From positions 34,617,681-34,681,680 of the forward strand of contig NC_088786.1 of NCBI RefSeq assembly GCF_949628265.1: a DNA stretch of 64,000 bases, written 5' to 3'. Both the position numbers and the translations under genes were made by a program. The stretch is from Cloeon dipterum. Lineage: Eukaryota > Arthropoda > Insecta > Ephemeroptera > Baetidae. Below are positions 1 to 64,000 of this stretch, piece after piece; the stretch's first letter is position 1, and each line of letters opens with the position of its first letter. A model generated the notes under the pieces. That model saw only the letters and a program-made list of their open reading frames with translations, had not been told where the DNA came from and ran no database searches.

Positions 1-220
1 TTTCGGCTGAGCAATCCTTCCTTCAGTCACTAGCGAAGGAAATTGATTGATTTATTTAAAAAATAAATACTGTTCCGTCCGACTCTCCACTCCTCGCACG
101 GTTTACGATGAGAAATGCAAGTGTACGTACATACAGACGATGAGAACAATATTTATGATACACTAGATCGATCGGGAAACAATCTGCAACAATGGTCGCT
201 GGCCTCTTCTTCGTTCACCT

Positions 221-718
221 CTAACTATCACAGGATGCGTACTTGGCCGCGGGGAACTCGGTGGTGGACTCGTCAGAGTCCTCGTAGAAATACCTCTGCT
301 TGGGCGACAAGCCGATCTTGAGCCTTCTCACAGCCTCCTTGATCAGGCTGCCGTCCCGGAGCAGCTCCTGCAGTCTCTCGTACGGGTCCTCGGACGAGGC
401 CGCCGAGCCGTGGGCAGTCCGTTTCCTTCGGCACAAGCACTTTTCCTTGCACGGGCAGCTCGTGGAGAAGGACGTGGGGTAGGGTGAGGCTCTGCTGAGC
501 CGGCGGGACGAGTGACTGCTGCCGCGGTGGTGTTTGAAGCCCGTTAACCTGAGATTCTCCTTGATCTCGCACACCAACTGCTCCATGTCCTGCGAGAGGA
601 AGGCCGCCTCGGCGCGCATCGCAGGGTGATTCTCGGCCGCCACCGGGTCGCTGCTGCTCACCGCCGTGTCCACGAAAGGGAAGCTCGACGACAACAACAA
701 CTGCTCCTTGCTCGGCAT
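221..718 (-). CDS. FRAT/GBP-like GSK-3 binding protein, single coding exon
   Basis: The frame encodes 165 residues in one exon. Near the C-terminus (about residues 110-132) it reads DPYERLQELL then DGSLIKEAVRRL. This matches the GSK-3 binding helix of vertebrate FRAT1/FRAT2/GBP, whose core is SGNLIKEAVRRL preceded by DPHRLLQQL. FRAT proteins bind GSK-3, compete with Axin and can favour Wnt/beta-catenin signalling in the cytoplasm. The middle holds a basic Cys-rich patch (CPCKEKCLCRRKR) and the N-terminal half is Ser-rich and probably disordered. A minus-strand AATAAA lies at 51-56, about 165 bases past the stop. The start at 718 is the first ATG of the frame; a 5' noncoding exon may exist. 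FRAT proteins are about 230-280 residues, so this one is short. The family call rests on the C-terminal motif and is firm there; the rest is not recognisable. Confidence 0.75.
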   Translation of the reverse strand: MPSKEQLLLSSSFPFVDTAVSSSDPVAAENHPAMRAEAAFLSQDMEQLVCEIKENLRLTGFKHHRGSSHSSRRLSRASPYPTSFSTSCPCKEKCLCRRKRTAHGSAASSEDPYERLQELLRDGSLIKEAVRRLKIGLSPKQRYFYEDSDESTTEFPAAKYASCDS

Positions 719-1573
719 CTTCTGTCTGTTTCTCTAGAGGTACGTTCACGATGAGGTGTTTACTCGTTCCCTCTCGATCGTTCAATGGAAAAGTACGCGG
801 CCCAGGCAAGTGTAAGTAGTTCTGTGATGGGGAGAGCTATAGACAAAATATTGCGCGTGGACAAGCAGTTCCACCACATTTTACACTTTTTCCTTAAAAC
901 GACGGCGCAATCCCGGTTAAAAACACTCAATTGCTATCTAAATTAGCTTTTCCTACCCAAATAAAGCTGTTTTGTAAGTGAAAATAGCTAAACAGCCACG
1001 TAAACACAAGAATTCGATTGAGCTTTAAAGAGGGACGGCGGAATGATACGGCCTCAAGGTTACTACAGCAGCACCACCAACAAACATAACATGACGTGTA
1101 CATTTATAATGGCGGATGTTTGTTTGGGTTCATTCTTGCAAAGTGGGGGAGAGGCAGAGGCATGGCGAGCGCTCGCTGTATCCGTTGGCACACGAATTCT
1201 CGAAATCAGAATCAAAACACTCCGCCGGTTAATGATGACTGATTGATAAAAATGGAATTGTTTGATTTTTTTTAACCTTCTATTTGGAATTGTTTAACGC
1301 GTTTATTGCTCTCTGTAAAATGATGCAATTTCGATGATACATTGCCACAACAACACTACTGACTCATTTATTTTTATCTTGAGCGTTTGTTTAGTATCTG
1401 AAAACCGCTGAAACCCCTGTTTTTTCTATCAGGCAAAGACAATGGGAATTAAATGATGCCAGGATTGTATTATAACATTTTAGATGGTTTATTTACGGTT
1501 CACCGGAATGCAAAACATACAATTCATTTATACAAATTATGAGAAACACATTTTCATTGTTGAATTTCCAGCT
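719..1573. other. Intergenic: FRAT-like promoter side and OST4 3' end
   Basis: No coding exon is visible. The part next to 719 should hold the FRAT-like promoter and 5' UTR. A minus-strand AATAAA (TTTATT at 1488-1493) lies about 80 bases below the OST4 stop and is its likely polyadenylation signal. Confidence 0.5.
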
Positions 1574-1684
1574 TCAGCGGTGCAATGCATGGTTGGCATT
1601 GATGTAATGATACAGGATGACGAGAAGGAAAATTGTCACTCCCAGGACGTTGGCAAAGATCGCCAGCTGCACGTCAGAAATCAT
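1574..1684 (-). CDS. Ost4: OST4, oligosaccharyltransferase subunit 4 (36 residues)
   Basis: The frame gives 36 residues starting [16 protein letters not shown] and ending in a His/Asn-rich tail. It aligns over its whole length with human OST4 ([16 protein letters not shown], 37 residues). OST4 is a one-helix membrane subunit of the ER oligosaccharyltransferase; it stabilises the STT3 complex for N-glycosylation. Residues about 8-27 form the single membrane span ([20 protein letters not shown]). The ATG lies three bases after a strong acceptor (TTGATTGCAG) at 1688-1690, so a 5' noncoding exon lies at higher coordinates. A complete DNA-transposon relic begins only about 50 bases upstream of that acceptor, inside the intron. 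The protein is too short for usual gene finders but the match is clear. Confidence 0.93.
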
Positions 1685-1741
1685 TTTCTGCAATCAAGTA
1701 AAATTAGTCGATTAGATAATCGTTTACCCAAAAAGGCTTAA

Positions 1742-2176
1742 AGTGGAATGATACTGGAAAAGCCTGGAAAATGATTGTTGCCAATGCATAAACTCATCCC
1801 TAAGGATTCAGTTAAAGCCTAAATTGACCTAAGAAGCGCTGTAATTTTTTGAGAAAATTGGCTGGAAAGTTAGCGTGCTTTTCAAATGGTAATGGCTGTC
1901 TCCTTACTTGAAATCCGATTTAATTTCAAAACCAAGAGTTTCCCCACTAAGTGGCATACACTATTGGACAGATCTCGACGAGAGGAATCGAAATATGTCA
2001 AGAAAATATGTTCAAGCACTCAAAATTTTGGAGAAAATTGGCAAAATTTGAATTTTTACTGTAGGAAGGTCCTTTTTTTATTATTGCAAATTGTTGAACA
2101 AATTGTTTATCAGTCAATTGTTTAAGGCATCCGACAATTTAAATAATTTTCAATTGTTGCCCAGTATCATTCCACT
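1742..2176 (+). mobile_element. TTAA-flanked nonautonomous DNA transposon (MITE), copy 1
   Basis: A 435 bp element is bounded by TTAA at 1738-1741 and 2177-2180. Its ends are perfect inverted repeats: AGTGGAATGATACTGG at the left and its complement at the right. It has no long open frame. Copies of the same sequence lie at 36544-36979, 37001-37378 and 41831-42264. TTAA duplications are typical of piggyBac and Sola3 elements. The ends do not begin with the CCC usual for piggyBac, so the superfamily is left open. It sits in the presumed 5' intron of OST4. Confidence 0.88.
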
Positions 2177-2180
2177 TTAA

Positions 2181-4510
2181 ATAAATTAACAAAATTAAGA
2201 TTATGTATTGAAACGAGATTTGGCAAAAATAACAACTTCCAACAGCAGTTATTTATTTATACCGCTCTGAAAATTCTGCGAATTACAAAAATTAAGTAAG
2301 AAGTATTCCTTGGTCCAACATTTTGTGTTAAAATAGATAAATGAAATGTTAAATTCAGCCACCTGTTCACAAACGAAACGTGTTAGAACTCAACACATTG
2401 AGTGTGTGTGTATATAGGTTTGCGAATTGTGCACACGGTATACAATACGATATAGAAATAAAAATGTGCTTTCTCGCACACAATGCATGTTGTGCTTTGA
2501 ATAGGTGGCTGAAAAAATGATATTAATTCGCGCACAAAGTTTGTGTGCATGAATAGGTGCTGAAACACGCCTAAATTAAATGCGTATAGTGGCTTGAGCC
2601 TTGAGGTTATACAGGGCAGAACAATACTTAGTTTTGGCGATATTGATACAAACAAATCCAGAAATAAATATGTGCTTAATTTAACCTCTACATACACTTG
2701 GAATTAGGTTTGAAAAATGGGCTGCAGAGTTTTCATCTTCCTATTCGCGCCAAATTTAGGTAAGAATAATTATGATCCTTGTATGAAATAATAATATTAC
2801 AAAATTGTAGATATTTTTAAGCAACGTGAATGTAAAAAATCCTGAATAGAGGAAAGGGCGGAAGCCCAGTTTTGCTTAATTAGAGGTTCCTTATTAGTAA
2901 TCTCGTTAAGATTGACATTTATGTGACGGAAATTGAATATCCGCGTTTAAATGGTAATAATTGAAGCTGAGGTGAACCTCATAATTTAAGAGAATAATAA
3001 CATTGCTTAAGTGTGAAGTGCCGGCTACGTGGTATGATAGATGAATTTACGTTCAAATGACATTAAATTACGCATTTAAGAGAGAAGTTAAAGGCGGTAA
3101 ACAGCTAACTTAAAATAACTACTCAAAATACAAACCTAGCAATTATGAAATATGTTCGAAATCGTCGAAATTTGGTTCAAATTCCAAAATATGATGCTAC
3201 GTCAGCTGCGAAATCGTAAACCTCCAACAAAACAAAAATAGGGGGCGTGCCAAGCAAGGCGTAGCAAAATGACGATTGGAATTCACCTGCCATCTAGCGG
3301 TGGCGTGTAAGATTCACGCGAATTCCGTCAAGCTTTCGTCCTCGCCTGCCACCTGTTGGTGTTCCGTGTTAACAGGGAAAACAACCGCTTCTACCTCGCT
3401 CGACCTTCCGTTCTCTCAGGCAGTAGATCAATAAATTCATTAATAATTTGGTGATAGATTTCCTCATGCTTCCTTTGTTATTATTAATACTACATTTCCT
3501 CCTTTAAGGGATTTCTAGAGAAGAAAAATCATTGTTTAAGGGATACTTTTAAATTCAGGTCGCTTTTAATAATTTTCAACAATTACAATTTACTGGATTA
3601 AAATTAGTGGCTTTTGTAGGTAGTTAGTAGTCAGTTACAAACTTTCAGTTGTGCAGCAAACGTTTGTTAACCAATAGCCTAATGATTTTCTGATGATCTA
3701 ACGGCAATATTTTTTGCGAAATTTTTAATTCCTCGTCGGGTTACGCGGAATGTAAAAATAATCCAAAAAATATTAGTCAGCGAACCTCATGTTTTGATCA
3801 CAGAAACTTGGAAGGGCCAGCCTATGCATTTCGCCCACCACTCTTTGTAAATTATAGAAAAAATAAATGCCTAGGTAAGGCACTTACAAAATTTCAAACA
3901 TCATTAATGAATGATGGGGCAGGGGGAAATGAGTGTCCGAGCGAGAACAGAGCGCCTCCGAGGGGCAACTATTACTGCTTGTGCTGTTCTCACTAAATAA
4001 AGCCTCTTCAAACATCCATCTCAGTCTGCTCGTTAGATTCTGGAGACCAAGCTAAATACAAAAAACTTCACCATGCCTTTAGAACTGAATCCAAATCAAA
4101 TAATGTGGACGAGATAGGTCACCAAACTTAAATTTCGTTTAATTATATATAATTTTCTTTCTCCATTTTGTCTTGAAATCAGGAGCAACAATACAATGGT
4201 TATTGGCACAAAAATTTGTTCCAACTAAATCGATCGACTTCTTTGCAGCACATGACTGTACTGCTGACGGGTTACAAATCTTATTTTAATAATTCTATTC
4301 GTATGCCATCCTCCATTACACTTAAATCAAAATTGAAGAATTAAGAAGCTCTGCCTAATCGCGCTGGAAAATGTCTGCAGGTGTACATGTTGAAAACTAT
4401 GCGCGAACTTGAAGAAGAAGTGTAGATAATGTGTTGTGATAATCGCTAGTGTATTTATCCCGTGTAGGGCAGGCCTCGCAGTTGCCACAATACTCCCGAT
4501 TTCCAGCCTC
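2181..4510. other. Noncoding stretch between OST4 and CNBP
   Basis: AT-rich DNA with no supported gene. It should hold the OST4 promoter or 5' exon and the CNBP 3' UTR. A possible minus-strand ATTAAA signal is at about 4138-4143. A pair of CTCF-like motifs lies at 3287-3362. Short open frames here lack codon structure, splice partners or recognisable motifs. Confidence 0.5.
3287..3362 (-). promoter_or_regulatory. Tandem CTCF-like motifs
   Basis: Two motifs lie 59 bases apart in the same orientation. Read on the minus strand, 3287-3303 gives CCACCGCTAGATGGCAG and 3346-3362 gives ACACCAACAGGTGGCAG. Both resemble the CTCF core (CCA..AGRKGGCRS), the second more closely. They lie between OST4 and CNBP, which would suit an insulator. 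This is motif similarity only. Confidence 0.35.
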
Positions 4511-5662
4511 TCAAGCAGCAACACCTGAAACACAAAAAAACATTGATTTTGAGCAACGTAAGCTTATAACGCAATAGATTTCGAAATTATTTTATTACAT
4601 ATTTTTTCGTAAATTTGTTGTGTCGTAATCAGTGACTCACGAACCGATTTTTAGATTTTTATCCTCAAAAAATAATAAAATGCGACCTTCTAACATTTGT
4701 GTGCATGCATATGTATTTATTTTCCGGCGGCAGACCGTGGAACTGCCGCGAGGTCACCGGCTAGACCTTCAGAATTATCTCAAGCGACGCGCAATTACCC
4801 GAAATCAGGAATTAGGGGCCCCCGGAATTTATTGTAATCAGTTCGGAGGAGCTGAAACGTGACTTGTGATTGTAAAAAGTGACATCATTCGGCGGAAGCC
4901 ACTTTTAGAGTTGGGTGCGATTCGAAAATCGACCATGTGCACGCGTCGTCGACCTGAATTTTCATTAGAAAATACAATTCTGGGTCAAGCAACGTCAGAT
5001 GCCAAGTGTCACGCCGGACATTTCCTTTGAGGCGTTGCAAGACTGCAAGATGGAGGTGCAACAACCGCAGCGGAATAACTGTGCATGCAGAAACGAGAAG
5101 AAACGCGCTACGCTGCGAGCTCCGACATGTCAGCTATCTGCATTCTTAGCAGCCGCGGCTCCGCCATTTTTGATTCGACACAACGATCGTCGCCCAGCGA
5201 AGCGTGCGATGCATCCGACCGAATTCGGCATTTTAATCGGGGAAAAATGATCTCACCTCGTTCCTTGCACTCGCGACTGAAGTGGCCAGTCTTGCCGCAC
5301 TGGTAGCAAGCCCTGTTGCTCTGCTCTTTGCAGTCCCGGGCCAGGTGTCCGGTTTGGTTGCAGTTGAAGCACGACTGCTCGCGGTATCCACCGCTGGAGC
5401 CGCCGCCGCCGCCGCTTCCGCCGCTGGCGCCGCCGCTCTGACTGCAGTCCCTGGCGATGTGTCCGACTCCGTTGCAGCGGTAGCAACGGTCCTGGTCCTC
5501 GGTGCACTCGCGGGCGAAGTGTCCGAAGCGGTTGCACTTGTAGCATTTTCCGCCGCCGCGACTCTCGCGGTTGTCCATGCGACGGTCGCCGCCGCCATCC
5601 TTGGTGCATTCACGGGCGAAGTGGCCCACATTGTTGCATCTGTAGCACACGGACGCGCTCAT
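4511..5662 (-). CDS. CNBP: CNBP-type CCHC zinc-knuckle nucleic-acid binding protein
   Basis: Two coding exons are seen: 5257-5662 and 4511-4524. The protein has 139 residues with five CX2CX4HX4C zinc knuckles (such as CYRCNNVGHFAREC, CYKCNRFGHFAREC and CYQCGKTGHFSREC). A Gly/Ser-rich spacer separates knuckles three and four, and an Arg/Gly-rich stretch separates the first two. CNBP proteins bind single-stranded DNA and RNA and help translate structured or TOP mRNAs. The donor CGAG/GTGAG at 5257/5256 joins the acceptor TTTGTGTTTCAG, adding only Gly-Val-Ala-Ala and the stop. Vertebrate CNBP has seven knuckles and fly CNBP about six, so this one is short. The 732-base intron (4525-5256) shows no other exon. 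The identity is firm; the tiny last exon is less so. Confidence 0.88.
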
Positions 5663-6660
5663 CTTGTCTTCTCTCGGCTTCGGTTCGGACTCAAATCGAC
5701 TTGAAATCGCAGGGAATCGAGCTGCAGCTTAACGTTCACGTGGCCGCAGGAAAACAAATTAACAAAAGTGGTTTTCTTTGCTGCCCTTCCTGATACCAGC
5801 GCCACTGGAGGGGGTGCGGTCTGCACGTGCACACTCTGGCTTGCGCGAAACTTTCCAATAAATACATGGTGGTGGAAGCGCATAGCGCATTATTTTCAAG
5901 GAAAATTGGGGCTGAGTGCAAAAGCAACTCGAATTTTGTGCGTGGTTGTAGTGTTTGCTCTCGACTAGTCAAAGCGCAGCCGCTCGATTCCGCTCGATCT
6001 GATTGGGTGTTGCCCCCTCATTCCTGATGTTCGTATTAATAGCGGGAATGTTAGCTGAAATACCTCACTTCACTTTGTGCTATGTGCGCATTTATACTGC
6101 ATTTCAACTACTTGATTATAGAATATCGAATTCATTATATTTTTCCCGTTAGTCATGGCCTATCAGTAGTTGTGCGTGTACTTGCGATAAGTATATATAT
6201 GAAAAAATGTGTACCATCGTCTAATCCTGATTAAAACCTTTTTGGTCAGTATAACATAGATAAGAGACTATAAGTTTGATCAAATTTTCCTTTGGTTATT
6301 AAATGCATTTACAGTGTGTTCTTAAGAACCCTATTAATTATTACTAATTTTTATGCTCAAAATTCGTAATTGGTAGTAAATTTCAACTTTCATTTAGTCT
6401 TGCTAAGCCAAAGAAAAGGCAAGAACCCAACTTCAGTGTCTAAGAAGTTCAATCAAGTGTAAATATCAAATTGCAATAGATCAGCGACCTTTCATGGTTG
6501 CGACCAAGGTCTGCCTGCCCTCCCTCCATTCCTTTCAACTTGAAACGCGCTATGACTCAAAGATCATGTTTCTTTAAATGTAATTTTTATTATTATGAAA
6601 GTTAAATAAACCAAACCTAAAAACACGCATCTTTGATGGCTTCTTAATTTAAGGTAAAGA
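5663..6660. other. CNBP upstream region and BRD7/9 3' UTR
   Basis: The CNBP promoter and 5' UTR should lie in 5663-6050. The BRD7/9 3' UTR runs from 6660 downward; a minus-strand AATAAA at 6586-6591 is about 70 bases past the stop. No further gene is visible. Confidence 0.5.
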
Positions 6661-9600
6661 TCAAGTTTCAGACAGTATGTCCTCAATTGTTGCATCCTCG
6701 TCAGGCAGAGGGGAATTTGTGCTCTCCAGAAATTCACGTAACTCCTGATCAAAGTCAGGCGACACTTCGATCTCTGAAGCTTCTGCTTTGTCTTTCGCCT
6801 TGTCGGGCTTCCCTTTGTCCCTCTTATCTGCCGGGAATGATTCTAGGGTTACGCCCATGGCTTTCCGTACTGACGACACAGGGGCGATCATTTCGGGCGA
6901 GACTTGCTTGGCCAAGTCAGTCAGGTTGTCAGTGATTTTCTCAGCTGCGGATTCAAAAAAAATAACAGCTGCCCACAGCATTGGAAATAGGAAAACGTAC
7001 CTAACTGAACCTCGCTCTCTGACGGGCCTTGAAGTAAAGCCAAATGGGCTGGCACCGGCTGGGACAATCTAGCGTTCTGGACTTTCTGGAGTTGTCCAAT
7101 TAGCTGCGAGGTTTGGTCCAGTGAAGCTTGGACACCATCGGCTGTCAGGATGACAGGTTTTGATCCCTCAGTTGGAATTTCTATACAGGATCAGGAGCAG
7201 TCAATAAATAATGTTTCGAAGCTGTGTCGGGGTCAGCAATCATACCTAGGTTGTCAAGGAAACTCATATCGATTCCCAGTTCTGAGAGGCCTTTCAAAGC
7301 GTTCACGTCCACGTCTATTTTAGGTGTTTTTGATGTTTCCAAGTCAAATTTACTTTAAGAACAAAAATAATCAATATGATGAGGCCTAAGGAGTAGACAA
7401 AATGTTTGAAGAACTTACAAAGGTTCTGGTGGCACTGTTACTGGAGCAGGCTTCTGTCGAGCAGGAAGTTGTGCGATGGTTTTAGAATGCTCTCCGCCAG
7501 TCAAGATATCTAGCAGCTCGTCGACCATGTGCAGCGCATAATCACTATCTCTGGCGAAGTCCAGAATGCTGAAACATGATTTATTTTAATTTAAATATTG
7601 AAAGAATAATTTAAGAGGTGAAATATGATTTTTAATTATAATTTTTGACTCACTAAGGAATTAATGGAATGAAGACTAGACCAGTAGCATAATTTTTAAG
7701 ATATTAAAAGTAATTCTCCAGATGGCACAAGAATTTTTCACTTTTGTTAAATATATTAATTTTATTTCAATATACTGGCCATTCCAATCTTGGACAAAAA
7801 TCTCATTCCATCTATAGAGAATGTATTTCCCCATTTTTTTAAAAATATTTTTTACAAGTTAATAATTTAGAAAGAGTAATTTTGTCATGACGCGGAAAAA
7901 AATTTGATCCCCAACTTGCCACTTTGTAGCAAAAGCCCAAAGGTAAAATGGTTCAAAATCACTGTTTTACATCACGGGGCTCAAATTGAAGCTGATCACG
8001 TGTTTGTCGAGTGATTTCGGACAAATTTACCGCTGGCGAAAAAGTCCATCAGACTTTTGCTACAAAGTGGAAAGTTGGGGATCAAATTTTTTCCGCGGCA
8101 TGAACGATTTGATTTTATAATAAATTGTATAGGAGTTACATAGACACACGCGCTGCCTTTCAAAGTAAACTAAATACAAAAAAGAATTACCTTTCCGCAT
8201 ATTGAACACCAGTTTCATCACCATAGGTTTGATACACCAAGTCGGACTCTTCTTTGGTCAGGTTGGCAAAGGTTGAGTCGTAAGAAGGGGCATACGAGCC
8301 AAATGCACCATAATACAAAGGTTTCACTGCACACCATGAATTAGAAACAAGCACTCAACATAAGTTTCAACAGCAGTTACCTAGCTTGGAGAAATTCCTC
8401 TTGTCCTCTCTGAAACCAGCCAGCTGACCAGTACCATGCGGAATTTTACCAGCAAGCGAACCTAGGGTCATGGGCTGCTCGTTTGTTCCTGGTAGCACGC
8501 CATTGTTGCCACACAGGATGGCGAGCGACGTTGTGCCGTCTTTGTTCGTCCTCAAAAAGCCCATCTATACATTGAAAATAAATGTTGAATGTTTTCAGCT
8601 AATTTTCGACTGCTTTACCTTGCTGTAAGGTTTTGTTAGGGCCAGTTTCTGCGCCGCGTTGTGAGCTGCCTTTTGAGCTTGAGCGAGGATTTCTTCTGGA
8701 CTCATATCATCTGGGATAGCTTCAAATTTGGACCTGGTAACAAAAAAAAATCATTAGAATCAATTGAATCCTGAGGTCACAATATAATTACAGAGGTCTG
8801 TGTGGTTTTGACTTTCGCTTAGAGTCTTTCTTGGGTTCTTCGCCAGGCAGTGCTGACTCGGTTGAAGCTGGGGCAATCGAAGTGTTGCTTTCCCCATTTT
8901 CCACGGAGACAACCTCAGCAGCGCCTTCAATCTTTATAGCAGCATTCGCTTCATTTATTTTCTGCAGCTAAAGTATACAACAATAATTAAAAGATTGAAT
9001 TCTTCAGAGTGACCAAAACAATACCTCTTCTGGAGTGTGCAGCTCAAAGCCCAATTCAGCAGGAGTGCAGTCAAAGAGGCAAGGGAGGGACGGTGCAAGG
9101 AGCTTCAATTTGTCCTTGGTCAAAATTTTCAATCCGCCATGCAGAAGACGTTTAGCGGCCCTGTAGTAAACAGTCTCCTGCTGGTTGTAGGTCATGGCGT
9201 TCGAGCACATCAGTTTAAAATCATCCTGCCAAATAATCCATTAGCAGATGTTTCGTTTATTCATTGCCAAACTCTCACAGTGAACTGTGGCAAATTTGTG
9301 TAGGCTCCATCCTCATTTTTCTGCCTCATTGTACTGAAGTCCATCGGTTGACTGATAATGGAGCTGTAGCCTGGCGCAATGTTGTCAGTCACTGGCCAAG
9401 CAAAAAAACTTTGGCTATCCTTTTTCTCCAAGTTCTATTGTTACCATATAAGTTGATTAGAATTCATCAATAATTACAAACTTCAAATTAAATACTTTGA
9501 GGAGGTAGTCTAACAGCTTGTACAAAGGTGAGTGTTCCTGGCGTTGACGTAGAACGCAAGACCGAGGTTCTCTACCTGAATGGTCCATTTCTTCTGAATT

Positions 9601-10332
9601 GGGATCGACTTCATTTAAATTAATTGGGATGGGCGCTATTAATGTTGGTTTCTTTGCTGGTATTTCAGCAGTGGAATCATCTCCAAGACTAACGTCGTCT
9701 TGACTAGATTCTTCACGAGGTCGCTTCTTTTTTTCCTAAACATATTTGAGAATACAAGCATAAAAAAGGATTCAATTCTCGCTTAACTACCTTGTGATGG
9801 TGTTTATGTTTTTTCTCATGCCTATCCCTGTCTTTTTCCTTCTTCTTTTTCTTCTTTTTTGCTTTTTTATGCTTGGTGCTCTCGCCTGTAACGTCTAGCG
9901 GCGAAACTCCCAAGAGCGAAGTGGATGACTCGTCAGGATCCAGGGCGCTAAAGGTTCCCGATGGACCCGGCGAGTCACTGTGTTCAGGTGTTGAACATCC
10001 GCCGCCTACTTTTAAAATTAATTTCAAAGCAGGAGGTTTGTCATCTGCAATGATGTACAAATTTAGAAACACGATTTACAACTTCAAAGGGAAGCTAGCA
10101 AATTTCAGCTGATACGCACCGGCAGAAAAAATATCCACAGATTAAGTGCAAGCATGGAAATTTTAGGGACTATGATTAGTTACAGCAGAAAATTACAAAG
10201 AGAGGACGAAGAGAAGAACAGTTTTTGTCTTAGCTGAAGCATTCTGCAGCTACACAATCGTCGTTAATTGGCATGATTTTTACCTTCTGGCCGCTCACGT
10301 CTCTCGCTCTTATGCTTCTTGTGCTTCTTCAT
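6661..10332 (-). CDS. BRD7/BRD9-family bromodomain protein (SWI/SNF subunit)
   Basis: Thirteen coding exons join in consistent phase to 743 residues: 10284-10332, 9791-10044, 9496-9735, 9279-9434, 9025-9225, 8792-8967, 8619-8733, 8381-8564, 8191-8326, 7419-7568, 7246-7352, 7001-7180, 6661-6944. The N-terminus is the Lys/His-rich MKKHKKHKSERRERPE, then a second basic block. The bromodomain covers about residues 172-258, with FFAWPVTDNIAPGYS in the ZA loop and NAMTYN carrying the acetyl-lysine contact Asn (about 247). The DUF3512-like region follows (DDMSPEEILAQAQKAA, then GSYAPSYDSTFANL). BRD7 defines PBAF and BRD9 defines ncBAF; insects usually have one protein for this family. Human members are about 600-650 residues, so this one is slightly longer. 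A 219 bp inverted-repeat element lies in the intron between exons nine and ten. The family is firm; BRD7 versus BRD9 cannot be decided here. Confidence 0.92.
7885..8103. repeat. Inverted-repeat element (MITE-like) in a BRD7/9 intron
   Basis: The two ends, 7885-7935 and 8054-8103, are inverted copies about 50 bases long with only a few differences. Each contains TTTGATCCCCAACTT and CACTTTGTAGCAAAAG. About 118 bases lie between the arms. There is no coding content and no clear target duplication. It looks like a short nonautonomous DNA element; the RNA could fold into a long hairpin. Confidence 0.7.
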
Positions 10333-11222
10333 GACTTGTAGAGCCTAATGAATAGCTACGAAGATCCAAATTCCACTTGAGATCGACGGAATCGCGCGGA
10401 GCAAGCTGTTTGTTTACTTGCCGCTCAGAACCACAACCAAAACACAGTCATGCCAGTCATACAACACAGTGGGTGTGGGTACAAGCCAGTATAAGCGATG
10501 CAGCGGGATGAGAGCGGGATGCAGTACATGGGTACAGTTCAGTACATAAGTTTCACGTGTGTCGATCAACTCCGAACGAACACGAAGGCACAGAGTTGAT
10601 TGGCTGAGCATGAAGCACGCACCAATAACATTCAGCCGGCAGCCGGTTTTAAATTTTGGCGCTAACACTCCTGATGTGAGATGCATGATAATTGATCGTA
10701 ATTCAAATTATGATTATACGGTACAAATAGTAGAGCTTTACAGGCCAACAGTTAAGAATATTTCGCATTGTGGGCTATAAAATTATAAAGCTTTCTTTCT
10801 CCCAAATTTAAACGAAAACCTTGGAAAAATTAACCACTGTCCCAGTTTTTTAGCGTGTGTATAGTTAAAAAATCTTAAATAAAATTATCACCTCTTTACT
10901 TCCAAATAAAATTGAATTAATTTAATAAGAACCTAAAATTTAATTTTCCCCGATTGCCACGTTACTTTCTGAGAAAATCGACACCTCAGGTTTGTCTTTG
11001 TCAGGATATCCTAATTTTTTCTTAGTTAGTTAGTCTAATAAGCTCAATGTTTCCATTCTTGTGTATACTAACATTACTAACAGTAGAAAAATTAATTATA
11101 TGACCAAAGAACTTAAACAATGAACATATTTTCTATTTTAAATATGATAGTGCGAATTCATTATTTTCTCCGTTTTGTTGGCTGTTAAATTGTTAAAAAA
11201 TTATTTCAATTATTATTGTTAC
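10333..11222. other. Intergenic, divergent between BRD7/9 and the 11.2 kb gene
   Basis: This stretch separates the start of the minus-strand BRD7/9 gene from a plus-strand gene. Promoters for both should be here. No distinctive motif or additional gene is seen; 10760-11200 is very AT-rich. Confidence 0.4.
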
Positions 11223-11966
11223 ATGGCTGGAAAGGTGCACGTTTCACAACTACCTGACGAAACTTTTATTGCGTTTCATTTCCCAGAAGTTGATGGAAAA
11301 GTCTGCAGGTAGAGATGGAAATGGTTGGAACATATCTTGGATCCCGAAGACCCCGTCGACCGTGGAGACAGGTTCCACTGGCGTCAGTGACTGGCTGAAG
11401 AAGAACAAGCAAAAGTGCGAGACGTGCAGCGAAGGTGGCAAGAAATGCTGCAGAAGGGACTTCAAGTACCCTTGTCTGCCCAACTGCGAATGCGTTTTGA
11501 TCCAAGTCTGGGCCAACCTGACCCTGACAGACAATATTCGAAAGGTATGGGAAGATTTTCTTACAAGGGCGGGGCAATTAAAATTTTTTTGTGTGCAGGA
11601 CAATGAAGAGAGGCGGAAATACGAGAAAAAGTTTCCTCCGGTCCCGCGAGTTTCCTGCGATCAAAAATTTTTGAATGCTTGGAGGGTGAAGCCTGATGTG
11701 ACGACGAGGCAATGTCAAAAATGGCATTCCTTGAAGAGGTCGATCATAACTCCACCGACCAAGGACACCAAGGGCATAAATTATGTTTGGCAAGGCTGGG
11801 ACCATTATGACAGTAAGGAAAAAATACATCAGACTTACTGCTATCAATAATAATAATTATTTTCTCAGCATTTGCGACCACAGCCTCGAATTATGGGGGA
11901 CACCCAACAAACCAAGCTCCATTGCCTGATGGGACCACACGGAGCAATCCTCAGCGAAAATTATAA
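11223..11966 (+). CDS. Unrecognised Cys-containing protein, four short exons
   Basis: Four exons (11223-11234, 11287-11544, 11599-11812, 11869-11966) join in phase to 193 residues. The three introns are only 52-56 bases and have good GT/AG ends. The protein starts MAGKKLMEKSAGRDGNGW. It has a Cys cluster at about residues 48-72 (CETC, KCC, CLPNCEC) and ends in a Gly/Pro/Thr/Asn-rich tail (SNYGGHPTNQAPLPDG). There is no signal peptide or membrane span, so it is probably cytosolic. I do not recognise the family. Its Trp/Tyr/Pro-rich short motifs recall small microtubule-inner or sperm-tail proteins, but that is a guess. The first four-residue exon is the weakest part; the ATG in exon two (residue 7) is an alternative start. 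It converges on mL42 with 117 bases between stops. Confidence 0.6.
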
Positions 11967-12083
11967 TTACATTTTAATATAACTATTTTTGTACAATGTA
12001 TATACATAATGTAAATTTTAAGTAAACAATTGTTTCAACTAAAAATTAATCTCCTTATTTACTGGGATAACAAAGCTGCAATT

Positions 12084-12544
12084 TTACATGTATTTTCTCG
12101 TCCTGATTGGTTTATTTCTTCTTGGTTCACTCTTGGGATACCAAATGTGTTTTGTTGTGTACGTGAGGGCCTTCAGTTCGGCGATCACCAAGTCAGCGGG
12201 CATGTCCTTCTGTAGCAGTTTCATGTCCATTTTATTCAGAACGCTGGTGTCATTTTCCATTTCGGCTGAGATAGGTTTAGTATGCTCGTATCTGGAAAGG
12301 CATCATTGGAATATATTATTAAAAAATCATCCAAACAACGAAGTTTTAGCGGGTGTACATACTTCAAGGGCTGCCTAGGGTGCCAGCAAACAAAGTATCC
12401 TTGAGAAGGGTTGTCCACCACGCACGGCTCGTAATATTTCTCATTTATCGCTTCACTCGATGAGTTTCGACAGAGTTTTGTAGACACGGAGCTGGATAAT
12501 TTCTGAAGATTTCCTCTGAGTGTAAGCAAACTTCTACACGCCAT
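12084..12544 (-). CDS. mRpL42: Mitochondrial large-subunit ribosomal protein mL42
   Basis: Two exons (12363-12544 and 12084-12291) give 129 residues. The N-terminus MACRSLLTLRGNL is a typical mitochondrial presequence. The core reads GYFVCWHPRQPLKYEHTKPI, like human MRPL42 (IVCYHPSVDIPYEHTKPIP). The C-terminal part TTKHIWYPKSEPRRNK matches the family's TTKHRWYPHGRYHRC. The protein is part of the mitoribosome 39S subunit. The intron (12292-12362) is 71 bases. The 3' end faces the plus-strand gene ending at 11966, so the two 3' UTRs must be short or overlap; a minus-strand ATTAAA lies at 11973-11978, just past the other gene's stop. Confidence 0.9.
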
Positions 12545-13079
12545 TATTTTCTTCAATTAATTCGCTAAGATTCTGGTTTAAGAACACAAGAACAGTCGAT
12601 TTTGTGTCCAGTGGTAGGTAGTGGGCGTGCCGCGTGTTTTCTTTCCATCCCACACGAGACTTTCAAGAGTGGGGAGTTGTCTATGGAGCGCGGGAAGAAA
12701 ACTGCCTCGCCGAGTCGCCGAGATGGAGAAAGAAAAAAGCATAAAAAAGCTGTTGACTTTTAAGTCACGCGCAAATAAATAATCTCGTCTCCATTCTCCA
12801 TTATATTGCTTAATAATTCAGCAAAGTTTTAAACTCATTTTTGCACTGCTAGCATGGCAAAAGGACACAAAAAATGGTTCAATGGGTTATATCGTTAAAT
12901 GTCTCTGTGCTCTGTGCTTTATTTGTTTTCAAAGCAATCATGCACTCCAACAAATTTGGCGATTTCCCCATTTCCTAAAGTCACACACATATTAAAAACT
13001 TTCAATTAAATAATGCTCACTGAAATGATTTGCTTTGACAAATTTTATTAATGAATCTCGACCTACTAAAGGTGTGTTT

Positions 13080-13349
13080 CATTATAGAGGTCTCAGCCAG
13101 CCGGCTAATTTTAGATCGAGTGGTTAGCCAGCAGCCGCTGTAACTTTGGCTAATTGTAAGCTGATTCAGACATGCCAGCCGCAACGGTTAAAAAGTCGAA
13201 ATAAAGTGCCGAAGATGAAATTGGTCTCTATAAAAATGCAAGTATCTTATTATCAAACTTCACTTTTTTAAATTTCTCGGCAGCCGCCAACTGTCTCTTC
13301 AGCCAGCCAGCCACCGCCTAAAATTACGCGGCTGTGACCTCCATTAATG
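13080..13349. repeat. Inverted-repeat element with CAGCCAGCC-rich ends
   Basis: Both ends read inward as CATTA..GAGGTC.CAGCC....TAATTTTAG, with a few mismatches. The arms are about 35 bases and the element is 270 bp. It contains several CAGCCAGCC units near both ends and no open frame. It looks like an old nonautonomous DNA transposon. Target duplication is not clear. Confidence 0.5.
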
Positions 13350-14028
13350 TAATATTTTCACTGAAAGAAAAAATTATAATGTATGTTGAAAGAAGTGTGA
13401 TTTATGAGGTGATATAAAATAGTGCAATGGACGTGTATGTTTCTCTTTGTGAAGAAACAAAAGAGGCAAAAGAGTTATAACATACATTGTTGTTCCATTT
13501 TAATATTGGTACCAATAATCTTCCTTGCCAAATTATTGCATCATGAAATGAAACATTTTCTCAACAAAGTTGCAAAATGCCGATAAAAAAGTAACCAAGA
13601 TTTATATTCACGGCGTTCAGTCACCTTTGGAGAAAAAAAATCACTCCACGCGAAACCATAAATCTGCGCGGCCGGCGACCAGGTCACCTATACCCTGGTG
13701 ATATACGAGCCGCGCGCGCGCGGTAATTGATCGTCCTATCGCAGCTCACAAGTTAAATTCCAAATTGAGCAGAAAAATTGGTGGTCACGACCAGGATGCT
13801 GCAGGCAGAAAATTATGCTCTCAAAGAAGACGATCACTCCGCATCATCATCATCATCATACTGCAGCCAATTGTAAATAATCGTGTTTTTATTACGGTTA
13901 TGCAAAGTGAAAGTGTTATTCACGTAATTGAGTGCGGTATGTGCGTCGGTTCGTTCGTTCGTCCATTCGTTCTTCGGGGCCGTCGAGTGAGTAAGCACAC
14001 AAGGCGGCGTGTTTCATCACAAGACTCG

Positions 14029-14050
14029 CGCCGCCGCCGCCGCCGCCACC
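14029..14050 (+). repeat. GCC trinucleotide repeat
   Basis: About seven GCC units lie in the presumed 5' UTR of the gene starting at 14126. A second impure run follows at 14060-14095. Confidence 0.8.
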
Positions 14051-14125
14051 TGAGAGCTGGTCTCCGCCGCCGCCGCAGCCGTCACCGTCGCCGCATTGCT
14101 GGCTATGAGCTAGACCGCTGCAGAC

Positions 14126-17100
14126 ATGGGACTCGCCGTCTGGACAATATTACTGGTGAGCTGCAAACTATTTATTTTTCGTGCCAAAAGAACTTTCTTT
14201 GGTATAATTAATAGGATTTTTGCACGAAACGAGAGAAAGAGCAGATTACACGTGCTTACCCGAGGGAGTTTTCTTTTTAATAGGGTATATTCATATCGTC
14301 CCTCCGGACATGACAGATTATCATCAAATTATCCCAGGAGAGAGACTCTAGACTAGGCTCTACAATTTTTTTGGCTTTTAAGAAGCATGTCTTGAAAAGC
14401 TTGATTGTTTCATCAGCATTTTCTTTTAACTGGAACATCTTTTTTGATGATATATCTAAGAGCAATATATTTATCAAAATAATAAGATAAATATTAAAAT
14501 GCTACTAATTTTACAACCAGCAATATTTTTTTATTTTGGATTATTTTAAGTATCATGATTTTTTTGTGACATTTGGGGATTATTTGAAAACGACGAATAA
14601 AATCTAACATATCAATATGTTTAATTAATAGAATTTACAAAAAGAAATAAATTCAAAATTTTGGATACCATATTATGAGGTGCAGGCATTTTTTTAGTAA
14701 TAATACAGATAAATGCGCGTTTATGATATTATTTCTCCCTCGCTGGACGCAAGTTCATCTTAATATTTCAAGCGATGCTATTTTTAAAACAAATTCCCAC
14801 GACAGATCAATTTGCATCCAATTATCCGCTTATTGATCCCCTGAAAAGGGCAAAGATCATAGTCATAACACGCTAACGATCCGAGGAGATGATTTGATCG
14901 GTCAAAAAAGGATATTTCTCAGTCATTAATGTCTATCTTGCAAGTCAACGTGACGAATGAATGCAAAGAGAGCTTTCTACTCGTCTCGTCTCGAGTGCGG
15001 CTCGCGAACAAATAGACACGCGGCGTGACAGACCACCAGCCAACTGCATTTTCCTTTTGTCTTAATTACATCACTAATAACAACGGGATTTCTCCTTAAA
15101 AGTTGCATCGCTGGCTTTTATAATGTTCCAAAGCACGCGCCTCTAAGTACTAATTAAATTTTTAATTTTAAATTGTGTTGAATAACCTCAAGGGCGCATT
15201 ACTTGCCCATTTACATTGTCCGCGTGCAGCCTAAATCGTAAATTTTCGAGTGGCTGCCTACATTTCCAAACGCTTATAACTCAAAAGGCCGTGTTCGGTC
15301 GCTAATAACGAGAAAGGGAGAGCTGCTGCTGCTAATTCATTTGCATAATTGCTTTATTAATTATTGCGCACGCGGCTTGTTTGTTCCCCACGAGCACGGA
15401 TTCCAATTTCCAATCCAAATATATCATTTATAGATATGATATTATTCTACGCACGCATGATTAGAAAAATGCAAGCTATTTTTCTATGGGATAGTTTCTA
15501 CATTCCAATATAACCGGTCATGCAAATAACTAGAACGAAATATTGCATACCGCGGCATTAGGACTTTTTTAAACGTACTACACGCATTCTGTGGTTGATG
15601 TTTTGTGATTATTACGTCAATAAAATGCTGGAAAATATAAAAAGGTAAAAATGAGATGTCCAAGCGGTGCAACTTGCTTTGTGGTTTGTCGTTTGACTCG
15701 AATATAAAATCATCTGATTTAAAAAAAAATAACGCTTGAGGTTGGTTGCATTTTTAATTCTTAAGAGGTAAATGAATAACAATACTTCATCCTCGTTGGT
15801 TTCACAGTTATTTAATTAAACTCGGACAGTTGAGATTAAACCTTGAGATTAAAAATAAAAATATTACAATAAATATTGCAACGCATATATTTCATGAAAT
15901 AGAGCGGACTGGATTCACCGAGTTTAATTTAATAACTCTTTAAATAAACAAAGGATATGGAGTCTTGTTATTTACTTATCTTTACATAAAAATCAGAATT
16001 ATGTTGGGGCAAAGAAAATGAATAAATTCGAGCATGAAAACGAACCTGATATTCTTTTGATTACTTAAATTTAATAAAAATTACGTGGTTCTTCATCACT
16101 AAACTTATAATTTCATAAATCAATGTCAATAAAAATATGATTGACAGCATTTGAATGCTCTGCTGACAACATTAAATGCAATTCGATTAGACTTTTGAGA
16201 CGGCCAGGAGACGGAAGACATCCCAGCAAAATAAAAGGTATAATTGAAACTGCTCAAGCAATTCAACGACCGTTTTCCTCCAGCGCACAAAACTAATTTC
16301 TTCCTGAGCAATTTCATCGGTAAAACAAGTTTGCTTCAAGCGTTACACAAGAGCTAAAGAGAGCGAGTCAGCTATATAGTCCCACGTATACATTGAACAA
16401 GAATATGGTCATGCAGCCGGGATACGATTGTTTGGCAAAGATCTCATTGCACCTGAGCGGAATCGTTGTGGATCAAGCCATTTTGCAATTAGAACCACTT
16501 TCCACTGCAATTTCGCCGCTGCGCTGAGCGCGGTTAGTTATAAGCTCAATAAATTTCGACACCACGCAGTCACTGAGCTCGAGCTAATTGTGTCGATTAG
16601 TGTGAGTAAGTTTGTTAACACAATATCTGGAGGAGCAGTTTTTTTACAATGAAAAAGAGATAAATAATAATGTACAAAATAAATAACGCTTAGCGAGAAT
16701 TTTTTGTACGCCAGTCAGTCGTCATGGTGATGATGCACAATTTACAGGCTTCACCTTCATATTATATTAATTGTACGGTTTAAAGTTGCTGTAAATAAGG
16801 CCCCAGTTTCCATTTCAAGGGAATGAAATGCGAGAGCAATGGCATAATTCACAAAGGCACTGGGATGATAAGCGAAAAACTACAAGGACCTTTACCATTT
16901 TCGCCTGATATTCGGACTCAAAAACGCTTCAAAAGATTTCATGGATAAATAAATCCGGGATTGCCTCACACGAAGGCGCAGTCGGGGAATTTCAATGAGC
17001 GAGAAAAACTCTTGAAGCAAGGAGAAATCCATATATTGATGATGACACGTAAAGCGCGTTGCAACATGGGAAAACGCCATCATAGTGACACTCTATAATC

Positions 17101-17422
17101 CTTTATGTTTCAGGTAACGTGTGGGATGGCGTGGTCATCGCCGGCAACCAGTTGGCCCGTGCAGATTGGAATCCAGCTCATCAGGGAAAACGTGGCCGGC
17201 CTGTCGGTGGTGCACGACAAGCAGAGCTACCCGTTCAACCCCGACGAAGGACTGATTCGACGCGACCAGTTCGTGCGCACCTTCGGCTTCAGGGGCGAGA
17301 ACCTGATCAAAGCCCTCGGCGAGGGCGACGGCGGCTACGCCAAACTGGACGACGGCCAGCGGACACCTTTTGTGCCATTCAGAAGCAAACAGGTCTTCAA
17401 TGGACTGGGAGAGTCAGGATGA
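14126..17422 (+). CDS. Secreted protein of unknown function, 112 residues, two exons
   Basis: Exon one (14126-14155) encodes MGLAVWTILL and exon two (17114-17422) continues in phase with VTCGMAWSSPATSWP. Together they form a signal peptide of about 18-20 residues. The intron is 2,958 bases with GTGAGC at the donor and TTTATGTTTCAG at the acceptor. The mature part is about 92 residues and has no Cys, so no disulphide fold is expected. It contains SYPFNPDEGLIRRDQFVRTF, with one dibasic RR that could be a prohormone cleavage site. It ends KQVFNGLGESG. Two AATAAA signals at 17517-17528 follow the stop. I do not recognise a family; a secreted regulatory peptide precursor is possible but unproven. 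The strong codon bias of exon two supports real coding. Confidence 0.65.
14156..17113 (+). other. Large intron of the 112-residue secreted-protein gene
   Basis: AT-rich DNA without a supported gene, RNA or recognisable repeat. Short frames on both strands lack splice partners. Confidence 0.4.
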
Positions 17423-17528
17423 ACGGATGAAAGTGGAGTTTTTAAATTAAGTTTGTGAAAATGGAACGAATACGACAAGAAGTCTTGTATGTTTGCGTTT
17501 TTTAAATTATTTGAATAATAAAAATAAA

Positions 17529-18721
17529 AGATAACGTTTAAATTTTCGTGTTGTTTGTATTTTTAAAGAAACTATAGCCCTTTAGAAATGTTAGCAATGC
17601 ATTTCACAAATAAAACAGAATACAGTTATTGGCAAAGCGGGTTTTGCCACACTTATAAGATATTAAATGAAACTTATCGGACACGCTGCGTTGACTAACG
17701 TGAAAGGTGCGACTGTTGTATAACAAGCAAAGCAAATATTGCGACTGCCAGTGCGTTGGGCAACTTAGCTGAACAAATGGTATGCTGCCGCAGATTTCAA
17801 GCGGATCTGATAGAGCAAATGTTTCTGAAGACTTTAAATAAAATATAATAATTGCTTCCTACGATTGAAATCATGGAAGTATATGCGTTCCTTTGTCTCA
17901 GCCTCGGAGACCAAATAAAAATTATACTCCTTATGCAAAAGGGACGAATTAAATTAAATAAAAAATTTCAAAATGTAGTAACCAAAATTGCCCTTGCGAA
18001 ATAAAATTGCAATTCATTTTTTTTCTATGCATAAAGGTTCAATTTTAAATATTTCATAACAAGACTAGGATTCAGACAGTAAAAGGAAGTTAAAAATTGT
18101 TAATATTGATTCCAACGATGATCAGATGACATTAATCAATGAAAAAATCAATTATTAAAAGTCATGCAGAAAAGGTACTCAATTTCATTCACAAAAGCAG
18201 CGGTAGCAAAAATGTCAAGGTTTATTCGTTAATTGCACCATTAATTAACCTCTGCAGAGGAGCGCCTCTTCAAGTGCGCGAGAGCCGGACCGTAAATCTG
18301 TGAGACCACACGGAGCTGGCCTCCAAAAAATCAAGGCTACTACGTGAAAGAGCGCTGCTTGCTCAAGGGAGCAGCACGAAAATTGGCTTAGACCAGACTC
18401 TCCCATCCTCTAGAATTCAATCCGGATAAAAAATAATAAATTTTCACCGTCTCGCCCCTCCCTTGCAGCGCAATCTTCCGAATTCCGTCCGCGAGAATGC
18501 GGCATATTATTCGCAAAAATTCATTCATCAAAGTGAAATTAGATTAGTGTATTCGGAATTCCTGAACATCCTTTGGCGCCGACCCCTGGAGGACACCACA
18601 TCCCAGGCCCCACCAGATCGCTTTCACTCGCGCGCGCCGCGCAGCCAGCTAACCCACTTTCCCTGGCCAGCCGCGAGAGCCGAGCAGCGCGCCGTGCACA
18701 CACTCTCGTAGCTGCAGCGAC
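17529..18721. other. Intergenic region
   Basis: No gene is seen. The last 250 bases become GC-rich and should hold the promoter and 5' UTR of the gene starting at 18722. Confidence 0.4.
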
Positions 18722-19598
18722 ATGGCAAACGCGTTGCTTTTGGTAGGCCATCATTTACATTTCCACAATTTTCCAGTTATTAAATGTTCGGAAACTCCAC
18801 AGACTGTTCTGGCCGTGTGCCTCATCCTCGCGATCCTCAACTTCGACCTGGCAGACGCTGTTCTCCAGCCCCGCGCGCCAAATTTCCAATATTTTGAAAG
18901 GTAAGGTTTGCTATTTACTAATTTTAATTGATAGCGGTTCAATGTATATCATTTGGGGATTTTTAATATTACGTCTTAATAGAATTCAAGGTTTATTTGA
19001 GGAGTAATAACTGTGAACGAAAATCAGCTAGAACGAACTTGAGTTCAAGCCAGGGTCATCACACCCGTCCCATATGTAATCACATACTCACGTGTTGTGA
19101 AAAAAATTAAATGAATACTTTAACAGCATTATCCTGACTTAAAATGGGAAAGGAGAGTAAATATTTAGTGCATCTCATTGTTATTTGAAATTATTGGACT
19201 GTGCGACATCATTGAGAGAAGAGAAAGTTAGCAAACTTGCACTTTTCACTAACTATCACGTCCGCAATTTCTGTGCCAAATTCAGGAGCAGTCTGCAACC
19301 CAGCGTTGCTTTAAAATAAAATTAAAATTTACATTAAAATAATTTCAAGAGTCACTTCATGAAGTTGATTAATTATTCTCGCTTACTGCTTCGTCCAGTT
19401 GACCTTAAACGGAATTCAAATAACGGATATTTGATTGACGAGTCAGTATCCTGTTCACTAAATGCATTCCCTTGTTTTAGGCCTAAGTACAGATACCCTT
19501 ATTACGACGAGAATGGACGCGGCAGACTACTCTACGGCTATGGAGGCCCTGAACTTTATCAATACAAATCCTACTCTCCGCTGGAAGGAATCCACTAA
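18722..19598 (+). CDS. Small secreted Tyr/Gly-rich protein, 78 residues, three exons
   Basis: Exons 18722-18742, 18803-18900 and 19481-19598 join in phase. The N-terminus MANALLLTVLAVCLILAIL is a hydrophobic signal sequence that probably ends at ..LADA, so the mature peptide is about 50 residues. It reads VLQPRAPNFQYFERPKYRYP, then YYDENGRGRLLYGYGG, and ends YSPLEGIH. There is no Cys. The first intron is 60 bases and could be read through in frame; removing it gives a much better signal peptide. An AATAAA lies near 19741. I believe similar small Tyr/Gly-rich secreted proteins occur in insects, but I cannot name the family. A cuticle, matrix or peptide role is possible. The gene converges on CTF18, about 200 bases between stops. 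Confidence 0.7.
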
Positions 19599-19793
19599 AT
19601 TTCTCATCTAGTTTTAATCCAGACTGTCTCATGCAATGATTGAAAATGCCAAATTTTTAGATCTTTCTATATTAGATATATTCAATTTTCTTCACAGCGA
19701 GAATGACATGTAAATTAAGATGATTGTTGTATTATTTTAATAATAAAAAATATATTTAAAACCAATCAAAGCGTTTACTTATCTCAAATCCCA

Positions 19794-22700
19794 CTAGAAA
19801 AGATCAGCTATCTTGATTGGTTTCCGCACAGCGTTGCTGTAGCCTTCTTTGTACACAAATGAAATTTCTTTCAACTCGTTCTTCGGCAGTGCCCTCATTT
19901 CCTCGGCAATTTGCGAAGGCGTTGGTGTAGACTTTGCGATGTTCAGCCAGTTTTTCAGTCCCTATGAAGAGAATCAATATAAAAACAGTCTGCATGTGAG
20001 GAAAATATAAAAACTTACTGGCTTGAGCGGTCCCTTTCTCAAAATCTGAGGACTTAGCGTCTGCAAATGGTTGGGCACGGCTGCGACGGCTTTGGCTTGC
20101 GATTTTTTCTCCCTGGACGGCGTGTTCTGCACCTGCACCTGAACAAGAGTTCCAGCGGCGAGGCTGATACGTCTCAGCTTTTCCGAATCCACCTCGTGAC
20201 CGACCAGCTGCTTCACCGCGTAAATCATCTCTGGCGCTCGCTGCACGTCAGGAAACTGCACCATCTCAGGCACATTTCTAATGAGGAAATTAATTTGAAA
20301 TTATAATATGTTTATTGCAATATGTTTATTGAACTCACGGTTCAAGCCTGTAGAGCATTTCTCCGCTAGCGGTCCTCTCCTGGATGAATGACATGTTGTA
20401 ACCGGCAAAGATGTTCACGACCCTCTGCAGCTCCACTTTTTCATCCGCGCTTAAAAGCTGGGCGTTCACCTGCTCAGAGAATATTATACTTGAGTTTTAG
20501 TATGAATAAATATACTTTTTGAGCTTTGGATTAGTGTGGAAACATAAAAATAGCAAAAATTGCGCAAATTTAGATCTGATTAAAGAAAAACAAACATGTA
20601 AAAAAATTGTAAGCTGTATTAATTCGTATGAAATGGCCAAAAGAACAAAGAAGCGCTGCAAAAATAAAATTCAAGGAATGATAACTAACCAAACCCTAAT
20701 TTTAATACTTTGATCAAACAATTAGGCCATGCTCTTTATTTAATCATTTTTAAAAATATAAAACAATTTATTAAGAGTTTTAATCATGACACTGCAAAGA
20801 AAATTTTTATTATTTTTTCAAATATTTCTTCTATAAATGTGCAATAAATCTTGAAAAATTGGTCATATTTAATCTCTGCCAATCGTAGCTTTCTCCCCAG
20901 AGATTTATAGTTTTTAAAAGTCAGAAAAAATTGTAGGGACGGCAATATAAATTTCGAATCCAGGAGAAACATCACAGAATTATTGCTCTTTGTAACAATC
21001 TGGGTTGCTGAGCTCCAACTCCAAAACCATCTATGTAAGCAAAAACTAGGTACGAAACCAATTACTTCCGCATAATCCCGAAATCTTTAAAACAACTATA
21101 TTCCCCTGATTAATTTGTGGACACTCACCGCTTTCAGATTAGGAACGATGATGTGCAGCATCAGAGGGAGAGTGTCGCACAGGAGCTCGTTGGCTTTGAT
21201 TCCGCTCCTGAGGGCAGGTTCCATGCCCTTCATGAGTGACGCCAGCGTCGACACGGTCTGGCTCGTCTTGTTTTTGGCCTCAATGTGTTTGGACGGGAAG
21301 CTGATTTTGGGCCAGGACAGGCTGGCGTAGAGCAGGTGCCACATGGTGAAGCAGTAGGGCAAGTACGGCATCAGTGCGTAGTTTTGCTGCTGCTTGATCA
21401 TGGCATTGAACAAGTCGAATTGGCAGAACCATGACGAGCCGTACACAATCTGGGAATAGGAAAGAGTTGAGGAGTGAAATTATTTAGAGTAAGATACTTA
21501 CACTTCTCAAGCCAGTTTCTCTTGTTTTCATGTGCAAGAAGTTTTCAAATACGCCTTGGGACAAGAACTCATACTCCCCGTAATTTTGAACAATTTTCAG
21601 AATTCGATGCATTCTGAAATTGATAATTTTATTAAATTCAGATGATATTTTGGGTATTGCAGTTAATTACCTTCCGCGCTGAGAAGTGTCACTAGAGCTG
21701 TAAAAACAAAAAGTTTTGTAAGATTTCTTTCTCTGCAGCTGGGACAAACTCACTTTTTCGGTTTGACGATTTGGAACAACTCATGCCACACAGCAAACAG
21801 TCCTTTCTGGCTATCTTTTTGGCCGACAGAAGCGCTTTGCACGTCAGTCAAGCGTACAACTTTGTTTCTAGTTTTGAAGAAGTGCAGGAAGGAGAGGCAG
21901 GAGCGAATATCATTCCCGGTTTTATCACAGAGAAGGAGCAGAGTTCCCAGGTCGGTTTGCAGCTGTTCCTGCTTGGCGACGTCCATCAGTCGCTGAGCAA
22001 GTCTGAATGACTCATTTATTTGAGACAATCAACACGCTAAACGTGGACAAATAATGGTACCTAGAAGCTGCTGTGGGAGGGAAGTTGATGATGAGGGCCT
22101 GTTGTTTGAGTTGCCTCAGGGCAGGCACGTAAGGATCGTTGCAAATGCAGATGATTGGCCTGCGCAGAATTCGCGGTTTGGCACCTTTCTTCTTCTTGCC
22201 CTTGGTGATGTCCTTGTCCATGATGAACTTGAGCAATACGTCGATAGTCGACTGAAAACGAATCAGCCATTGATTGTGCTATTAAGAGAATTATAAGAAT
22301 GAAGCCTACAGCAGGGGTTCCATCGATTTCATCCAGAATAAGGCAGTTTGGCCTTGGACTGTCTCCAATCACAGATTTCATTTGAGTAGAAGCTTCGAGG
22401 ACCAGCCGGAATGAGTCAGCGCTGCTGTCGTCACTCGCATTCACCTCCACAGTATTGTAGCCTGATGTTTAATTCAATAAATTTCATTTGATAGTTGTTT
22501 TGTTTCAATCTGACCTGCATGCTTCGCTAGAATGTGGGCCAGAGTTGTTTTTCCAAGTCCAGGTGGTCCGCACAGCAACGCGATTTTCTGCATAGGCCTG
22601 CCATGCGAATCGAACTCCTCGTCCAGCGCCTGAAACGGTCGCTTTCCACCTAAATGAAAGTAAATAAATTTAGACTCGCTCAGATTAATATTTTAAAAAA

Positions 22701-24052
22701 TTACCAAACTTCCAGTCAGGATTTTTTGGCGCTGGTTTGTTCTCCCTTGAGGGCATTTTCTTGTTGAAAACCACAGAGTCCCACATTTTCAGCCACTTCA
22801 ATACAGTCTTGTTTGTGCCCTGGCGTGAGTATGAGTATTTAGAAATTAACCAACGTATGAAAGCAGGGTTCAATGCCAACCTCATCACTCAAAAGCTCTC
22901 TGTAGCTGCGCGGTTGATACTTTTCAACCCAAAGCTTTTCACTCATGAGCGGTGTGTCAGTGGAAGCATCCATCATTTCCAGAAGTTCCTCTTCCTCTTG
23001 CTGTGTGCTTGGAACGTGCTTCATTTTTTGCAGCTAAATCAGGACATTTTTATTTCCCTTTAGACTATAACAAGCATAGAGCAATATTTTATCTGCTTAC
23101 CAGCGTTTGTGCTTCTTGCCAAATATTGTTCAATGATGTTGGGAGCAAGTTGGTTTTTTTAACGCTGATGTTTGAAACCTGAAATCCAAGCTGTGAAAAC
23201 ACCTGTTGGTTAAACACTGCAAAGGACTACCTCATTGGCGAAAAACTCATCAGACTTCAGTCTCAAGTAGAATTTTTCAGAGTTGAAATTACGCATCGTG
23301 ACAAACGGGTATTGAGGAATTCGAGCAGAAATGTAGTTGCTTCCAAGGCTGATCAGGAAATTAAAAAATTATTAAAAAATATATCGAAAAATCTAGGAAT
23401 AATTACTCATTAATTGGCTCTTCTCTCTTTCCATTACCGGAAAGAATATTGCCCAAAGCGAGCGCCTTTTGCCTTTCCTTCCTGATCCTAGCAATAAGTT
23501 TCATGTCATCTTCGTATTGTTCGGTTTTGTCTTTCTCTTTTTTGGTGCCCAACTCTGCGAAAGCAAGGTTTACAATTTAATTGTTTGCTGTGAAACTATC
23601 AGTGTTACCATAATCATAATACTCTTCTTGCTCAATATCTTCAATATCTCCAAACAAATCCTCCGCTTTCCTCTTCCTTGATGAACTTTGGTTGATTTCT
23701 TCTCTAATTATTTGCAGCCTGGACTCCGCCTCCGCATCTGTAGTTTTGTTCGAATTGTTTTGAGAATGATCATCTGTCCCTGTCAAGCTGGAATTCATCA
23801 AGTTTGCAGCATCCTCATTCTCGTTGACAGGTTCACTTTGCTTGGCTGTAAAGCTTAAGCTTTTCTTGGCTCGTTTCGGATTACTCTCTCCATCATCTGA
23901 ATAAAATGAAAACATTGAAGCATCTTGATTAAAATAGAGAAGATGCTAAGCGTACTGTCTTCTTGAATGTGTTCTTCCATTTCCCTCATAACTTCCATCT
24001 CCTGGGCATACATCAACTCAAACTCTTCATCTGGGTCTGGGTATTCGTCCAT
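19794..24052 (-). CDS. Ctf18: CTF18 (cutlet), large subunit of the alternative RFC clamp loader
   Basis: Seventeen exons give 913 residues in unbroken phase: 23956-24052, 23609-23896, 23407-23554, 23231-23348, 23101-23178, 22881-23033, 22705-22819, 22515-22649, 22310-22461, 22061-22251, 21754-22002, 21671-21697, 21502-21613, 21129-21449, 20339-20469, 20019-20277, 19794-19961. The N-terminus is acidic (MDEYPDPDEEFELMY). The AAA+ module starts near WVEKYQPRSYRELLSDE. Walker A is GPPGLGKTT (about 359-367) and Walker B is LILDEIDG (about 418-425). The segment RPIICICNDPYVPALRQL is typical of CTF18. The C-terminus ends VYKEGYSNAVRKPIKIADLF, like the human end that binds DCC1 and CTF8. The complex loads PCNA and links replication to cohesion and checkpoint signalling. 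Human CTF18 has 975 residues, so this looks complete. Confidence 0.96.
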
Positions 24053-25653
24053 GGCTGCAAATTTATGTTTTGTTTTCCTAATAAACAACAGATTGTGCAA
24101 TAAATAGAAATGTTGAGTATCAAAAAGATTTTGGACCTAATTTAATCATCTATCATAGGTAATGCCGCTTTACTTCAATTTATCTGTAGTTATTTTTACG
24201 GGGAAAACCAAGGAAACGACAAATTAAAAAGTACATATGATGTCGAATTTTTTTCTAATTTTTCTGTTTAAAAATCAGAACCATGAACAGATTTCATACC
24301 GTCAGCTGTAATACCTCAAATTTTTAGAAGCGAGAACTGCTATAAAACTTCAGATTTCCTTCGATTCCTGCACCAAACCACCAAACTTTAAATTTAAACG
24401 AAATCACAACAAAAAAATGTCAAAGCAAAAACACAGCATGATAGCACAGCCAGAGCACAGCTGCACTTTCGCTGCCTTTGCGCGCCTTTTAACTAAGTTC
24501 GGCTTTGTTCGTACCTTTACGTCAGCTGCCGAAAGCTTTTGCTGAAAAGAGCGCCACAATAAGGTCTAGGATGTTGAAAGCTGCGTGTCACTTTTTACTC
24601 TCTTAATCTTTTAAAAGTAAATTTTTGTGGATTTATGCTGGATTTATCGTGAAATCGATAGTAGTTCAGCCAATACAGAGGATATAAATATTAACGGGTG
24701 GTTCTTTTTCACTAAAAATTCTTTAAAAAAAACTCAAAAGTTTTTGTGTTGTACCGTACCCCAAAATTCACGTGATGTAAAAGAATAAGTCAACAATTAT
24801 CTCGGTTGTTTTTTATTAGAAGTTGAGTAATTGACATGTGAGGGAATGAATTAAAATTCCCCCTCAAAGACTATAATATTTTTAAGTCTGTTAACCGATC
24901 ATTTTTACTATTCTTATTACATACCATAATTTTCTGAATTTTCTAGTCTGGCTTAATTGTTTTTTTTAATAAGAGTCTGTATAGGAGCTCAGAAAAGTAA
25001 ATTTCCACATGCTCTTAATTTGGTTAATATGGCAAATCTTCGCTCTGACATTAGTTATTTATAATTGTTGATAACTAAATTTTAAAATAACTTGAACTCG
25101 ATCGTCACATAGAAATAAAAAATAAGTATCTTATACGCTTATGCACGTGGATTGTATCGACCTCTCCGCCGGAGTATTTGATTATTTTTTGTTATCTGCT
25201 TATTGTCGGTTTCCGCTGGCGCTGACCCCGCGATTATTTAAAGACATTGTTAAATTCGTGAATAAGGACTGAGGAAGGATATCGAGGTCTGTGAAAAGTA
25301 AAGTGCCGTCTAGACCCTGCCCCTCCCTCCCTCCCTCCGGTCCGCAGCCTCCGCGTGGACTTGTGGAGCAGATTGCCGTTCTCGTGACGATAATCGAGAG
25401 AGCCCCAAGTCGCGGCGGCCGAAGTCTATGTGTGAGGAGATTCGTTCTTCCCTTTTGGACGAGACGACAAAACACTGCTCAGTCAGAAAAAGCCGGCAGC
25501 TCGTCCTCGTCAGTGGAAGCACGGCAGCGTGACTTTCTCAATCAGTCAGGATTTAATGCCTCGGTGACTCGGGCTCACCACTCTTTTCGCAGACTCAACA
25601 ACTTGTGGATGTTTAAAAATAGCTCCCCAGTGAATAGGATTTCGGCCTTCAAT
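24053..25653. other. Divergent intergenic region, CTF18 / 25.6 kb transcript
   Basis: AT-rich until about 25180, then GC-rich. The GC-rich part (25260-25653) has one open frame running into the small exon at 25654 and probably is its 5' UTR and promoter. No other gene is supported. Confidence 0.4.
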
Positions 25654-26234
25654 ATGATCTTTCAATACTCTTCGTTTCTCATCTCTGCCTGCTTGGTTCT
25701 TGGTGAGTTTACTCTCATTAATTTGTAATTTTCAAGCTCCCCGAAAAAAATGAATTGTTTTTTAAGAGTTAAGATAAGAATTTGTTTTGTAATCAAAAAA
25801 TAAATTTTTTCATACTGATGCAATGCAGCTGAATTTTAACATGTGTGACGAGAGACCATTTTATCTGTCTAACAACAGCATTGACCTTTTAGTTATCGGT
25901 TGCTTCTGAGATTCTGAGCTCCATTAAAAAAATATTTATCCTCAGCATTTTGATACATAGATGCTCTGCTTTTCTTGATAAGTTTATTTTCTAGAATATT
26001 CATGATATTTTCAGTTTAATTTATGTTATAAAATGAAAAATTTAGTGATTTACTGGTTTAAAAATAAACCTCGACGAATCTGATGTAACTTATTTTTTTT
26101 GCAGGTCGCTTATCGTACGGAGCACCGAGTAAGTTCAAAAATCGCATTAAGTTGTGTGTTGAGAGCAGTTCAAAAACCTCATTTTAAATAGTTTTTGTGC
26201 CCTTCATGCAGTGAAGCTAAAGCCAATTAAGTAA
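25654..26234 (+). CDS. Candidate 31-residue secreted micropeptide, three exons
   Basis: Exon 25654-25702 encodes MIFQYSSFLISACLVL and ends at a GTGAGT donor. Exon 26105-26128 follows a TTATTTTTTTTGCAG acceptor and ends at GTAAGT. Exon 26212-26234 follows GTGCCCTTCATGCAG and ends in TAA. Phases agree and the product is a signal peptide plus RLSYGAPMKLKPIK. Every splice site is strong. The peptide is very short, so the transcript might instead be a noncoding leader, or the last exon might splice again (GTAAAA at 26231). The frame is also open upstream to about 25291, so a longer N-terminus cannot be excluded. It cannot be a plain alternative start for the MTP gene downstream, since its exit phase (1) does not fit MTP exon two (phase 0). 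Confidence 0.35.
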
Positions 26235-27007
26235 AATATAAAATTAAACTAATTAAAGTCTTTTTTTGTTGATATTTAAATTTGTTGTCTGAGTTTGCAC
26301 GGCTTCATTCATTGATGCCCACACAAATGAAATATTTTCAACCTAATTTTTAAATTGAATCAAAGCTTCACTCCCTGGCGTGGTAATTCCCACCAAATTG
26401 AATATATATTTTTTTAAATAGATAACTACTAGGATTTCAAATGGGGCTTGATCCAATTTACGATATGGAAACGCGTGATTGCTATTTAAATAATATGGAC
26501 CACTGAATAATAAAGATTTTAAATAAAAATAATGATTACTCTGCAAAAAAATTTAAAACTAAATATTATATCCTCGTCACGTAATAATCTCTAACTCGAC
26601 TCATTGATCACACGTCACTCCAGCTCTTCTGAGCTGAACGCAGCAAATAAAAAGCCCACTCTCTTTAATGTTAGTCCGGTGTTGGTTGTTGGTTGACCCA
26701 GTGCTGAGGTCACCCAATGTCGAGCACCAACGTGGCGCTCCCTCAGCGACATAATATATAAATGTCCAAAGATTTGCTGGGTCCGATGAGATTAATGTAA
26801 TTAGGAAGCACTGCGGGCATATTGTGCCGGGTTGAGAGAGCAGTAAAGACGCGCAGCTAGATAGCGGGGCAGGCTGTGGCATAACGGGTCCGCCGCGCCG
26901 GCCACTTTACTTTCTTTCTCGCGGCGCGGCTGCTGCAGTCAAGTGCGTGTCGTTGGCCGGTTCGTTCCCTCGCTCGTTCGCTAGCTCGTAGCTCGAACGG
27001 AGACGCG
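26235..27007. other. Intergenic, MTP promoter side
   Basis: No gene is supported. The last 130 bases are GC-rich and should carry the MTP promoter and 5' UTR. A TATA-like ATATATAA at about 26752 is far upstream of the ATG. Confidence 0.4.
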
Positions 27008-30000
27008 ATGTCGGGCGTCGGCCGCTGCTCGTCGTCGGCCCTGCTGCTTTTGCTGACGAGCCTTGTGTCCACAGCGACGCCGTCCACGCCGTTCAGCCAA
27101 TTCGACGTGGGCAGCAGCAGCGCGTACGATTTCGTCAGCACCGTCCTGCTCGACGAGCCCAAGACGCGGCTCGCCACCGGTGCCGAGGCCAAGGACGTCG
27201 GCTTCCAGATCGCCGCCACCCTCGAGGTCGCCTCCCTGTGGAACAGCCCTGCCGACGCCAACGACAAGATCCTACAGCTCACGGTGAGATTCCATTTTTT
27301 TTTCTTTATTTTTGATTTGGCTTCTATTGACAAATTTTTCTTTATCTGATATTTTTTGCGACGAAACTTGTTCAAAATAATATTGCCAGTCGATTGATCA
27401 TCCTGTGCATGAAATATTTCGCCCTCCATCATTGTGATTTGATGATTGGGGAGAGAATTCAATGACCACCATATAGGGGCTTCTGAGTAGTATGTGGAAA
27501 AACATGAGGGCCAGACAATTGTTGCACAACCTCAAAATGGATGAGCAATAAATTTTTTCAAAAAGGGCTGATGTAAGACTTTTAGTGAAATCTGGCGCCC
27601 AAATAGAGGTTTTTATTTTTTAATTTGTACCGCTGTTAGAGACAACAGATAAGAGCACTTAATTTTTTAAATAAATATTTAGAGCGGTTATCAGTTGTTG
27701 AATCGACTATCAATAAAGTTATGATAACACGATTTACCTGAACTAAGAACATCAAGTAGTGTAAATCTCTTCTCTGGCGCTTAAATTACACAACATAAAA
27801 AAACCGCACATGTCATCCTCATTTATGGCCGCGCGCATCCAGTGGAATGATTTCATACTTCCGCGATTACGAGTTTCCCAAGGCTATATATTCTCCAGCG
27901 TAACCCACGAGTTTCACTATTCGCACCTCCTTTTATTTAAATGGCAACTGAAATTTAGAAAATTTCCACGCACTTTTGTTTTGTCGAGCGGCACATTCGC
28001 CTTACGAGTGTACCGTTAGGATTATGAGAGCCGCGCGCGCGTGTCTTCTGGTTACGCTGCTAACACAAACTCATAGCATCACGTTCATTTTTTACTAGTT
28101 TGTTTGTGCACCAAGGACAAATTTAGATTTTAGGAAAATGTGTTGTTTGACTTATTACAAGTTAGCCGTAAAATAGCTTTCGGTTTCTCTTGGAGAGGAA
28201 TTATCGCGTTGCACACGTCACGATAGCAGCGTTAGACGAGGAATGTTGGGGCAGGGCGCCTCTCGGCTATTAAACCTATACTCCAATCAAGGAAGGAGGA
28301 CCTGCCTGAAAGAATGTCAGAACAAGGTCATTGCCGGTGTGGCGCCGTAACGTCAGTCACCTCCTCTTCGAAGAATAAATACAAACTCTACTTGTGTTAG
28401 GTTAAAAATAACCATTTTGTCATTTTCTATATTTAAAATTAAATAACTTCTGTTTTACATTCTTATTATTTAAGTTAATGGTGCATTTTTAGCACAAAAT
28501 TTTTAGTTGAAAAATAATCTGGAACCAGCTGTATATAAATTAAAATTTTATTAATATTATAAATAAATTCACAATTGATTATTTTATTTTTCTGCAGTTG
28601 AAAAAGCCAATCCTCCACATAAAATCACGGAAAGCACCTGCGCCTGATGGCTTCGTGACGCACACTTCCAATCTCGAGTCGCTGAAGAACAGCCCTTTCC
28701 TTGTGCACTGGAGCAACGGCGGGGTCAAGCACCTGTTCGTGGCAGAGGACGAAAACCTGTCGATGGTGAACCTGAAAAGGGGCATCGCCAGCCTCTTCCA
28801 GTTTCGCACTTTCGACGTCGAAGCGAAAGAAAGCGACGCGTCCGGATTCTGCGATGTGAAATACGCGACGAGTGATGGGATCGCCGTTGAAAAGACCAAG
28901 AGCAATTGCGTCGCGCACAAAGGCGTCGTCCCGTTCACCATCCACCCTGACAAAGTAAAATTAATGAAGACGTTTATACCATGCCAGCAATGAATATAAT
29001 TTCATTTGTATACAGGTCTTTGGCCTCGCTGTGAATGGAAACAGGAAAACCGAGTATGTGCTCAAGAGTGACGCCTCCGCCGTTGACAGCATCACATCCT
29101 CGGAATACCACGAAATGACCGTGGTCGTGCGACACGAGGCAGGTGGATCCGTGGCGGCCAAGCAGGAACTCAAGTTGATTGGTGAGAAGCGGGAAATAAA
29201 TATTATTTCGATTGATATATTAAAATATTTCTTACGCCAGATTCGTCGAGCGATGCGAAACCAGTGAAAGGCTCCTCTCTCGAGGAGGCCGTCCAGCAAA
29301 TATCGTCCAAAAACGGCGCGAAATACGTCAAAAAGGATATTTTATTGGAAAACGAGCCGCAAACCTGCCAAGATGAGTGCCCATCGGTAATGCAAATATT
29401 TATCATCACTGGAAATTTATTATTTTTCTCACGTAGTTCGCGAAAGTGGTTCGGGACAACAAGAGTAATCTCCAAGCGTCCAGCTTGGGCACCATTAAAT
29501 CCTCCTCGTCGTTCATTAAAGCTGTGAAAGTGGCGAGAAAGTCAAAGGAAGAAGATCTTTCCAAGGTGTTGAGCCACGCCAAACATGCCGATATTTTGTA
29601 AATATTTGTTTTAAGCCGCCGGAGGTGTTAATTTTCTAACAAATTTTGTGTTAATTTCAGGCCTCAGCTAATTGATATCGTTGCTGCCGCGCAAACAACC
29701 GCGTCGCACAACGCAGCCGTCAAAGTCCTAGATTTTAGTTCAGAGAGAACCATCGACCTTCCAGAAAGGTACCTTTGGTCTCTTTCATTCGGATCTCAGC
29801 CGCTCGAGTCAGTCATTAGAGGTAATTTAATTTCAATTTTAAATCAGAGAAAATTTAATAAATTGAATTTTATTCGTAGATTTGCTCAGTCGGGCCGAGA
29901 AAAATATTCCTAGTCAAAAACTGAGCGAAACTCTGGCCCTGACGATCTCAGGAATGACCAAAAAATGGCTCAAACTGCCTGGAAATTCAGAGAAGGGATT

Positions 30001-31958
30001 AAAGAACGAAGTGCGCAACTGGGTACTGAAGAAATTGCAGAGCTGCGACCTATCCGAGGAGGATTGCAAACTCATGTACATCAGAGCCCTGAAAAACTTG
30101 GGCCTCTCTGAAACAATCCCTGACCTCATCGAGCTGGTGCAAACGGGCAGCAGGAAGGTGTGCGTCACTAGCATGAAAGCGATTTACGGAATGCCAAAAT
30201 CCGCGTGGAACCAAAAGGTAATTTTTAGAATTATTTAATTCACATGATTAAAATTAAATAAATACTATTAAAAACACGTACGCAATTCATAGTTTGTGCA
30301 GTACATTTAAACCATGAAATGAACATTATTTTAATAATTTTTTTTTTGTATTGTTTTGTTTCCTTTATACAAAAAAAATCAATTTAAAATATTTGATTTT
30401 CAAGCAACGGTTATCTTCAAAGAATTCAGCACATTTAACTAAAATATTTTCGTTTACCACAGGTGCGCGACCTTTGCATGAGAGTGTACCTTCAGCTCGG
30501 CCGGCGTTACGACTCGAGCGCCCGCACGCTCGCCGTCGACCTTCTCCTCGAGGCCGGCGTGGACAAGGAGGAGCTGCACCAAATGCTGGCCGCGATGAAC
30601 CACTTCATCACCAAGGATTCGCAGGAGGTGGGCCAGTATCTTCTGCAGAGACTGCGTCAGGTGGCCGAAAAGAGAAAGGAGCTGTGGCAGACCTTCGTGT
30701 CGATCCTGCGCGAAAACGAGACGAGGCTGAACAACTACCACGTGCTCGGGCAGAGGGGCATGGCCACCGCCTTCACCAGGGAATTCCTCAACACGGCCAG
30801 CAGCAACGGCAGTCTCGTTTCCACCCTCGAGTTGGCCGGCGGCATCCTCAAGAGGAGCACCCTGGATGTCGTCATTGAGGGAGGCGACGACGCGCAAGCC
30901 ATTTTCACGGTAGATAATTTTAATTTACATTAAATTAAATAAGTGCAGGTAACAGAAAAAAGTTAAAATAATTTACTTGGAATTGATGAAATTTTAGTAT
31001 TTTTAGCAGCCTCAGAGTTTGAGGCTTTTCCAACTGCCTCGAGTTTTGTTTTGAAATTGTAGAACTCCAATATAATATTCAAATTTACCTGTCAAATTCA
31101 GATGGGAATGTTTGCGGGTGGATTGAGCAGTTTCGTCTCGTCGGACGATGTTGCTGCGCCCTCTGAGGAGGAGGAGAGTGCCAACGCGGGCATGGAACTG
31201 ACCGTCATGGGCGTGCAAGTGCGGCCGTTCGTGTTTTTCGAGGGCCAGGGTGAACTGATGGGGCACGTGTGGTCTGGAACTGGCTCGGAAAGAACGCCGG
31301 CTTTTCAGGTAATTTTTAAACCTAGCTGTTGAAATCAACTGTGACCTATTTTATAAAATTTTCAGGCTCTAATGCTGCTGCACGACCACTTTGAACAAAT
31401 CAGCCTGCAGAATGGCTTTGTGGCGGAACTCTCGATGACCGGCGGAATTTCCTTCAACCTTGCTGGTGAAGTCCAGCTCAGTCTGTGGAACAGAAATGCC
31501 CATTCTGTCGTCGAGAAAAAGTAAAACCAAAAACTGCAATTCTTGGTAAAAAATATTAATTAAATTATTTAACAATTTGCAGCGCTGGTGTGGTTTTGCA
31601 AGGGATTATCACGGTCGACACGTCCTTTGTAAAGAGCATGGTTGACTTTAATATCGCATCTGAGCCCCGTTTGAATTTGGTCTCGGACGTTAATTTTTAC
31701 AACAAAGTAGCGCTGTGTCTGCAGCTGAGACAGCCAGACATGACTGTCAAGTAAGTTTTATTCCGGTAATTAATACGTTTGTAATTTGTAATTTTATTTC
31801 TTTTCCTTAGACACAACATTCACAAAGTGGAGAGAATACCCGGAAGCAAACATAGGCTGCGGAAGTCGAAGTACAAGACATTCAAAGTGGCAGGGAAAAC
31901 GTACGCCTTGAACCAGAAGAACAATGAAATGTGTAATGAGCTTTTCAGCGAAGAGTAG
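27008..31958 (+). CDS. Mtp: Microsomal triglyceride transfer protein, large subunit
   Basis: Twelve exons join in phase to 909 residues: 27008-27283, 28598-28954, 29016-29181, 29241-29386, 29437-29597, 29661-29821, 29880-30217, 30463-30909, 31102-31308, 31366-31520, 31583-31750, 31811-31958. The N-terminal signal peptide is about residues 1-25 (core SALLLLLTSLVSTATP). The vitellogenin/lipovitellin-type N-domain follows (beta-barrel, then the helical part with SETLALTISGMTKKW and RALKNLGLSETIPDL). The C-terminal lipid-binding sheets include GMELTVMGVQVRPFVFFEGQ. MTP sits in the ER lumen with protein disulphide isomerase and loads lipid onto apoB-type lipoproteins, which in insects means lipophorin. 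Human MTTP has 894 residues, so the gene looks whole. No KDEL-type end is present, as expected, since PDI retains the complex. Intron one is 1.3 kb; most others are 50-80 bases. Confidence 0.95.
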
Positions 31959-32284
31959 CTCCACGGGAAATTTCATCTAATCAAAGACTGCGTTCAGCAG
32001 AGTGTGGTTCATTCCAATGCGTGATTGTGTTAGACAGATTTTCTTGTTACGCTCGAGATTAAAGAATGAGAGGAGGCTGTGAGAAAATACGCTGCATCAA
32101 ACTGTATACCACGCGCTGATTGCTCAAGGTGGATTTTAATTACCATTTGTAATAGAGACCACTTTTATATTCAGGTTTGAAAATATAGTAAATTTTATTG
32201 CTCCTCAAAATGCACAAATTTGGTGACTAGAAATTATTATGCTTTCAGCTATTTTTAAGAAATTTTTTTATAAATTAATGCTTG
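31959..32284. other. Convergent 3' ends of MTP and the BMP-type ligand gene
   Basis: Plus-strand ATTAAA near 32056 suits MTP. Minus-strand AATAAA near 32192-32197 suits the ligand gene. No other feature is visible. Confidence 0.5.
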
Positions 32285-34706
32285 TCAGCGGCATCCACAC
32301 TCGACCACGACCATGTCTTGGTAGCTGAGCCTGTAGGTGAGGACGCCGTTTTGGTCCAAGTAGAGCATCGATATGGGCTTCAGTTTGGTCGGCACGCAGC
32401 ACGGTTTTTGTGCTTTCCGAGGGTTGGTCGAGTGCACGAGAGACTGGATTATCGAGTGTTTCGTCGGGGTCAAATGTTCACTGATAGGGTAAACGCACTT
32501 GCCGGCACACTGATAAGCCTGCGCATGCATTATCAGCTTTTAGTTTGAGAAACAACGAGTCAAAGGTCAATAAGTTACCAACCTCGTAGCCCTCGGGAGC
32601 GACTATCCAACTGTTGTACTGGATTTCGGTAAAGTCCACGAACATCGGCTTCCGCCGACACGGGTTTTTAAACATTTTCTTCACGGGATGCGCGGTTGCT
32701 TTTGGCTCCGGAGTGGTCGTTGTGGTGGTGTGCAGAGCGGAGGCCGCCCTCACGCCGAAATCCTCGTCCCAAATGTTGTTTGTCTCCTCTTCATAATCGT
32801 CCAGTTCCTGCCAATTAATATTTTAATCCCTTCTTTCTGATAAAAAAATAAAACCACCGCACCTTTAAATCCATGAAAGGCACGCTTCTTTTGGACACGT
32901 TGTGCCCGTCGAGCGCTCCCTCAGGCCTGGCAGGTGGGTTGTCCAGGCTGTAAAAGAGCATCAACACGGGCTGCAACTTCTGGCTGTCGTCGAGGTTGAA
33001 CTCGAGGTCGCCCCCGCCGCCTACGTTCGTGTAGGGGTTGAGCACGTGCACGTGCACGTGCAGCTCGTTGCGGCCCAGCAGACTCCACGTTTTGAAGCTG
33101 CTGCTGATGTTCACCGAGAGCCACGTGTTCCGCTTCAGGTACAACTGCATCAGAGTGGTCGGGTGCGCCTCCACGTCCATCGAGTTTTCCTCCGGCGAGC
33201 GCAGCGTCACTTGCAGCAGCCGCTCCACCCCTCGATTTTAAAATCCATTTAGTATTTCTTGAATTATTAATTTAAAAAAAATTGTGTACCATAAAAGGTG
33301 CGGCGCCGGTTGTGCAGGCTAGCGAAAATTTTGAGCTGTCCATCTTGAAAGTTCTCTCCTTGAACGCTTTCCGGGATCGTGAAATGAAGGATCTGAATTT
33401 CCTTGCGCTGCGGTTTTTCGCTCTGCGCCGTCACTGCCAATACGAAAATTGATTAGCGGTTTTGCAGAGGTTTTGTATAGAAGAGCAATGAGCTGCATTT
33501 TGTACATTTTTGACCGTGGAAAGTGGTTGGTTTACTTATTTTTTGCGCAAAAAACCAGCTGGAAAAACCCACTATTCTTTGGGTTTTCCGCATTTTTCCG
33601 AATTTAATCCGTAAAAAGTCATATTTAGCGCCAAATAAGTAGGAAATTTTGGAAAATTACGATGAGAGTTAAGATTTTCAGTCTTTTGGTAAAATACTGA
33701 TTTTTATACAAATCCCTATTTTTGGTCAACCATCATAAGAATTTTTGATATTCCATATAAATGCATGTGTTTAAAAAAATGCGCAAAATTGTAGAAAAAA
33801 CCCACAAAAAACAGTTTTTTTTTGCAATGCATTGGGTTTTTCTGGAAAAATGCGGGTTTTTGAGAACTCTGCTATTTTTCCCTTTGTGCATAGCAAGGGA
33901 ATAGAAACATTAGGAGCCAACAATGCGATTCTAATGGCGGGAATCTGGATTTTTAGCTCATACCCTTGCTTGAGGATTACGGCAAAAAATTAATATTCAA
34001 TTTCAGGACCGAATAACTGCATAAATCCAGATTAAATCCGGCTTGGCCATTTTTTGTGACGAATAATACATTTTGTAACGATTCATTTTCACAAAAATTT
34101 GTGGCTTTCTGGCCGGGAAATATTTTCGCTTTTTAGGGAAGATAAAAATTTTACAGAGCAGACAAAAATGCATAGAAAATTCCCTTGGATATTTACTAAA
34201 GAGCTTTAAGACAATTTTTGCAGAGTATGTATTTCTATTTTAAGCATTTTATGGGTCTTTTTGCATCAGTATTAATCCGTTTTTAATTTAATGAAGGCAG
34301 GAGCGCACGTAGATTTCATAATCTGTCTAGAACCAGTTGCCGAAACTAGTTAAACAGGAATTACATGCACAAATATTGGAAAAATAAACAACCCTCTCGC
34401 CCTCTGGGGAAAATGCATGCGATTTCTACTGATTATGTCCATAAATCCGCTTTATGCAACTCGGCGTGTTGGCCAGATGTGCTGGTTGCATATCCTTGCG
34501 TGCGTAGGCGTTCAATGGACACGTAACACAAGTACAGAATGAGGCTTGTTGGGCAACGAATTACCGATTTTCAGGGGGTTGAGACTTCTGACGACGTCGG
34601 CAACGGGGCGATCCGAGTGCAGCAGGTCCAGCATGAAATCGGGCACGCTTCGCGAGCAGCAAACCGCGCTGACCATCACGAGCAGCAAGAGGTGCGCTCG
34701 GTACAT
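32285..34706 (-). CDS. BMP9/BMP10-type TGF-beta family ligand
   Basis: Five exons (34565-34706, 33290-33433, 32863-33230, 32583-32807, 32285-32518) give 370 residues. A signal peptide opens the protein ([18 protein letters not shown]). A prodomain follows to about residue 210. The C-terminal 103 residues are a full seven-Cys knot: NPC, YQC, GKC, PCC, ECGCR. The segment [20 protein letters not shown], then [16 protein letters not shown] and [16 protein letters not shown], is closest to human BMP10 and GDF2 ([32 protein letters not shown]). Such ligands signal through type I/II serine kinases and Smad1/5/8. No RXXR furin site is visible ahead of the knot. The nearest basic pair is KR at about 209-210, followed by an acidic and Thr-rich linker of 58 residues. 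The exon-three acceptor (TCGAG) is weak. A His-Val codon repeat of CACGTG units lies at 33041-33062. Confidence 0.88.
33545..33870. repeat. Degenerate repeat in intron one of the BMP-type gene
   Basis: Blocks at 33545-33600 and 33781-33860 share GCGCAAAA, GAAAAACCCAC and TTGGGTTTT units in mixed direct and inverted order. One unit, GGGTTTTCCGCATTTTTCC at 33581-33599, is inverted near 33843-33858. It looks like an old mobile element or a local duplication; the family is unknown. Confidence 0.3.
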
Positions 34707-35379
34707 TTTTCAAGGCGGACCGAGCGGCGTGCTCCCCCAGGAACAGTGGCGAGTGACCACTTGAAAGTTGCTGACTAAATTTAACAGTAATCATCTTATC
34801 GGCCGCGCGCGCGGCAGCAGCCCCTAAATGCGTAGCGCAGAACAGCGAGAGAAGATGTTAGTTCTAATGGAGCACCGACAAAATAAAACATGCGCGCGTT
34901 CATTTCGGCAGACGATAACTTGTTTTCGAAATGCCTTTAACTTATAGGTTTACTGCCTTTTAAACGCACGCAAAATCTTTTAAAAGCCCGTTAATTTCAA
35001 GATGGCAAATATTAAATATCTGTTTTTGGCGCCGCACTTTCTTATCTTGCGAGAGGTCTTGCGCAAGAAAAAATTGGAATGAGCAGACTTTGGCAATACC
35101 ACAATTTTACTAAGCATATTTTTCTCTGTCTCGCATTTTCTTCTGAGTGAAAATATATGTATGCCACTTCGGACGTGAACGCGTAAACAAGCAAACAAAC
35201 CAACCAAACAAATGCCAAGAGGCGTTAATTATAAGAGCAGGAAACATCTGCTTTTGGCGTCTCGGATTAAATACTAATGTCACTGCGTTTTGCTATTTTT
35301 CTTTAGTGTTTCGTTCCCACTTTTTGTAAAATACATAATTTGACAAAAATCTTAGATTCAGTGTTTTATATTTTTTTCC

Positions 35380-35820
35380 CAATTGACCAGTTGCATAAAC
35401 CCTTAGTTATTGAAGCCACCAACAGATGGCGCAACCACAGACTTTCTTAAAAATTTTGTTTTAAGCGGTTTTAAGGCATATCCACTGCGATTTCAGACTC
35501 AATCTTGCTATTTCGCTTTTTTTTTAATTTATTTGCTTTATTTTTTGACGTGCTGAAAACCAAAATCGGTTCAGCCATTCGCCGTAGAAACGTTGGAAAA
35601 GATTTTTTTATTTCAAGAAAATAGTTTTTCACGATTATACGGCGATTGGCTAAACCGATTTTGGTTTTCAGAACGTCAAAAAATAGCAAATTAATTGAAG
35701 AATGCACAGTAGCTAGATTGAGTCTGAAATCGCAGCGGAAGTGCCTTAAAATCGAAAGTCTACGGTGGCGCCATTTGTTGGCGGATTCAAACACTTAGGG
35801 TTTATGCAACTGGTGAATTG
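35380..35820. repeat. 441 bp foldback (palindromic) element
   Basis: The element is an almost full-length inverted repeat. Its ends read CAATTGACCAGTTGCATAAACCC and, inverted at the right, CAATTCACCAGTTGCATAAACCC. Pairing continues inward through GATTTCAGACTCAATCT and CTGAAAACCAAAATCGG on both arms, with one indel of about 20 bases. Only a few dozen central bases are unpaired. Each arm carries a CTCF-like CAACARATGGCGC. No open frame of note is present. It resembles a foldback or MITE-type DNA element. Confidence 0.8.
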
Positions 35821-36543
35821 AAAAATAAATTAATCACGTAAAAAATTAAAAAACGATCTGATTTACAGATTCTGAAACAACCGAGGGTTTATATAGTCAT
35901 GCAAAATAATTGCTAGTGATTTAGCAAACCACCCCTACGTGAGAGTTTGTGAGCTTTAACGTGCAGTGAGGGCACATTTTCGTGAATGGAAGAACAAAGA
36001 CGAGCGTGAAGCCTACTAAACGCAGCCAATGGCGAATATTTCGGCAAGAATGTGAGGAGAATATATAAAAAAGTCTGTATAAAATAGAACGAGAACAAAG
36101 ATCATTGTTTATTTATATCGTTGTCTGTTAAAAAAATCACACTGTTTGTGAGATGAATAGAAAATTTCTTGAGACCAAGTTTTTAATGCCAACTTGCAAA
36201 GGCCTTCTGCAGAACCGTGTGGGCGTCAGGGTGGAGTGTCGTAAGCCTACACCTTTCTCAACATCCTCCCGGTAAAGTGTGTTCGGAATAAATTTTGTGC
36301 TGGACGGATCGTTGAACCACTTGATAAATCGCAAATAATGTGCCGCACTCCACCCGATGAATTAATAATCATCTTTGTGGAATACCAGAGAGTTGATGTG
36401 ACTGAAAAATCAACATAATCCGCAAAAGGAGGATGTCTGCAGAACAACTATGCACATTGCAGCTTGAAAAAGGTCAATTTATACCATTGTTTGTTGAGGC
36501 TATTGCAAAATAATTAGAAAGGAATCAAAAGGCAACAGTTTAA

Positions 36544-36979
36544 AGTGGAATGATACTGGGCAACAATTGAAAATTATTTAAATTGTTGGATGCCTTAAAC
36601 AATTGACCGATAAACAATTGTTTCAACAATTTGCATTAATAAAAAAGTACCTTCCTACAATATAAAAATTCAAATTTTGCCAATTTTCTCCAAAATTTAC
36701 AGTGCTTGAACATATTTTCTTGGAATATTCCGATTCCTCTGGTCGTGATCTGTCCAACAGCGTATGCCACTTATTGGGGAAACTCTTGGGTTTGAAATTA
36801 AATCGGATTTCAAGTAAGGAGACAGCCCTTACCATTTGAAAAGCACGCTAACTTTCCAGCCAATTTTCTCAAAAAATTAAAGTGCTCCTTAGGTCAATTT
36901 AGGCTTTAACTGAATCCTAGGGGACGAGTTTATGCATTGGCAACAAGCATTTTCCAGGCTTTTCCAGTATCATTCCACT
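36544..36979 (-). mobile_element. TTAA-flanked MITE, copy 2
   Basis: A 436 bp copy of the family seen at 1742-2176, in reverse orientation. TTAA lies at 36540-36543 and 36980-36983. The 16-base inverted ends match copy 1 exactly. It is highly similar throughout, so the family moved fairly recently. Confidence 0.88.
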
Positions 36980-37000
36980 TTAAAGTAAATCAAAACAGGG

Positions 37001-37378
37001 TGACAATTGAAAATTATTTGAATTGTTGGATGCATCGATAAAACAATTTTTTTTCTACAATTTGCAATAGTAAAAAAGAACTAAGCTAAAGTAAAAATTC
37101 AAAATATTCGAATTTTCTCCAAAATTTCCAGCGCTTGACCACATTTTTGTGGCAGATTTCGATTCCTCTCGTCTAGATCTGTCCAACAGCGTATAAAACC
37201 TTTTAGGGAAACTCTTTGCTGTGAAATAATATCGGATTTCAAGTACAGAGACAGTCTTTACCATTTGAAAAACATGCCACATTTATAACAAATTTACAGT
37301 GCTAATTTAGGTCAATTTTGGCTTCAACTGCGAATCCTAAGGGACGAGTTCGTGCATTGGCAACAAGCATTTTCCAGG
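37001..37378 (-). mobile_element. Diverged MITE copy 3, ends missing
   Basis: This stretch matches the same family in the same orientation as copy 2, which ends 22 bases away. Both terminal repeats are missing and it has many substitutions, so it is older. The two copies thus form a tandem pair of different age. Confidence 0.75.
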
Positions 37379-37689
37379 AATCCTCTTTAAATCAGGATTT
37401 AAATGACAGTAGGTCCTTTAAATTTCCGTGTTTTAGTTTCTGATTGGTGTGTGTGGCTTGCGAAGTAAAAATTTCTTAAAGCTGAAAAACACCGTTTAAA
37501 AGTAAAAAACTGCAATTTTTTAATTTAAATAAGTAATGAAGAAAAACTATAACGACAATCATAAAGCCACACATTAAAACGCAATGAATCCGCAAGATTT
37601 CCTTGAGTTCAATGCGATGCAGAGCCACTGCCGCCGGGAAATTGTCAATAGCACAAAGTTTATGTGGAAATTTTCCTGGAATTTATTAT

Positions 37690-38163
37690 CTAGAAGCGTG
37701 AGCAGCGGAAGTGCCAGGGAGCGCGGAAATCATGCCGATGCTATAGCTGCCGATGTGTGTGTGTCCGCGCCTTGTGCACTTGTCGAGTGCAGACGCACAG
37801 AGCCGGACGTTGTCTATTTTGGTCCAGCCGGCCGGCCGGTCGACCGCGAATTCGAACGGAGCGCGCGCGCGCCTCCAGAGACAGCAGGGCCGCGGGGGTG
37901 CGCGTATCGATTGCCGGCAAGGACAGGGGGTGACGTAGCCCCGAACACACCACCACCCTCGGACCAATGGCAGCCGCGTGACGTCACCCTGCGTATGGAT
38001 CGGCCGCGCCGTTAGGCAACCACTGCAGCAGCAGCAGCAGCCGTGTCTCTCGGCTACGGTGCGGTGCCGGTGCAGCCCCAACCAGGCCATGCCTTGCCCC
38101 CGTGCTAACTGCTGACCGCCCCCGACCTTAGACACACGCAACTGTTCGTATTTTGCCTGCACG
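37690..38163 (+). promoter_or_regulatory. GC-rich promoter and 5' UTR region for ACSL first exon A
   Basis: Base composition changes abruptly to GC-rich, with many CpG and CGCG runs and a CAG repeat near 38026-38041. It ends at the ATG of exon A. Overlapping open frames on both strands are a by-product of this composition. Confidence 0.45.
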
Positions 38164-38194
38164 ATGGACAGCCGGGACGAACAGTCTTATTTTG
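38164..38194 (+). other. Acsl: ACSL first exon A
   Basis: Encodes MDSRDEQSYF and ends in phase 1 at TTTTG/GTGAGT. It lies at the end of a GC-rich promoter-like block. Joined to the anchor exon at 52579 it gives ..YFGDMDQYLHY. The intron would be about 14.4 kb. Confidence 0.6.
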
Positions 38195-41100
38195 GTGAGT
38201 GGAATTTGTATTTATTTTTATATTCTTACATTTTAGTTTTCGCCGGCTTTCCGGGGATGGTTGATTCGCACCCCGTCACACAATTTGCTGTTTGAAAACT
38301 CCTTGAATTCGTGCATAGAGTTAATTTGGCGTGACCTCTGCCGCGGGGAGGCTCTTTTGTCCAAGTTGTCGCTCTATACCGATCAATTTTTCACTCTATT
38401 TAGAGTGTATATAATATTCTTCCCCGCCAATGAGGTTAGGACACAATCAAATTTCATAAAATTAAATTTTTATTAAAATTCAGCCAGAGAAAAACGCCTT
38501 TTTTAATTATTGAATACAAAACGTTGCTAATTGAAGCCTTATTAAAAAAGTCCTTTTGTATGGCTTTGCGGATAACTCTCTCTGCGCACAGAATATATCT
38601 AAGAAGAAGTGTTCTCTCTCTTTCCTGACAAATCAGAAATAGCCAGTCTAAAATTAGCACGTTTGCTTTGATCTAAATCCGTAATTTTCAAACATCAAAC
38701 CTTACAATCAAACAGACACGGAAAAGCCGACACGTATTCATTTCGCACGGTGCGCAGTGCAGCCTGAGAGGCCGCATGCAATTATTATTACTATCCCCGT
38801 AAAATCGAAGCGTGTCAGCCGGTTGATTTTTAATTTCGATCCGACCGAGAATCGAGAGTCGAGCGGATGTATCAGCCGTAAACAAAGGGGATCTCAGCAT
38901 GCAGTGCACATATTAGCGAGGCCCTTTCCCTTGCTGCTTATTTTTGCTTGAAATGTGGCTGCCTGCTGAAACACCACATGACCGCTAATAGGACTCCGCG
39001 GAGCTAGATGGCACGGAGGCGTGCGCGCCGGCACCACTCGTGTCTGCTTTTCCTGCAGAGCCGCAGCTCTGGTGCTACAGTAACGCGCAGAACGAAATTT
39101 CGTATCGTTCTAGAATATAATTGGTCTTAAAAAAAATAAAGAAAATCTGAAAAAATAAAATTTTTTGCATTATTTTCAATTAAAAATCAGACTCACTCAA
39201 ATTTAAAAAATTAGATTTTTTTGCTATGCGTACAACTACAAAATTAAAGTTCTAATTTTTATTTTTACTTTCCTGTAATTTTTGGTAAGGCTGAAAAGAG
39301 CATAAATATATTTTAAGTATCTATTTACCGATTTATTCGTACCCTTTTGATCTCTGGACTCGAGACTGAATTTTATCAACGAAAAACAACCAACAGCTGG
39401 CTATTCTTTTTCGATAACACCATTAATTTTGACACGCTTGTATTGCACTCACAATATTCACTTGATGTAAATCATAAGCTGTGTCTGGCTCCCATACACG
39501 AAAATTAGTACAGTTTTTTACTTTTGTTGTTTGGTAGCAAACTCCACGAGAGAGTAGGTTGCACGTGCAGTCGACACGAGAAGCGTCCAGTGAAAATTTC
39601 CACACTTCTTGATCGAAATGCCTGGTCAGTAAGTTTCTCAAAATTTACCGTCCATATTTACTTGATAATGCATGCTTTGGTTTTTTGCACCCACTTTGAT
39701 TTCATCACAAAAAGTTGCTATACACATTCGCATGATGTTGTTAGACTGAATTCTTCGGAATAAATTGTACCGCTGGTCGACCCGCTATGAATGTAATCCG
39801 CAAAGGCAAAAATATGTGAATGCTCTTCTCGCGGATGTGAGATAGTGATATATCTCCACGTGGATGAGATATATAGGTGCTCGCTCCGCAACAATGCAGC
39901 GGCATTGTTGCTCCTAGACAGCAGATTCGGTTTATAATTTTATCTTCTTATATTGCTCCCATCACAATCTGAAAAGGGCCAAAAATTTCGCAGTGCAGAG
40001 TAAGAGACTTGTTATTTTTCTATTTTACATTTTTTCAGCTGATTCTAGTCGTCGGTCTTGGTTGGCTAACACTATGAAAAAAGCGAATCGTGTGCGGCGG
40101 CCGCCACCGCCGCATTTTCATCGCACGAGCGCTTCTACTATACTCTATTGCTCATTACGTATCGGCGTCGTGGCTGGCGGCTGGGTCATTGACTTTCTCG
40201 TCGAGTTGCATGCTTAAATGGCTAAATGCATCGAGTGTGTATTATTATATATATACATAGTTTGCTTGCTACCTGCCGACAACGAAATTTGGGTTAGCCT
40301 GCCTGCCACCGCGCGTTTCAGAAGCGTTTTTCAATTAAGCCACGCGCGCGGCTTCGCCCTTTTGTCCAATTTCCTTTTTGTTGCGCCTACCTTGATTGGA
40401 CACGGCGCGCACCATGTAACGGCTTTTGTAATTGATCTCTACGATCGGGCGTGGTTTTTCTATGCGCTCAAGTGCCGATCCTATAGGATTGTTGGCATCG
40501 TAATGACAATTTTATCACAACGAGATGAAAACGGTGCCGTGTTTAAAAAACAGGCAGACTCTGATTCAGCACTGCCAAGTCAGCGTCGAAATCGCCGAGA
40601 GAGACACTTAGTTGACGCGTTCAAAAGCAAGCCGAGCCAAAGTGTAAACATATTTTTCCAACAATCTTTTGGCATCGCGGACAAGACATTTTTGTTGTAT
40701 CTGCAAATCTGAAGTTTCAAAGCTGGCCTCTTTTTACAAAAAAAAAATGCGTGCTTTCACGACACGCGAGGGTGAAAGTTTGAAATTTAACACTGACGAT
40801 GAAAAAGATAATGCGATCAACAGGGGCGATCGAGATAATTGGAGGCATAAATCGAGCGACTGTCTCGGCGGACAGAGAGCCAGAGAAAACTCGACCGCAT
40901 CTTTCGGCTTTTTTCGCTTGCTCGCTCGCTCGGCGAACCAGGATATGCATTCAGAGTTGGTTGAATAAATGCGCTTATTAAGCACGCCATACCAACTCGG
41001 TCGGACACTTTACACAGGCGAGAGAGCAAAGCAAGACGATAATTTATAGTGTCAAACCAAACGCGGCGAACAATAATATAATCGCGTGGTCGGTCGGTCG

Positions 41101-44100
41101 AGAGCGCACTTTCTTTCTTTCTTTCGGCCAGATTTGCCGTAAAATTATCTCCAGCTGCAACAGCAGGTTGATTGATGTGTGCTTACCGGGCCGTCGCGAG
41201 ACAAAATATTCGATTTGCGACCTTGCTTTGCGTTATTCAAGCCCCAAACTCGGCCCTGGAAGCGAAGGGGTTTTGCACGTACGCTCTCAGATGATCATTA
41301 TAAAAGTATTATGTGACTACGTGTGTTATATAGAAACCGAGACTCGAGAGCTCAGCCGTAATAACGCCGCAGCCATTATAATTAATCGCACGCGCTTCCG
41401 ACGCTCACTTTTCTCCGCCAAAATAAAAGTCATTCTGCCCAGCAGCTGCTGGCAATAAAGTGTGGCAAATTGAGACAAAAAGTGCCGCGACCAAGAGAGA
41501 ATGAGCTCCTTGTTAACCGAACGAGACCGAGCTTGATTGCTTGAGTAATGCCTATTGCGTCAGACATGATTAGAAATAGAACCCAGTCGTGCATCTCAAT
41601 TTGCATATAGCTAAACCAAATTCGATTGTTTCCTGGGAGATTTATTACTGTGCGGCACAGCCTTTTAAAACTCAGACAATTAAGGTTACCAGCAGTTTTG
41701 GACCTGTTCTATGCATCCACATGTCATTAAGATCTTTTGAGACTAATGAATTTATTCTGAAATGATTAAAAATAAACTCCTTTAAATTTTCATGGAGAGT
41801 ATTGTAATGGAAACTATGGACACTAATTAAAGAGGAATGATACTGGAAAAGCCTGGAAAATGCTTGTTGCCAATGCATAAACTCATCGCTTAGGATTCAG
41901 TTAAAGCCTAAATTGACCTAAGGAGCGCTGTAATTTTTTGAGAAAATTGGCTGGAAAGTTACCGTGCTTTTCAAATGGTAATGGCTGTCTCCTTACTTGA
42001 AATCCGATTTAATTTCAAAACCAAGAGTTTCCCCAATAAGTGGCATACACCGTTGGACAGATCTCGACGAGAGGAATCGGAATATTCAAAGAAAATATGT
42101 TCAAGCACTGTACATTTTTGAGAAAATTGGCAAAATTTGAATTTTTATTATAGGAAGGTCATTTTTTTATTATTGAAAATTGTTGAACAAATTGTTTATC
42201 GGTCATTGTTTAAGGCATCCAACAATTTAAATAGTTTTCAATTGTTGCCCAGTATCATTCCACTTTAAATCCCGATTTGACCATTTTTCTCAAAAATTAA
42301 CAAGGATTGGAAGTGGTTTGTTTCAACAATACCGCTCTTGTTGTGATTTATCTAACATGTGTTATTGAATTTTTCCTTCTATGAAAAAAAACGATTTTCA
42401 GAAGGCAAACGAATTCGGAGGCAAATTAGATTGAAAAATATTTAAGACACCAGCGGGGTCCAGATGTGCGATGAAATTGGTTCGCACTGCGCAGATCCAA
42501 GATGGCGTCTGAATGTGGTAAACAAAAAGATCTCTTTGGATTGCCGTACGAGTGTCAAGAGTTTGTTTTTACGATCCAAAAGACACAATTAGTTAAGAGT
42601 ACTGCAAATTATGTCAAAATATTGACGAAAACTTGGCTCTTTTCGCGTGATTGTCTTTCCGAAACCATAACTGCGCATCGCACAAATCTGGACACTTTTT
42701 CTCTGTATTTTATTTCAGTTTCAATAATCAACTAAACAGTTATCTCCATATTTTTCTTTGACAAGCAATTAAATTGTCCCGACTTTTTAAGACGACACTC
42801 CACACTGCTTAAGTGCTCATCAGTATTCCTTGAGCGCGCCATTTGTCCAAACGCATAAAACGCGTGAGTGAAAAGGCAGCGGACAAAAGTTGATATGCTC
42901 ATCCTCAGAGCGTAAATGTAAAAGAGCAAGTATAGCATTCGGCGAAGTCGCCAAAAGAGAGAAATGAGCCATAAAGCGCTCGCTCCACGCTGGCTTGATC
43001 CGCACACACTCTTTCGAATACGTGCAAAACAACGGCCAAGATATTGTACAGTTAGCAGATGAAAGAGGCAGATCATTGATGGGCATACAATAAAAAATAG
43101 CATGAATATATATGTATATGTATACGCAGACGACGAGAGAGAAGAAGAAGAAGGCCTCGCTCGTGTCTCCCTCGCTCGATCTCCTCTCTCCCGCGGCTGG
43201 CAGGCCCTCACAGCGTATATCTGGCCTATTAACGTTTTATTTCGCTCGTGATTTTTTCGCCAGCCTCCCCTGATCACCCACACAGAGGAGAGATGTCTTA
43301 CCGTTATTTGTAACAAGTTTTAATAAACCTTGTCGGTGATGTGCGAGAACAGCTGGCCGGTCGGCCGGTTCCCTCGGCGCTTCCAATGTGTGTTCTGTTC
43401 ACGCGTCGTTTGCAAATCCAATTTCAAGTGATTTCCAACACTTGTCGAATTTAATTGACTGCTCGCTAATTGGGCTGCTCAAAAGGATCAAGCGATTTGT
43501 TGCCGAGGCTTGCAAATTTAATAAATGTGCCAAAATTTAAGTCTGCTAAATTTCAGCGCGTCCGAACAAATTAACAATTATTAAGGTTTATGAGTCTTTT
43601 GGATTAAAAGGGATATTATTAATAATTAAATTTAATCAAACACTAAAATATTGTTTATCCTTTTTACGACTTGAAACTAAGAAATTTATTTCTTTGTCCT
43701 ACTAGGATTTGCAAAAACAATTCTTACTTTTGCGTATGAATGACAGGGTATTTTTACTTCAATTAAATTAATTATATTATAAATTATAAAAATTGTGCCC
43801 GGTGTTACTCAGTAAAGGATAACCTTATACTAATCTTAGTTTATCACAAAGAAAACTCTGGGTTGGTTTCGGAGACTTTCTACTGGTAAAAAAGGCTAAG
43901 ATATTAAAAAATCTGCATTTTGGGAGGAGTAAATATTTAAAGCAATTTTATTTTAAATTTTAACTGAGTTAAATCGATCGTTTTGAAAGTTTTAATTAAG
44001 CTTGTGCGTGATTGAAAATAACTATAAGTTAGTTTCCAAGTGGAAGAAATACCGAAACTAATTGGGCAATTTCGCGCAAGTACTCCGGCCCATTTACTAT

Positions 44101-47100
44101 TTTCGAGCGAAGCCAACTGCAATCACTTCAATTATTAACGCCTTGTTTGCTTTTCACAAGAAAGCAGTGCGATTTCACAACGTGTGCGCGTACTGCTCCA
44201 AAAATTGGTTGATTCCTCACTTCTTCGGTCCGTGAGAGGAAATTTGCGATTAGGAAAAACTGCTGTACGCGGAATATGTTTACGACTCGCGCACTGCAAT
44301 TTATAAACTAATTATCGCCGTTTGCGGGGTTTCAGCCTTGACTGCATTACGTCACTAAGCTGCACTTCACATGATCTTTAGCGAAACTTCCACTTAATGA
44401 ACAACGCAGAGAAAGACAGGAAAATACGCTGCCGTATATGAAACTGCTCTCGGGCAATGACGAGACGAATAAAACTCTTGCAAAATACCTGCAAAATGTT
44501 GTAAATTCCCCAACCGCTGTCCGACGGCAGATTCAACATTTTTTTTTAAATTTCAGCAATAAAAAAATAATTGGTCACTCCCGAGAGCATTATTTCTTAA
44601 AATGAGGGTGCATTTATTTCTCGAGTGCTCAAGTTGGAAGTGGTTACTGCTTGACAGGCTCGTCATTTGCCGAATATTCGCGAATTTGACCTCAAGCGCC
44701 GATCCTGCTGCTCTCGGCTCGCAAACTAGTTACCGTGTGCCTCACAAACGAGAAGTAAATATATATATATAGACAAGACTCAACGTGTCAGTCGATTGTC
44801 TTCCTCTCATTGTGCCTCAATAAAAGACGTACAATTGATCCGCAAGCAGATGACTTGCACGCGGCACAATTCGATTATTCTTCGGGCACAAATAATAATC
44901 GTGCCCGCCGGACATAACTGAAATGTCTAATGGCACGGAGAAATGCGTGGCAGCCGAGTGAAAGAAGAAATACACACATTCGAATGAGCTCATTGTGCAG
45001 TGATGAGTGGTTCTTATCGCACCTCTCCGATCGGAAACACGTATACATAATGTAATATATAATATATGAACGGCTAACTCAAAAAGAGCATAACTGTGGA
45101 TGTAGCATAGCATTGCTCGTTATTGCGCAGCAGCATCACCGTGGAAATCCTCTTAAAAAGGTATTATATACCTCTAATATCTGATGAAATAAAATCAATA
45201 ACGGAGTCCTGATTGGCTCTACTGCATTCGATCAAATTATATAATACTATCACAAATTTTCGACTAAATTCAAACATTTTGAGATTGAGAAAGACGCAGA
45301 GGTAATATGACGAGCCAATCCTTCACCTCGTTGCCTATCCAAAAGTAAAGGACTTGAAATAATGAAGAAAATATTTAAACGCTTGAACACGGCCTGTATC
45401 ATTCTAATCGATTTTCAACATTATTTGCTGTTTAAATACGAGATTAAAACAAATTTCTGTCAATATCGATCAATGGGTAATATTTGACAGGCTAAAATCC
45501 GTAAATTTAAACCTTAAGGGTTTTTATTGTTAACCGTAAAGTTAAAAGAGCGCGAATTTATAAATATCCTGTTTTTTTTATTTTGTCAAAATAGACAGCA
45601 TGTATTTTTTGTCGGAACAAGACTGCCAACTAGTATGTCTTGCCGTGCCGTGTCCCTTTTGGCACAGAAGTTGTATTTCAAAATAAAAAATTAAGTAGCA
45701 CAAAATGTTCTAGCCGTTAAATTTTGATCAAACGGGTTTATTTGGAATAATAAATTTACAAATTTGTTAAGGGGGCTTAATAAGCAAAAATTAATCAGCT
45801 CAACAGAGGTTCCATAATAGATCCGCCGAGCGGATAACATAGAGGGCCCCGATGTAGTCATCTTTTCGCCTCCTCGAACCTAGATCTTATATTGAAACAC
45901 CAGACCTTTGCCCCTTAAGCCGCTGGAAAGGTGCGAAAATCAGCAAGTGACGAGTATGTGCCGGTGCGCGTACCAGCCAGTTGAGCTATTTGAGCATTTC
46001 GAACCACTATTTATCATCTCTGACATTAGGCAATTAGAAATTGGTCCAAGAAATTATCTTCCATTGCTGTTTAAATTTGTGTATGGTTAATTTTTCCGTT
46101 GATCACTGACAAAATAAAGATTTTAATCTTATTTGAAGAATATTTCAATGTGAAGAAGATTTTTTTTTGATCCGGACCGGGGAGGGCGCGAACTGTGCTG
46201 AAACTTGGGTCCCAATAACACCACGAACCAGGCCGCACATTTCAGGGACCCAGTCCACCCAAGGGCCACCTGCCTCCGCACCGAGGACATTTTTTGAAAC
46301 GCTAGACATTCGTCCCGTGATGCCAAATTTGATTTCTTGGCTCTTCAGTTGAGGATGACACAATTTTGCACTCCCAAAAAAAGCGGAAGGAGCAACACGA
46401 GGAGAGGTTTGGTTGCTCCAGTTCGCATCAGGTGGGGGCGAACAGGCAAGAAAGAAATCTTCAACCTTCAATTCCAAAACAGCTTTATGGAGATCAATCG
46501 CGCATAGTTCGGGGGCAACCCACATAACTAAACGTAACAATACGTAAACGATCTAGACTAAAAATATAAAAGAAGGATGAGGTGGCCTGGCGAGAGAGGA
46601 GCCCGGTGACCGCAAAATGCGATGATGCTGTGTGTGTTACCAGCTCGGCGAGATTACATGACCCTTAGGTGGTTATCAGGGATAGGAGTAGGAGGTTGAA
46701 TAACCGGGCCAGGAAGGTATAGGAGGGCGGGCACTCGCTCTCTGCTCACTGCTGCTCGGCACTCCAGCCAGCGATACGCCGCCGCTCTATGCCTGCCTGA
46801 CGGTGCTTTGTTATTGTTGTTGTGCTCACCGGCCGACCAAGTGACTGAACGTGAGAGTATAGCAACGAGTGAGACTCAGTAGTCGCTCGCCAAGAGACCC
46901 ACTGACTCGCTTTTACACACTGTGCGAAATAATGCAGAAGAAAAAGCGACAGATCAACAACCAGCAGCTGCAGCAACAGCAGCAGAATGCCAAGAACAAG
47001 AACAAAAAGTACCAGAGGCCCAGACGAAGTAAGCCCGAATTTTTTTCTCCCAAATTTGGTGGCTGGATAAATTTTGCGACTATTTTTACAGAGTTGTGAT

Positions 47101-50100
47101 CAATTTAACCTTCGGATTTTGCGTTCATGTGGAAAATTATTTATTTCCTGTTTCTTTATGCTCGCGGAACACGTTCTTCGCATTGCATCGCGTGAAGAGC
47201 GTACAGTAATTATAGTCTAAACAAGCTCTCGCCTACTATGCATACAATTTAAAATTAAAATTAATTCAAATGACATTCTAGATTTCCATCACGGAAAACT
47301 GCTAATTTTGGCACGGGAAGTCTTTTTAAATGCTTTTGACGTGCAAATTTCAGCATGCAGAGTCTAGTGTCCTATGAAGCAGAGATTGTTCGAGATTTGC
47401 ATGACAAAAGTCACGTCGTTCTAACTAACAACAAAGCTATCGGGTGTATGAATAACTCGCAAACTCGAAAGTGCACGCTCGGCAAAAAAGGAAGCCTCTC
47501 GCTTTAGCACTTTTTGCGACGTCGCTGGCGAAAATGAGTCGAATAAAATGCGTCACGCTCAGGATGACGAGAGTGCAGCATGTAACTCACAACAAACCGG
47601 CAGTGTGTGCATTTATTCCTGCTTCGTGAGTGAAGCAACTGTCACTCGTCGTTGCTGCTGCTGCTGGCAATTAGCATTCAGTACATTTTGTTTCTACTCG
47701 TGGAAAAGATTCAAGGCCATCGCTTTGCAAATAACTCGCAAACTGAATAAATTAAAACACGCTCGTCCGCGGATGACGAAACATGAGCGTTTGAACTTGC
47801 TCCAATTCTGGATGCTCCACCTGCTCACTTGGCATTATTTGAGACACCAGGATGTTTTCGGTTTTCGGTCCGGCCTTACATAAGGCGAAAGCAGCTTGAA
47901 TAATATTACGCGTTGGTCGGTCACTGCGTGCGCTAATATTTTTTTTTGCTTTCACGAAATGGAGAGAAGAAGAAGAAGAAGAAGTTGACCAGCGAGCGAG
48001 CGAGCGAACGCCGCGAGAGAGGAAAGAGCTCGTTGAAATAACTGGGGAAGTAGGTTAGCCTGCCAAAATATGATTGTTCTCGCTCATTATTTTGATTGCC
48101 TCTTTCTCTTCTGCTGCATAACATGCGAGTTGGATAACGCGTACGTCTTCCTTTGTTTTCCAAACGATTTCCACAGCATCTTTCTCCGCCTCGAGAGTGA
48201 GAAAGATATAGCTAGGGATTGTCGTGCACTTATAAGTACAAGCAGCATAAATAAAACGTCAGGCAGCAGCATAAGCCGACTGACGCCGCGCATTCGCTTT
48301 TTACTTAAACTACTGTACACGTACATATGTGCGCTGGAAAATGGATCAAAAGGTGAATGAATCCGAGAGGTCTGCTCGTCATAAAAGGGGATACATTCAA
48401 ATTGATGCGAGTTTGATGAGTTTCAGAGGCCAACTTTTATTAATATAATTGGAGTCTTCTTCCCTACAAGGGCAAGATCACACTGAATTTAAATTGGCTC
48501 ATCAAAGGCAAGTGGAAGAAAATGGCAAATAAATATTCGTCATTTTGCTTTGAGTTAAAAAAATTCTTATTAAATTCTGTGTTTGATTTTGTCTTTTCCA
48601 CTCAGACTTCAAAGGCTTAATTAGTCCCTTTTTTATAAAAGGAAAACAACTCAATATTTGATTTCAAATTTAGACTCGTCAAAGGCAGGTGGAAGAAAAT
48701 AGCAAATTTTCGTCATTGAAACGTAAATTTGCTTTTAGTAAAAAATTCTTATTAAATTCTGTGTTTGATTTTGTCTTTTCCACTCCAACTTCAAAGGCTT
48801 AATTAGTCTCTATTTACTATAAACTCGATATTTAATTTCGAATTTATTTGTAAAAACTCGCGTAATGAGTCAAAAAAGAAGCTGCTGAAATTTAGGAAAT
48901 TTAAAGCCAAACACGATGAAAACAGGTTAGTGGAAACGATCTCAAAGTCGCGTGATTATTGGACCAGCTCTTGGGCGTGTGTATCACTGTTTTTTTTTTC
49001 GTCGACGTGCTCTCTCCGCGGCGTGTCAGTGTGCCCGTTTCGTTCCATTCATGCTGATTTTTGCATTTCCTGATGCGGATCGAATTCGCTCGCTCGCTCG
49101 CTCGCGCGCTCGACGCTGCGTTTGTACACACACCGACGACGATCGCCGGCCGGCACTTCTCGCCGGGGTGACTGAACTCTCAATGGCGAACCGACGACGA
49201 CGACGAGCCCTGCTTAATACTTTATTTTAAACGAAAAAAAAGACAAACAGCCGGCTTGCCCTGCGCATACTAATGACCCAATTTTCTCTTTTACGGAATT
49301 CCTAGCACACACTCTACGCTTAAGTGCCCAAGCAAATCTCAGTCAGTGTTCGCTGACGCACGCCAACCGCTGAAACGCACACCTGTGCGATGATTCTTAT
49401 TGGGAATCAGACCTGCCTTCGAATTTAAGTGTGCCAATTACGTTATTTGTAGCAACCACAAATGTGAATGGATGTTAAATTGCTCTCTTTTTAAAAATAA
49501 TCCTTGTAACGAGAAATAATGAGATTGATTTTTAATTTTTTTACAATCGAATTGAACACTTTCCGTTAATTTAGGAAATGTCACAGTCTCCCACTCACAC
49601 TTTGGGAGAGTGTCATCATTTATTTGTTACATAATCCATGTATTTATTGGTTTTTAGTGTTCATTTCGAAACAAACTAATATTGTTTCACGATCAACTGC
49701 CTACAGCCGTGTGTGTGTGTAACCCGACGCTGCCTCCCCCTATAAAACGCATCCCCAAACTGCAGGGGGCATTTAATACGTACACACACTGCCGTTGAAC
49801 GTTAGAGCTGATCGCAGCTGTTTTTGTCGTGTGGGCGAGATCAACCGGCGTGCGTGTCTCAAAAGTAAAACTCACGTACGCACTTGAAAATGGACAAACA
49901 CGTGCTTCAGGCCTGCTCGTTGATGATGGAGGAGCGCAATTGTAAGTTATACACTGCACTTAAAATTTCATTTATCACGTCGGAGCAAAAACGCGCCGCG
50001 GCTCAAGTGTCTGTTAGTTTGTGTAAATTCAATTATAAAAGCATCAAGTGACGTGGCGCCGGACGTTTCAACCGACTCTCGCCTCTTTTCCGACGTCGCG

Positions 50101-53100
50101 CGGCAGCTGAAAATCTCCTAACAGCTGTTGCACAGAGAGAGGGCAAATAGGCAGGCCTATTTATTTTCGCAGCACAGTTATGTGCGGTGGACAGTTAAAG
50201 CTGCCATCCCGTCTTTGCATTATTCGCGCGCCGCTTGATGCCTTGAAAGCAGTTGCTGCTGAGTGTGCGAGTAAAAGCTTTTCCGACCAGCTGATATGGC
50301 ATTAGACATACTAGTCTAAATGAAAAAACCGATGGGACAATTTAAACATAGTTGTCTGCTCGAACGGTACATTGGCGAAAATCACATGCCGACAAAACCG
50401 CAATTCGCGGCGAGGACACACAGAAAAGAACTCCATTTTTTCTTAAGAAACAAGAAAAACGGATTTAAATATAATGTCCAACTGATTCGTTCAACAAAGG
50501 TGTATATATTTTATATTGAAATTCTCCCATTAGCGAATTAACGCAATTTCCATTAGGAAGGCAATGCCATCATTGATTTTTTTTAAAATAAAAAACAGTG
50601 TGAAAGGGCACCAAATCTGGCAAACAACGTGATAAATAAAACCTTGCTCTGGAAAGCAAAGTCGAAATGGGTCCATATAGTCCACAAGTCTGAATTTAAT
50701 TTGTTTATACTTGTTTATTCTTGCTTGTCAATATGTACATAAATACATTTAGGAATACAAATAAAAAGCAACAGTGCTAGCAATGATCAATTACCTGGGC
50801 AATCTCTCACCGCACTGAAAACACGCCACAGGTGCTATTTTTACAGAATTGGAAACTCGGCGACGGAGCAGTCCTTAAGCTCAGGTGGCAGGTCATTCCA
50901 GGGTTTAACCCAGGGTTGCCAAAAATCCCGCATTTTTTTAAATGCAGTGCAGTGGTTAAAAACGTTTTTTTCAATATTAAATTTACCATTTTTTTGTAGG
51001 CAATTTTATTTGTCATTAATTTTCTAATTATTAGCTTATATAACCTCGACTTGAAAAATTGTCAGAGATAAAGCTTTGGAGAAAAATAAACTATCTGCAC
51101 AATGGAGGAAATTTAGACCACTCCGACCGCAAATTTAAGATTTTCATAGGGGAATAAATTAATTTTTTCCATTTCATGCGCAAGAAATTGGTAAAAAAAA
51201 ACAGTAGTGAAAAAAACCGGGCGTTAAACAAATGCTACCCTGGTTTAATCGACCTGAAGGAGAAGGCTACGCGGTATGAACATTTAAGGACTTATTAATG
51301 TTTAAAATGAAGATGCAATACTTAAGAATTTAAAAATGAACACGGCTGAAACGCTTAAGATAAGATAATTTTGAGTGCCTGTGTTGACAAATTTTTTTTT
51401 CGACTGTTGACTAAGCCCTTAAATTTATAGATAAAACTGAATTTTGTCCGGAGCGTGCTGGTACATGTCTCTGGTGGGCGGTGATCCGCACGCTCGATTT
51501 CGCGTTCCGCGCTTTTGCACCCGAATTCCAAGACAGTGTGACCACAGGGTGCACATTCAGGCTAAAAAATATATCTGGCCTGACGTAAGGGAAACACCTC
51601 AACGCTGATGATGGATGGGGAGGCTTGAGAAATGGAAATAGCCGCGCGTGTCACTGTTAGATAAACAAAAATAGCCCGTGCGTCGCGTCAGGGTCAATCC
51701 AGCGACGAGAAGAACGTTCTTTTACGTTTTACGCCGAGCAGGTAGCGAAATTGAAGCGGTCTATAATTAAGAGATGATCCCAGCGTGCTACACTACTAAA
51801 TAAAATGCCAATTCATCGGAATTGTCGGCCGCTTTCGTGCGAGCCGTCTGTACTTCTCAATGTGAGAGCAACAAACAAGCAGTTGGGCTCGAAAAACACG
51901 GGCCGTCGAGGAAGCCGCCAACTGATTCGCTCTTTACACACTTGCACTTTGGCGCAATTACAAAGTTCCCTCCTTTCGTTTCTTTCTTTCTTTCTGTTTG
52001 CCTCGTCTGAATCACGCGGCCCGTTTTACCTCCAACCGCTCTTGACCATTAACTTCTATCGAAAGACTAATCGAACGGCCGCGGCTGCCAAATTCCGATT
52101 TGTCTGCGCCGTGGACATTCTAGATGTGTTTGCATTGCCCACGAAGGTCAAATTAGTTACTAAGTGGCAGCAATCAAATAAAACTCGGCAGAAATAATTT
52201 TTTTAGATTAAAAAAACAGGTAAAAATACATTTCTCTCCGATGACTTGCTTTTACAATTTTTATTTTTATTTCCATCTAATTCAAATTAATTTTTCCCCT
52301 TAAACTATTATTATTTTTTAAATTCCTCAAGCTAAATGGAATGCATGGTTGTGGAATGACTGAATTTCTTTCCCGCAGTGGAGTGATAAGCGATTACAAC
52401 AAAAATCACCACTCCAAAGCACAATTTCTTGCTGTTGGTCATGCCTGCATGAGCACACGATTGTTGTGCATGGCTCGTCGGCATCCAGATGTGGCAGTCC
52501 GATGCCTTTCCATCCGTGGCAACGACGATCACACAATGAAGAACGCAATCACGATCCCGATGTTTTCTTGGATTCCAGGTGATATGGACCAGTACCTTCA
52601 CTACATCGGCGGACCCGCGGGAGCCCTCGCCCTGACCGGCGTGGCCGCCGCGTCCGCCTACTACCTGGTCAGCAGACCCACGCCTGAGAAGCCTTTGGTG
52701 CCTCTCGACGACCAGAGTCACCTTGTGCCGGTGAGTTTGGGGAAGTTTATTGTTTTAATAACGCATTAAGGAAAATTTCTAAACAATTAGTGGATGTTTT
52801 CGGTTTTTTCTATCAATTCACGCGTTTATAATTATGCAGACGTGGTATTTCTTACTTCTGTCAAGGTTGGGGTCACCTGAAAACGATGGCCGTGGTATCA
52901 AGTGGTTCAAGTATTTCAACCGCTGATTCGATAGCCTAATTTGAATTAAGTATTTATTTTAATACAATCACACGAAGTCAGGGTATTTTTCCAACCATAA
53001 AAAAAGCACAGTGCTCAATTTTTCCCTTTTTTACCAGTAATTTTTACTGCAGAAATAATCTTCTACCCTGGAGATGGACGAACTAACTCTCTCCGAGAAT

Positions 53101-56100
53101 CGGCGGCGTTTTCAGGAAACCTTAGGCAAGTGTTTTTCGCACTTGCAGTAGTGGCGTCTCACGAGTATAAGTGGTTTATGGAGCCATAAAACAGTTTGCG
53201 AAAACGTCAAGCGACAAATGGGTCCAGCGCGCGGAAGGCATCCTTGTCCGAATTAGTAGTGCAGCGTGTTGTCGTTGTGAAAAACGATTCCTCGTAAATA
53301 AAAATAATTGGAACACCCGCGTCGTAAATCTCTCGTCCGTCGGACGGCATCAATATGCAACCGACGCTCGCGCATCTCGCGACTTATTTTGGGAGGCAAC
53401 CCCGATTTTAATTATTGCCCAAGCGTGCCGCGGACACGCACGAGGTCGGTGTCATTAAAATTAAATTTCAGTGCGATTGAAAAATCCGCCGCCGAGAGCT
53501 GCAGACGGGGGAGATTCCTCCTCTGAAGATGGCGAAAGCGGCGATTAATCTAATTAAGATCGCTCGCTCTGTCCAAACCTTGGCTCCGATTTTTCGTTGC
53601 GCGCGCGCGCGCGGGCAGCTGCACTCGCGACTCAATTTACGGCCACGCACGAGATGATCGCGTTGAGATTCGGCGTTGAGCCAGTCCACGCGTAACTGAT
53701 TTACAACCCTTTGTCTGCGCCTAATTGAGCTAATTTCAGACCCGATGTGCCACGCTCACTCGACGAAAAAAATTCCATCACGGACGGCTTCCTGAATTTT
53801 CAGATTTGGCGCCGATGCTGTAAACAGCGGACATTCTAGCACAATATTATAGATCGACCCTTTCAGCTGACACGCAATACTTGAACTTGACTCGGCGACC
53901 GAGCATTTAACCAATTACCGGACGAGCGGAGAACAAAGTCTCGACGCAGCAGTGAGACGTAATTGCATAGGCACATCAAGAGTGCTGATCTCGGCCCGAG
54001 GCGCAGTAAATTTAGTGTCGAGCGAGGCACATTTATCGCAGTCTTAATCACGAGAGCGAGAGAGAGCGTAAGAATAATGTTTACAAAACGCCAAATATAT
54101 CTCTTGGTGCTTGCCTTATTCTGGCCCTCGGCTCGGACGCTCACTCACATTGTGCTCATAATTCTGCATCACCGTCAGCTGACACTTGCACACGCGTGCC
54201 CACTTATTATTATTATTGGCACGGGCGCCAAAGGCTTTGGCGGCGGTGTCGCTCGCGCTCGCGCTCGGTCACGCTCTCCGCCGCGCGGATTCCTCGAATT
54301 GAAAATCGGTGCGACATCCTAGGCGCAAAATGAGTCTGGCCGCGCGCTGATCGATTTTGCTAATGGCAGCCACTTTCGTCAACCCGAAATAGACAACAAA
54401 CAACTGTTTCTTCCATGTTGCACTCGAAACGGACTTGGATTGGGCAAGGCCAGGCGTGAATGGAGATCTCAAAGGGTTTCAGGAATGCTTTTGACTTGAC
54501 CACCGGGCGCGCGCGATGTTTACAAATGGCCCGGAATGAATGGCTGGCATTATCTCTCAACCCCCTTGTGCTTCGCACCGCCGCTCGGAAAGTGAAATTA
54601 GAATGTCAAAGAGAATAAAAAGAGTGTCGGTAATAAAGTACTTGGAACACTTTCAAACAAGACTGCGGCACGTCTGTTTTTTTTTCATGCGAGGGGAGGA
54701 GGTGTTGGAACGAATACTTCGGTTCTCGATTTAAAAATTGCAGCATTTCTCAAGTCGAAAAGTGAACTTGAGATCGAGCGCACGGTTGGAGTGACAGCGG
54801 CGAGAGTGCATGTAGCGCGCGAAATTTGGCCCCGTGCCCCGAGAAAACAGCAGGACCTTTGCAAGGGAGGGCCGGTGGGGCGGTGAGGCTGGTGATAGGG
54901 GCCAATTATAGCCGCAGACTCGCAGCTTGTGCCAGTGCTCACTCTGAATCGGTACACGCACCTCTCGGCCCTCGGACAACCCTCTCGTCATTATATCGCT
55001 CGTTACAATTAGCCGCGTTTGTAATACTTTCGTCCCTGCATTGTGCTCGGTCCGTTTTTAATTAGATTCAATGTCACGAAGCAGTAGACAATCAGCAGGG
55101 TCTCTTTGATTCGCTTCCAAGCCTGGTCTCATTTTTCTTTTCGAATTTTCATTTACGACTTAACGACCGTTGACTTTTATCGACGAATATTCCGCTTGAC
55201 GCGCATTCTAGCCAGTGCAGTGCCTGAAAAAGCAGCTTGGTGAGTGGCTCCAGAAAAGTGCACCGCCATGAAGTGCCTTTCAGTGCAGCCCATGCGGCCG
55301 CCGATCGACATGAACAATCAGTCCGAGCTGATCAAAGTAAGTTATGTCGTTGCAAAAGGCGTGTGCGTGGCGTGACCAATTTCAGTTTTTCTAACTATAG
55401 CCAGCGAGGCCCGTGCTGCGCGGCCGATTGGCCAACACGCTCACTGTCTTCCTCGCGTCTTTTCTCTCGCCTAGACTAATTTATGACAGCATGTTTGCTG
55501 ATGCGGCTTTGTCATAAAAAAAAACACATAGCCGCGCGGTGCTCGAAATAAAATAAGCAGCTTTCGAAGAGCACAATTTTGATGCACACAACAGAGAGAT
55601 TCGCAGCAGCAGCAACACTTAACTCAATAAAAATGCTATTTTTAGTTTTATTGCTTGTGATTAACATCCCATGTGATTGATCGTCTGCTCTTTTGTGGTT
55701 GGATGACTTTGGAAAAAGGAAAAACGTTTCGCCATCGAAAGGTGAAGCGTTTCTCACGCGAGACAGGGCAAAAAGCGATTCGAGCGAATATTATATATAC
55801 AGTTAGGCAAAAAGCAATCACGCTCGATCGGTGCCACATTCAGATCACTGCCTCTATTACGCCACGAGTCGGCAACAAAGGCGTCGATTTCCAACCCGCT
55901 GGCCGTGTTTTCGAATTCCGGGCCTCGGCCCAGATTTTCCACGTTGCTCAAGCTTCGAATTATGTTGTGATTCGTTGCTCCACCGCAAGAAAAACAGCCC
56001 ATATTGACACAGATTGCGTTGTTTGTTGAACCAACATGCCGCGTGGCTGGTGCTTCGGGAGGAATCGACCGTTTGGTTGCTTGATGAGCACCACCTGGAC

Positions 56101-59100
56101 CGTCGGCCGTCGCCGCTAAATCCGCTCGCGCGACGAGCAAATAATATTAAGAGCAGCAGCAGGTGGATGGCTTGAGAAACAGCCAAAAGCCACTGTCACA
56201 ATGACTAATCACTGCACTAGGAACATACCAGACTTTTCCTATTTTAATGAACGATATTATCCAGAAATAAAATTCACGTCGTGACACATTACCGATTTAA
56301 AAGTCGACATCTTTCGGTGCGACCGTTTTAAAAAGCTAAATTTCACGTCAAGGGCCCTTTAGGCGCGAGATTTTGCGATTAAAAAACAGGAGCAGCGAGT
56401 CATTCATTGAGGGGCGGCCTGTCTGTCAGTCTGACGGACGTGGCACGACAAGTGTAATTACGCGCGAGCGTGCAATTTCTTATCTCTCCGCAGGCGCAAT
56501 TTAAAATTATTATCCGGCATGTTATTAACGAGTCGCGGCGACCCACTACCGAGGCTGAAATGCGGCAAACCGATCGGATCGTTCGAGAAGACGCGGAGGA
56601 ATGAATCGTGGATTCCAATCTCTCGCGCGAGCGCGCGCTGCGAAAGAAATCCCCGTGATAATGCTAATGATACGCTGCGCCGGTAAATCACTCGCGCTCG
56701 CTGTGTACGTAATAATAACAATGCGGCGCGAGTGTGTTTTGAAACGAAATTGCGAAACGCGGTTGTGTATGTAATTATCATTGTGTCTGGCGGCAAAAGT
56801 GCACTTTTTCAGTCACGATGCACCGAGATTACATTTTCGAATTGCTATGCTCGTCTCGCTGCAATTATCCCCTTTTGATGTGTCTTCCTTTATTGGCAAA
56901 CACACGCCTGGCTAATTAGAAAGAATCGCAGTTGTTGTACATGACGAGAATTGCGAATGAGGGCGAGACGCAGTTTAATCACAACAATTGCCGCAAAGTA
57001 GGTGAACGTAATTGACTCATCTGGCAATTGCTGGTTGCAGGGACCGGAGCTCGTGCGAACCTCCAAGTTCTACAAAGAAGCCAAGGACGGAAAATTCGTT
57101 CGTCACCTTTTCTCGGACACAAAAACTCTCTACGACTCTTTCAGACGCGGTGCTAAGGAATCAAGTGAGTAACGAAAACGCTAAATGCAAACAACTTATA
57201 TTCTCGAATATTTTATTCTTTTTAAAAAACCTAATTTGAATCCCATAAAAACGAGAGAAAATGTTTTTTTATTTCCAGATAATGGTCCTTGCCTCGGTTG
57301 GCGAGATGGACACACGAAACCGTACCAGTGGCTGCACTACAACGAGGCTCTCCTCAGGGCCAAGAACTTCGGCTCAGGCCTGGTCGCCCTCGGTTTGGAG
57401 GCGAACCCACACACGTTCGTCGGCATCTACAGCCAAAACTGCCCCGAGTGGGTTCTCACCGAGCAGGGCGCCTACTGCTATTCCATGGTCATTGTGCCCT
57501 TGTACGACACACTGGGCCCTGACGCTTGCTCCTACATCATCAAGCAAGGTGCGTACAAAGATTTTAAAACGTTTCAAAGTTCGGTTGCTAACTTGAAATT
57601 TTGCAGCGAATATTAATATCGTCGTGTGCGAGGACGACTCGAAATGCAACCTCCTTTTGGACCGTCCACCGAAATGCCTGACGCGTCTGATCACGATGAA
57701 AGAGGTGCGTCCGGCCACGAATCAGCGGGCGAAGAACAGAGGCATCGAGATCCTCAAGTTCGAGGAGGTTGAGCGCTTGGGCGCCGCCCAGGACAATAAA
57801 GAAGTCGTGAGTACCGATTTTACATCGTGTCTCTTTATTCTAAACGGCGCCGCGAGCGAGAAAGACGAATGCGGCCATCTGCGAGATGCCGCTTTTTATT
57901 GCAACACGTCTCTTTTAATGCTGCGCAGGGCAACTCGATAAAACTGTCACCGGCTTCCGCTCTGCAAATCGGAATTTTTCAATTACTTTCCTCGACACTA
58001 ACGGCCGGATTAAATTATTATTTCGGGAGACGCCTTGCAGATGGCCGGTTATGCAACCTGCTCGCCTCAGAAGCGGCGCATGCTGCTTTGAGATGATTCG
58101 AATTTTCAAATAACCGCAATTTGCAGCCACCGAAAGCGTCGGACGTGTGCACAATCTGCTACACTTCAGGCACGACCGGCAACCCCAAGGGCGTGATGCT
58201 GAGCCACGAGAACGTGGTGGCCGCCGTGGCCTCGGTGATTCTGCAGTTGGGAGACCACAAAATCACGAGCAGCGACGTCATGATCTCTTTCCTGCCGCTT
58301 GCACACATGCTCGAGCGATGCTGCGAGGTGAGTCAATCAACCGCTGATTATCCAACAAACGATTCAATTAACGCAAAAAAATAAATGGCAGATTGGCATA
58401 TACACCGTGGGAGGCTCGGTCGGCTTCTTCTCGGGCGACGTGAAAAGACTGTCTGACGACATGAAGGCGCTCAAACCCACCGTCACGCCTGCGGTGCCGC
58501 GACTGTTGAACAGAATTTTCGACAAGGTGCAGTCGGACATCAGCAACTCGTTCATCAAACGGACGCTGTACAACATGGCCATGAGCAGCAAGGAAAACGA
58601 AATCAGAAGGTGCGACATTAGAGGCGATTTTGCGACTGAATTTTAATTTTGGAAATGCAGAGGAATCATCAGGAGAAACAGCTTGTGGGACAAACTCGTC
58701 TTCAGAAAGGTGCAGGAGGGCATGGGTGGCCGACTGAGACTGATGATCGTTGGGTCAGCGCCTCTGGCCGCCAACGTTCTCACCTTTACCAGATGTGCCT
58801 TGGGATGCCTGGTGAGTGCCTCGTGATTTTAAATGTGAACCCCTCTCGTCATGACGAATTTTCCGCAGGTTGTTGAAGGTTACGGTCAGACCGAGTGCGT
58901 CGCCCCCGTCACCCTGACTGTGCAAGGTGACTATATCCCCGAGCACGTCGGACCGCCCGTGGCCTGCTGCTCGGTCAAGCTGGTGGACGTGCCAGAAATG
59001 GAGTACTTCGCGGTGGCTAACCAGGGCGAGGTCTGCGTCAAAGGCACTAACGTGTTCCAAGGCTACTTCATGGAGCCCGACAAGACAAAGGAGACGCTCG

Positions 59101-59839
59101 GAAAGGACGGCTGGCTGCACACGGGCGATATTGGCATGTGGCTTCCGGTGAGTGGTCGAACGACACAATAATGCAAGTCGCTCGCAGGATTATGCAATAA
59201 TTCCCTTTCCACAGAACGGAACTCTGAAAATCATCGACAGGAAGAAGCACATATTTAAGCTGTCGCAAGGAGAGTACATTGTTCCTGAGAAGATTGAAAA
59301 CATCTATATCCGCAGCCAATATGTCCAACAAGTCTTTGTCCACGGAGAGTCGCTCAAAGTACGTTTTAATTATTCAATGCTAAGCTATCGATTATTTTTT
59401 TTTAATTTATGGCTCAGTGGCTTTCTTTAAAACGCATAACTAACAATGCAAACGAATTGCAGTCATGCATAGTGGCCGTGATCGTGCCTGACGTGGAGGT
59501 TATCAAGCAGTGGGCGACAGAAAACCACATCGCCGGCACCCTGTCCGTGCTGTGCGCCCACCCTGAGGTGAAACGTTTAATCATGGACGACATGATCCTG
59601 TGGGGAAAGGAGGCTGGACTCAAGTCCTTTGAACAGGTGAGGCAACCTGAATAAAATCTGAAAAAAATCCGCTTGACCCCCATTTGGCTATTTCGCTGCA
59701 GGTCAAGGACATCTACCTGCATCCGGACCCATTCTCTGTGCAGAACGGACTGCTGACGCCGACGATGAAGTCGAAGCGGCCGCAGTTGAAGAAGTACTTC
59801 AAGCCGCAGATCGAGGACATGTACGCCAAACTCATCTAG
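38164..59839 (+). CDS. Acsl: Long-chain acyl-CoA synthetase (ACSL1/5/6 type)
   Basis: Eleven shared exons carry the enzyme: 52579-52730, 57041-57164, 57279-57548, 57607-57806, 58127-58327, 58392-58609, 58661-58811, 58869-59147, 59215-59358, 59463-59636, 59702-59839. With first exon A (38164-38194) the protein has 693 residues. The exon at 52579 encodes the N-terminal membrane anchor (GALALTGVAAASAYYLV). The AMP-binding motif is YTSGTTGNPKG (about 271-281). The FACS signature is DGWLHTGDIGMW followed by IDRKKHIFKL (about 529-555). The enzyme uses ATP and CoA to activate long-chain fatty acids at ER or mitochondrial membranes. Three further candidate first exons (46932, 49890, 55268) have matching phase and are listed separately. 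All internal phases agree. Human ACSL1 has 698 residues, so the enzyme is complete. The promoter choice is inferred. Confidence 0.93.
39010..41830. other. Acsl: ACSL first-intron DNA without supported features
   Basis: AT-rich DNA with GC-richer islands near 40060-40130 and 40840-41110. Open frames on both strands lack splice partners or motifs. A CTCF-like CTAGATGGCAC lies at about 39004-39014. Confidence 0.35.
41831..42264 (+). mobile_element. TTAA-flanked MITE, copy 4, in an ACSL intron
   Basis: A 434 bp copy with TTAA at 41827-41830 and 42265-42268. The left end has one change (AGAGG for AGTGG); the right end is intact. It has the same orientation as copy 1 and is very similar to it. Confidence 0.88.
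42269..46560. other. Acsl: ACSL first-intron DNA, with one unexplained island
   Basis: Mostly AT-rich noncoding DNA. The part 46150-46520 is distinctly GC-richer and carries an open minus-strand frame of 131 codons at 46145-46540. I cannot name it. Nothing else is supported. Confidence 0.35.
46561..47028 (+). other. Acsl: ACSL candidate first exon B with promoter-like leader
   Basis: The coding part 46932-47028 encodes MQKKKRQINNQQLQQQQQ, then a Lys/Asn-rich run ending QRPRR. It ends in phase 1 at ACGAA/GTAAGC, so it can join the anchor exon. A GC-rich leader with a TCAGT initiator-like site near 46876 precedes it. The basic, Gln-rich end would be unusual for ACSL. It could instead start an unknown transcript, but no other plus-strand gene follows before ACSL. 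Confidence 0.45.
47963..48008 (+). repeat. Adjacent GAA and GCGA microsatellites
   Basis: A run of about seven GAA/AGA units at 47963-47984 is followed, after a short gap, by GCGA units at 47991-48008. Confidence 0.75.
48485..48840 (+). repeat. Tandem duplication, two copies of about 178 bp
   Basis: The segment 48485-48660 is repeated at 48661-48840. Shared blocks include TCAAAGGCA.GTGGAAGAAAA, then TTCTTATTAAATTCTGTG and GACTTCAAAGGCTTAATTAG (one mismatch). Spacing between matching blocks is 177-181 bases. The similarity is high, so the duplication is fairly young. It is noncoding and lies in an ACSL intron. Confidence 0.8.
49087..49112 (+). repeat. CTCG microsatellite
   Basis: About six GCTC/CGCTC units in an ACSL intron, in a GC-rich patch. 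Confidence 0.75.
49741..49747 (+). promoter_or_regulatory. Acsl: TATA box ahead of ACSL first exon C
   Basis: A perfect TATAAAA lies 149 bases upstream of the ATG at 49890. Transcription would start near 49770 and give a leader of about 120 bases. Confidence 0.55.
49890..49941 (+). other. Acsl: ACSL candidate first exon C
   Basis: Encodes MDKHVLQACSLMMEERN and ends in phase 1 at CAATT/GTAAGT. Joined to the anchor exon it gives ..ERNCDMDQYLHY and a protein of 700 residues. The upstream TATA box supports a separate promoter. Confidence 0.6.
50909..51244. mobile_element. Possible piggyBac-like MITE
   Basis: TTAA lies at 50905-50908 and 51245-51248. The left end reads CCCAGGGTTGC and the inverted right end ACCAGGGTAGC (9 of 11 match). 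CCC ends with TTAA duplications suit piggyBac. The element is 336 bp, noncoding and the ends are degenerate, so confidence is low. Confidence 0.4.
51260..52578. other. Acsl: ACSL intron DNA before the anchor exon
   Basis: No supported feature. Open frames on both strands lack motifs or splice partners. Confidence 0.35.
55268..55336 (+). other. Acsl: ACSL candidate first exon D, bypassing the membrane anchor
   Basis: The ATG has a good context (CACCGCCATGA). The exon encodes MKCLSVQPMRPPIDMNNQSE then LIK and ends in phase 0 at CAAA/GTAAGT. Phase 0 fits the exon at 57041, giving LIKGPELVRTSKFY. This form has 655 residues and lacks the hydrophobic N-terminal segment, so it should be soluble or peripherally bound. 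Confidence 0.6.
55337..57040. other. Acsl: ACSL intron between exon D and the first shared catalytic exon
   Basis: No supported feature; several GC-rich patches produce open frames without coding signs. Confidence 0.35.
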
Positions 59840-61425
59840 ATTCGCATCAGTGGTGGACAGTGGGGAGGGAGACTCTTTGGGGGAGAAGAAGCAGCCTTTT
59901 GATACTTAAGTGATAGACGAACGGGGGTAGAAGAAAGAGAGCGGGCGCAATTTAGTCATGGACTTGAAGTAGAGGCAGGTTTGCCTGCCGTTTTCCCCTT
60001 TGGATTGAAATCTCGTCTGTGCTTGTGATTGGTTTCGAATGTCTGGGAAATGTACTCGCGCGTGGATTTTCACGGTCAATTACTCACGCCACGTTGTTGT
60101 ATCTCCGACCTTTTAAAAACCGTAACGCAAAAATGTAATAATTGAAATGCGTCTTCTGTCTTGTATAATATGTTGATTGCGAATCACATTCCTAAATATT
60201 GATATTGTTACACAGCTTTCTATTTTTAAAGTAGAAGTCCTCTACGACCCTTGTTGGTTTTCACTTATCCTGTACATTTTCTCACGTAGAAGATTGTTGA
60301 GCAATTCCGAATGATATGAATAATTAACACGCAGACAAATAATAATACTTACAGCAAGCAAATTAAGGTTTAATTTTGTGACGTGGAAAGAGAGCGCGTA
60401 AATCGTTGGGTCTGTAATTGGATTCTTTTCAGTGACATTTTTGCCCCCTTGCAGCGATTTTGAAGTTTGGGTTTTGAATTAGTCGTCAATGGTTGGTAAC
60501 AGAAATAATGAGAAATACAAATAAGGAGTAGTTGTGTCAGAAGAGCTCACGTCTGGCTGTGCAGAATTATTTCAGTTCATGACATCAACATGAAAATAGT
60601 TTCTCCTTTTTTGGTGGTTGGTAATTTTTAAATCCCTAGTACGTGAGAACGGTTATATGCATAGCAAGTTTTTTTCGCCTTACTTTTCCCAGTCCCAATG
60701 TACACCCAAAAGTTTCATTAATAAAAAAAGTACTCGTATATATTGTTCTTGACCATGCGATATCATTTTTACGCCTCGCGTTGAGGCGCTGACTGATGAG
60801 AATCAGTACACAAAATGTAGTGTGCGGCAACATGTGAACCAAAAACAAGAAAACCAAATTCCAGTTTGCAAACTGTCATTTGTGGAAATCAACCAATCAT
60901 TCTCGAGTAACCTTAGTGTATATCCGCAAAATTTAATCTGTACCAAATCTTAATATCAAGTCTCCTTAACGAGTAGAGAATCAAACGGTCGCAAAGCTGT
61001 TTTAGTTATTTACCGTGTAAATATTTTGTGAGCGCATTAGAGGTAATCAGTTGTTGGAGCTTTGACGCACCGGGCCGTTTAACAATGTGTGGACTGCAGA
61101 TTCACTTGGAACAACTTATAACGGAGTGCTAGTCATGACTTCTTACAAGTTAGAGAGCGAGAGGAGGCACTTGGTCTGATCGCAATAAAAAAAGTGAAAC
61201 CTAATTGGCCTCTTGTTACTACTTATAGCACTGTCATTGTTGATAGTTTGAAATTATTGAACTCGGCCAGCAGGCAGGATGCTTGGCACTGTGCGTTGGG
61301 AGGCTTCCGACGTTTTATCAAAATACAATACAGTCCATCCGTGTGTGGCAAGTACCCAGTGAAATGTTCCCAAGAGCTGAGTTCTGTTGACGATTTATTA
61401 ATAAAACTTTGGAAACTGTTGAATC
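59840..61425 (+). other. Acsl: ACSL 3' UTR
   Basis: Noncoding DNA after the ACSL stop. AATAAA signals lie at 61184-61189 and 61400-61405. The second is followed by a T/G-rich stretch typical of a polyadenylation site, so the 3' UTR may be up to 1.6 kb. Confidence 0.5.
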
Positions 61426-63382
61426 CTTTTTGTTTCATTTGTTTCACTATATACTAGCAAAGCAAAAAAAAAACATTTAAGTTTATTGAGTTTCATTCAC
61501 GATATTTTTTTAACAAATATAATAGCACTCAAAAGGGCATCTAAAATTCAATAATAGACTTAAAAAAATAACAGCCTGTCAAATTAGGAGTCCGGCACGA
61601 TTTTCGGGGTTGTATCAGCGGTAATAAGTATAAGTACAGCGAACTGTTGCTCTTGCTCATCGTACGTCTCCAAAAGAGCGGATTGACATGTGACGTTTTA
61701 GTGACTTTAAGCTCGGAAATGCGCAGTATAGTGTTTCCCCTTAAAGCTAGGTTGATGCGAAACAACAGCCAACAGTCACCAAAAAAGGGGAAGGAGTAGG
61801 GTCGACCTGTTGTTTCGCTTCTCCTTGCTTTTAGCTTTTATCTCCTTCACTCCTCCATAACTTCTAGATGTCGTACACATTATCACCATTATACAAGGTT
61901 CGCGTGAATAATTTTTCTTTCTTCTAAATTATCGTTAAAGTGCACGAATTTACTTATCAATATCGCAGAGGTTACTGTGACTGAAACTTCAGTTAAATCA
62001 GTGTAGCAACATAAATATATTTCTCGTTTTGCAGCCACCATATGGTGCAACGCCTCGTGTATACCGCCGTCGGTTATCTTATAACACCAAGAGCAACAGA
62101 GGAGAAGAGCGTAAGACAAAATTAGTATAAGATCATTGAATTAATGAGTTTCGACACATTATATGCAGGGTGCAGAATTTACCAGATTTTTATATTTTTA
62201 CCATACCAGGTGGTATTTTTACCAGTTATTTTTTAACTGCGGGGCACACTTTCAACTACTTCTAACTTATTGTGCTATGATGAAAATTTCACTTTTCTGG
62301 TAAATACCAAAATACCTGGTAAAAACTTGGTAGTATTGACCGTTGCTGGTAAATACCATACTTGGTAAAAACTTGGGTACCCTTATTGATATTATGTGAA
62401 TCAAGTTTGCTTTTATGGGCCCTGATCTTTAAAACACGCGGTGGAGAAAGAAATTTTAGAAATTTCCGCGCCGTGCGGAGTTGCCAAAATGCAGAAAAAT
62501 AGGCAAACCACAACAACTGCACGTCAAATGAGCGAATTTCCGTTTTAGGCGAATTCCGAGTCGCCGCGTTGACTTTCGCGGGGCCTGAAATGACGAAAAA
62601 ACGGATTCTTCAGTCACGAGGGGGTGAGTGGAGGGCGAGGAGCTCGCGAAATAAGCCATTGGGACCTTGCAAGAGTTTTTGAAATCTTCGCGCTGAGCGT
62701 AATCGCGAAAACTGAGAAATTTAAGAATTCTAAGACTCATAAGACCGACGTCATGAAATCAGAGGAAAAGATTTCTTGAAGGAGCGTTGCGACACGACGT
62801 CAATCGGTACTACATAGCTTATTGTTAGATCATTTTTCTGTGTATGGTACGTGCAGCCAATCATGATGCCGATGATGCGGTTTGTTGGATAACGTCAGTG
62901 CGCAAATAAGAGTAAAAAGTTCAACACATTCAGGCTTTTACCTAGTTGTTGAGCCATAGAGTACATAATAGTATGGCCACTAAAGTTAACATTGTCAATG
63001 TTATGAGATAATCGATTATGTTTGACCGATTTAAAAAAAGCCTGACTTTTAGAACTATTTTATCTCTACGGATTCTTTTAGTTTTCCCCGCTGTTTCTCA
63101 ACTACAGATTAAGGTTAAAGTTTGCAAACCATCAGCAGAGAATATTATGTCCATGTTCGCTGCTAAATTTGTCATTTTTTTTAGTCATAAAATTACCCTT
63201 GATATTCATGTAATTTTCCTAACAGTATGACAATTTCTCAACGTGGTTAAAAAAATCTCTGCACGAGGCTTCCTAACGCTTATACACTTAACATTTGTGG
63301 ACGTAGACTTAATATAAAAATTCAGTTTGTCTTCTTTATGGAATTTAATACTAAGTAAGTAACTAACAATCACTTCTTAATC
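61426..63382. other. Intergenic, ACSL / eL34
   Basis: No gene is supported. It includes a possible MITE at 62166-62384. The minus-strand ATTAAA at 63344-63349 may be the eL34 polyadenylation signal. Confidence 0.4.
62166..62384. repeat. Possible short DNA element with TTTTTACC repeats
   Basis: The left end CAGGGTGCAGAATTTACC and the inverted right end AGGGTACCCAAGTTTTTACC are similar. Several direct and inverted TACCAGG / TGGTAAA units lie inside. It could be a hAT-type MITE; the target duplication is unclear. Confidence 0.3.
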
Positions 63383-63479
63383 TTAAGATTTTCCTTTTAA
63401 CGCCTTGGCCTGAGCCTGCTGTGCCTTCAGAACTTTAACTACAATCTTCTGTTCCTCAATAAGGAACGAACGCACAATC
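63383..63479 (-). CDS. RpL34: Ribosomal protein eL34, last coding exon (partial gene)
   Basis: After an acceptor (GTTTACAG at 63480-63482) the frame reads [20 protein letters not shown] and ends AKALKGKS. Human RPL34 ends with [20 protein letters not shown], so the match is close. eL34 belongs to the cytosolic 60S subunit. The intron reaches at least to the window edge; the remaining exons lie beyond 64000. Confidence 0.93.
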
Positions 63480-63482
63480 CTG

Positions 63483-64000
63483 TAAACAAATATAAAACTG
63501 TTAGCTACATGATATTTCTGAGGGTTAGAGATTAACATAACAATTTAATACATAATTTGAATTTAATTTAATTAATACTTTATTTAACTAAATGATGAAA
63601 ATGAAGAATAATGAAACATTAATACAACCTACTTGGATAAATAAATATGTATATATTCGTGTCTATATAACACGGAAATAAAAATAAATAATTAATCAAA
63701 AATAGAGCAAATTACTAGGCCTGTGTTTAGCTCAAGGTAAATTATTATGCTTGCCTGTTATAATTAAAGCCTGAAACCAACTTACAAAATATACATTGAG
63801 TGTGTGATGCCGTAGAAAATAGTTAAATAATGTTTTATTTTTGTAAGATTTAAAAAAAAATCTGATTACATATGTTCCAAAAATGAAAACATCCATGCAC
63901 CAAAAAGCGATAGAGATTAGTATATTGCTTAATGGACTGCAGAACCATTATCATAAAAAATATTAAATTCGCTAAATTGACATAATTATTAAATAAATGT
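63483..64000 (-). other. RpL34: eL34 intron running off the window
   Basis: AT-rich sequence with no further eL34 exon visible. Confidence 0.5.

Follow-up and report, generated by a model that had tools for sequence, protein, structure and literature searches.

A probable FRAT/GBP orthologue in the genome of the insect Cloeon dipterum

A FRAT/GBP-type protein encoded in an insect genome

We analyzed a stretch of 64,000 nucleotides from Cloeon dipterum, hereafter the window, and found near its left end a coding frame whose product resembles the vertebrate GSK-3-binding proteins FRAT and GBP. The frame lies on the minus strand at positions 221 to 718, stop codon included, probably consists of one exon and encodes 165 amino acids; it is delineated by the open reading frame itself, a match to the Pfam family PF05350 and codon periodicity. 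Judging from sequence comparisons, we estimate at about 85% the probability that 221-718 is an insect orthologue of vertebrate FRAT/GBP, divergent in sequence, present in one copy and coded by a single exon.

The original prediction, made from the letters alone, had proposed a FRAT/GBP-type GSK-3 regulator in an arthropod genome and named a profile search among the ways to check it. When Pfam's FRAT/GBP model (PF05350, GSK-3_bind) is run against the protein, it matches residues 94 to 134 with a score of 27.9 bits (E 2e-6), which passes the curated cut-off of 25 bits and places the similarity beyond chance. The same profile, searched against all six frames of the 190-Mb genome at E<=1, has 221-718 as its sole match (E 0.0014). 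In that scan, the stretch covering the GSK-3-interacting domain (GID) scores 24.8 bits when taken alone, just below the cut-off, and 27.4 bits when its in-frame neighbours are counted, above the cut-off. None of the 14 control genomes produced a match. These searches support the proposed FRAT/GBP-type assignment.

A Pfam scan of the protein at E<=10 returns PF05350 only, counted as one stretch, and in particular no match to the GSKIP domain (PF05303); the prokaryotic NCBIfam library has no match to it either. Viral contigs scanned for relatives yielded four pattern matches, none of them confirmed, which is unsurprising for an animal gene. When the 165 residues are compared as protein with the whole genome at E<=0.001, nothing besides 221-718 itself is retrieved. 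In the PDB, phmmer finds four matches at E<=5, one to FRAT1 (chain 5oy4_X) and the others to three distinct FRAT1 peptides. The best is 5oy4_X, with a whole-sequence E of 0.002 (0.039 for the best single stretch), and FRATtide (1gng_X) is matched with an E of 0.0042. The GID segment of FRAT1 peptides crystallised with GSK-3 is present in the insect protein, as seen in its matches to 1gng_X, 3zrk_X (with relatives) and 4afj_X. Finally, the score of the whole-protein alignment to FRAT1 was equalled by none of 5000 shuffles (p 2e-4).

The GID itself, SSEDPYERLQELLRDGSLIKEAVRRLK, spans residues 108 to 134 (317 to 397, minus strand) within the PF05350 match and aligns without gaps to residues 195 to 221 of human FRAT1, with 15 of 27 positions identical and 20 positive. 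All nine residues of the LIKEAVRRL core are identical to FRAT1, and the close match to the FRAT GSK-3-binding helix asserted by the original prediction is upheld. The middle positions of the domain (DGS in the insect protein, SGN in FRAT1) coincide with the turn between the two helices of FRATtide. The two presumed GID helices have hydrophobic moments of 0.65 and 0.74; the FRAT1 values are 0.47 and 0.78. Ahead of the domain lies a Cys- and Arg/Lys-rich stretch (residues 87 to 102; 413 to 460, minus strand), which falls within a gapped alignment to FRAT1 starting at FRAT1 residue 165.

A second box and the remainder of the protein

A conserved N-terminal box is a feature of the FRAT/GBP family, and the insect protein has a candidate for it. 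Residues 42 to 58, SQDMEQLVCEIKENLRL (545 to 595, minus strand), align to FRAT1 residues 37 to 53, SGEVDRLVAQIGETLQL, with 7 of 17 positions identical and 13 positive. This similarity is weaker than that of the GID, and the two elements follow one another as they do in FRAT1. When shuffles were scored without gaps, the box was matched or bettered by 49 of 3000 and by 42 of 3000, and when all parts N-terminal of the GID are aligned to FRAT1 with gaps, 97 of 5000 shuffles score as high (p 0.0196); across these tests p is about 0.015-0.02. phmmer credits the box with 1.8 bits only. Residues 1 to 89 alone have no match to PF05350 at E<=10, a setting at which the HMMER filters let few matches beyond about 0.1 through, and a genome search with the FRAT1 box fragment gave no candidate and therefore carries no weight.

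On the C-terminal side of the GID, no similarity to FRAT1 is detected (p 0.43). Because GSK-3 binding needs only part of the protein, we take this unconserved tail as non-defining for FRAT/GBP. The family assignment depends mainly on about 40 residues.

Gene model and genomic setting

The minus-strand frame runs from an ATG at 718 to a TAG stop at 221-223, unbroken throughout, and its product includes DPYERLQELLRDGSLIKEAVRRL. The GC content at its three codon positions is 0.494/0.500/0.867. This is a coding signature, and it is stronger support than the length of the frame; a CNBP-like frame nearby follows the same trend (0.562/0.546/0.746). When the bases of the first kilobase were shuffled 2000 times, 10 of the copies held a frame of at least 165 amino acids, which makes frame length alone modest support. 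An in-frame TAG occurs five codons before the ATG, and an AATAAA polyadenylation-type signal lies at 51 to 56 (minus strand), 164 nt past the stop codon. With a complete frame between these marks, the sequence fits the one-exon gene that had been put forward. The encoded protein is probably largely disordered.

To the left, the neighbouring gene on the same strand is represented by a prolidase exon, at about 6900-7100 of the left-flank piece L003. To the right, also on the same strand, is the CNBP-like zinc-knuckle frame, at 5108-5662 of the window. The contig that carries them is 43.2 Mb long; the assembly comprises five contigs of 33-43 Mb and five small ones. The arthropod identity of the host receives indirect support from five 7tm_6 matches in the genome, this odorant receptor family being regarded as insect-specific; PBP_GOBP has one match. 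Both counts come from six-frame searches, which are weak for genes with small exons; for C. dipterum, 191 odorant-binding protein genes and 49 OR genes have been reported. The Arthropod_7SK model has no match in the genome and none in the controls, and carries no weight. Exact (TTAGG)5 is absent from both strands, and a tandem-repeat scan of three contig termini, out of ten starts and one end, lists no TTAGG-like unit.

Several further features were observed in the window and elsewhere in the genome. GC content of the window ranges from 0.345 to 0.513 in 2-kb steps, and scans of its 64 kb with Rfam (gathering threshold) and for tRNAs found no matches. On the plus strand, an exon at 28544-28993 matches Vitellogenin_N (PF01347, lipoprotein N-terminal region), another at 57185-57616 matches the AMP-binding enzymes (PF00501), and a 217-codon open frame at 11197-11850, with many Cys and charged residues, has no Pfam match at E<=0.01. 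Immediately beyond the left edge of the window, L003 holds an inverted repeat (8029-8162 and 8202-8335) whose 134-nt arms are 99% complementary and separated by 39 nt; it may be a foldback or MITE-like element. The MRJP/yellow family (PF03022) is matched 199 times in the genome, each match being an exon or half-exon and not a gene. Among the matches listed, very many fall in C2 at about 0.39-4.6 Mb, in open frames of ~200-290 amino acids, and one piece of this region (L032) contains three MRJP-like exons spaced 3.6-4.0 kb; the pattern suggests that MRJP-like genes have undergone a large lineage-specific expansion. In C1, at about 18.955-18.990 Mb, a yellow/MRJP cluster has several matches of equal score that repeat every 10,367 bases, as a recent segmental duplication in tandem or a duplicated stretch in the assembly would produce.

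Homology, convergence or artefact

The similarity might also have arisen by convergence: an unrelated insect protein may have evolved or acquired a short FRAT-like helical motif for the GSK-3 groove, in which case it would act like FRAT but belong to another family. It is the GID alone that passes the FRAT/GBP profile and nothing resembles FRAT1 beyond it on the C-terminal side; the groove is also a docking site for Axin and GSKIP (PMC11847078). However, the 15 of 27 residues retained in the GID, nine of them consecutive, are in our judgement beyond what docking alone should need. The second box, placed in the order seen in FRAT1, and a Met-Pro start in both proteins also speak against convergence, as does the single coding exon reported for mouse Frat3 (PMC8037846). 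We consider convergence unlikely, and the GID and N-terminal box, taken together, lend moderate support to homology.

Two more prosaic explanations appear weaker still. That 221-718 is no functional gene, its match having arisen by chance in a pseudogene or a non-coding open frame, gains something from the frames of this length in shuffled sequence (10 of 2000 for the first 1 kb), but it has to contend with the codon-position GC of 0.494/0.500/0.867, with a genome-wide profile E of 0.0014 and no other candidate, and with a frame unbroken from start to stop; we regard it as very improbable. A vertebrate FRAT gene that entered as a contaminant or through recent transfer would agree with the family's description as a vertebrate one (PMC6974163). 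Yet the location of the gene inside a 43.2-Mb contig, between the prolidase exon and the CNBP-like zinc-knuckle frame, is a strong argument against vertebrate contamination, and a transferred gene would be hard to reconcile with the lack of detectable FRAT1 similarity C-terminal of the GID. This last explanation is scarcely credible. Orthology to FRAT/GBP remains our preferred reading.

A predicted competitor of Axin for GSK-3

A single site on GSK-3 is contested by FRAT and Axin, so that beta-catenin signalling rises when FRAT sequesters GSK-3 (PMC6974163; PMC3529405). Since the insect protein has the GSK-3-competing piece of FRAT1 and little else in common with it, it would most likely act in the same way, competing with Axin for GSK-3. 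Under the mechanism that we propose, a helix-turn-helix GID (DPYERLQELL-RDGS-LIKEAVRRL) would dock in the groove of the GSK-3 C-lobe that Axin also uses, and the docked protein would displace Axin from GSK-3. Displacement of Axin would lead to less phosphorylation of beta-catenin/Armadillo and hence to a higher Wnt/beta-catenin output. The N-terminal box, which FRAT1 also has, would serve a second contact.

The host appears to be equipped for such an interaction. A GSK-3 exon of this genome agrees with human GSK-3beta in every one of 44 residues, 254 to 297 in the numbering of the 420-residue chain 1i09. The groove common to Axin, FRAT and GSKIP has been placed at residues 262-273 and 285-299 (PMC11847078); the identical span takes in the 262-273 helix and most of the 285-299 loop. 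As Axin needs the same groove, this conservation shows a competent partner rather than upkeep by FRAT, and is not FRAT-specific. Matches to the DIX domain at two places in the genome and two matches to the GSKIP domain (PF05303), located elsewhere than 221-718, show further candidate parts of the pathway in the host.

Implications for the history of the family

Invertebrates are said to lack FRAT in a paper of 2020 (PMC6974163). Set against that description, 221-718 would be a new member of the FRAT/GBP family and would imply an earlier family origin or losses. The candidate gene contradicts the absence of FRAT from invertebrates. Among the titles listed in searches of the open-licence literature, none described an arthropod FRAT, a result that does not imply absence from print. 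The original prediction, which took the family as not known from Drosophila, had put forward an older origin with loss in some insects, or convergence.

A clear insect member would place FRAT/GBP before the protostome/deuterostome split and imply losses. We think it likely that FRAT/GBP is no vertebrate invention but a GSK-3 inhibitor of bilaterian age, retained by one insect lineage or more and lost from others, and that a Wnt modulator dispensable in the mouse may keep an ancestral role in some insects. FRAT/GBP is needed for dorsoventral axis formation in the frog and dispensable for Wnt signalling in the mouse (PMC6974163). An animal with one detected copy offers a chance to ask what the original role of FRAT was. 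Since the insect protein scores above the curated Pfam threshold, protein databases may already contain relatives that have gone unnoticed.

Comparison with known GSK-3-binding proteins

The closest known counterparts are the members of the FRAT/GBP family, namely human FRAT1 and FRAT2, Xenopus GBP and mouse Frat3, which have in common with the 221-718 protein a GID with the LIKEAVRRL core. The Met-Pro start is shared too, and the likeness may extend to the weaker N-terminal box, placed as in FRAT1, and to the single coding exon reported for mouse Frat3 (PMC8037846). The differences are nonetheless substantial: FRAT1 has 279 amino acids whereas the insect protein has 165, lacks both the long acidic N-terminus and the Pro/Ala-rich middle, and ends in an unrelated tail; it is also the product of an insect gene. 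The GSK-3-binding helix of Axin differs in sequence from the FRAT-type GID. This Axin helix binds the same GSK-3 groove as FRAT (PMC11847078; PMC6974163). GSKIP (PF05303), reported as another binder of that groove (PMC11847078), belongs to a different Pfam family from the 221-718 protein.
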